Below are positions 1 through 41,018 of a stretch of DNA of 41,018 nucleotides, piece by piece. The position numbers were made by a program, and so were the translations under genes. The stretch lies in contig CAIRXW010000007.1 of the NCBI GenBank assembly GCA_903882665.1, positions 1 through 41,018 of the forward strand, given 5' to 3'. The DNA is from an uncultured Chlorobiaceae bacterium (GTDB lineage: Bacteria; Bacteroidota; Chlorobiia; Chlorobiales; Chlorobiaceae). Numbering within the stretch: position 1 is the first letter of the stretch; each line of letters starts with the position of its first letter. The notes beneath the pieces were generated by a model that ran no database searches, was not told where the DNA came from, and saw nothing but the letters and a program-made list of their open reading frames with translations.

Positions 1-721
1 CCACTCCTCTGCTCAGGCTCTGCCATCTCTCAAACGCGCCCAAGTCAGGAAAAAGCTTCACCCTCCGCCCTTGCAAGCTTTTCAACTTCTCCTTGTTGAG
101 ATTCTGCTTTCCTGCTGTTGCCATCCAGATGAACTCAGGGATAAAACCACTGGCAACAAGAGCCGTCTTCTCACTCTCAACAACCGCCACCGGCTTCACG
201 GTGTCAAGGGTAAGCAAGTGTTCACCGAAAAAGCACTGCCGCAAATGGTAAGGCTCAATCTTCATCACACGATGCACCCAATTCACATGAGGAAACGGCT
301 CTTTCACACGACGACCCGTTTCAACATCATAAAGCATCACCTTCCCGCCTCTGACACGGTTAGCCGTATCGATCTGCCAAAAGACTGACGAACCTGCCCA
401 ATGCTTCGACGTCCCGATCTGGTACAATGCCGTAAGCTCAAAGGCTCTCTCTTCACCCAGCACGCCACAAAGCCACCGGCAGAAGTTGTTCTGCTCATAT
501 CTGGCAAGGCTGGCGCGCATCACCCCAGCATCAATAAACGACGGCTCAGATGTTGGCTGCTTTGGTCGGTGTGTGGGCATCGTAACCCTGAAAGGCTTCT
601 TGCCGGTCACCTGAAAGTACTCACTCGGTCTCAAGTGATAACCGCAGGAATCCTCACGATCACACCACCCTGCATGATCCGCCACCTGCTCACCAGTGAC
701 GTTATTTAAGTGTATTCCCAT
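1..721 (-). pseudogene. DUF6371/Toprim-like protein, N-terminally truncated and cut by the window edge
   Basis: An uninterrupted minus-strand reading frame runs from an ATG at 721 to the window edge (about 240 codons visible). It starts inside what looks like the second half of a zinc ribbon (NNVTGEQVADHAGWCD, then REDSCGYH). A Toprim-like segment follows near residues 170-230: VAVVESEKTALVAS, then LFPDLGAFERW, with the acidic residues expected of that fold. The arrangement matches DUF6371 proteins, which are known from mobile elements and prophage-like regions of the Bacteroidetes/Chlorobi group. The first CxxC half of the ribbon is missing: upstream in frame there is only a degenerate FCFPC and then a stop inside the ssrA terminator. 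It therefore appears to be a remnant whose 5' end was lost at the ssrA boundary. The family is inferred from motif memory; the intact C-terminus cannot be judged. Confidence 0.6.
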
Positions 722-740
722 AGACCACGTGAGACACGGA

Positions 741-770
741 AAACAAAAAAGCCCTTGCAAAACAAGGGCT
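741..770 (-). terminator. Rho-independent terminator of ssrA
   Basis: Read on the minus strand, a 7-bp stem GCCCTTG/CAAGGGC with a 5-nt loop is followed by a T-rich run (TTTTTTGTTT). It lies about 40 nt past the tmRNA 3' end and before the truncated reading frame to its left. Confidence 0.8.
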
Positions 771-807
771 TACGGTCTTTCTGGGATGTTAAAAAACTCA
801 TACTTTG

Positions 808-1207
808 TGGAGATGGCGGGAATCGAACCCGCGTCCAGAACATTGCTCAATAAAGCTGCCACACTCATCTCAGGTGTTCGTTGTTTCATGAACCGGTGCT
901 ACACCTGTAAAGTTTGGTTCACTATCCCTCTTTGATTCACCCGCCTGCCTTTTCGGGCAAAAACAGTCGGAGCTTACTTGCGCGAACCGAAGCTCAAGCG
1001 CTGGTTATGCCATCCGGTGGCTTCAGAGTAAGCGCCTCCCCCATCGGACGATGGCTGATTAATTAACTTGTGCTAATCAGGCAGCCATTGCATACGAATA
1101 ATCGTCTGCATATAATGTTGCATAGACTTCTTTTACGAGTCCATCCATGCTGAAACTCGGAGTGCAACTCCATCTTACACCTGCCCTGTCGAAAGCCTGT
1201 CATCCCC
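808..1207 (-). ncRNA. ssrA: tmRNA (transfer-messenger RNA)
   Basis: This is the trans-translation RNA that rescues stalled ribosomes and tags the stalled peptide for proteolysis. The 5' end GGGGATGACAGGCTTTCGAC pairs with the 3' end CATCTCC to form a 7-bp acceptor stem with one G-U pair. The T arm is GCGGG-TTCGATT-CCCGC just inside the 3' end. The discriminator A is at 808, and the next bases read CAA, so CCA is not encoded and must be added. An internal tag frame encodes ADDYSYAMAA. The length of about 400 nt suits a one-piece tmRNA. A sigma70-like promoter lies upstream and a terminator downstream. The call is secure; the end points rest on the acceptor stem. Confidence 0.96.
1077..1109 (-). 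other. tmRNA proteolysis-tag reading frame
   Basis: The resume codon GCA opens a ten-codon frame encoding ADDYSYAMAA, followed by TGA. The C-terminal Ala-Met-Ala-Ala fits recognition by ClpXP-type proteases. From memory this is the tag reported for Chlorobium/Chlorobaculum tmRNA, which supports the lineage assignment. Confidence 0.92.
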
Positions 1208-1247
1208 ATGTGTACCAAAGAACAATACTCCAATAAAAAGAGTACCC

Positions 1248-1276
1248 TATATATGCTTTTTCAGGCAATAGTACAA
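1248..1276 (-). promoter_or_regulatory. Candidate sigma70-type promoter of ssrA
   Basis: On the minus strand TTGTAC and TATATA are separated by 17 nt. Transcription would begin near 1241, about 35 nt before the mature tmRNA 5' end, leaving a short leader for RNase P to remove. By-eye prediction. Confidence 0.5.
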
Positions 1277-1312
1277 CAACTATCCTGCCTTGATAATTCC
1301 CGGAAAAAAACA

Positions 1313-1876
1313 TCAGTTCAACCCGGGAAGCTCGGGAGAGTTGGCGACAAGCTGGTACTCTCCGCCCTTTGAGCGCACCATGCGGCCCCACATCCTTTCG
1401 TAGGCATCACTGAAAACAATCTCCTTCGATGCCCGTGCGGTATACCAGGCCCCCTCTTCGAACTCCGCTTCGAGCTGTCCGGCGCTCCAGCCGGCATAAC
1501 CAAGAAAGAAGCGAATCTCGGAGGGCAACATCACACCGGTATTGAGCAGATAACTGAGCTCGTTTTTGTCTCCCCCCCAGAAAATCCCTGGAAATATTTC
1601 AAGCGAGCCATCAATAAGATCACCCCTTGAATGAAGGAAATGAACGGTATCAGCCTCAACCGGCCCGCCCATGTGCAGACGCTCTTCTACCTCTTCGAAG
1701 CCGGATATGGCTTCACAAACCTTGAACTCCATCGGACGATTCAATATAAAACCCAACGAGCCGCGCTCATTATGCTCACACATAACCAGAACAGTGCGCT
1801 TGAAACTCGATTCAAGCATGTTGGCTGAGGCAAGCAGAAGTTTTCCGGCTTTAAGCTTGTCAAATTCGTTTACCAT
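1313..1876 (-). CDS. yqgE: YqgE/AlgH family protein (UPF0301)
   Basis: This 187-residue soluble protein has the family signature: N-terminal KLLLASANMLESSFKRTVL, then GSLGFILNRP near residue 40, MGGPV near 69, and a C-terminal LGYAGWSAGQLEAE near 125. The length is typical. AlgH was named for an effect on alginate regulation in Pseudomonas, but the biochemical role of the family is not established, so none is assigned. It starts 11 nt after the stop of bcp on the same strand, suggesting a two-gene transcript. The chosen ATG has only a weak GAGAG upstream, but it matches the usual family N-terminus. Confidence 0.93.
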   Translation of the reverse strand: MVNEFDKLKAGKLLLASANMLESSFKRTVLVMCEHNERGSLGFILNRPMEFKVCEAISGFEEVEERLHMGGPVEADTVHFLHSRGDLIDGSLEIFPGIFWGGDKNELSYLLNTGVMLPSEIRFFLGYAGWSAGQLEAEFEEGAWYTARASKEIVFSDAYERMWGRMVRSKGGEYQLVANSPELPGLN

Positions 1877-1887
1877 TTTTCTCTCTA

Positions 1888-2358
1888 TCAGGTTTTTTGC
1901 TGCAAATAGTTAAGCAACTCCTCTGCATGTTGGGCCACACTCACCTTCGGCCACACATGTTCTATGACGCCCTCCTCATTAATCAGATAGGTAACCCTGC
2001 TGGTACCCATATACTCACGCCCCATAAACTTTTTCAGCCCCCAGACACCATAATCTTCAACAATCTTCCTGTCGGGGTCAGAAACAAGACGAAACGGGAG
2101 CTGGTACTTTTCAGAAAACTTTTTGTGCCTGCCCTCATCATCAATACTGACACCGAGTACTTCTACCCCTGCACTGTTAAATTTAGGGAAATTATCACGA
2201 AAAGCACAAGCCTCCTTCGTACATCCGGGGGTATCATCCTTCGGATAAAAATAGAGCACAACCTTGCGGCCACGGTACTCTTCGAGCGTTAAGGCCCTTC
2301 CGTCCTGATCTTTTGCCGATATGGCCGGGGCAATCGCACCCTCCTGAAGTATTGACAT
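1888..2358 (-). CDS. bcp: Thioredoxin-dependent peroxiredoxin, BCP/PrxQ type
   Basis: This cytoplasmic thiol peroxidase reduces hydrogen peroxide and organic hydroperoxides with electrons from thioredoxin. The 156-residue protein carries the AhpC/TSA thioredoxin fold. The PrxQ motif TPGCTKEACAF contains the peroxidatic Cys46 and the resolving Cys51 five residues later, the layout of the alpha-helical PrxQ subgroup. FYPKDDTPG and the C-terminal VWPKVSVAQHAEEL are also typical. It is the upstream gene of a probable bcp-yqgE pair. An oxygen-detoxifying enzyme makes sense in an anaerobe that meets occasional oxygen. Confidence 0.95.
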   Translation of the reverse strand: MSILQEGAIAPAISAKDQDGRALTLEEYRGRKVVLYFYPKDDTPGCTKEACAFRDNFPKFNSAGVEVLGVSIDDEGRHKKFSEKYQLPFRLVSDPDRKIVEDYGVWGLKKFMGREYMGTSRVTYLINEEGVIEHVWPKVSVAQHAEELLNYLQQKT

Positions 2359-2442
2359 TGGTCTGAATGATACTTATTCTGTTTATAAAACTGTTCTCTT
2401 GATTAAATCAATCGCCAAAACAAAAAGTTTCTTTCCTGAACC

Positions 2443-2949
2443 ATGAAGCAATACTCATTCTGTCCGATATGCGGCACAACACTTGACCGGGCCATGATTG
2501 ATGGCCGCGACCGGATGTTTTGCCCATCATGCTTATGGGTGCACTACATCAACCCCCTTCCTGTCGCGGTCGCCTATACCATCAACACCAGGAACGAACT
2601 CCTTGTCATCCGCCGGGCTCATGAACCGGCGCTGAATGAGTGGGCCCTTCCGGGAGGTTTTCTTGAAGCTGGTGAAGAGCCGCACGAAGGATGTCTGCGT
2701 GAACTGATGGAAGAGACCTCTCTGGAAGGGAAAATTGATCGTCTGATCGGGATCTATCACCGGGAGGTTGAACTGTACGGTTCGCTCCTTGTTGTCGCCT
2801 ACAGGGTGGTGGTTGCTGATGACGCCATAACGATCAACCATGAACTTTTCGAAGCAGATTTTTATCCCCGCCATCTCATTCCTGACGTGCGCATCCCCTT
2901 GCACCGCCAGATCATCACCGATGCTGCCCTGCACGACTCCATGGGCTGA
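2443..2949 (+). CDS. Nudix hydrolase with N-terminal zinc ribbon
   Basis: The 168-residue protein begins with a zinc ribbon (C7, C10, C27, C30; FCPICG then FCPSC). The Nudix fold follows, with box GGFLEAGEEPHEG...RELMEETS at about residues 71-92 matching GX5EX7REUXEEXGU (T replaces the last G). This architecture resembles NudC/NADH-pyrophosphatase-like and ADP-ribose pyrophosphatase-like enzymes, which hydrolyse nucleoside diphosphates linked to another moiety. The SQPWPxPxS motif of true NudC is absent, so the substrate is left open. It is divergent from bcp (84 nt apart) and is monocistronic. Confidence 0.88.
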   Translation: MKQYSFCPICGTTLDRAMIDGRDRMFCPSCLWVHYINPLPVAVAYTINTRNELLVIRRAHEPALNEWALPGGFLEAGEEPHEGCLRELMEETSLEGKIDRLIGIYHREVELYGSLLVVAYRVVVADDAITINHELFEADFYPRHLIPDVRIPLHRQIITDAALHDSMG

Positions 2950-3261
2950 AGCTGCTGATTCACTCCCGGGGAGAGGGCGATGGGTGCAGGGTCTTCCGCC
3001 ATGCCTCAAAGGAGGGAGCACACTCGTTTGGAGTATGCCAAGCAGCTTTCTGCTGCGGCTCACCAGTGGGGTTAACAGAAAAGAGAGTACGCCATTGGCA
3101 AGATGCGCCTCAAGCTTCTTTCTGCCCCAGATAAGGGGACAGGTGGAGATATCCTCTACCATAACCAGCCTCTCTGCATTGCAACACACTGTCGCACAAG
3201 CAGCTACCATCAGTGGAGTCATGGCAGCATTCCTATGAGAAACATGGCTTCAGGAATGGCT
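2950..3261. other. Intergenic stretch with no supported gene
   Basis: Long frames cross this 312-nt gap on both strands, but none has a recognisable domain, a convincing ribosome binding site or independence from the flanking nudix and ABC genes. It lies between convergent genes. Confidence 0.5.
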
Positions 3262-4233
3262 TCAAAGCTCCCCGACTTTCCAGCAAGCCGCCTCGTGACC
3301 CGCTTCATAAACACGCAGTTCAGGCTGTTCGCGGCGGCAGCGGGCATCGGCATGAGGGCACCTGCCCGCAAACCGGCACCCCTCAGGCAAGTTGACTGCG
3401 CTCGGCACATTGCCTTCGATAACATGAAGCCGCTCTTTTGAAGAGCCAAGACGGGGAATGGAGTGCAGCAACCCCCTGGTATAGGGGTGAAGCGGATTGT
3501 TGAAAAGCTGCTGCACCAAACCCTTCTCGACCACTCTCGATGCATACATGACAAGAACCTCTTCACAAAGCTCGGCCACAACCCCGAAATCGTGGGTAAT
3601 GAGGATCACACTCATTCCGGTGTCACCCTGAAGCTTGCCTATAAGGTCAAGTATCTGCGCCTGGACGGTGACATCGAGCGCTGTGGTCGGCTCATCGGCA
3701 ATGAGCAGCTCGGGGTTGCAGGAGAGCGCCATGGCAATCATCACCCGCTGACGCATCCCGCCTGAAAGTTCATGGGGATAGGATGAAAAACGTTCCGCAG
3801 GGTTTGGAATTCCGACAAGATTAAGCAGTTCAACAGAGCGTTTTTTCGCCTCCGCATGGCTGACGTCACGGTGAATGAGAATTTGTTCCATAATCTGGCT
3901 GCCGCAGGTAAAAACCGGATTGAGCGAACTCATCGGCTCCTGGAAAATCATGGCAATCTCATTGCCCCGCAACTTGCGCATGTCATCTTCAGAAAGTTTC
4001 AGGAGATCCCTCCCTTTCCAGAAAATCTCCCCTCCCGCGAAATATCCGGGAGGACTGGGCACAAGACGCATCAGAGAGAGCGCCGTTACCGATTTTCCGC
4101 ACCCCGACTCCCCGACAATTCCCAGCGTACGGTTGCGGCCCAGCGAAAAGCTCACACCGTCAACGGCTTTTGCAACACCACTGTCAGTTGAGTAGTAAGT
4201 CCTGAGATTTTTCAGTTCAAGAATTTTTTCCAT
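3262..4233 (-). CDS. Oligopeptide/dipeptide ABC transporter ATP-binding protein (OppD/DppD type)
   Basis: This 323-residue ATPase would energise an inner-membrane peptide or nickel-type importer. The Walker A is GESGCGKS (about residue 41), the Q-loop [13 protein letters not shown], the signature LSGGMRQR, the Walker [13 protein letters not shown] and the switch LITHDF. The C-terminal oligo_HPY extension is present: [15 protein letters not shown] and then [11 protein letters not shown] with the conserved cysteines. The ATG at 4233 replaces an upstream in-frame TTG because [10 protein letters not shown] is the usual family start. No permease, binding protein or OppF partner is in the window, so it is an orphan here. 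It is divergent from mfd with a 70-nt gap. Confidence 0.9.
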
Positions 4234-4303
4234 ATATAACAATCTTATATCCCGCAGGCGCTGGTTTTAAAGATTTCAGTTTGCCGGAGTCAAGCATGAA
4301 AAT

Positions 4304-7300
4304 ATGGTTTGTACGCTACATATGAAAACGTTATCAGATTCAGACCCGCAAAGCAGTACCGTCAGCAAAAAAAATCCCGGTTTTCTTTTTGATACCATCA
4401 GGCAATCAACTCCATACGCCTTACTGAAAGAGGCACCGGCAACGAGCCTGCCCGGCAAAAAAAGAGAGTATACCCCAACCTCCATCTCCGGCCTGCAAGG
4501 ATCACTCGCTTCGATCATTGCCGCAGCACTTTTTACTGACCACCCCTCATCACTCATGGTTCTCTGCGGCCAGAACAGCTTCGAGCGCTATGAAAATGAT
4601 TTTGCTGCCCTTCTGCCAAAAGAGAGCATCTGCAACACCTCGGATGAGCTCTCCCTCTCAATCGGAGCTCTCTCAACCAAAAAAAAATCGGTCATTCTCT
4701 CCTTTTTTGATGATCTTGAGGTCACCCTTTGCCCGCCAGCCGAAGCCGAGAAGCGCATTTTCCGGCTGACAACCGATCTCAATGCAGGATATGAAACATT
4801 GAAACGCTTTCTTTCGGCAAACAGCTTTGAACTGAGGGAGTTTGTTGAAGATGAGGGAGAGTTCTCCGTGCGCGGCTCAATCATTGACGTCTTTCCTTTC
4901 GGGGCGCAGGAACCCGTGCGGATAGAATTTTTCGGCAATACCGTCACCTCAATGCGCGTGTTTGACATCAACAGTCAACTTTCCGGCAAAACGGTGGGAA
5001 CCGCCGATCTGACCGCCAGTTTTACTGATGCCCTGCACAGCACCACAGAGGCTGAAACAACCATTCTTGACTATCTTGATCCAGCAACGATCATTATCAT
5101 TGATGACAGCACGGAATTTGCGTTACGGGATAACCATGAGAGCATGACGAGAGCGCTTTCACGCTTCCGCACTATCAGAATTGACGCTTCTGCACCTTCG
5201 GTAATCGATTTCTGTTCCAGCCCGCAGAAAAAACTGAACGCCAATTTCCGCACTCTTGCCACCCTGCTCCAACAGGAGACCGCAGAACACAAAAAGCCCC
5301 TCTTTGCAACCAGTTCACGCCGCGAAATTGCCGAGTTGACCGATTTTCTTGCTGCGGAGATATCGAACTCAAAAAACACCGGCCAGCTTGAAGCAAGCTG
5401 GATTCCGATCAATCTGCATACCGGGTTTATTTTCGGCGATCTTGACCTCTATACCGAATCGGACATCTTCGGCAAGCTGCACGCCCACAAGGCGCACCGG
5501 AAAAGAAAAATTCGTGGCATCTCACTCAAGGATCTCCAGAAGCTCAAAGTGGGCGACTATGTTGTCCATGAGGATTACGGCATCGGAATTTTCCGCTCAC
5601 TTGAAACCATAACGGCGGGAAATTCCGAGCAGGAGTGTGTGCTTGTCGAATACGCGGGAGGCGACAAGCTTTTTGTCAATATCCAGAATATCCGGTTACT
5701 TTCGAAGTATACGGCATCCGAAAGCTCTCTTCCGGCCCTCTCAAAGCTTGGCAGTTCAAAATGGGCCGCCAAAAAAGATAAAGTCCGCAAGCAACTCCGC
5801 GATATTGCCATCAATCTGATAAAGGTATATGCGCAGCGAAAAATGCAACCCGGCTTTGCCTTTGCGCCCGACTCGATCTACATGCGTGAATTCGAGGCCT
5901 CGTTTATTTTCGACGAAACACCCGATCAGCTCAGGGCAATTCACGACGTCAAAAAAGATATGCAGGAAGCTCACCCGATGGATCGGCTGATCTGCGGGGA
6001 TGCCGGTTTTGGAAAAACCGAGATTGCCATGCGGGCGACATTCAAAGCGGTTGAATCCGGTAAACAGGTTGCCGTGCTGACACCGACAACCATTCTTGCC
6101 CACCAGCATGCGGAATCCTTTACCAGACGGTTTGAGAATTTTCCAATTTCGATAGCGGTGCTCAGCCGCTTTGTGACGCGCAAGGAGCAGCAGGATATCA
6201 TCAAAAAAATAGCACTCGGAACCATTGATATTGTGATAGGGACGCATCGGCTTGTCTCGAAAGATGTGCTCTTCAAGGATCTCGGACTGCTCGTCATTGA
6301 TGAAGAGCAGCACTTCGGCGTAGAGGTGAAAGAGAAGCTGCGCGAACAGTTCCCCGGGGTCGATACGCTCACCATGTCGGCCACCCCCATTCCGCGAACC
6401 CTCCAGTTTTCGATGCTTGGCGCCAGGGATCTCTCCATTGTCTCAACCCCTCCAAAAAACCGCCAGCCCGTCGAAACCCTCATTACCGATTATGATCCGG
6501 CCCTTATCCAGTCGGCTATAACGCGAGAGATCAAGCGGGAAGGGCAGGTATTTTTTCTCCACAACCGCATTGCATCGCTTGATGATATCCTGACAACACT
6601 CCGCGAGCTTGTCCCCTCTGCCCGGATTGTCTTCGCCCACGGCCAACTGCCCCCGAGAGAGCTTGAAAAAATTATGATGGATTTCATGCAGAAAGAGGTG
6701 GACGTGCTGATCTCCACCACCATCATCGGCTCCGGGCTCGACATCTCCAATGCCAATACCATTATCATCAACCGCGCCGACATGTTCGGGCTCTCCGATC
6801 TCTACCAGTTACGCGGAAGGGTTGGACGGAGTGAACGGAAAGCCTACTGCTACCTCATCACTCCACCGCTGAACTCCCTGAAAAAGGATGCCGTTCAGCG
6901 CCTCGCCGTTATTGAAAGCTTTACGGAGCTGGGATCGGGCTTCAACATCGCCCTGCGCGACCTTGATATCCGGGGGGCAGGCAACCTGCTTGGAGCGGAA
7001 CAGTCGGGCTATATCCATGAACTCGGCTTCGATCTCTACCAGAAAATGCTTGAAGAGACTGTTGCCGAGCTCAAATCAACCGAGTTCAGCCACATGTTTT
7101 CAGCCGAGGGAGCAAAGGCTGCAAGAGCAACAAAAGCTTGTGACCTCCTCTTCTTTTTTGACGCTCTCATTCCGGAATACTATCTCACCGCCACCCCCGA
7201 GCGTTTCGCCTTTTATGACAAAATCTCGAAAGCCTCCACCGAGCACAAGGTTGATACCCTTGAGGCTGAACTCAAGGATCGCTTCGGCCCTCTCCCCGAA

Positions 7301-7630
7301 GAGGTTGCAAACCTGCTGCTGCTGACTAAACTCAAAATCACCGGTTCAGCGCTCGGGCTCGAAAAAATTGACATCCAGCCGCAAAGCACCATACTCTTTC
7401 TGCCCGATCAGGATAACGATCAACTTGCTAACAAGGCTTTCCTGCAATACCTCTTTGTATCGGTACAGGAACCCTGGATGGATGAGTATAAACCGGGATT
7501 CAGGATGGATAAAAAGATGAAACTGGTGCTGCATCACCCTTCCGTCTGCGATAAAACGCCAGCCGGTTTGCTGCACCGCTACACGGATCTGCTGAAAAAG
7601 CTTGAGCTTGCATCGAAGGAGTTAGCATGA
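4304..7630 (+). CDS. mfd: Transcription-repair coupling factor
   Basis: Mfd pushes stalled RNA polymerase off damaged DNA and recruits UvrA for nucleotide excision repair. The 1108 residues show the expected order. A UvrB-like N-terminal module comes first ([11 protein letters not shown] near 190). The RNA-polymerase interaction domain follows ([15 protein letters not shown] near 415). The SF2 translocase has Walker [10 protein letters not shown] near 565, DEEQ near 664, SATPIPRT near 690 and RGRVGRS near 836. A TRCF C-terminal domain ends the protein. The length is slightly below the E. coli protein (1148). The start is uncertain between ATGs at 4304 and 4322, neither with a clear Shine-Dalgarno sequence. 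It is monocistronic. Confidence 0.96.
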
Positions 7631-7841
7631 TGACCCACCCTGCTGTGACAGCTACATCACGAGAGATTGGATGTTGAATGGAATTTACTTCAGTACAACA
7701 ATGATTTTTTGAGCAAAACACTCAATCACCGGCATTGCTGTTCATTTTTTTATTACTTTGTTAGCACAACTTCATAGGGCAGGTTGAATTGCACCTCCTG
7801 TAAAAAAAGCTCACATATTTTCATATCAAGCGGATAAATCC

Positions 7842-8063
7842 ATGCTAAAGCAACTGACAGTCATTATCACACATGAAGAAGATGGATATGTATCTCTTTG
7901 CCCGGACTTTGATATTGCAAGCCAGGGAGATACTATTGAAGACGCCCGAGAGAATCTGCGTGAAGCCTTGGAGCTATTCTTTGAGAACGCATCCAGCGAA
8001 GAGATCCAGACACGCCTGCACGAGGAAGTTTATGTGACCCGCATGGAGGTTGCTGTTGGGTAA
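7842..8063 (+). CDS. hicB: HicB-family antitoxin
   Basis: This 73-residue protein has the partially degenerate RNase H-like fold of HicB antitoxins: LTVIITHEEDGYVSLCPDFD, then ASQGDTIEDARENLREALELFFE. In the family, HicB binds and masks the HicA mRNA interferase. The usual C-terminal DNA-binding domain is absent, so this is the short form. It overlaps hicA by 8 nt, implying translational coupling. The order is antitoxin first, the reverse of the E. coli hicAB operon but common elsewhere. Confidence 0.88.
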   Translation: MLKQLTVIITHEEDGYVSLCPDFDIASQGDTIEDARENLREALELFFENASSEEIQTRLHEEVYVTRMEVAVG

Positions 8064-8277
8064 AGTTCGCATCCTTTCGGGAAAACAGGTCTGCGTAATT
8101 CTTGTGAGACACGGCTTTGTTGAAGTGCGCCAGCGAGGTAGCCACATTGTTATGCAGAAACGACTGCCTGATACCACAATTACCATACCAGTTCCAAACC
8201 ATGCAGAATTACGGGCAGGAACACTTCAGTCGATCATCCGCCAATCCGGGTTGCCCCGAGGTGAGTTTGAGTCATAA
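8056..8277 (+). CDS. hicA: HicA-family mRNA interferase toxin
   Basis: HicA is a small double-stranded-RNA-binding-fold endoribonuclease that cleaves mRNA. The 73 residues include SGKQVCVILVRHGFVEVRQ and then RGSHIVMQ, which contains the catalytic histidine in the GSH motif, and a C-terminal GTLQSIIRQSGL. I choose the TTG at 8056 because GGAGG (8045-8049) lies 6 nt upstream and the product then begins GKVRILSGK, as in homologues. Other in-frame starts at 8050 and 8053 sit too close to that site. The toxin's key residues look intact. Confidence 0.88.
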   Translation: MGKVRILSGKQVCVILVRHGFVEVRQRGSHIVMQKRLPDTTITIPVPNHAELRAGTLQSIIRQSGLPRGEFES

Positions 8278-8301
8278 AGGAAATGACCCTGTGATGAACG
8301 G

Positions 8302-8505
8302 TTAATAAACGATTCTTGGGTAAAAAAAAAGCTCTTTTTGCGGTTCCTGACCTGCTTCAAGCAGCATTTTAGCTACATCACGAGCAATCTCGAGTGTTTC
8401 CCTTATTGTTCTCCCCTGAGCTATAAGACCCTGCAACATATCTGAAGTTGACAAATAAACACCTTCCGGCAGCTTTTCGATATGAATGGTAATAACGGCT
8501 TCCAT
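8302..8505 (-). CDS. Orphan HicB-like antitoxin (short form)
   Basis: A 67-residue product from the ATG at 8505 reads ITIHIEKLPEGVYLSTSD, then LIAQGRTIRETLEIARD and VAKMLLE, typical of HicB/DUF1902-like antitoxins. It converges on hicBA, with 24 nt between stop codons, and has no hicA partner of its own. The frame stays open upstream through a TTG at 8610, but that extra sequence resembles nothing I know and may be residual non-coding or degenerate DNA. The gene could be a solitary regulator, an anti-addiction antitoxin, or the remnant of a second hicAB pair. Confidence 0.65.
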   Translation of the reverse strand: MEAVITIHIEKLPEGVYLSTSDMLQGLIAQGRTIRETLEIARDVAKMLLEAGQEPQKELFFYPRIVY

Positions 8506-8856
8506 ATCAGCAGGATATTCAAAATGTTGATGTACGAATACTATACAACAAGTTTCGCAATTTTCATCGTAAAGGCGGGTTTCCGTTATCGATCCTGCCT
8601 CAGTGATCAACTGCTTGGCGGCAAAGCAAAAGCTTCTTGCAGGATAAATTAGGCTGATATCTTTTGTTCAGTTGATGGATTTCGATTACTGATCTTTGGT
8701 TGATAAATCCCGACGAGGAACCTCGCATCAGAAAAAAGACATATTTATCGCCCTTCAGGCGGGTTCTGCTTAACGACTCATCACTATAACAGGGAACTTG
8801 CGCACGGTTGGAATCGCAACGGCAGGGTTACAACAAATGCCCTGCCGTTATGATGG
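8506..8856. other. Intergenic stretch between orphan hicB-like gene and PEP-CTERM gene
   Basis: No convincing gene. A plus-strand frame gives a short peptide containing NPDEEPRIRKK, but it has no ribosome binding site and no recognisable family. The right end holds the hairpin listed separately. Confidence 0.4.
8818..8849 (-). terminator. Hairpin downstream of the PEP-CTERM gene
   Basis: A perfect 10-bp inverted repeat AACGGCAGGG/CCCTGCCGTT with a 12-nt loop begins 8 nt after the minus-strand stop codon. No T-run follows, so it may act as an mRNA 3' stabiliser or a weak terminator. Confidence 0.55.
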
Positions 8857-9630
8857 CTACTGCTTTTTTCTTCTGAGCTTGGAGCCCAAAAAACCGGCAA
8901 TACCAGTGCCTAAAAGAACCATGGATGCTGGTTCAGGGGTAGGAGAAGCACCACCACCCTCATGCAACGTTATGGTGAGTGAAGAGATAAGAGGATCAGC
9001 CACAGGGTCCATGTAAGGACGGGTCGGATCTGGAGGAAGAATGGAAACAAGTTTTACATCTGAAAATGCTCCATCGATGATATGCGGATAAATGCTTGGG
9101 CCAGTTAGTCCAGGAGGTGGTGCCGGGGATACATAGATAGTTTCTGGGCTTGCCGGATCGCATCCAACAAATTGTGTAATCGTTGTAGGCGGCACGTCAA
9201 AGGCAAACTCCCAGATAGTGTGATCTACATTAGGTTCATTTGGTGAAGTGGTCCAACTGGTAGCACTTGTTAAATTCAACACTCCGTTGGGATCAGTGCC
9301 TGTAAATGAAAGATCTGACTTGCCATCGGGGAAAATCTTGATGTTATAGTTGTTATTCCCTAAGTTAAAAGTAAAAAGGTTATACTCGGTTGGGTTTAAT
9401 CCACCATTCACGCCCCCATCCGCTTTGTTGACCATCCAATCGTTGATGACATAGAAGGTTCCATTTTGTGTACCTCCACCTTGAATGTAATCGAAATAGA
9501 TTCGTGAGTATCTCCCTTGAGTGTATTGTATGTCTGACCACTCCAACGGAACTATTGCTGCCGTTGATGTTTTTACAACACCGACTACAGACAATGCTGA
9601 TACCAATCCTACTAAAAGCTTTTTTTTCAT
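8857..9630 (-). CDS. PEP-CTERM sorting domain protein
   Basis: The 257-residue protein is exported: an N-terminal signal peptide (KKK, then LLVGLVSALSVVGVV, Ala-rich cleavage region near residue 25) precedes a body of about 200 residues. The body is rich in Asn, Gly, Pro and Thr and has no domain I recognise. The C-terminus is a clear PEP-CTERM signal: TPEPASMVLLGTGIAGFLG followed by SKLRRKKQ (PEP motif, hydrophobic helix, basic tail). In this system an exosortase recognises the tail and the protein usually ends up at the surface or in an extracellular polymer matrix. No exosortase is in the window. A GGAG lies upstream of the ATG. The gene is divergent from the chlorosome protein gene, with 395 nt between them. 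Confidence 0.85.
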   Translation of the reverse strand: MKKKLLVGLVSALSVVGVVKTSTAAIVPLEWSDIQYTQGRYSRIYFDYIQGGGTQNGTFYVINDWMVNKADGGVNGGLNPTEYNLFTFNLGNNNYNIKIFPDGKSDLSFTGTDPNGVLNLTSATSWTTSPNEPNVDHTIWEFAFDVPPTTITQFVGCDPASPETIYVSPAPPPGLTGPSIYPHIIDGAFSDVKLVSILPPDPTRPYMDPVADPLISSLTITLHEGGGASPTPEPASMVLLGTGIAGFLGSKLRRKKQ

Positions 9631-10025
9631 TGTAGTTGCTCCATTTTTACAATTTTACGTTCAGCGGGCTTCCGTCGAACATTGATTAAAATCGGATTAG
9701 CCTAAACCAGAGGTAAAACATAAAACTGTTTAATATTATAGACAACTTAAAAAAAACAAAATAAGTACTTTTAATGTAAGTAATGGGTATAATTTCGCCA
9801 CAAGAACCGGATATTAAAGCACGTTGAGCATTAATTTGAACGAAAACCGGCTTGACTGCTCTTGAAAAAGGGTGTTATAGAGACAGAACAAGAGACTGAT
9901 AATTCCTGATCGACATAACTTTTTTATAAATCCATCGAAAACCGCAACTATTCCAGAAACTTTGATGTTTGGATTAACAGGACAATAATTGTCTTGTATT
10001 TTTAGAACAATAACTTCACAACATC
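9631..10025. other. AT-rich divergent regulatory region
   Basis: This 395-nt spacer separates the divergent PEP-CTERM and chlorosome protein genes. It is strongly AT-rich, contains no supported gene, and holds the promoter candidate at 9852-9880. Confidence 0.6.
9852..9880 (+). promoter_or_regulatory. Sigma70-type promoter candidate for the chlorosome protein gene
   Basis: TTGACT and TTATAG are separated by exactly 17 nt, close to the sigma70 consensus. The start would be near 9887, giving a 5' untranslated leader of about 140 nt before the ATG at 10026. Confidence 0.6.
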
Positions 10026-10643
10026 ATGAATATCACGATTAATAATCATCAGTATGAGGGGAACAAGGGTGACAGATTACTTGATATTGCTCGCACAAAT
10101 CACGCCCATATTGGATACTTCTGCGGGGGAAACGGTATTTGTCAAACCTGCTACGTCAGAGTTCTTGAAGGAAATGAGCTGCTTTCACCGCTCAGTGAAG
10201 AGGAAAAAGCCCTTCTCTCCGACAACCTTTTAAGCGAGGGAACAAGAATGGCCTGCATGGCGACCGTTGAAAAACCTGGTACGATAAGGATCATATCAGC
10301 CGTAGAAGAGGTAAAGGAAATGCTGGAAACCAATCCACTGCAATTGGCAGGATATGCGGCCAAAATGGGAATGGAGGCATTGGTGAAGTTTCCCGATACC
10401 GTGAATTTGCAGTCGAAAAGGGAATTTGATCTTTGGCAGCTCTTTACAGACATTGTCGGTGGAATCGGTGGCGCCTTGCAGCTTGTGGTTCAGGCCTTGA
10501 CCTCACCGTTTTCAGGAGAGGCTCCGTGCAAGTTGACCGGGAATGTCAAGCTTATTGACGACAAATCGACTGCCATTGAACCATCAGGCATCGGCAGATC
10601 AGGAAAGATAACCCCGATAACGGCGGCACATATTGCCGCATAA
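10026..10643 (+). CDS. Chlorosome envelope protein with 2Fe-2S domain (CsmI/CsmJ/CsmX family)
   Basis: Residues 1-95 form a plant/adrenodoxin-type ferredoxin domain with ligands C33, C39, C42 and C77 ([10 protein letters not shown], then MACMAT). The roughly 110-residue tail has [17 protein letters not shown] and a Gly/Ala-rich hydrophobic stretch ([17 protein letters not shown]). A ferredoxin head joined to such a tail is the known layout of CsmI, CsmJ and CsmX in green sulfur bacteria. These sit in the chlorosome envelope and are thought to pass electrons that relieve redox quenching of bacteriochlorophyll. Which paralogue this is cannot be decided here; 205 residues is slightly short. An ordinary soluble ferredoxin is unlikely given the tail. 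The next gene on the same strand encodes an alanine dehydrogenase-like protein. Confidence 0.85.
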
Positions 10644-10830
10644 TAGCTGGTTCGATTAGTTGAATGCCCTGCGGCTTCAGACTAACCTCTCTAATGCTGA
10701 TCATAACACAGGAGGTTTGGTGGAGGCCGCAGCAAAATTTTGTATATTTCAGGTCAATTACGGTTTATTTAACTGTGATGTGGCTTTTCCTTTTTTTGTT
10801 TGGGCAGAAATAGACAATCATGAACTCCTG

Positions 10831-12051
10831 ATGGGGTATTCTTCTGATATTGGTAATGTCGAGTTTGAGCTTGGCGCAAAGACCCTCGAACGCTGGCTGA
10901 TAAAGCCTGAAAAAACAATGGAGATCGTTCTGGGGATTCCAAGAGAGCGTGCTCAGGATGAACGCAGGGTGGCCATTTCACCGCCTGGTGTTCAGATACT
11001 CGTTGAACACGGAATCAAGGTTATCATTGAGAAATCTGCCGGTCATTTCTGCAACTTCACTGATCTTGATTACGGTGAGGCGGGGGCAACAATCGCAGAC
11101 TCACCTGAAGAGTTATACGAGCAGTCCAACGTCATCGTCAAGGTCTCTCCCCCGCAGCCTGATGAGATTTCGCTCTTTATGCCAGGCCAGATGCTTATCT
11201 CTGCTCTCCATCTTGGAACGATCACTCCCGATCTGATAAAAACACTGATTGAGAAAAACATTACGGCCCTCGGGTTTGAATTTATTGAAACACGGGACGG
11301 GGAACTGCCTATTGTCAGAACACTGAGCGAAATTGCCGGCTCGCTGGCCATACAGACTGCGGCCAAATACCTTGAAACCGGATATGGCGGCAGCGGCATA
11401 CTCCTTGGAGGAATCGCCGGTGTTCCGCCTGCCTGGGTCACCATTATCGGGGCGGGAACTGTCGGGCTTTTTGCCGCGCAGGATGCACTGGGGCTTGGTG
11501 CACAGGTCACCGTTATCGACAAGGAGATCAACCGGCTGCGACGCTTTGAGGCATTTTTTAACCGCCACCTTGTCACGGCCATCGCCAACGATCACTACAT
11601 CGCCGAGATTGCAAAAATGTCGGACGTGCTGATTGGCGCCCTTAGCCCGCGACAGAAAATCATCAAGCCACTGGTCAGTGAGCAAGTGGTAAAATCAATG
11701 AAACCCGGTTCGGTTATCATTGACGTCTCAATTGATCAGGGAGCCTGCTTCGCCACCAGCCGCCATACCTCGCATACCAACCCGATTTATGTGAAGCACG
11801 GTGTTACCCATTACTGCGTCCCGAACATTCCTTCGGCAGTTGCAAAGACCGCCTCTTTTGCCCTGACCAATACCCTCCTCCCCTTTCTTCTGAAACTGAC
11901 GGGACACGAAACAATTTCGGATATTCTCTGGAAAAGTCACAGTTTGAGGAAGGGAACCTACCTGTTCAAGGGCTACGTCACCAAGAAAATCCTTGCGGAA
12001 CTGACCGACGTACCATTCAGGGAGATCGATATGCTGCTTGCCGCCTCCTGA
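10831..12051 (+). CDS. ald: Alanine dehydrogenase / NAD(P) transhydrogenase alpha-like protein
   Basis: The predicted reaction is NAD-dependent interconversion of alanine and pyruvate plus ammonia. The 406-residue product has the N-terminal AlaDh/PNT domain (VLGIPRERAQDERRVAISP, VIVKVSPP, SALHLGTI with the expected His) and a Rossmann domain (TIIGAGTVGLFAAQ). It also carries DVSIDQGAC with the catalytic-type Asp, followed by THYCVPNIPSAVAKT. The His, Lys and Asp of alanine dehydrogenase appear present, which favours that over transhydrogenase PntA; no pntB is nearby. The N-terminal extension of about 35 residues before the domain is as I recall for Bacteroidetes/Chlorobi homologues. I reject an upstream TTG at 10660, whose extra 57 residues look like translated leader. 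Confidence 0.8.
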   Translation: MGYSSDIGNVEFELGAKTLERWLIKPEKTMEIVLGIPRERAQDERRVAISPPGVQILVEHGIKVIIEKSAGHFCNFTDLDYGEAGATIADSPEELYEQSNVIVKVSPPQPDEISLFMPGQMLISALHLGTITPDLIKTLIEKNITALGFEFIETRDGELPIVRTLSEIAGSLAIQTAAKYLETGYGGSGILLGGIAGVPPAWVTIIGAGTVGLFAAQDALGLGAQVTVIDKEINRLRRFEAFFNRHLVTAIANDHYIAEIAKMSDVLIGALSPRQKIIKPLVSEQVVKSMKPGSVIIDVSIDQGACFATSRHTSHTNPIYVKHGVTHYCVPNIPSAVAKTASFALTNTLLPFLLKLTGHETISDILWKSHSLRKGTYLFKGYVTKKILAELTDVPFREIDMLLAAS

Positions 12052-12060
12052 AGCAGCGGG

Positions 12061-13587
12061 CTACAGGAGTTCATCAAGCGGCTTGCCAAATTTTCTGGCA
12101 ATAAAGGAGGCACACGACACCCCTGAATAGGTGACGGCTATGACGCCCTGGCCGGGAAAGGTACTGTCGCCTGCGGCAAAGAGATTTTTTATTGGTGTCG
12201 TATTCTGCGGTTTCTGAAGAATATTTTGACCCGGTTTCAGCAGAGGCCCGTAGGATCCTTTAAAGCGGTTGAGATAGCGCTCATGGGTGAGGGGCGTGGC
12301 AAGCACTTTCAGCTCGACAGCCTTCGACAATCCGGGCAAAATCTTCTCTGTCCGGAAAATCACTCCTGCAGCAAACTCCTCCTTTGCGGCAAGGTAGGCG
12401 CTGCTGCCCCTCTCATACTGCTGCCACTCTTCAACCTCTCCGGTGACAAAGGCATGAATGATATGCTTGCCGGGAGGTGCCAGCGAGGGATCAAGAATGG
12501 TTGGAGCAGAAAAATAGATGGTTCCGCCGGGCTTGTTGTAGCTGTTCCAGTCATCAACAAGAATATGGTGCACATGAAACCCGGCGGGAATCAGGGATGC
12601 ATCAACACCAAGGAAAAGCTGAAACCAGCTCGGCGCTCTCAAAAATTTCTTCTCATCCACCCTGTAGCGTGAATCGGTAACGAGGCGATTAAAGGTATCC
12701 CACACGGTCGCATTGCTGATCACCGCCTTTGCGTAGTGCTGCGAGCCATCGGCAAGCCTGACGCCACGCGCTTCCCCGTTTTCGACCAGAATTTCTGTAA
12801 CGTCAGACTGATAGCTGATTCGTCCGCCAAACTTCTCGATTCCTTTGCACAGTGCCGCCGGAATGGCGCCGGAACCCCCAACCGGGTAGTTTATGCCGCC
12901 GAAATGGCGATCAGCAAGGCATATCCCGGCATTGACGAGCGGTGTTGCAACAGCATCCTGCACAGCCCAGGAGTAGGCCTCAATATCAATAAAGCGGAGC
13001 AACTCTTCATCATGAATGTACCTTCTGGCCGTTTTGCCCATTGAACGGAAGCTCTTCAGGGCAAGCGCAACGGTTTTGAGCGGACTGGCCGCACCGACTG
13101 AAAGCAAATGCATCACATCCTCAAGCGATCCGGCAGGCATGGAGCTGAGAATTTCGTAAACTTCATCAAGTTCACGGTAAAAGAGTTTTATCCCTTCAGC
13201 TTCATGCGGAAAACGGGCAGCAAGTGCATCCAGAAATGCATGACAGTCATAAAAGGCAGGTATGGAAAAACCGTTGGGCAAGTGATAATGAATCTGTACC
13301 GGATCGGCAATAGTGCGAACCTCAACGCCAAGCTTCCTGAAAATTCGGGTATGCAGGTTCAGGGTACCGCTGGTACTGTTCTCGCCAAAGCCGTAAAAAA
13401 CCGATGCTCCCGCATCAAAGCGGTAACCCCCTCGCTGGAATGAAGAGCAGCTTCCCCCCGCATAACGGTTCTTCTCAAAAACAAGCGTTGAAATACCTCT
13501 CTCCTGAAGCAGCGCCGCAGCGGTAAGCCCTCCAATTCCGGAACCGACAACAATAACATCAGCAGAAAGAGCGGCAAATTCATTCAT
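12061..13587 (-). CDS. crtH: Carotenoid cis-trans isomerase (CrtH/CrtISO type)
   Basis: This 508-residue flavoprotein of the phytoene desaturase superfamily has the FAD motif VIVVGSGIGGLTAAALLQ at residues 10-27, GGSCSSFQRGGYRFDAG, the central NYPVGGSGAIPAALCKGIEKFGG, and the C-terminal signature LFAAGDSTFPGQG. The central motif and the length fit CrtH/prolycopene isomerase better than the CrtI, CrtP or CrtQ desaturases. Green sulfur bacteria use the plant-like CrtP-CrtQ-CrtH route to all-trans lycopene, so this is probably the isomerase step before cyclisation or aromatisation. A retinol saturase-like or diapocarotenoid enzyme is the main alternative. It converges on ald (9 nt between stops) and is divergent from the ECF sigma gene. 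Confidence 0.82.
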   Translation of the reverse strand: MNEFAALSADVIVVGSGIGGLTAAALLQERGISTLVFEKNRYAGGSCSSFQRGGYRFDAGASVFYGFGENSTSGTLNLHTRIFRKLGVEVRTIADPVQIHYHLPNGFSIPAFYDCHAFLDALAARFPHEAEGIKLFYRELDEVYEILSSMPAGSLEDVMHLLSVGAASPLKTVALALKSFRSMGKTARRYIHDEELLRFIDIEAYSWAVQDAVATPLVNAGICLADRHFGGINYPVGGSGAIPAALCKGIEKFGGRISYQSDVTEILVENGEARGVRLADGSQHYAKAVISNATVWDTFNRLVTDSRYRVDEKKFLRAPSWFQLFLGVDASLIPAGFHVHHILVDDWNSYNKPGGTIYFSAPTILDPSLAPPGKHIIHAFVTGEVEEWQQYERGSSAYLAAKEEFAAGVIFRTEKILPGLSKAVELKVLATPLTHERYLNRFKGSYGPLLKPGQNILQKPQNTTPIKNLFAAGDSTFPGQGVIAVTYSGVSCASFIARKFGKPLDELL

Positions 13588-13610
13588 GGAACCAGTGCGT
13601 TTTGATTTTG

Positions 13611-13638
13611 TTGACGAAGTTCAGAAAAGCCTTAAAAT
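13611..13638 (+). promoter_or_regulatory. Candidate promoter of the ECF sigma operon
   Basis: TTGACG and TAAAAT are separated by 16 nt, in the 136-nt spacer divergent from crtH, about 85 nt before the sigma-factor ATG. This resembles a housekeeping promoter; I saw no clear AAC-type ECF autoregulated motif. Confidence 0.35.
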
Positions 13639-13723
13639 ATATTGCTTTAAATTAATTATTTTAGAACAGGATTTTCCTTAATGCAAAAACAACCTTATTT
13701 GAACCCTGGAATGATTACAGCTC

Positions 13724-14353
13724 ATGGATAAACCCGATCCGACCCGTCAGACAAAAACCAGGACAAAAAAAGAGTCACTCTCCCGTGAGGAGCGTCAAAA
13801 GCAGCTTGAGTTTCAAAATGAAGCCGTCGTTCATCTCAATGCGCTCTACAATTATGCTCTTCACCTGACGATGAATCCAAGTGATGCAGAAGATCTTGTA
13901 CAGGAGACCTATCTCAAAGCCTATCGATTTTTTAATTCTTTTGAGCGGGGAACAAACTGCAAGGCATGGCTGTTTAAAATCCTGAAAAACAACTATATCA
14001 ACCGGTTTCGCAAAAACTCGAAGGAGCCGGGAAAAGTTGATTATGATCTTATCAAGGATTTTTATCATTCGATCAAGGACACCCGGAGTGACACCAGTGA
14101 GGCAGAAAGCGATTATTTCCATTCATTGCTGCACGAAGAGGTCTATCAGGCACTTCACTCTCTGCCAGAAGAGTTCAGAGAGGTCATTCAGTTGTGTGAT
14201 ATTGAAGGTTTTACCTATGAAGAGATTGCAAATATGGTAGAAAGCCCCATCGGGACGGTACGATCAAGGTTGTACCGGGGAAGAAAACTGCTTCGTGCAC
14301 AACTTGAGGGATATGCAAAAAAGTATGGCTTCAACAACGATAACGCTCAATAA
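13724..14353 (+). CDS. ECF-family RNA polymerase sigma factor (RpoE-like)
   Basis: The 209-residue protein has sigma region 2 ([17 protein letters not shown] near residues 55-71, then [18 protein letters not shown]) and region 4 ([22 protein letters not shown] near 150, then [14 protein letters not shown] near 180). It directs RNA polymerase to a dedicated stress regulon. The first 30 residues are Lys/Arg/Glu-rich and divergent. It is followed after 27 nt by a small zinc anti-sigma factor and then by an ArsR-type gene, all with similar spacing, so these three are likely one operon. The signal is unknown, although the soluble zinc anti-sigma partner suggests a redox or thiol stress cue. Confidence 0.92.
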
Positions 14354-14380
14354 ATCAAGACGCACAAACTTTTTTTTATT

Positions 14381-14638
14381 ATGAACTGCAAAAAAGCTGG
14401 CGTACTTATAAGTGCATCCGTAGATGGTGAGCTTTCTCAGGGTGAAGAGAGAGAATTTCTTATGCACCTCTCTGAATGCACAGAGTGCAGGGCGGAGTTT
14501 GAGGATGCAAAAAAAACCAAGATGATCATCAAGGAAAAAATTATACAGTTCAAGGCACCTGATGCACTGATTTTTTCGATCATGCAGCTTACCAACTTCA
14601 ACTCCAAAGAGCACGAAGAGAGTCTCCTTTATGAATAA
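14381..14638 (+). CDS. Small soluble zinc-binding anti-sigma factor (ZAS-like)
   Basis: The 85-residue protein has the anti-sigma zinc motif H29-x3-C33-x2-C36 (HLSECTEC) plus an N-terminal Cys3, matching the zf-HC2/ZAS pattern. No transmembrane segment is visible, so it would act in the cytoplasm, as RsrA-type proteins do when thiol oxidation ejects the zinc and frees the sigma factor. Its position directly after the ECF sigma gene identifies the likely partner. The tail past residue 50 is short and unremarkable. Confidence 0.82.
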   Translation: MNCKKAGVLISASVDGELSQGEEREFLMHLSECTECRAEFEDAKKTKMIIKEKIIQFKAPDALIFSIMQLTNFNSKEHEESLLYE

Positions 14639-14665
14639 CCCTCGCAGGAGTAACCCCGCTTTATC

Positions 14666-15055
14666 ATGAACAAGACACTTACCATCACAGCAGAAGAGGT
14701 AAAAAAGTGGCATCTCAATATGCCGGACGAAATGCTTGACGCCGTTTCCAACCGATTCAAGCTGCTCGCTGAACCAATGAGACTGAAAATATTGCGCGTT
14801 CTTTGCGATCAGGAGCATACGGTTCAGGAGATCGTCAATGAAATCAATGCAAGCCAGGCAAACATCTCAAAACATCTGGCACTGATGTATGAGAGTGGCA
14901 TTGTAAACCGCAGAAAAGAGGGTTTGAAATGCTATTATCGCATCGTCGATGAGAGCGTTATCTACGCCTGTTATCTGATTTCAAAGGGTTTTGTTGAAAA
15001 CCTTCAGGCACAGCTCCGCTGGGTAACGGAAGTTCAGTCCACTCTGTCGAGTTGA
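14666..15055 (+). CDS. ArsR-family winged-helix transcriptional regulator
   Basis: The 129-residue protein has an ArsR-type winged helix: [17 protein letters not shown] at about residues 30-46, the recognition helix [12 protein letters not shown] near 70-81, and the wing [11 protein letters not shown] near 91. The metal-binding ELCVCDL motif of arsenic/cadmium sensors is not present (the equivalent stretch reads [12 protein letters not shown]), so the inducer is unknown and it may not be a metal sensor. As the third gene of the ECF sigma cluster it could modulate that regulon. A 13-nt palindrome 70 nt downstream is a candidate operator. Confidence 0.85.
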
Positions 15056-15123
15056 CCCCCCATTTTCATGACATCAGGGCATCGCTCCAAAATAGCTTAC
15101 CTCTGCAGGATTGCCAGCCTTAA

Positions 15124-15136
15124 GCCATAGTATGGC
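15124..15136. promoter_or_regulatory. Palindrome, possible operator
   Basis: GCCATA-G-TATGGC is a perfect 6+1+6 palindrome in the arsR-hsp20 spacer, within a wider imperfect inverted repeat (GGATTGCCA ... TGGCAATTCC). Its size suits a winged-helix dimer; the cognate protein is unknown. Confidence 0.35.
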
Positions 15137-15277
15137 AATTCCTTCTCCCGATAAACTCCTCAGTCACCGACTTCAACTGTCTGACATTTTTTCTTTTCGG
15201 CGAAAAAACTGTGACATTATTACCGAAAAATCGTCATTTCTGACAAAAGTATTCCAAAAATCGAACAGATAAGGCGT

Positions 15278-15293
15278 TGGCACGATTTTTGAT
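15278..15293 (+). promoter_or_regulatory. Sigma54-like -24/-12 promoter upstream of hsp20
   Basis: TGGCACG-ATTT-TTGAT matches TGGCACG-N4-TTGC with exact spacing between the -24 GG and the -12 position; the only key deviation is A for C at -12. The start would be about 12 nt downstream, some 60 nt before the hsp20 ATG. Upstream (15178-15250) are repeated TGACA-type sequences that could be activator sites. Confidence 0.5.
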
Positions 15294-15367
15294 GAATTAC
15301 CAATGAGATTTGTTATAACTGCCGATTACGGTTAATAGGAACCAACAAAAGTAAAAAGGAGGATGCA

Positions 15368-17771
<2,404 letters not shown>

Positions 17772-17803
17772 ACACCGACTACGGTGAGTTCTGCAGAAAC
17801 AGA

Positions 17804-17837
17804 CAAAGGGATTCAGTCGTGAATCCCTTTGTTTATT
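17804..17837 (+). terminator. Rho-independent terminator of dnaK
   Basis: A perfect 12-bp stem CAAAGGGATTCA/TGAATCCCTTTG with loop GTCG is followed by TTTATTT. Confidence 0.88.
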
Positions 17838-17921
17838 TAACAGGGTTTTGCTAATTTAATCCCTGTTGAAGGCACAACGCCGGAGAGTTTTATAATTTGC
17901 AAATTTTAACCCCTGCAAACC

Positions 17922-18356
17922 ATGCAACCTCAGCTCAGCCGTCCGTTTACCGCCACGAATCAGGTCAGGGTCAGTACATCGGGACCATGGTCAGGCAATG
18001 CGGCTCATAAAGTAGGAAAATATTATATCACCTCAGCAAAAAGGGATGATTGGGGTAAACTGCACATCCAGATAGGCCCGGCCTCCGGTCGCAGAAAGTT
18101 ATCGCCAACCGTGGAGATGATCAATAAAATTATTTCCGGGGAAATCGCGCTTTTTGTTCTCTCAACGCAGCCTGATATCGGTATTGATCTCAAACAGAAG
18201 GTGCTCGACAACGAAAACCGCTACGTCATTGATTTTGATAAACGCGGCATCAGATGTACCATGAGGGACATTCCTGTCTTTTACAGCTCACTTCAGCAGA
18301 AACTCTGTGTTGAAATTGATCGGCGCACCTATACGGTTGATGAATTCTTCAGATAA
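17922..18356 (+). CDS. Protein of unknown function
   Basis: I do not recognise this 144-residue protein. It is predicted soluble, with no signal peptide, membrane segment or metal motif. It is basic in the middle ([22 protein letters not shown]) and ends in ERRTY-like sequence ([12 protein letters not shown]). The regular amino-acid composition, ordinary codon use and tight fit between the dnaK terminator and a hairpin support its being a real gene. No ribosome binding site is obvious before the ATG. It is monocistronic and convergent with cpoB. It may be a lineage-specific conserved gene, but that cannot be tested here. Confidence 0.7.
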
Positions 18357-18406
18357 CCGTGAAGTTTCCAGTCATGCAGAGACACTGCCGGGCGCACCAA
18401 CAATAA

Positions 18407-18423
18407 CCCCGGCTTAACCGGGG
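18407..18423. terminator. Bidirectional hairpin between convergent genes
   Basis: CCCCGG-CTTAA-CCGGGG lies between the ends of the unknown gene at 18356 and cpoB at 18476. The minus-strand side is followed by TTATTGTTGG, giving modest terminator character. Confidence 0.5.
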
Positions 18424-18475
18424 CTATCGTTACTTGCAGGGGTGTCATACTCTCTTCATTTCAGGCAAGCGCGCT

Positions 18476-19213
18476 CTATTGCAGCTTTTTGCGAGCCAGT
18501 GCGGCCTGAGAAGAGGCTGGGTAGATGTTGACCAGATCCCTGTACCTTGCTTTTGCATTGACAGCATCTCCTGTCAACTCAAAAGAGAGTGCCTGCTTGT
18601 AAAGGGCCGCAGGGCGCTTGCTGCTTTTGGTATACTTTGATATAACTACCTGATATTCAAGAATGGCTTTTTCATACCACTTCTCACCGAAATAGCTTTC
18701 CGCAACATAAAACTGTGCCTCATCGGCAAGAGCTGATGCCGGCTTTCTCTGCAATAACAGTGTGAAGCTCTCTCTTGCTGCAGGATAGCTTTTCTTGTTG
18801 AGCTTCTCCTCTCCGTCACTGAGCAGTGCTGCGTCAGTCAGCGGAACAGAGGGCAACGGCGGCGACGACGAAAGATTCTCCTGCTTTGCGGAGGCAATAG
18901 ACTGCTCAATTTTCTGCAACCTCAATTCCAGCTCATCTACCTTGTGCACCAGCAGGGAATCCTCCATGCCAAGCCGACCAAAAGTCTGACGATTATTGTG
19001 AGAAATCTCTTCAATACTTCCCTGTAACCGTGAAACATCATCCCGTACCTGCTGCACATCTGAATAGGAGACAGCCGACTGGGTTTTAATGGTTTCAGAC
19101 TCAGTTTTCAATTTTCTCACATTATCTTCAACAACAAGAAGATCCTGTTTTGATGCACAGGCCGAAAGAGCGAGAACCGGAAAAAAAAGAAAGGGCTTGA
19201 TCTTTTTATGCAT
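18476..19213 (-). CDS. cpoB: Tol-Pal system TPR protein CpoB/YbgF-like lipoprotein
   Basis: The 245-residue exported protein begins with a lipobox signal (FPVLALSACAS, lipidated Cys near residue 18). A coiled-coil region follows (residues 25-110, repeated DDVSRLQGSIEEI-like heptads). The C-terminal half has TPR-like repeats (YPAARESFTLLLQRKP, then YEKAILEYQVVISKYTKS and NAKARYRDLVNIYPAS), the YbgF pattern. In Enterobacteria CpoB links Tol-Pal constriction to peptidoglycan synthesis and is a soluble periplasmic protein; the lipid anchor here is a difference. It is the last gene of the tol cluster, 22 nt after the second pal. Confidence 0.88.
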   Translation of the reverse strand: MHKKIKPFLFFPVLALSACASKQDLLVVEDNVRKLKTESETIKTQSAVSYSDVQQVRDDVSRLQGSIEEISHNNRQTFGRLGMEDSLLVHKVDELELRLQKIEQSIASAKQENLSSSPPLPSVPLTDAALLSDGEEKLNKKSYPAARESFTLLLQRKPASALADEAQFYVAESYFGEKWYEKAILEYQVVISKYTKSSKRPAALYKQALSFELTGDAVNAKARYRDLVNIYPASSQAALARKKLQ

Positions 19214-19235
19214 AGCCAGTAAAGGTTTCTTCCTG

Positions 19236-19730
19236 TTATTTTACAACAAAATGAGCCCGGCGGTTTTTTGCCCAGGCCTCTTCATTATGCCCCTGAACAA
19301 AGGGACGCTCTTCGCCGAAACTGACCGTTTCAAGTCGAGATGGGCTTACACCAAACCTGACCAGATACTCTTTTGCACTTGCCGCCCGGCGGTCTCCGAG
19401 TGCAAGATTATATTCAGACGTCCCCCTCTCATCACAATGACCTTCAATAAGAGCTGCCTTGGAAGCATGGCTTCCTAACCATCCCCCATTTTGCGTCAAC
19501 TGTTCCTGTGCTTCAGTACTCAGAGTAGCGCTGTCATAATCATAAAACACATCACCCAGCGGTCCAGTCTGCCATTGATCAAATCCATAACCGGATGGTG
19601 ACGGTGGCAGCGATGACGAGGATGACAAAGATGGCTGACTTGACGTACCTGCATCAGGAGTTACTGCGCTTTTTGATGAACATCCGGCGGTCACCATCAA
19701 AGCAAGAACAATAATGATGTTTTTTTTCAT
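19236..19730 (-). CDS. pal: Peptidoglycan-associated lipoprotein, second copy
   Basis: This 164-residue OmpA-family lipoprotein has a signal peptide with lipobox VTAGCSS (Cys near 17), a Ser/Pro-rich linker (residues 20-50) and the OmpA domain. Key motifs are [33 protein letters not shown] and NRRAHFVVK. The DERGTSEYN stretch includes the peptidoglycan-binding Asp/Arg pair typical of Pal. It is a tandem paralogue of the gene at 19815-20279. It differs in a longer Ser-rich linker and lies beyond a terminator-like hairpin, so its expression may differ. Confidence 0.92.
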
Positions 19731-19753
19731 GGATTCTGTTCAATTAAGCATTA

Positions 19754-19791
19754 ATAAAAAAGGGGCAGACAGAACAACCGTCCGCCCCCTT
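19754..19791 (-). terminator. Terminator between the two pal genes
   Basis: On the minus strand a GC-rich stem of about ten pairs with a mismatch (GGGGGCGGAC ... GTCTGCCCC) is followed by TTTTTTATT. It lies 24 nt after the stop of the first pal. Confidence 0.72.
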
Positions 19792-19814
19792 GTTGTTTAC
19801 AACGAAACATCTTT

Positions 19815-20279
19815 TTATTCGGCAACAAAATGAGCCCGTCTGTTCTGAGCCCATGCCTCCTCATTGTGGCCAAGGGCAAATGGTTTTTCTTCACCATAAC
19901 TGACCGTCTTCAGACGTGCGGGAGCAACACCGAGATTGACAATGTAATCCCTGGCACTGTTTGCACGGCGCTGACCAAGAGCAAGATTATACTCACTGGT
20001 GCCTCTCTCATCGCAATGACCTTCGATGAGAACATTGTTTGCTGCATTTGCGGCCATCCAGTTGGCATTGGTCTTCAATTGTACAACAGCTTCCTCACGA
20101 AGCTCTGAACGATCAAAATCATAGAAGACATCACCAAGACCTGGCAAAACAATTACAGGCGGTGGTGGAGGAGGCGCTGCTGGAGGCGGTGCGACAACCT
20201 TTTCACAACAACCACAGGCTCCAAGAAAAAGCATGGTCGGAATAAACAGCGATCTTAACAAAGGCTTCATGGCGTTCAT
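19815..20279 (-). CDS. pal: Peptidoglycan-associated lipoprotein, first copy
   Basis: Pal anchors the outer membrane to peptidoglycan and is recycled to division sites by TolB and TolA. This 154-residue copy has a lipobox LGACGCC (Cys near 22), a Pro-rich linker ([11 protein letters not shown]) and an OmpA domain with [34 protein letters not shown] and [10 protein letters not shown] strong AGGGGG ribosome binding site precedes the ATG. It directly follows tolB, the canonical position of pal, so it is probably the main Pal. A second, internal ATG three codons in is possible. Confidence 0.94.
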
Positions 20280-20328
20280 TGTTTCCCCCTTTTTTTCATT
20301 GACATTTTTGTTTCAAAGATACCAAGCA

Positions 20329-21642
20329 CTACCGAAATAAAGACCATGATGGCTGCGTCTGCTCACCATCAACCTGCAACAAAAGCCTTTCGTTCCCCCC
20401 TTTCGAACTCATAACGTATAATTTTTCTTTCCCCTGGCGGTTTGAAGTAAAAGCAATCATTTCCCCATCCGGAGACCAGGAGGGCGACTTGTTCTCCCCG
20501 GATTTTTGCGTCAACTGCATGAGCCCTGAACCATCAGCGTTTATAGTGAATATATTTATTTCACCACCCTTTTCCCATGTAGTGTACACAATTTTATCAC
20601 CTACGGGAGACCAGGATGGCTGTGTATTATAGCGACCGCTGAAGGTAAGCCTCTTTACCTGCCCGGACGCAAGATCCTGAATAAAAAGCTGTGGCAGGCC
20701 ATTGCGTGAAGAGACAAAGGCCATCTTGCTGCCATCGGGAGAAAACGTAGGCGAAATATCGATACTTTTGCTGTTCGTAACCCTTCGTGAGAGCGTCCCG
20801 TCGGTGTTTACAAGATAAATTTCCTGGTTGCCATCAAAAGAGAGGGTTGCCGCTACCTCGTTGTTGTTTCTCCAGCCAGGGTCAATACTTACAGCACTCT
20901 TGCCGACTGCTGCGGTTCTTCCTCCGGTAAGGCTCCTGATATAGAGTGTCGGTCGGCCGGAGATAAAGTCGATATAGGCAAGATGCTTTCCATCCGGAGA
21001 AAGCGCCGGATTCATGCAAATGGATCTCGAATTGGTCAGTTGCTTAAGCCCATATCCATCAAATTCACACTCATAGATCTCCTTGAACCCGGTTTTATTT
21101 GAAACAAAAACAATTTTGCTGCCAAATACAGACCGTTTACCGGTAAGAAGCTGAACAAGATCTGCACAGAAGGCATGGCCGATTGAGCGAAGATCAGCTT
21201 CCGTTCCGCTGTAGGTTTTGTTCATGAGTAATTTTGACCCCGCAGCCTCGTACACCTTCATGTCAAGAATAATCATATCTGATTTCATCGTGACCACTCC
21301 CCCGGTATAGACCTCTGCGCCTACCGAAGTCAGTGCCGGGAAATTAATGACAATGTTCTTCCTGTCACTGTTGTCTTTAACGTTAAGCGGTGGAGAGATA
21401 AGGGAAAAGAGCCTGGTAAAATCAAGGCCATCATGCATGGTAACATCAAGACTCTGCGCAAACCTTGTCTCTTTTCGGCCCTTGGCATCCAGTTTGTCAA
21501 GCACAAGAGCAATGTTGCCCGACCCCTCTTTACGGATGGCTATATACTCCTGGCCCTCAGCCGCGACGAGATGCAAGGGAAAAATGAGACAAAAGAGCAA
21601 CGCAAAAATGCAAGAAACAGCACCTCGAAAAAATTGAATCAT
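20329..21642 (-). CDS. tolB: Tol-Pal periplasmic protein TolB
   Basis: TolB is the periplasmic beta-propeller that shuttles between Pal and TolA. The 437-residue protein has a signal peptide (residues 1-28, cleavage after LVAA). An N-terminal TolB_N domain follows (to about 160). Then come at least five PD40 propeller blades with the recurring SPDG/SWSPxG motif (for example PALSPDGKHLAYID, PTFSPDGSKMAFVSS, PSWSPVGDKIVYT, PSWSPDGEMIAFTS). It sits between tolA and pal as in most bacteria. The 127-nt gap upstream is the largest in the cluster and could hold a secondary promoter; none was clear. Confidence 0.96.
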   Translation of the reverse strand: MIQFFRGAVSCIFALLFCLIFPLHLVAAEGQEYIAIRKEGSGNIALVLDKLDAKGRKETRFAQSLDVTMHDGLDFTRLFSLISPPLNVKDNSDRKNIVINFPALTSVGAEVYTGGVVTMKSDMIILDMKVYEAAGSKLLMNKTYSGTEADLRSIGHAFCADLVQLLTGKRSVFGSKIVFVSNKTGFKEIYECEFDGYGLKQLTNSRSICMNPALSPDGKHLAYIDFISGRPTLYIRSLTGGRTAAVGKSAVSIDPGWRNNNEVAATLSFDGNQEIYLVNTDGTLSRRVTNSKSIDISPTFSPDGSKMAFVSSRNGLPQLFIQDLASGQVKRLTFSGRYNTQPSWSPVGDKIVYTTWEKGGEINIFTINADGSGLMQLTQKSGENKSPSWSPDGEMIAFTSNRQGKEKLYVMSSKGGNERLLLQVDGEQTQPSWSLFR

Positions 21643-21769
21643 AACCCAGCAAGGCTTTAATCGTTACAGGTAATCTTGACTGACAGTCGTAAAAAATCCG
21701 GGGCACCCACCCTCGACATTTCACGGTAAATATAGTGAAATATAGCAAAAAACAGAGGACTCTCTCTGT

Positions 21770-22645
21770 CTATTCAATACCTTCAGGAGTAAACACAAAA
21801 CCAATCCATACATCACCGCCACTCGCCTCTTTCGGCAAAAGGGGAAGAGGCGATGATTTCTCAAGCGCTTTTTTCACGGAATTGTTCAAATACTCGCTCG
21901 GTGCTTTCTTGTCATAAAGAATCTGGCGAATGGTACCGTCAGCCACAATATTGATGCGAACGTAGACCTCCATACCGTAGCTGTTTTTGAGCAATTGCTT
22001 TGAAAAAGCCCAGTTCTGCTGAATAATCGACGCAATTTTCACTTTGTAGGAATCTGCGGTTCCTCCACCCCCCGACCCTCTTCCCACACCATTTCGTCCT
22101 GCAGAAGAACTTGCTTGCCCACGTCCCGACCCCGTTCCACTTCCCTCACCCGCCGACTTGACTTTCTGCTGAAGCTGGTCAAGTGCATTGCTCAAATTTG
22201 TGGTGGACGGCTTGGGCAATTGCGCCGTTTTTTTATCGACATTTTGTTTGAGGCGCAGAAGTGCCTGGTTGATGTCCGGCTTCTTCTCAACCACCTTGGG
22301 CTTCAGCGGCTCGACGGCAATTTTCTTCGGGATAACCGGTGATTTTTCTGGAACCGGAACAGGCTCCTTGACACTCTTTTTGCTGACAGGAGGAGGTGGC
22401 GCCGCCTGGGCTGGTGCCACAACAGCCCCCGCAGCACCCTCATGGTCAGAATATTCACGGGATGCCCCTGAACCGGGCAATGAAACGAGAGTGACCGTCA
22501 CAATTTTCGGCTTTGGATGCCGGCCTGCATCCCACAACTGGAAAGAGACCGCCAAAAAAAGCACAAAAACGTGCATTGCGGCAGCGCCGACAAGCCAGAG
22601 AGAAAAATTTTTTTCAGCATAGGGAAGCTTCTGACCTTTTTTCAT
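21770..22645 (-). CDS. tolA: TolA/TonB-like periplasmic bridging protein
   Basis: The 291-residue protein has one N-terminal transmembrane helix (residues 14-36). A long Pro/Lys/Val-rich and then coiled-coil, Gly/Ser-rich periplasmic stalk follows (about 50-195). The C-terminal TonB/TolA fold has KIASIIQQNWAF and VYVRINIVADGTIRQI. It would transmit proton-motive-force energy from TolQR to TolB/Pal. The ATG at 22645 (AGGTGG 6 nt upstream) is chosen over a GTG at 22654. Its place after tolQR and before tolB argues for TolA; TonB is the alternative, as the C-terminal families overlap. Confidence 0.88.
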   Translation of the reverse strand: MKKGQKLPYAEKNFSLWLVGAAAMHVFVLFLAVSFQLWDAGRHPKPKIVTVTLVSLPGSGASREYSDHEGAAGAVVAPAQAAPPPPVSKKSVKEPVPVPEKSPVIPKKIAVEPLKPKVVEKKPDINQALLRLKQNVDKKTAQLPKPSTTNLSNALDQLQQKVKSAGEGSGTGSGRGQASSSAGRNGVGRGSGGGGTADSYKVKIASIIQQNWAFSKQLLKNSYGMEVYVRINIVADGTIRQILYDKKAPSEYLNNSVKKALEKSSPLPLLPKEASGGDVWIGFVFTPEGIE

Positions 22646-22654
22646 ACGTTCCAC

Positions 22655-23080
22655 CTATCTCCCGCTTTCCCTGGAGACAGCCAAAGGCTCTGTCACCATA
22701 CCGATCTTTTCAATTCCTGCGTCCCTGATCTGGGCCATGACATCCATCACCAATCCATAAGGCAACGATTTATCGGCCTTGAGATAGACCTCTGCGGTCT
22801 GCTTGACATCAAGAATCGTCGGCAGCTTTTCGCGAACCTCCGATGCATTCAACTGATACTTATTGATAAAAACCCGCCTTGAAGCATCAATGCTGATGAC
22901 AAGAGACTTTTCATCCACATCCATTTTCTGCAAAGTGGTACGGGGCGTTTCAACTTTAACGCCATGCGTCATCATGGGAGCTGTCACCATAAAAATGATC
23001 AGCAGCACAAGCATGACATCAACAAACGGAGTGACATTAATGTCGCTCATTAACCGGCGGCCTTTTCCTGATGTTATCAT
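22655..23080 (-). CDS. tolR: Biopolymer transport protein TolR/ExbD
   Basis: The 141-residue protein has a cytoplasmic N-terminus, one transmembrane helix carrying the conserved proton-path Asp (INVTPFVDVMLVLLIIFMV, about residues 14-32) and a periplasmic domain. It forms the proton channel of the Tol motor with TolQ. The ATG at 23080 lies 16 nt after the tolQ stop and gives a normal-length N-terminus; an upstream in-frame start at 23125 would overlap tolQ and adds unrelated residues. Spacing to tolA is about 9 nt. Confidence 0.94.
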   Translation of the reverse strand: MITSGKGRRLMSDINVTPFVDVMLVLLIIFMVTAPMMTHGVKVETPRTTLQKMDVDEKSLVISIDASRRVFINKYQLNASEVREKLPTILDVKQTAEVYLKADKSLPYGLVMDVMAQIRDAGIEKIGMVTEPLAVSRESGR

Positions 23081-23096
23081 ATTTGCGGGTTCTGCC

Positions 23097-23756
23097 CTAC
23101 GGCTCGTTGATAAATGCTGCAACAAATTCAGGAGAAAACTCCTCCAGGTCCCGCTCTATGACACCGATCTTGTGCGTAAAAGAGTTGTAGGCAATCACGG
23201 CAGGAATAGCCGCAGCAAGACCAGCCGCAGTAGCAATAAGCGCTTCCGAAATACCGGGAGCAACTGCAGCAAGCGAAGCCGATTGGGTTAACCCGATGGT
23301 ATGGAATGAATTCATGATCCCCCACACCGTCCCGAAAAGACCGATGAACGGTGCCGTATTGCCGACCGTTGCAAGAAAGGGAACAAGGGCAGACAGCCTC
23401 TTGTTTTCAGCATTAACCTCCCGTTTCACCGCCCGGGCAATACGCGCTCTCGCAAGGCGGATATCACCCTTGTCGCCAAGCGCCCGATACTCGATATAGC
23501 CTGACCGGAAAACTCTCGGCAATGAGCCATGTCTGAAATTTTCACTTTCGGTAAAAACCTTGTCGATATTGTGCACTTCGAAAAAATAGTCAAGAAACGC
23601 CTTCGACTCGCGCAAGGATTTCCTCAGATATCCAAATTTATAGGCAATGATTGCCCATGAGATGATCGAAAATGAGAGCAGCACCGAAAGCACCATCAGC
23701 ACCACAACTCCGGCATCCGAAAGCAGGCCTAAAATACCGAGTCTGGAATCAAGCAT
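23097..23756 (-). CDS. tolQ: Biopolymer transport protein TolQ/ExbB (MotA/TolQ/ExbB channel)
   Basis: The 219-residue inner-membrane protein has three hydrophobic spans (residues 15-38, 120-145, 160-185). The second contains TVGNTAPFIGLFGTVWGIM, followed by GISEALIATAAGLAAAIPAV, the MotA/TolQ/ExbB signature. Together with TolR it converts proton motive force into movement. I use the ATG at 23756; a TTG at 23771 is also in frame. The gene starts 25 nt after the stop of the two-domain kinase-like gene upstream, so it has little room for its own promoter and is probably co-transcribed with it. Confidence 0.94.
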   Translation of the reverse strand: MLDSRLGILGLLSDAGVVVLMVLSVLLSFSIISWAIIAYKFGYLRKSLRESKAFLDYFFEVHNIDKVFTESENFRHGSLPRVFRSGYIEYRALGDKGDIRLARARIARAVKREVNAENKRLSALVPFLATVGNTAPFIGLFGTVWGIMNSFHTIGLTQSASLAAVAPGISEALIATAAGLAAAIPAVIAYNSFTHKIGVIERDLEEFSPEFVAAFINEP

Positions 23757-23781
23757 AGAAATAGAGAGCAATTAGGGTTCA

Positions 23782-25362
23782 TTAAAAGAGATGAACATTC
23801 TGGATCACCGTGTAGGCCAACGCTGAACCGGAAAGAGCGCAAAGCGTATTGACCAGATCATTATTGACAAGAGGAGTCCCTTTGAGAAGCCTGTTTTCAA
23901 CCAGCGACCCGTCAGGCGCCAAACTGTGTGTCCTCTCCGTCACCTTTTCACGGATTGGATCGAAATACTGGGCCTGGACGGTTGCACCAAAAAAACTGTC
24001 AACCAGACTGGCCAGAAGTCCTGAAAAACCAATGAGCAGAAAAGACTGTAGCACCCCGAAGTCACTCATCCATTTGACATTGACCGCCAATGCACTGGCA
24101 CAGATAAACAGTGAGCCGATAAAGGCGCCCGAAGTACCCGGCACAGAGACGCCACCCGAAGTACCCACAGGCACCTCCCTGAAGGTGGTCACCAGCCAGG
24201 CTTTCGGATTTGGCCACATGGTACCGATTTCCGTCGCCCAGGTATCAGCCTGTACCGCAGCGAGTGTTCCAAGATAGGCAAAAAAGAGTGCAGGATTATT
24301 GGTCAGCGAAAAAATAATCATCATGATCCAGGCGATCCCGCCATTGGCATAGACCTGCCCGGCATCCCGCTGTGACCCTTTTTCAAAAACCAGATCAAAC
24401 TTCGCCTTCCGTTTCTTGCCCAGTTTTGAGAGCACCGAGGAGAGGAGATAAAAGGTAAGCAGCGGCACCGTCCACTCTATCCCGCCAATACCGAAAATGG
24501 TTGTTCCAAGCAAAAATGTCGCCGTTGCCCCGCTGTTGTCAAGAAACTTGACCTTGATCGAAAAAACAGCAAGAAAAAGGGCAAAAAGTCCCCCAAGCAG
24601 AAACTGCTCAAGATGAATGGTGTGATTCATCTCAAGAACGTAAAGGATGTAGGCAATGGAGACCGGAATAAAAAAATTGTCGAGCCCGTGAGACAACAGC
24701 GCCTCAACCGCGGTGGCAACAACAGCAAGAAGCAGCGCAAGCGCCAGAAGCATCAGCATCGATTTTCCGGCCAGTCCCCCGCTGAACTGTGTACTGAATA
24801 CCAGAAGGGCGGCGCTGAGCAGCAAAAACCCACTCAAAAACATGGTAAGCGATCCCTCAACGGTCTTGGGGCTTTTCGTCAGATGCTCAATATGCTTTTT
24901 ACCGACCGAACTGCCAACCAGAGCAGCAAGAGAATCGCTCACGCCCATCACAAGCATGGACGTCTGCAATATCCACTTGTGTGACTCCCACAAAAAGAGC
25001 AGTTGAAGCAGAAAAACAAGCGGGAAAAGCAGCGATCCGTAACTTTTTATTGGTGGCGACTGTGCACTCTTCTCTTCAGGAAGGGCAAGCAGGGAGCCGA
25101 ACCATTTCTGTCGAATGTTCAATCCGTTAAAGAGCAACAAAATAACGGCCGCAAGAGCAGGATAGAAATTTGACTGAAAATAGGCTGGTATAAAAAAGAT
25201 AACCACACCCATGGAAAGGTGAACAATTTTCCTGACAACAAGAGCACTGATACTGAACTTTCTCGTCAGCAGTTCCGCAAGAAGAACAAAAAGCAGTACA
25301 AGGGAAAGTGTCAGAAAAAAGGCTGGAAAATCCTGAGGCAGTGGAGCTTGGAGATTCAGCAT
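23782..25362 (-). CDS. Phytol kinase (VTE5-like) fused to DUF92/phytyl-phosphate kinase (VTE6-like)
   Basis: This 526-residue polytopic membrane protein has two halves. Residues about 1-250 resemble the dolichol/phytol kinase family (VVRKIVHLSMGVVIFF, then MGVSDSLAALVGSSVGKKH and KSPKTVEGS). From about 260 the DUF92 family begins (FLDNSGATATFLLGT, QRDAGQVYANGG, QADTWATEIGTMWP, GTSGGVSVPGTSGAFIGS). In plants and cyanobacteria VTE5 phosphorylates phytol and VTE6 makes phytyl diphosphate. The fusion could perform both steps in the membrane and salvage phytol (or farnesol) released from bacteriochlorophylls. The ATG at 25362 is preferred over an upstream extension without membrane character. The substrate is inferred, not shown. 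It precedes tolQ. Confidence 0.78.
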   Translation of the reverse strand: MLNLQAPLPQDFPAFFLTLSLVLLFVLLAELLTRKFSISALVVRKIVHLSMGVVIFFIPAYFQSNFYPALAAVILLLFNGLNIRQKWFGSLLALPEEKSAQSPPIKSYGSLLFPLVFLLQLLFLWESHKWILQTSMLVMGVSDSLAALVGSSVGKKHIEHLTKSPKTVEGSLTMFLSGFLLLSAALLVFSTQFSGGLAGKSMLMLLALALLLAVVATAVEALLSHGLDNFFIPVSIAYILYVLEMNHTIHLEQFLLGGLFALFLAVFSIKVKFLDNSGATATFLLGTTIFGIGGIEWTVPLLTFYLLSSVLSKLGKKRKAKFDLVFEKGSQRDAGQVYANGGIAWIMMIIFSLTNNPALFFAYLGTLAAVQADTWATEIGTMWPNPKAWLVTTFREVPVGTSGGVSVPGTSGAFIGSLFICASALAVNVKWMSDFGVLQSFLLIGFSGLLASLVDSFFGATVQAQYFDPIREKVTERTHSLAPDGSLVENRLLKGTPLVNNDLVNTLCALSGSALAYTVIQNVHLF

Positions 25363-25527
25363 AAGATGGATTGTTAATCTGGTTGTGCAAAAATGTATAA
25401 CGTTAACGGTACAGAATAAACAGCAAATATCCACCAGATTATAACATTTTTAATGTTTGTTTTAATAAAAGTTTAAATGTAGTTTAAGTCAAATTTTCGT
25501 TTAACACCGAAAAAAAATTTCAATAAA

Positions 25528-25674
25528 ATGGCTGCATCCAATCCACAAAGCACCTTTTTCATCCGAAGCAGTGAAAATCCGGCACAGCATCACGAGCAAT
25601 TTTCCTGCGCCGTTGCAGTTTACCTGCCAAACTCCCTCCAGTCAGGGTTCGTAACCGTTCCTCCCGTACTATAA
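25528..25674 (+). other. Possible 48-codon leader peptide frame upstream of ilvD
   Basis: An ATG-initiated frame ends 112 nt before ilvD. Its last 20 residues contain five Val and three Leu (AVAVYLP ... GFVTVPPVL), which would fit translation-sensing attenuation by branched-chain aminoacyl-tRNA. No ribosome binding site or classical terminator with a T-run is visible, so this is a weak candidate. Confidence 0.25.
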
Positions 25675-25729
25675 TACGAGAACCGCTCCCAAGTCCATTT
25701 TTCTCTTTTCAATCGTATCTTTACTGTGG

Positions 25730-25752
25730 CTTCGGGATCGGCAGCCCCGGAG
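25730..25752 (+). other. Stem-loop in the ilvD leader
   Basis: A 7-bp stem (CTTCGGG paired with CCCGGAG, one G-U pair) with a 9-nt loop lies 33 nt before the ilvD start. There is no T-run, so it is not a simple terminator. Confidence 0.4.
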
Positions 25753-25785
25753 ATATCTTAGTTAACAGCCAAAAAAATTACTGCC

Positions 25786-27483
25786 ATGAGATCTGATACT
25801 GTCAAAACAGGGTTTGAGAAAGCGCCGCACCGCAGCCTTCTTAAAGCCACAGGTTCCATTGTTTCAAACCGCGACTTCAAAAAGCCCTTTATCGGAATCT
25901 GCAACTCCTACAACGAACTGATACCTGGCCACTCCCACCTCCAGGAGCTGGGACGCATCGCAAAAGAGGAGGTACGCAAGGCCGGAGGAGTTCCCTTTGA
26001 ATTCAATACCATCGGTGTCTGCGACGGCATTGCGATGGGCCATATCGGCATGCGCTACTCCCTTGCAAGCCGTGAACTGATTGCCGACAGCGTTGAAACC
26101 GTTGCTGAAGCCCACCGCCTCGACGGACTGGTCTGCATTCCGAACTGTGATAAAATCACCCCCGGCATGATGATGGCCGCGCTGCGCATCAACATCCCGG
26201 TCATCTTCGTCTCCGGCGGCCCCATGCAAGCTGGTCACACCCCTGCGGGCAAAACCGTTGACCTCATTTCAGTCTTCGAAGCAGTCGGCCAGTACAGCGC
26301 CGGAAAAATCAGCGACGAGGAACTTGAGACCATCGAAGAGAGCGCCTGCCCCGGTTGCGGTTCCTGTTCCGGCATGTTCACCGCCAACTCAATGAACTGC
26401 CTCAGCGAAGCACTTGGTTTTGCCCTGCCCGGCAACGGCACTATCCTTGCCATCGACCCCCGGCGCAACGATCTGGTCAGGGAAGCCTCCCGCCGGATTA
26501 TTGATCTGGTAAAGAAGGATATCAAACCGCGCGACATTCTCACCCGCAGTTCGCTGCTGAACGCTTTTGCCCTCGACTTTGCAATGGGCGGCAGCACCAA
26601 TACCATCCTGCACACCCTCGCCATTGCCAACGAAGCTGAACTGGACTTCGATTTTTCAGAACTCAACGCCCTTTCTGCCAGAACACCCTATATCTGTAAA
26701 GTAAGCCCCGCAACAATGGCGGTCCATATTGAAGATGTCGATCGGGCTGGCGGCGTATCGGCCATCCTGCACGAACTCAGCAAAATTGACGGACTTCTTG
26801 ACCTCTCCGCCCTCACCGTAACCGGCAAAACACTTGGCGAAAATATTGCTGATGCGGAGGTTCTTGACTACTCAGTCATCAGAAGCATAGAAGAACCATA
26901 CTCCCTGACCGGTGGCCTTGCCGTCCTTTTCGGAAATCTTGCGCCGCAGGGAGCTGTGGTCAAAACCGGCGCCGTAGCCCCTGAAATGATGCAGCACACC
27001 GGCCCGGCAAAAATCTACGACTGCCAGGATGACGCCATTAAAGGCATCATGGGTGATGACGTCAAGGCTGGCGATGTGGTCGTTATCCGCTACGAAGGAC
27101 CGAAAGGAGGACCGGGAATGCCGGAAATGCTCTCCCCCACCAGTGCCATCATGGGTCGGGGTCTCGGCGAGTCGGTTGCACTCATTACGGACGGGCGATT
27201 CTCCGGAGGATCGAGGGGGGCCTGCATCGGCCACATCTCCCCCGAAGCTGCCGAGCGCGGCCCTATTGCTGCCCTGCAAAACGGCGACATGATCACCATC
27301 GATATTCCCGGAAGAAGCATCTCGGTCAACCTCACTGACGCAATCATCAATGAACGGCTGACACTGCTGAGGCCATTTGAACCCAAAATAAAAAAAGGAT
27401 ATCTGGCAAGGTATGCACAAATGGTCACCTCGGCCAATACCGGCGCAATCCTGAAAAACCCTGTTCCTCTTGAACCCAAATAA
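25786..27483 (+). CDS. ilvD: Dihydroxy-acid dehydratase
   Basis: IlvD dehydrates 2,3-dihydroxyisovalerate and 2,3-dihydroxy-3-methylvalerate to the 2-oxo acids that become valine/leucine and isoleucine. The 565-residue protein has the Fe-S cysteine motifs [12 protein letters not shown] and [16 protein letters not shown], plus GGSTNTILH and [18 protein letters not shown]. The length is typical of the family. It is the first gene of the branched-chain cluster and is followed by ilvB after 7 nt, so they are co-transcribed. An oxygen-sensitive cluster suits an anaerobe. Confidence 0.97.
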
Positions 27484-27490
27484 CGTAGCT

Positions 27491-29212
27491 ATGCAAGCAT
27501 CAGGTCAAACACTCAATGGCTCAGAAATATTTTTTGAATGTCTGCGGCGTGAAAACGTTGAATATATTTTCGGCTATCCCGGCGGATCGCTGCTGAAAGT
27601 CTACGAAACACTCTACGACGTCGAAGACATACAGCACATCCTTGTCCGTCACGAACAAGGCGCAACCCACATGGCCGAAGGCTATGCCCGCGCCACAGGA
27701 AAGCCCGGCATTGTTCTGGTCACCTCCGGCCCCGGAGCAACAAACACCGTCACCGGCATTGCCAACGCCTACATGGACTCCTCTCCGATGATTGTCTTCA
27801 CCGGACAGGTACCCAGCTCACTGATAGGCAACGACGCCTTTCAGGAGGCCGACATTGTCGGAATCACCCGGCCGATAACCAAACACAACTTTCTTGTCAA
27901 AGATGTCAAGGAGCTTGCCATAACCATCCGCAAGGCATTTTTCCTTGCAACAAACGGTCGACCAGGTCCGGTTCTGGTTGATATGCCAAAAGATATCCTC
28001 AACGCCTCCTGCCTCTTTCAGTGGCCCGAGACGGTTGACATTCGCGGATTCAAACCAACCTTCAAATGCCACATCAACCAGGTTCAAAAGGCCGCGCATA
28101 AAATTGCAGAGGCAAAGCGCCCCCTTCTCTATATCGGCGGCGGAGTCATCAGTGCAGATGCATCCGAAGAGCTTCGCGCCTTCGCCATAAAGCAGAACAT
28201 ACCGGTCACCATGACCCTCCAGGGACTTGGCGCCTTTGCGGGCAACCATCCGCTCAGTATGGGAATGCTCGGCATGCACGGCACCTACTGGGCCAACCAG
28301 GCCGTCAATGCCTGTGACCTCCTCATAGCCGTCGGCGCACGCTTCGACGACCGGGTCACCGGAAAAACCGCCACCTTTGCGACACAGGCATACAAGATCC
28401 ATAACGACATTGACCCCACCAACGTCGACAAAAACATCAAGGTTGACTTGCCGATTGTCGGCGATGCAAAACACTTTCTCGCCACGCTCATCGAAGAAAC
28501 GGCAGGCACCGCTGAAAACCGTGCTCCCTGGCTTGCCCAAATCGACGCATGGCGCCAGAAGTGTCCGCTGACCTACAAAAACGATGACGGCAAACTCAGA
28601 ACCGAATTTGTGATTGACGAGGTTTCAAAACAGACCCAGGGCAACGCCGTCGTAGTCACCGACGTCGGCCAGCACCAGATGTGGACATCGCAGTTCTACA
28701 CCTTCATCAATCCCCGCTCAATCATCACCAGCGGTGGACTCGGCACCATGGGCTACGGCTTGCCCGCAGCCATCGGCGCAGCCTTCGGCGTCACCGACAA
28801 GCCCGTTATTCTCTTCTGCGGAGACGGAGGGCTCATGATGAATATCCAGGAGCTTGTTACCGCCGTGTACGGTAAAATTCCCATCAAGATATTTTTGATC
28901 AACAACAGCTATCTCGGCATGGTGCGCCAGTGGCAGGAGCTCTTCCACAAAGAAAAATACTCATTTACCGATCTTGGCGACAGCAACCCCGACTTTGTCA
29001 AAGTGGCCGAAGCCTTCGGCTGCAAGGCAATCATGGCCGACGACCCTGAGAGTGCCAAAAATGCAATCACAGAGGCTCTTGCCTGGAACGAAGGGCCGGT
29101 TCTTGTCGATTTCAGAGTGGTCAAAAAAGATATGGTCTTCCCCATGGTACCAGCAGGAGGATCAATTTCAGACATGCTTCTTGAACGGCTGAACCCCAAA
29201 ACCATGGTCTGA
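27491..29212 (+). CDS. ilvB: Acetolactate synthase, large catalytic subunit
   Basis: This thiamine-diphosphate and FAD enzyme condenses two pyruvates to 2-acetolactate, or pyruvate with 2-oxobutyrate. The 573-residue protein has the N-terminal ThDP activation Glu in LVRHEQGATHMAEGYAR, the FAD-domain RFDDRVTG and the C-terminal ThDP motif CGDGGLMMNIQELVTA ... NNSYLGMVRQW. The ATG at 27491 is used; a TTG at 27470 overlaps ilvD. Its regulatory subunit gene ilvH is not adjacent but 2.9 kb downstream, past an accessory block. Confidence 0.97.
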   Translation: MQASGQTLNGSEIFFECLRRENVEYIFGYPGGSLLKVYETLYDVEDIQHILVRHEQGATHMAEGYARATGKPGIVLVTSGPGATNTVTGIANAYMDSSPMIVFTGQVPSSLIGNDAFQEADIVGITRPITKHNFLVKDVKELAITIRKAFFLATNGRPGPVLVDMPKDILNASCLFQWPETVDIRGFKPTFKCHINQVQKAAHKIAEAKRPLLYIGGGVISADASEELRAFAIKQNIPVTMTLQGLGAFAGNHPLSMGMLGMHGTYWANQAVNACDLLIAVGARFDDRVTGKTATFATQAYKIHNDIDPTNVDKNIKVDLPIVGDAKHFLATLIEETAGTAENRAPWLAQIDAWRQKCPLTYKNDDGKLRTEFVIDEVSKQTQGNAVVVTDVGQHQMWTSQFYTFINPRSIITSGGLGTMGYGLPAAIGAAFGVTDKPVILFCGDGGLMMNIQELVTAVYGKIPIKIFLINNSYLGMVRQWQELFHKEKYSFTDLGDSNPDFVKVAEAFGCKAIMADDPESAKNAITEALAWNEGPVLVDFRVVKKDMVFPMVPAGGSISDMLLERLNPKTMV

Positions 29213-29221
29213 ACCGGATTT

Positions 29222-29279
29222 TGAAGCGGGCAGTCAGGGATACCATGAGTATATGCGTTATCCCTGACTGCCCGCTTCA
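29222..29279. repeat. Perfect 21-bp inverted repeat after ilvB
   Basis: Arms TGAAGCGGGCAGTCAGGGAT(A) at 29222-29242 and the exact reverse complement at 29259-29279 flank a 16-nt loop. The hairpin begins 9 nt after the ilvB stop. There is no T-run on either strand. It may terminate or protect the ilvDB transcript, or be a palindromic repeat element. Confidence 0.9.
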
Positions 29280-29319
29280 GATTATGGCGGGCTGTTTGAA
29301 ACCAAAACCAGATGACCCA

Positions 29320-30060
29320 ATGAAGAAAACCCGCTTTTTTCAGGCAAAGAGGTTCACGCTTTTTCTGCTTGTATCCTGCCTCTTTTCAGCCTGTGCAGCC
29401 CAAAGCCCGGCGCTTTATCATGCGGATCTGCAGAAGGCCTATCACAACGCCGTTGTTGATGCGCAAATAGCCGATCCAACGGAGATATCGCACAATCTTG
29501 TTGCGATTGTGCCCTCAAACGAGAAACTGATTTGGAAGAACAGGAGTGATGCCCAAAATGCCATGCTGTTGGTGGTCACCTGGACTGACTATAACGGTTA
29601 TGATGACAAAATCGGGCAATCTGTCCAAATTTCGAGAGAGGTGTGGGTCACCACCGCGCCGGAAATCAAGGATTTTTGTAAAAAGCTGACCGGGAACAGA
29701 TCGTTGCGACTGGAACAACTTCTGGGGCTTCCACCGAAAGCGGGAAAAACGAAGTTTGTGGAGATGTGGGTCAAACCGGGCAATCTTTTCAGGCCAAGTG
29801 CAGATCCGGAGATCAGTGACCGTGAAGCGGAAACAGAGTTCAGGAGACCCAATAAATTTGTGACGGTCAGTGATGAGTATATCAAATGGTACAATGATTT
29901 AAAGACGCAATCATACGGAGCAAATGGATATCCATGGACCAGACTTGGTTATACCTACGACTGGGGAGACAGCCATCGTCACATCGGGTTAAGTGAATTT
30001 GTTATCATGCCAGGTGCTGCCGTCGAGATCAATTCGATTTTCTCAACGATGGACTATTAG
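29320..30060 (+). CDS. Lipoprotein of unknown function
   Basis: The 246-residue product from the ATG at 29320 has a basic start (KKTRFFQAKR), a hydrophobic stretch and a lipobox LFSACAA with Cys near residue 24, so it is an exported lipoprotein. The mature part contains IVPSNEKLIWKNRSDAQNAM, VTWTDYNGYDD, REVWVTTAPEIKDFCKKL and LEQLLGLPPKAGKTKFVEMW; I recognise no named domain. It seems full length and uninterrupted. It interrupts the ilvB-ilvH neighbourhood and is transcribed in the same direction. A further in-frame region upstream to 29221 overlaps the inverted repeat and is rejected as start. Confidence 0.78.
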   Translation: MKKTRFFQAKRFTLFLLVSCLFSACAAQSPALYHADLQKAYHNAVVDAQIADPTEISHNLVAIVPSNEKLIWKNRSDAQNAMLLVVTWTDYNGYDDKIGQSVQISREVWVTTAPEIKDFCKKLTGNRSLRLEQLLGLPPKAGKTKFVEMWVKPGNLFRPSADPEISDREAETEFRRPNKFVTVSDEYIKWYNDLKTQSYGANGYPWTRLGYTYDWGDSHRHIGLSEFVIMPGAAVEINSIFSTMDY

Positions 30061-30196
30061 CCGACCACCCGGCAACTATTGCCCGCCAACTTTGAGAATT
30101 GCTTTATTAATTATTTATAGTAAAATCAGACAACAAGTTACTGATTGCGCCATATTGTAAATCAATGGTAATGCGTTGCGGTTTTCAGGTGTGTAA

Positions 30197-30438
30197 ACTG
30201 ATTCTGCCAATAACGATGTGAAGTGGACCCGGAAACGAATGGTTTTTGAAGATGGAAAATCGTCCGATTGTTCATCACCATTGCGGATATTTCCGGGCAA
30301 AAACAGAAGAAAGGGGCCCTCAAGGAGAGCGAAAATCGCTTCAGGATGGTGTTTGAGAAGCACTCATCCGTCATGCTCGTTATCGATCCTGATACAGGCA
30401 AAATCATTGACGTTAATCAATCGGCTGTAAACTTTTAC
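30197..30438 (+). pseudogene. PAS-domain sensor kinase fragment with a frameshift
   Basis: One frame gives NNDVKWTRKRMVFEDGK (30209-30259); after a one-base shift it continues IVRLFITIADISGQKQKKGA and then LKESENRFRMVFEKHSSVML and VIDPDTGKIIDVNQSAVNFY. This reads as the end of one PAS/PAC unit, its linker helix, and the first half of the next PAS domain, as in multi-PAS histidine kinases. Similarity stops abruptly after NFY; no kinase domain follows. A stop lies at 30194 just upstream. It is a decayed fragment and is not expected to make a functional protein. Confidence 0.7.
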
Positions 30439-30495
30439 TGTTCATCATATTTACGCTGTTTTTCCAAAAGGATAGATGCTTGCACAGTGAATCCG

Positions 30496-30855
30496 TTATT
30501 TCGGCTGTACCCCGTACACATGCATGGCTTCTTGTGTAGCCGTGTTCCAAGTCACCTTGATCTGCTTACAGTTCAGGATTGGTATCAGTGAGGTGAGGGA
30601 GGCATTGTCCACCACCTTGTAGCACAGAAAACCCGTTGTATTGCTGTAGAATTGAACGCTATTGGACTGAAACGGCTGACCCGCCGTAAACCCAAAGTCA
30701 ATAAGCAAATAGTAGTCAATGAACGCCGACTGTTGCTGTACTGTAGTCAAAGCGGCTTTGTGAGATGCATCTTTGACGAGTTTTCCAACCTGCTCGTCAA
30801 TGGCCTCACTGGCACGCTTGAGGTTGAAGGCCTGTTTCTTCTCCGTTGAAACCAT
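30496..30855 (-). CDS. Small protein of unknown function
   Basis: A 119-residue frame is preceded by a very strong ribosome binding site (AAGGAGGAGA, 4 nt before the ATG), which is the main reason to accept it. The N-terminus is charged and helical (STEKKQAFNLKRASEAIDEQ, then VGKLVKDASHKAALTTV). The C-terminal two-thirds looks beta-rich and polar (YYLLIDFGFTAGQPFQ, SNTTGFLCYKVVDNASLT). There is no signal peptide or membrane span, and I do not recognise a family. It is downstream of a 58-residue membrane protein gene on the same strand and could share its promoter. Confidence 0.62.
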   Translation of the reverse strand: MVSTEKKQAFNLKRASEAIDEQVGKLVKDASHKAALTTVQQQSAFIDYYLLIDFGFTAGQPFQSNSVQFYSNTTGFLCYKVVDNASLTSLIPILNCKQIKVTWNTATQEAMHVYGVQPK

Positions 30856-30897
30856 GAGATCTCCTCCTTATTTATTATTTTTCTATCGTCATACTTG

Positions 30898-30966
30898 TCA
30901 CGACACGGCTGGTGACGGCATATCCCGGTCCGAGTTTCCTCTCGCAGTTGCTTTTTCCTTACGCAT
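30898..30966 (-). other. Possible 22-codon mini-frame behind a perfect Shine-Dalgarno sequence
   Basis: AAGGAGGTGAT at 30965-30975 is as close to the anti-16S consensus as can be, but it runs into the ATG with almost no spacer. The peptide would be MRKEKATARGNSDRDMPSPA plus two residues. It may be a leader peptide, a remnant of a lost gene, or a ribosome-binding decoy. Confidence 0.25.
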
Positions 30967-31107
30967 CACCTCCTTATCAATAAGCCAATACAGCCTAACG
31001 CTAACGATAAGCGCCCCGCTCCACCACACGGAACCCGAAAACACCAAGACGCTTCGTGGCGCTGGTGAGCTGGAACGGATTGTTAAGCGAGTATGCTAAT
31101 TGGAAAT

Positions 31108-31136
31108 GTCGGGCAAAGATAAAGCCGTTGCCCGAC
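31108..31136 (-). other. Stem-loop downstream of the 58-residue gene
   Basis: A perfect 9-bp inverted repeat GTCGGGCAA/TTGCCCGAC with an 11-nt loop lies 14 nt after the minus-strand stop at 31150. It could be a weak terminator or an mRNA 3' protector; there is no T-run. Confidence 0.5.
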
Positions 31137-31149
31137 CTACCCGGCTGCA

Positions 31150-31326
31150 TTACCTACGCGAACAGTTGATATACGCAAATAGCAGTGCAGTTGCCGCTCC
31201 GATTCCAAACCCAATCAAGACGCCCCACCAGCCCCCAGCCAAAAAGCCAACAATCATGCAGCCGATCACCCAAATTGCCACCCACCCCCATTGCGCGGCT
31301 AAAAGCCTCAACATACAGTCAAACAT
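31150..31326 (-). CDS. Small glycine-rich membrane protein of unknown function
   Basis: A 58-residue product begins at an ATG with AGGAGG 6 nt upstream. It has two likely transmembrane segments: WGWVAIWVIGCMIVGFLAGG (residues 13-32) and WGVLIGFGIGAATALLFAYI (residues 34-53), the second with a glycine-zipper-like spacing (GxxxGxGxG). The ends are basic or Cys-containing (FDCMLRLL, NCSRR). The antisense frame on the plus strand is longer but lacks a ribosome binding site. Holin-like, toxin-like and small structural membrane proteins all have such a shape, so no function is assigned. Confidence 0.65.
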   Translation of the reverse strand: MFDCMLRLLAAQWGWVAIWVIGCMIVGFLAGGWWGVLIGFGIGAATALLFAYINCSRR

Positions 31327-31402
31327 TGTTACCTCCTATTATTTAAACTAACATGGGTTAGACTGATCTGCCCAATTCTGAAAAAGCAGTCAGTTTCTTT
31401 CT

Positions 31403-31431
31403 GTATAACAATTTTAAAATTATTGCGACAA
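31403..31431 (-). promoter_or_regulatory. Candidate promoter of the small-gene group
   Basis: On the minus strand TTGTCG and TTATAC are separated by 17 nt. Transcription would begin near 31396, about 70 nt before the 58-residue gene. Confidence 0.5.
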
Positions 31432-31872
31432 ACAAGCTAAATTATTATATTAAAATAACATATAAAAACAGCGCCTATTTATTATCCCATTTTATACAGA
31501 TCAGCCTAAAACGATACAAGATCATTTAAAACCTTATTCGCTCTTGTTGAAGGTATGGATTATAGCAGTACAGACTTGTGTTTCTCAACAGAGGATTTTA
31601 TTAACAATTGTAACAAACAAAAAACAAACATCAAAGTTTTCTTGTAATATTTCCGTGACGGCGAAGTAGACATAACGCTTGAACAGCACTCTGCTCTTGC
31701 CCGGTAATTCGCAATAGCATCCCGCCATTGGAGTGCTCACTTCCATAGCCTGCTTGCTCAAGGTCATTCGCCTCACATCAAATAGGCTTACGATACAACA
31801 GGTACAGGGCAAGGCGTGCAGAGGGAGCGCGCTTGCCCATTGTCAGCACAGATTGCTTGAGCGGGATAAAGA

Positions 31873-31891
31873 GGGCGGGATAACCCCGCCC
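31873..31891. other. GC-rich hairpin in the pre-ilvH spacer
   Basis: GGGCGGG-ATAAC-CCCGCCC overlaps a second palindrome CCCGTACGGG immediately to its right. On the minus strand TCTTTAT follows, so it could act as a terminator or be the tip of an eroded element end. Confidence 0.45.
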
Positions 31892-32136
31892 GTACGGGGA
31901 TTTGCTGAGGGGGCGGCATGGGAGCGGTTAGACTGCCCTGCTATTCCATTCAAAAAAAACTCTATATTACGGTTCGTTTTAAGGTAATGCGACGCTCTTT
32001 TTTTTTACCTTCAAGAAGTATTCTTTTAAAGAGTATTTGTGGTTTTTTTGTAAACAGGCACCTGAAGCTCCAACTTAAGTATACTTATAAAAAGTTTTAA
32101 AATATTAGCTTACATAGGTTCAATCAAATATTTTTC

Positions 32137-32613
32137 ATGAAACACATTATATCCGTACTGGTTGAAAACAAGTTTGGCTCCCTTAACCGGGTTGCGGCCA
32201 TGTTCAGCGCCCGGGGGTTCAACCTCGAGAGTATCTCCATCGGCGAAACTGAGGACACGGAAATCTCACGCATGACCATTGTGACAAGGGGTGAAGACCA
32301 GATTATCGGCCAGGTGCTCAAGCAGTTGAACCGGCTAGTCGATACCATCAAGGTTACCGATCTGACCCGTCAGCCGCATGTTGAGCGGGAGTTGCTCCTT
32401 ATGACCCTGAAGCTCAGCAAGACGGTGCAGCATGAGATTTTTGAGCTGATCAATGTTTTTAAAGGAAAAGTCGTGGATATAAAACAAAAATCCATTACTA
32501 TTGAGGTCATCGGTTCTCCGGACAAGATCAACACAACTATCGATATCTTCAAGCCGTACGGCATAAAAGAGCTTGCCCGTTCTGGCGCGGTAGCGATACA
32601 CCGGGGAGAATAA
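32137..32613 (+). CDS. ilvH: Acetolactate synthase, small regulatory subunit
   Basis: The 158-residue protein has an N-terminal ACT domain (ISVLVENKFGSLNRVAAMFS, GFNLESISIGETED) and the ALS small-subunit C-terminal domain (IDIFKPYGIKELARSGAVAI). It stimulates the IlvB catalytic subunit and confers feedback inhibition by valine in the family. It lies 42 nt before ilvC. It is separated from ilvB by the accessory block, so the two subunits may now need separate promoters. No ribosome binding site is obvious before the ATG. Confidence 0.95.
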   Translation: MKHIISVLVENKFGSLNRVAAMFSARGFNLESISIGETEDTEISRMTIVTRGEDQIIGQVLKQLNRLVDTIKVTDLTRQPHVERELLLMTLKLSKTVQHEIFELINVFKGKVVDIKQKSITIEVIGSPDKINTTIDIFKPYGIKELARSGAVAIHRGE

Positions 32614-32655
32614 CACTGTTTTTTACTGAATTATCAATCAAACCTATCCGAACAC

Positions 32656-33648
32656 ATGAACGTTTATTATGACCAGGATGCCGATCTCGGTTATCTGCAG
32701 GGAAAAAATATTGCAATACTTGGTTACGGCAGTCAGGGTCATGCCCATGCCCTGAACCTCAAGGAGAGCGGCATGAACGTCTGTGTCGGTCTTCGCCCCG
32801 AAAGCGCATCATGTAAAAAAGCAAGAGAGGCTGGCCTGGAGGTCAACACCGTCGCCGATGCCGTTAAATGGGCCGACATCGTCATGGTGCTTCTTCCTGA
32901 CCAGACCCAGAAAGCGATTTATGAGGCTGAAATTCTTCCAAACCTTGTGGCCGGCAACACCCTTGCCTTTGCTCACGGCTTTAATATTCATTACGGGCAG
33001 ATTGTTCCTCCAGAGACAATCAACGTCATCATGATTGCTCCAAAAAGCCCCGGCCACCTTGTCCGCCGCACTTACACCCAGGGCAACGGTGTCCCCTGCC
33101 TTATCGCGGTGCATCAGGATGCTACCGGTGAGGCAAAGCAGCAGGCGCTTGCATGGGCCAAAGCGATTGGCGGTACCAAAGCCGGCGTTATCGAGACCTC
33201 CATCAAAAATGAGACTGAGACCGATCTCTTCGGTGAACAGGCTGTCCTTTGCGGCGGTTCTGCCGAGCTGATCAAGGCTGGATTTGAGACCCTTGTCGAA
33301 GCCGGATACCCTGAAGAGCTCGCCTATTTTGAATGTATGCATGAGTTGAAACTCATTGTGGATCTCTATTATGAAGGAGGTCTTTCAAGAATGAACTACT
33401 CCGTAAGCGATACGGCCGAGTATGGCGGCATGACCCGTGGACCGCGTCTTATCACACCTGCGGTCAAGGCTGAGATGAAAAAAATTCTTGAGGAGGTTCA
33501 GGACGGCCGTTTTGCCAAAGAGTTTATCGACGAATGTAACGGCGGATACAAAAACCTCAGCAAACTCCGCGAAGAGAACAGCAACCATGCCATTGAAACG
33601 GTCGGTGCAAAACTTCGCAACATGATGAGCTGGCTGATCAAAAAATAA
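32656..33648 (+). CDS. ilvC: Ketol-acid reductoisomerase (class I)
   Basis: IlvC isomerises and reduces acetolactate or acetohydroxybutyrate to the dihydroxy acids used by IlvD. The 330-residue protein is the short class I form. The Rossmann motif is [17 protein letters not shown] (residues 23-39). Further family motifs are [23 protein letters not shown] and the metal-binding helices around [16 protein letters not shown] and [13 protein letters not shown]. The Arg and Ser in the loop after VCVGL (GLRPES) suggest the usual NADPH preference. Confidence 0.97.
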
Positions 33649-33666
33649 TCCATTCAATATCAAAGA

Positions 33667-34725
33667 ATGTACAAGATTGTCTCAATACCGGGCGATGGTA
33701 TAGGCCCGGAAGTGGTTGCAGGAGCTGTTGCAGTACTGGGGCAGCTCTCCAAAAAACATGGCTTTGGAATTGTTATAGAGGAGCACCCCTTTGGCGGCGC
33801 CTCTTATGAACTGCATGGCGAAATGCTTACCCAGGCGACGCTTGATGCCTGCCGGAAGTGCGACGCCGTGCTGCTTGGAGCCGTTGGCGGCCCGAAATGG
33901 GAGAGTCTGGCGCATGAGCACAAGCCGGAAGCTGCGCTGCTCAAAATCCGCAAGGAGCTTGAACTCTTTGCCAACCTCCGGCCAGCCAAAGTCTATGACG
34001 CTCTGCTTGACGCATCATCGCTCAAGGCGGATGTGGTTCGCGGTACCGACTTTCTCGTTTTCAGGGAGCTTACCGGCGGTATCTATTTTGGCCAGCCACG
34101 CGGATTCGATGAGAACCGGGGCTGGAACACCATGGTCTATGAGCGTTATGAGGTAGAGCGCATTGCCCGTCTCGCCTTTGAAGCTGCCCGGAAACGGAAG
34201 GGCAAGGTCATTTCCATCGACAAGGCAAACGTGCTTGAAGTGTCGCAGTTCTGGCGGAATGTGGTGCATGAACTGCACAAGGAGTTCGCAGATGTGGAGC
34301 TGAGCGACATGTATGTAGATAATGCGGCGATGCAGATTGTCCGCAATCCAAAACAGTTTGATGTTATTGTGACCAGTAACCTATTTGGCGACATTCTGAG
34401 CGACATCGCCGGCATGATTACCGGAAGTCTCGGTATGCTCCCTTCGGCAAGCATCGGCACCCGGCACGCCCTGTACGAACCGATTCACGGCAGTGCACCG
34501 GATATTGCCGGACAGAACAAGGCCAACCCGATTGCCACCATTGCATCGGTCGCCATGATGTTCGAACACAGCTTTAACTTGCCGGATATTGCCCGTGAAA
34601 TCGAGCAGGCAATTGAGGCGACCCTTGCCTCCGGAGCCCGGACAGCCGACATCGCCAATGCGGGAGATCGGGTGATTTCAACAACAGAGATGACAGAAGC
34701 AATTGTCAGGCATCTCGGTGCCTGA
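33667..34725 (+). CDS. leuB: 3-isopropylmalate dehydrogenase
   Basis: LeuB oxidatively decarboxylates 3-isopropylmalate with NAD. The 352-residue protein has IPGDGIGPEVV at the N-terminus, the substrate region FANLRPAK, ELTGGIYFGQPRG, the metal-binding SNLFGDILSDIAGMITGSLG and the NAD loop EPIHGSAPDIAGQNKANP. It can also act on the 3-methylmalate formed from citramalate, which is relevant because cimA is in the same cluster. The start is 18 nt after ilvC; leuA follows after 16 nt. Confidence 0.96.
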   Translation: MYKIVSIPGDGIGPEVVAGAVAVLGQLSKKHGFGIVIEEHPFGGASYELHGEMLTQATLDACRKCDAVLLGAVGGPKWESLAHEHKPEAALLKIRKELELFANLRPAKVYDALLDASSLKADVVRGTDFLVFRELTGGIYFGQPRGFDENRGWNTMVYERYEVERIARLAFEAARKRKGKVISIDKANVLEVSQFWRNVVHELHKEFADVELSDMYVDNAAMQIVRNPKQFDVIVTSNLFGDILSDIAGMITGSLGMLPSASIGTRHALYEPIHGSAPDIAGQNKANPIATIASVAMMFEHSFNLPDIAREIEQAIEATLASGARTADIANAGDRVISTTEMTEAIVRHLGA

Positions 34726-34741
34726 TCAAAAAAAGGCAGAG

Positions 34742-36322
34742 ATGGCAGAGAAAGAGAGGATTATTGTATTCGATACAACCCTGCGTGACGGAGAGCAGTC
34801 CCCCGGGGCGTCGCTTAATGTGCAGGAAAAGGTGGAGATTGCCCGGCAGCTCGAAAAGCTTGGGGTAGATGTGATTGAGGCCGGTTTTCCGGCTTCGTCA
34901 CCCCTGCAGCTTGAAGCGGTTCAGCGGGTAAGCGCAGAGTCGAAAGCCGTTGTGGCCGCACTGGCAAGGGCGGTGGAAAACGACATCACCGCAGCCTGGA
35001 ACGCGCTGCAGCAGGCACGCAAGCCGCGCATCCACACCTTCATCGGCACCTCCGACATTCATATCACAGGAAAATTCGGCAGCGACCGCTACGGCGTGAG
35101 CCTGCAGGAGAAGCGGCAAACCGTCCTCAAAATGGCGGTCAATGCGGTCACGTTTGCCAAAACCTTTACACCTGATATCGAGTTTTCTGCTGAAGATGCA
35201 GGACGCACCGATCAGGGCTTTCTTGCTGAAATCATTCAAGCGGTTATTGCGGCAGGTGCAACAACGGTCAACATTCCCGACACTACAGGCTATACCTGGC
35301 CATCAGAGTTTGGCCGGAAAATCGCTGACCTCCGGAGCCGCGTCCAAAACATCGGCAATGCCATCATCAGCGTCCACTGTCATAACGACCTTGGTCTTGC
35401 TGTGGCCAACACGCTCAGCGCCGTTGAACATGGTGCACGCCAGGTAGAGTGTTCCATGAACGGTATCGGTGAAAGGGCCGGAAACGCTTCGCTCGAAGAG
35501 ATTGTGATGGCCCTGAAGGTGCGCAGCGACCTGCACAACTTCTACACCGGTATCGTCACCGAAGAGATCTACAATACGAGCCGCATGGTCTCGACCTTTA
35601 CCGGAATCATCATCCAGCCCAACAAGGCCATTGTCGGCGACAACGCATTCTCGCACGAATCGGGCATTCATCAGGACGGTATGCTGAAAAACCGGCAGAC
35701 ATACGAGGTGATGACACCGGAATCGGTAGGAGTGCCGCAAACGAGCATTGTGCTGGGCCGCCATTCCGGCAAGCACGGCCTCAAATCGCGCCTCCAGAGC
35801 CTCGGCTACAACCTTGACGACACAGAACTCGAAGCGGTCTACAAACGGTTTGTTGAGATTGCCGACAAAAAGAAAGAGGTCTATGACGACGACCTGAGAG
35901 TGTTGATGGGCGATGAACGGAGCAAACCCCGCAACGCCTATGAGCTCGACTACCTCCATATCAACAGCGGTACCGCTTCAATTCCTACTGCAACCATCAG
36001 GATCCGGCACAAAGAACATATCTATGAAGAGTCGGCAACTGGCGACGGCCCGGTGGATGCCTGTTTCAGGGCCATTGAACGCGCCCTTGGCATAGAATCG
36101 ATGGTCACCTCCTACTCTGTACGCTCCACCACTGCCGGACGTCAGGCTCTCGGAGAGGCGCTGGTACGCATCAGGGACAAAAACGTCTCTTTTAACGGAA
36201 GAGGTGTCTCGACCGATATTATTGAGGCCAGCGCCAAAGCCTATCTCCAGGCTCTCGGCCTGCGCCAGCATCATTTTGACAACATTACTACTGAAACTGA
36301 AACCATAGAAAGCGGGGTTTAA
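34742..36322 (+). CDS. leuA: 2-isopropylmalate synthase
   Basis: LeuA condenses acetyl-CoA with 2-oxoisovalerate, the first step specific to leucine. The 526-residue protein has the HMGL-like TIM barrel with FDTTLRDGEQSPGASL near residue 9, the metal-binding HCHNDLGLAVANTL and GERAGNASLEEI, then SGIHQDGMLK. A C-terminal regulatory (LeuA dimer) domain follows from about 385. The ATG at 34742 gives the usual N-terminus; an earlier in-frame start overlaps leuB. The Glu-Gln (GEQSP) in the barrel motif distinguishes it from the CimA at the end of the operon (GTQGE). Confidence 0.96.
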   Translation: MAEKERIIVFDTTLRDGEQSPGASLNVQEKVEIARQLEKLGVDVIEAGFPASSPLQLEAVQRVSAESKAVVAALARAVENDITAAWNALQQARKPRIHTFIGTSDIHITGKFGSDRYGVSLQEKRQTVLKMAVNAVTFAKTFTPDIEFSAEDAGRTDQGFLAEIIQAVIAAGATTVNIPDTTGYTWPSEFGRKIADLRSRVQNIGNAIISVHCHNDLGLAVANTLSAVEHGARQVECSMNGIGERAGNASLEEIVMALKVRSDLHNFYTGIVTEEIYNTSRMVSTFTGIIIQPNKAIVGDNAFSHESGIHQDGMLKNRQTYEVMTPESVGVPQTSIVLGRHSGKHGLKSRLQSLGYNLDDTELEAVYKRFVEIADKKKEVYDDDLRVLMGDERSKPRNAYELDYLHINSGTASIPTATIRIRHKEHIYEESATGDGPVDACFRAIERALGIESMVTSYSVRSTTAGRQALGEALVRIRDKNVSFNGRGVSTDIIEASAKAYLQALGLRQHHFDNITTETETIESGV

Positions 36323-36329
36323 GAACACC

Positions 36330-37625
36330 ATGGCACAAACAATAACCCAGAAGATCCTTTCAAAAGCGGCAAACAGAAAATTTGTCGACGCTGGCGAAAG
36401 CGTCTGGCTGAATGTCGATATCCTCCTCACCCACGATGTCTGCGGTCCGCCAACCTTCGATATTTTCAAGCAGGAATTTGGCCCTGACGCAAAAGTCTGG
36501 GATCCGGCAAAAGTTGTCGTCCTGCCCGACCATTATATTTTTACAGCCAACGAGCACGCCCATCGCAACATCGATCTGCTGCGCCAGTTTGCAAAAGAGC
36601 AGAAGCTTGAGCACTATTATGATGTCGGCACCGACCGCTACAAAGGCGTCTGCCATGTAGCCCTGGCTGAAGAGGGATTCAATCTGCCCGGAACCGTACT
36701 CTTCGGAACCGACTCGCACACCTGTACTTCAGGAGCCTTCGGCATGTTCGGCACCGGAATCGGCAACACCGACGCGGCCTTCATTCTTGGCACAGGCAAA
36801 CTCTGGGAAAAAGTCCCGGAATCGATACTCTTTACCTTTGATGGCAAAATGCCTGCATACCTTACGGCAAAAGACCTTATTCTGCAGATTCTCGGCGATA
36901 TCACCACCGACGGCGCAACCTACCGCGCCATGGAATTTGACGGCGAAGCGATTTTTTCACTTCCCATGGAAGAGAGAATGACCTTGACCAACATGGCCAT
37001 CGAAGCGGGAGGCATGAACGGCATCATCGCTGCCGACACTATCGCTGAAAGTTATGTCAAGGCAAGAAGCCAGAAACCCTACGAACTCTTCCAGAGCGAT
37101 CCAGACGCCCGATATCACAGCAAGTACCGTTACAACGTTGCTGAGCTCGAACCGGTTGTTGCCCAGCCGCACAGCCCCGATAACCGCGCCACGGTGAGAA
37201 GCGTCCAGGGCACAAAGATCACCAAGTCCTATATCGGCTCCTGCACCGGCGGCAAACTGACCGATTTTGTGATGGCCGCCAGAATCCTGAAAGGCCAGAG
37301 GGTTTCGGTTACCACCAACATCGTGCCAGCTACCGTCAAAGTTGCCCGTGACCTCGAAACTGAACTCTACGACGGCCAAAGCCTGAAGAAGATTTTTGAA
37401 GATGCAGGGTGCTCCATTGCACTCCCCTCTTGCGCAGCCTGCCTTGGAGGCCCTGCCGATACCGTCGGGCGCTCTGTTGACAATGATGTCGTCGTCTCGA
37501 CCACAAACCGCAATTTCCCCGGACGGATGGGCAGCAAACATGCAGGGGTCTACCTTGCCTCCCCGCTCACAGCCGCCGCATCGGCAATTACGGGCAAACT
37601 CACCGATCCGAGAGATTTTCTCTGA
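36330..37625 (+). CDS. leuC: Isopropylmalate isomerase large subunit
   Basis: LeuC and LeuD form the Fe-S isomerase converting 2- to 3-isopropylmalate. The 431-residue protein is the shorter LeuC subfamily shared with archaea and many anaerobes. Cluster ligands are in SHTCTSGAFG, IGSCTGGKL and SCAACLGGP. NRNFPGRMGS near 388 is the typical substrate loop. In this operon the same enzyme probably isomerises citramalate to 3-methylmalate for isoleucine. It starts 7 nt after leuA and ends 38 nt before leuD. Confidence 0.95.
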   Translation: MAQTITQKILSKAANRKFVDAGESVWLNVDILLTHDVCGPPTFDIFKQEFGPDAKVWDPAKVVVLPDHYIFTANEHAHRNIDLLRQFAKEQKLEHYYDVGTDRYKGVCHVALAEEGFNLPGTVLFGTDSHTCTSGAFGMFGTGIGNTDAAFILGTGKLWEKVPESILFTFDGKMPAYLTAKDLILQILGDITTDGATYRAMEFDGEAIFSLPMEERMTLTNMAIEAGGMNGIIAADTIAESYVKARSQKPYELFQSDPDARYHSKYRYNVAELEPVVAQPHSPDNRATVRSVQGTKITKSYIGSCTGGKLTDFVMAARILKGQRVSVTTNIVPATVKVARDLETELYDGQSLKKIFEDAGCSIALPSCAACLGGPADTVGRSVDNDVVVSTTNRNFPGRMGSKHAGVYLASPLTAAASAITGKLTDPRDFL

Positions 37626-37663
37626 TCGCACTTGAAATTCGGGAAAACAGAACGAACACACAC

Positions 37664-38230
37664 ATGGAAACCATCATTCAGGGAAAAGCCTACGTTTTAG
37701 GCAAAAATATTGATACCGACCAGATCATTCCAGCCGAACATCTGGTCTACAGCCTCTCCGACCCCGAAGAGGTGATTCTCTATGGCAAATATGCCCTTTC
37801 AGGAGTACCGCCCCAACAGGGAGGCCTTCCCCAGGGCAACATCCCCTTCATCGAAGAGGGAAGGTGCCATTCAGCGTTCACCATCATCATTGCCGGGCCA
37901 AACTTCGGCTGCGGATCGTCGAGAGAGCACGCACCATTCGCCCTCAAGGTTGCCGGTGTGCAAGCCATTGTCGCCGAGTCGTACGCAAGAATTTTTTATC
38001 GCAACTGTGTTGACGGCGGCTTTGCCATTCCCTACGAGACAGCAGAACAACTCAACCAGCTCATCAAAACCGGTGACGAACTGAAAATAGACGTCGAAGC
38101 GAACACCATCGAAAACTTGACCAGCGAGGTCACCTACAAGCTCAATCCCCTTGGCGATGTCTTCAACATTGTTGAGGCTGGCGGTATTTTTGCCTATGCC
38201 AGACAGGAACATTTAATGCCCCAAGGCTGA
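37664..38230 (+). CDS. leuD: Isopropylmalate isomerase small subunit
   Basis: The 188-residue swivel-domain subunit has VLGKNIDTDQIIPAEHL at residues 11-27 and GPNFGCGSSREHAPFALK near 75, followed by YARIFYRNCVDGGF. It completes the LeuC active site. Length and motif spacing fit the small-subunit type that pairs with the short LeuC. The gap to cimA is only 3 nt, a sign of translational coupling. Confidence 0.95.
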   Translation: METIIQGKAYVLGKNIDTDQIIPAEHLVYSLSDPEEVILYGKYALSGVPPQQGGLPQGNIPFIEEGRCHSAFTIIIAGPNFGCGSSREHAPFALKVAGVQAIVAESYARIFYRNCVDGGFAIPYETAEQLNQLIKTGDELKIDVEANTIENLTSEVTYKLNPLGDVFNIVEAGGIFAYARQEHLMPQG

Positions 38231-38233
38231 TTT

Positions 38234-39844
38234 ATGACTGCAACAACAAAATCTATAGAGCTTTACGACACCACCCTGCGTGACGGCACACAGGGTGAGC
38301 ATATCAACCTTTCCGTTCAGGACAAGCTCCTTATAGCTCAAAAGCTTGACGAGTTCGGCATGGACTATATTGAGGGTGGATGGCCAAGCAGCAACCCGAA
38401 AGATGAGGAGTTTTTCATCAAGGCACGGCAGCTTCAGTTCAACCATGCAAAGCTCACCGCCTTTGGCTCAACCGCCCGCTTTGTCAAGAGTGTTGAGAGC
38501 GACCCCAACCTGCTCGGGCTGCTCCAATCCGAAACACCGGTTATTACCATCTTCGGAAAAACATGGAAAGCGCACTCCGAAAAAAGTCTGGGCATCTCTG
38601 ACGAAGAAAATGCCGAGCTGATCTATCGCTCGGTCAGCTTCCTCAAGCAGGAGGGTCGGGAGGTCTTTTTTGATGCCGAACACTTTTTTGACGGCTACAA
38701 AAACAACCCCGAATTTGCCCTCAAAATGCTTCTTTCCGCCGTTGAGGGTGGTGCATCAAGAATTGTGCTCTGCGACACCAACGGAGGCTCACTGCCCCAT
38801 GAGGTGACCGATATCGTCGCCCATGTCCTTGCCGTTACCGGAGTTCCTGTGGGCATTCACAGCCACAATGACGGTGACCTTGCAGTGGCAAACTCCATCG
38901 CTGCCATCATGGCCGGTGCAACCCACATCCAGGGAACCATCAACGGTATCGGTGAACGGTGCGGCAACGCCAACCTCATCAGCATTATTCCCAACGTCAT
39001 GCTGAAGCTGCAACGCTCATTCACCTTTGTGGAACACCTCACCCAGCTCACCTCACTCTCGAAGTTCGTCTACGAGATTCTGAACATGCCGTCGAACACC
39101 CGGGCACCGTTTGTCGGAAAATCGGCCTTTGCCCACAAGGGCGGCATCCATGTCAGCGCCGTCATGAAAGAGAGTTCGCTCTACGAGCATATCGACCCCG
39201 CACAGGTCGGAAACCGGCAACGGGTTCTTGTCTCCGAACTTGCCGGCCAAAGCAACATCCGCTACAAGGCTCAGGAGCTCGGCATTACCCTTCCCGAAAA
39301 AAGCGAGCTCTTCAAAAATATTGTCCACCACATCAAGGAGCTCGAACACGAAGGGTACCAGTTTGACGGAGCCGAAGCCTCTTTTGAACTGCTCCTGCAC
39401 AAGGAGCTCGGCAACTTCAACCCCTTCTTTGAAGTGCTTGAAACCAAGGTGCATATCGAGTCAGGCAAAAATGCCAAAAATGTTGACCAGGCAGTACTCA
39501 AGGTCAAGGTTGGAGAGGAGATAGAACATATTGCCGCCGATGGCGATGGCCCGGTCAACGCCCTCGACAAGGCGCTCCGCAAGGCGCTGATCCACTTTTA
39601 CCCCGAAATCAAAAGCATCAAGCTGGTTGACTACAAGGTGCGGGTACTCGAAGAAAAACGGGGAACCAGCGCCAAGGTGCGGGTACTGATTGAATCAAGC
39701 AACGGCCACTTCACCTGGGGCACGGTCGGCGTCTCGACCAACATCATCGAAGCAAGCCTCCAGGCACTTCAGGACAGCATGAACTACCACCTCTTTACCC
39801 TGAAGGCAGCAATGCCGAAGGGCGCAGAAACAACACCTGCATAA
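38234..39844 (+). CDS. cimA: (R)-citramalate synthase
   Basis: CimA condenses pyruvate and acetyl-CoA to citramalate, entering the threonine-independent route to 2-oxobutyrate and isoleucine. The 536-residue protein belongs to the LeuA/HMGL family. Residue 10 onward reads LYDTTLRDGTQGEHINLS, followed by IEGGWPSSNPKD, HSHNDGDLAVANSIAA, NGIGERCGNANL and HKGGIHVSAVMK. Those variants (GTQGE, GGWP, HSHNDGD) mark the CimA group known in Geobacter and relatives rather than LeuA. A C-terminal LeuA-dimer regulatory domain is present. It is the last gene of the leucine operon and is followed by a strong hairpin. Confidence 0.93.
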   Translation: MTATTKSIELYDTTLRDGTQGEHINLSVQDKLLIAQKLDEFGMDYIEGGWPSSNPKDEEFFIKARQLQFNHAKLTAFGSTARFVKSVESDPNLLGLLQSETPVITIFGKTWKAHSEKSLGISDEENAELIYRSVSFLKQEGREVFFDAEHFFDGYKNNPEFALKMLLSAVEGGASRIVLCDTNGGSLPHEVTDIVAHVLAVTGVPVGIHSHNDGDLAVANSIAAIMAGATHIQGTINGIGERCGNANLISIIPNVMLKLQRSFTFVEHLTQLTSLSKFVYEILNMPSNTRAPFVGKSAFAHKGGIHVSAVMKESSLYEHIDPAQVGNRQRVLVSELAGQSNIRYKAQELGITLPEKSELFKNIVHHIKELEHEGYQFDGAEASFELLLHKELGNFNPFFEVLETKVHIESGKNAKNVDQAVLKVKVGEEIEHIAADGDGPVNALDKALRKALIHFYPEIKSIKLVDYKVRVLEEKRGTSAKVRVLIESSNGHFTWGTVGVSTNIIEASLQALQDSMNYHLFTLKAAMPKGAETTPA

Positions 39845-39849
39845 CACTT

Positions 39850-39879
39850 CTTCGGCAGCATACCCTTATGCTGCCGAAG
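39850..39879 (+). terminator. Terminator at the end of the ilv-leu operon
   Basis: A perfect 13-bp stem CTTCGGCAGCATA/TATGCTGCCGAAG with loop CCCT begins 6 nt after cimA and is followed by CTTTAG. Confidence 0.8.
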
Positions 39880-39950
39880 CTTTAGCGCTTTCACAGAATG
39901 AGACTGACCCTGCTACAAAAGAAACCTTTCAGTGACAGGCACTTTATCAA

Positions 39951-40202
39951 TCACACCATACCATTCGTGACGGCCTGATTTGCGTCATCTTTCTTCAGAA
40001 TACCATCTTCAACCATTTTGTTGATCGCCTGTGTAATTTGCTCGTGGGTACGAAGCAACGCAGGCAGTGACAGGGCCAGTGCGCCAACCTGGCGAATATT
40101 GGCTTTGTCGTTTTCGATTTGTGTGATATTGACAAGATCAAGACGGATAATCCCATCGATCAGTGTGATGTTGGCAATTCCGTCAGTATAGATAGTCTGC
40201 AT
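39951..40202 (-). CDS. Small conserved-looking protein of unknown function
   Basis: The 83-residue product starts at an ATG with AAGGGAG 7 nt upstream; an upstream frame extension is rejected because it precedes that site. It has a beta-rich first half (IYTDGIANITLIDGIIRLDL) and a second half like SLPALLRTHEQITQAINKM. The pattern of a short beta sandwich and a C-terminal helix recalls DUF3467-type proteins, but I am not sure of the family. It is soluble and monocistronic, and convergent with cimA. Confidence 0.7.
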   Translation of the reverse strand: MQTIYTDGIANITLIDGIIRLDLVNITQIENDKANIRQVGALALSLPALLRTHEQITQAINKMVEDGILKKDDANQAVTNGMV

Positions 40203-40357
40203 CTTTTTTCTCCCTTGGAAATGATTTGTATTTTGATTCACGTAGAATAACGAGTCCGCAATATATTAACTGCAAGCGTTTTATTTTACAGAATAATTTG
40301 TCAGGCAGGCAGGCTATCCTCACCATAACCGGATAATCACCCATCTATGGGCGAAGG

Positions 40358-40837
40358 TCACAGAAAACGGAGCAGAATAAAGAGAGCAAGCATGATAAAC
40401 GCTATGGCGATTTTCATAGCCGAACCGGCAAGAAGCCCGATCCATGTGCCGATTGCCGCAATACCGGCATCCTTGAGAGGTCGACGGGCAATCAACTCAC
40501 CAAAAAGCGCTCCAAAAAAAGGTCCGGTAACGATTCCGGGAATACCGAAAAACATTCCGCAAACAGCTCCAATCGCCGCACCGATAAGAGCATATCTGCT
40601 TGCACCGAATTTTTTTGCGCCGAGCACTCCGGAAAGCAGATCAATCAGCCAGGCAAAAAGCGCGAGCAGCGCGAGAACGGTTATGGACTTCCACCCGACA
40701 TAAACAAAATGCTCGGCCCACGCAGCAACCACAAGACCGGAAAAAATCAGTATAATACCCGGCAAAGCGGGTAACACCAGCCCGGCAAAACCGATGACAA
40801 CAAGGATCGCAGCGACTATCCACAGCAGCAGAGTCAT
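40358..40837 (-). CDS. DUF456 family membrane protein
   Basis: The 159-residue protein is almost entirely hydrophobic with four or five transmembrane segments. The DUF456 pattern is clear: [20 protein letters not shown], then [20 protein letters not shown] and [18 protein letters not shown]. No function is established for the family. The ATG at 40837 gives MTLLLW and overlaps by 4 nt (ATGA) the stop of the exonuclease-like frame upstream, suggesting translational coupling; a TTG two codons earlier is possible. Confidence 0.85.
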
Positions 40838-41018
40838 CTCCAAGCATTATAACGGCTGATCCGGAACCCGGGATTCATCAGCTTTTGAAAGCGGTCGACA
40901 ATCACCCCATGCTCCAGAAGCACCGCACCGATCTCGATAGCCCGGTCACCATACTCCGGAGACAAGCCCGTCGTCTCAAAATCCAGCACCACCACACTGT
41001 CCGCCAACGTCTTCTGCA
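40834..41018 (-). pseudogene. Truncated DnaQ-like 3'-5' exonuclease frame, cut by the window edge
   Basis: The visible 61 codons read [18 protein letters not shown], then [19 protein letters not shown] and [17 protein letters not shown], ending RYNAWR. DFETTGL is the ExoI motif of DEDDh exonucleases such as the DnaQ epsilon subunit. The frame stops right after the first beta-sheet region, so ExoII and ExoIII motifs (about 100 more residues) are absent. It looks C-terminally truncated at the DUF456 gene. The other explanation, that this is the extreme C-terminus of a larger protein, cannot be excluded because the start is outside the window. Confidence 0.68.

Follow-up and report, generated by a model that had tools for sequence, protein, structure and literature searches.

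Genomic islands that integrate into tmRNA genes and regenerate the target gene are well known (PMC4383910, PMC3146451), and in E. coli the excision of CP4-57 from ssrA is a switch of ribosome rescue (PMC10107115). The locus reported here is a decayed member of this known kind, an ssrA-integrated island. It resembles the Islander class and E. coli CP4-57 in that the 3' end of the tmRNA gene is the target, the gene is regenerated, and a displaced fragment of it lies at the far end (PMC4383910, PMC10107115). Unlike them, it has lost its integrase and left arm-like sites, the terminator of its target gene has been replaced, and its host is a green sulfur bacterium. It is also similar to the ssrA islands of Dehalococcoides, where several islands follow ssrA in tandem and 20 bp of the gene are repeated; those islands use a serine recombinase, whereas the relatives of our element carry a tyrosine integrase (PMC3146451). 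The string "terminat" has no match in PMC4383910 or PMC3146451, and the four "terminator" passages in PMC10107115 concern other genes.

The window, i.e., the whole stretch of DNA analyzed, is the complete contig C7 (41,018 bases) of a 2.8-Mb genome in 57 contigs (G000), whose nearest relatives are named Chlorobiaceae MAGs, which places the host among the green sulfur bacteria. Base 1 of the window is base 1 of the contig, and the contig has no DNA further left. The ssrA gene encodes the tag peptide ADDYSYAMAA and is intact, and its 3' end is directly adjoined by element DNA. On the minus strand the order is ssrA (807-1207), the left end of the element (704-806), and a DUF6371 gene that runs from 703 to the contig end. 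The features are as follows:

807 to 1207, minus strand: ssrA (tmRNA gene), the integration target, regenerated by the element (ARAGORN; Rfam RF00023, 115.4 bits)
804 to 826, minus strand: attL core, the ssrA 3' end, with one mismatch to C43:140834-140856 (attR)
704 to 806, minus strand: DNA of the element's left end, lying between the tmRNA 3' end and the deletion joint (identity to the left ends of G055 and L003, 100/103 and 97/103)
740 to 769, minus strand: putative element-borne replacement terminator, the first after ssrA (hairpin 751-769 and T-run 740-750)
703 to 704, minus strand: deletion junction (by comparison with L005; identical joint in L003)
608 to 712, minus strand: what is left of the zinc ribbon, its second half (positions 28-62 of Zn_ribbon_16; frame residues 17-51)
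2 to 703, minus strand: DUF6371 gene with a primase-like core, lacking its 5' part and cut by the contig end (in-frame fusion to ATG 721; TTG 760)

We searched 86 genomes of the family and obtained an ssrA match in 80, from which 40 stretches were chosen; with the window, L003 and L005 this made 43. Three stretches were left out, L127 and L128 because their ssrA end could not be used and L122 because just 1 nt follows ssrA in it, which gave 40 loci from 39 genomes. A hairpin followed by a T-run was found within 110 nt after the tmRNA in all 40 loci, 37 of them at -8 kcal/mol or better, as against 88 and 26, respectively, of 400 control stretches drawn at random from these loci. The hairpin started 3-15 nt past the tmRNA end in 14 loci (native-type) and 25-53 nt past it in 26 (element-type); in L105 and L108 the script chose weak hairpins at 53 and 43, and the G+C-rich hairpin starts at 31.

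In relatives, ssrA and metB are syntenic, and metB (cystathionine gamma-synthase, as we read its sequence) is the gene beyond the variable region. At an empty site, L106, ssrA is followed by a native terminator, a SAM riboswitch and metB, with no insertion; the SAM riboswitch precedes metB in both loci tested, L106 and L113. In G000, metB lies on another contig, C43, and about 3.8 kb before it the 3' end of ssrA recurs as a 22-bp repeat (C43:140834-140855), followed by a strong hairpin and a T-run. A genome-wide search with the 22-base core, with one variable base left open and two mismatches allowed, returned exactly two sites, ssrA and the C43 copy, and the reversed control pattern returned none; the core was matched in 0 of 200 shuffles of the 14.7-kb C43 stretch. 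The repeat together with the next 40 nt aligned with ssrA plus the native terminator of L100, L102, L103 and L109 (80-84% over 62-66 nt), and its alignment with element-type loci was limited to the 23-25-nt core. We read the C43 copy as attR followed by the displaced native ssrA terminator. No sequence examined connects C7 with C43; the two contigs would be the two sides of one region, as the synteny suggests, with the displaced fragment of the target gene at its far end.

Just inside attR lie a GGTATA pair, similar to those of the left ends described below, and two joined fragments of the 665-aa gene of the element. Since this gene comes before DUF6371 in the intact element, there were probably once at least two copies of the element family in tandem. 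Deeper in the island, the opposite strand (L140:4788-9199, a stretch of C43) carries genes that resemble those for a small terminase subunit, a DnaD-like loader and a RusA-like resolvase. Also on the island side of attR (L140:9328-13766), a phosphorylase (PNP_UDP_1) is fused to an NBR1-type Ig domain (PADLOC matches, E ~1e-11), next to an alpha/beta hydrolase, a Mur ligase and a GNAT-like protein by our reading; this cargo is perhaps a defence or small-molecule cluster. When 21 loci were searched for an attR with at most two mismatches, the only convincing case besides C43 was L118 (G026). It carries another insertion, with a different hairpin at the left end; at +4869 after ssrA, a repeat similar to attR is accompanied by a native-type terminator that has been displaced.

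The hairpin in the window starts about 37 nt past the tmRNA end, and the whole terminator lies in the first 70 nt of the element. Its fold is more stable than expected (z = -3.78; equally stable shuffles, 0/200), and a hairpin of the same type stands in the integrase-bearing left ends L005, L094 and L099. The preliminary description of this DNA had taken the hairpin for the terminator of ssrA itself and drawn the boundary at 772. Seen in the window alone, a hairpin directly after ssrA does resemble an ordinary intrinsic terminator, and one could suppose that it is native and that the element was inserted just downstream, with a boundary at about 735-772. However, the terminator behind attR on C43 is a different one, whose homologues in native-class relatives come immediately after ssrA, and the hairpin in the window belongs to DNA continuous with integrase-bearing left ends. 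With C43 taken as the far side, the attR sequence contradicts a native origin of the hairpin, which we consider highly improbable. The boundary is instead the tmRNA 3' end (804-826). Because the attR copy on C43 has a native-type terminator behind it, the terminator in the window is, by this comparison, the element's own: it appears to have come with the element, the native ssrA terminator having been displaced to C43. The hairpin at 751-769 presumably terminates ssrA in vivo.

The intact arrangement is seen in L005 (the ssrA locus of G062), where the tmRNA end (1-143) is followed by an integrase (349-1653), a 665-aa gene (2452-4449) and DUF6371 (4446-5366). DUF6371 is whole both there and in L004. 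The L005 integrase has the domains Arm-DNA-bind_3, Phage_int_M and Phage_integrase, and we take its family to be what is called P4-type. The 665-aa gene had no Pfam or PHROG match, and a helicase role comes only from our reading of its sequence. An integrase of this type lies directly after ssrA in G062, G023 and G028. In all five integrase-bearing left ends we found a pair of arm-like (G/A)GTATA sites at about +115 and +127 and a TATACC at about +167 (background frequency of such sites, 0.34-0.51 per kb); the first 110 nt after the tmRNA contain none in the window and L003.

In G000 the L005-family integrase had no match, and for this reason we file the window copy, judged by its gene content, as a decayed derivative and not as a complete island. 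G000 has nine matches to the tyrosine-integrase family, none of them on C7 or C43 among the seven listed, and these other integrases may be able to help in trans. None of the contigs examined spans a complete element of exactly this family from one end to the other. G055 (L094) has 98% identity to the window over ssrA plus left end, the agreement running up to base 704. Past its 103 nt, G055 continues with arm-like sites and then a shortened integrase, behind which lie transposase-like frames. These frames, IS3-like as we read them, break up the ssrA-adjacent integrase at L094:1161-2338, and the interruption may represent a different route of immobilisation in a close relative of the element.

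The gene content is also reminiscent of P4-like and PICI-like phage satellites. The intact relative combines a P4-type integrase with a primase-like gene, and the small terminase subunit, DnaD-like loader and RusA-like genes near attR are putative members of the element. Unlike for such satellites, no helper phage is known here.

Compared with L005, about 4.3 kb is missing from the window, comprising the left arm-like sites, the integrase, the 665-aa gene and the first half of the zinc ribbon. At the junction the left end of the element, whose last base is 704, meets the zinc-ribbon coding region halfway along, and no clear case of microhomology was seen at the 703/704 joint. The preliminary description stated that half of the ribbon was lost exactly where the terminator begins. 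The loss of the half-ribbon (positions 1-27) was borne out, but the break lies elsewhere, since 36 nt of the element left end (704-739) separate it from the T-run.

The window begins at the first base of its contig, and MAG contigs can end in chimeras, so that the junction might be an assembly artefact. L003, a separate MAG contig of 3,392 bases, has the identical arrangement and joint, with divergence on both sides of it. Because the joint is identical in a separate assembly, it is not a contig artefact, and we regard the chance of a chimera as negligible. In the DUF6371 part, L003 was marginally nearer to the intact L004 (dS 0.066) than to the window (dS 0.079), a pattern not expected from a single shared deletion unless recombination or rate noise is involved. 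We tried L003:1100-3392 as a bridge to the missing left side and rejected it: in G000 only 2200-2798 matched, on C16, apart from two short, weak matches on C28, and the gap stays. The matching part is a two-gene DUF2283 module (L003:2200-2798 and G000:C16:890-1489, 90% identity) whose surroundings differ in the two genomes.

The frame left by the deletion (2-760, minus strand) matched PF19898 over all 150 positions of the profile with 206.5 bits. Zn_ribbon_16 was matched only at positions 28-62 of 65, positions 1-27 being missing, whereas the intact relative L004 was matched at 1-61. The first three codons of the remainder of the ribbon (608-712) are left-end DNA. The zinc ribbon of the window copy is thus incomplete, with half of the zinc site gone. 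DUF6371 gave a single match in G000, with no second copy.

For the intact protein, we obtained a model of L004 with a mean pLDDT of 80.6, reaching 86-97 in blocks over residues 81-300, with low confidence in the zinc-ribbon part. Its best PDB fold matches were Twinkle, the DnaG core and T7 primase (best E 6.8e-6), with TM scores of about 0.33-0.48 by query length; a PDB sequence search with the DUF6371 profile gave no match. Because the TM score reaches only 0.48, the likeness of the predicted intact protein to a primase catalytic core holds at the level of the fold only. DUF6371 proteins were also found in 11 plasmid records, nine with at least 80% coverage, and in six phage records that cover 89-92% of the protein at 34-47% identity; csAssE-Sib, among the latter, is annotated as DNA primase/helicase. 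In these Bacteroidetes plasmids and gut phages the gene is carried on the plasmid or phage, whereas here it is in an ssrA-integrated element. Our search of the literature on DUF6371 returned one paper only, on Ornithobacterium hominis.

The truncated DUF6371 might be a kept, N-terminally shortened protein that starts from ATG 721 inside element DNA. The frame is open across all 240 codons present, and the fused frame is kept in both lineages, the window and L003, with 95% amino acid identity. Across 233 codons they are separated by 12 synonymous changes and 9 nonsynonymous ones (dN/dS 0.21), and the latter are fewer than the neutral expectation (Fisher p 6e-4; binomial p 7e-4). This value nevertheless exceeds the 0.125-0.132 of the post-junction part of intact copies, although the branch counts are small (9 nonsynonymous and 12 synonymous on the truncated branches, 1 and 7 on the L004 branch). 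Moreover, part of the divergence may be older than the deletion or may come from recombination with intact copies, and the truncated protein lacks half of its zinc site. We consider a retained short protein unlikely. The truncated gene nevertheless still shows purifying selection, and the word remnant in the preliminary description may undersell the gene.

The left end of the window, then, very probably reflects an ssrA-integrated element that replaced the terminator, displaced the native one, and was immobilised at its left end by a deletion of about 4.3 kb. An element with a P4-type tyrosine integrase would have inserted at the ssrA 3' end, presumably by site-specific recombination over about 22 shared bp, and would have supplied the tmRNA 3' end and a new intrinsic terminator in place of the native one. 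The native terminator would thereby have come to lie at attR, the island's far end towards metB. A single later deletion of about 4.3 kb would then have fused the left end, at a point 103 nt past ssrA, with the zinc-ribbon coding region of DUF6371 at its middle, after which the left end would no longer be excisable by its own machinery and would stay as a scar. The suggestion in the preliminary description that integration at ssrA left a scar here, or that an island ends here, is supported by the integrase directly after ssrA in relatives, though not in G000, by the direct repeat of the ssrA 3' end, whose sole other site in the genome is on the metB side, and by the alternation of native-type and element-type sites among related genomes. 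We did not find the opposite situation, in which DUF6371 would be intact and conserved at this position while both a repeat and an integrase were missing from its vicinity.

We then considered how far this extends in the family. A near full-length integrase was present in four of the 26 element-type loci (G062, G023, G028 and G040:C75, the last broken by one internal stop), an integrase cut short in one (G055), and debris downstream in four (G037, G040:C16, G036 and G026). No trace of the L005-family integrase was found in the other 17 within the stretch read, which ranged from 0.8 kb (the window) to 19.5 kb after ssrA. A search of 30 genomes for any tyrosine integrase beside ssrA gave no further one among the matches listed. 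At G080 (L113) the gap between ssrA and metB is below 600 bp and no element gene was seen, and the terminator is element-type. An element origin of the terminator is supported by the surrounding sequence at loci with an integrase or debris and by the combined evidence in the window; the remaining element-type terminators were assigned to elements because their spacing and sequence are alike.

In a tree built from the ssrA body with 37 rows (23 element-type and 14 native-type; L003, which is too short, L005 and L133 are absent), terminator type changes at least nine times, and five changes are forced by well-supported branches. Shuffled labels gave a mean of 11.6 changes, and because 37 of 500 shuffles were as low as the observed nine, terminator type is at most weakly clustered on the tree. 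L100 (G068) has a native-class hairpin after ssrA with arm-like sites and integrase debris behind it, so terminator class is an imperfect marker of occupancy; this hybrid end may have arisen by recombination between att regions.

Two other observations were made at these loci. In L128 (G082:C11, ~21510), a CRISPR-like array of 28 repeats has a 35-nt spacer that matches the ssrA 3' end of its own genome with one substitution and one extra base; the spacer possibly comes from the attP of an ssrA-integrating element, or is self-targeting. In L102, L103, L104 and L105 (G085, G035, G084 and G083), ssrA is followed by what looks like a type I restriction-modification locus, as read from the L103 sequences.

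A broader proposal would be that the ssrA terminator has repeatedly been swapped for that of an element in the genus, and that selection for ssrA 3'-end formation preserves it as a long-lasting scar, with deletions stopping short of it. We offer this tentatively, being nearly evenly divided about it and leaning slightly to doubt. Replacement of the terminator of a target gene, surviving after the loss of the element, may be new, and its novelty is uncertain. Among the matches listed in the open-licence literature, none concerned ssrA islands of Chlorobium or terminator replacement at tRNA or tmRNA integration sites, from which we do not claim that it is absent from print. The work of Williams (2002, 2003) reportedly treats integration in tmRNA and tRNA genes and would be the likeliest place for a prior notice of terminator replacement.

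Taken together, one locus and its relatives show the way in which an element, once integrated, loses its mobility and decays. They suggest that the longest-lasting part is what the host needs, the terminator of its tmRNA gene. A terminator beside a tRNA-like integration target may thus belong to a mobile element, and island boundaries drawn at such a terminator would be off.
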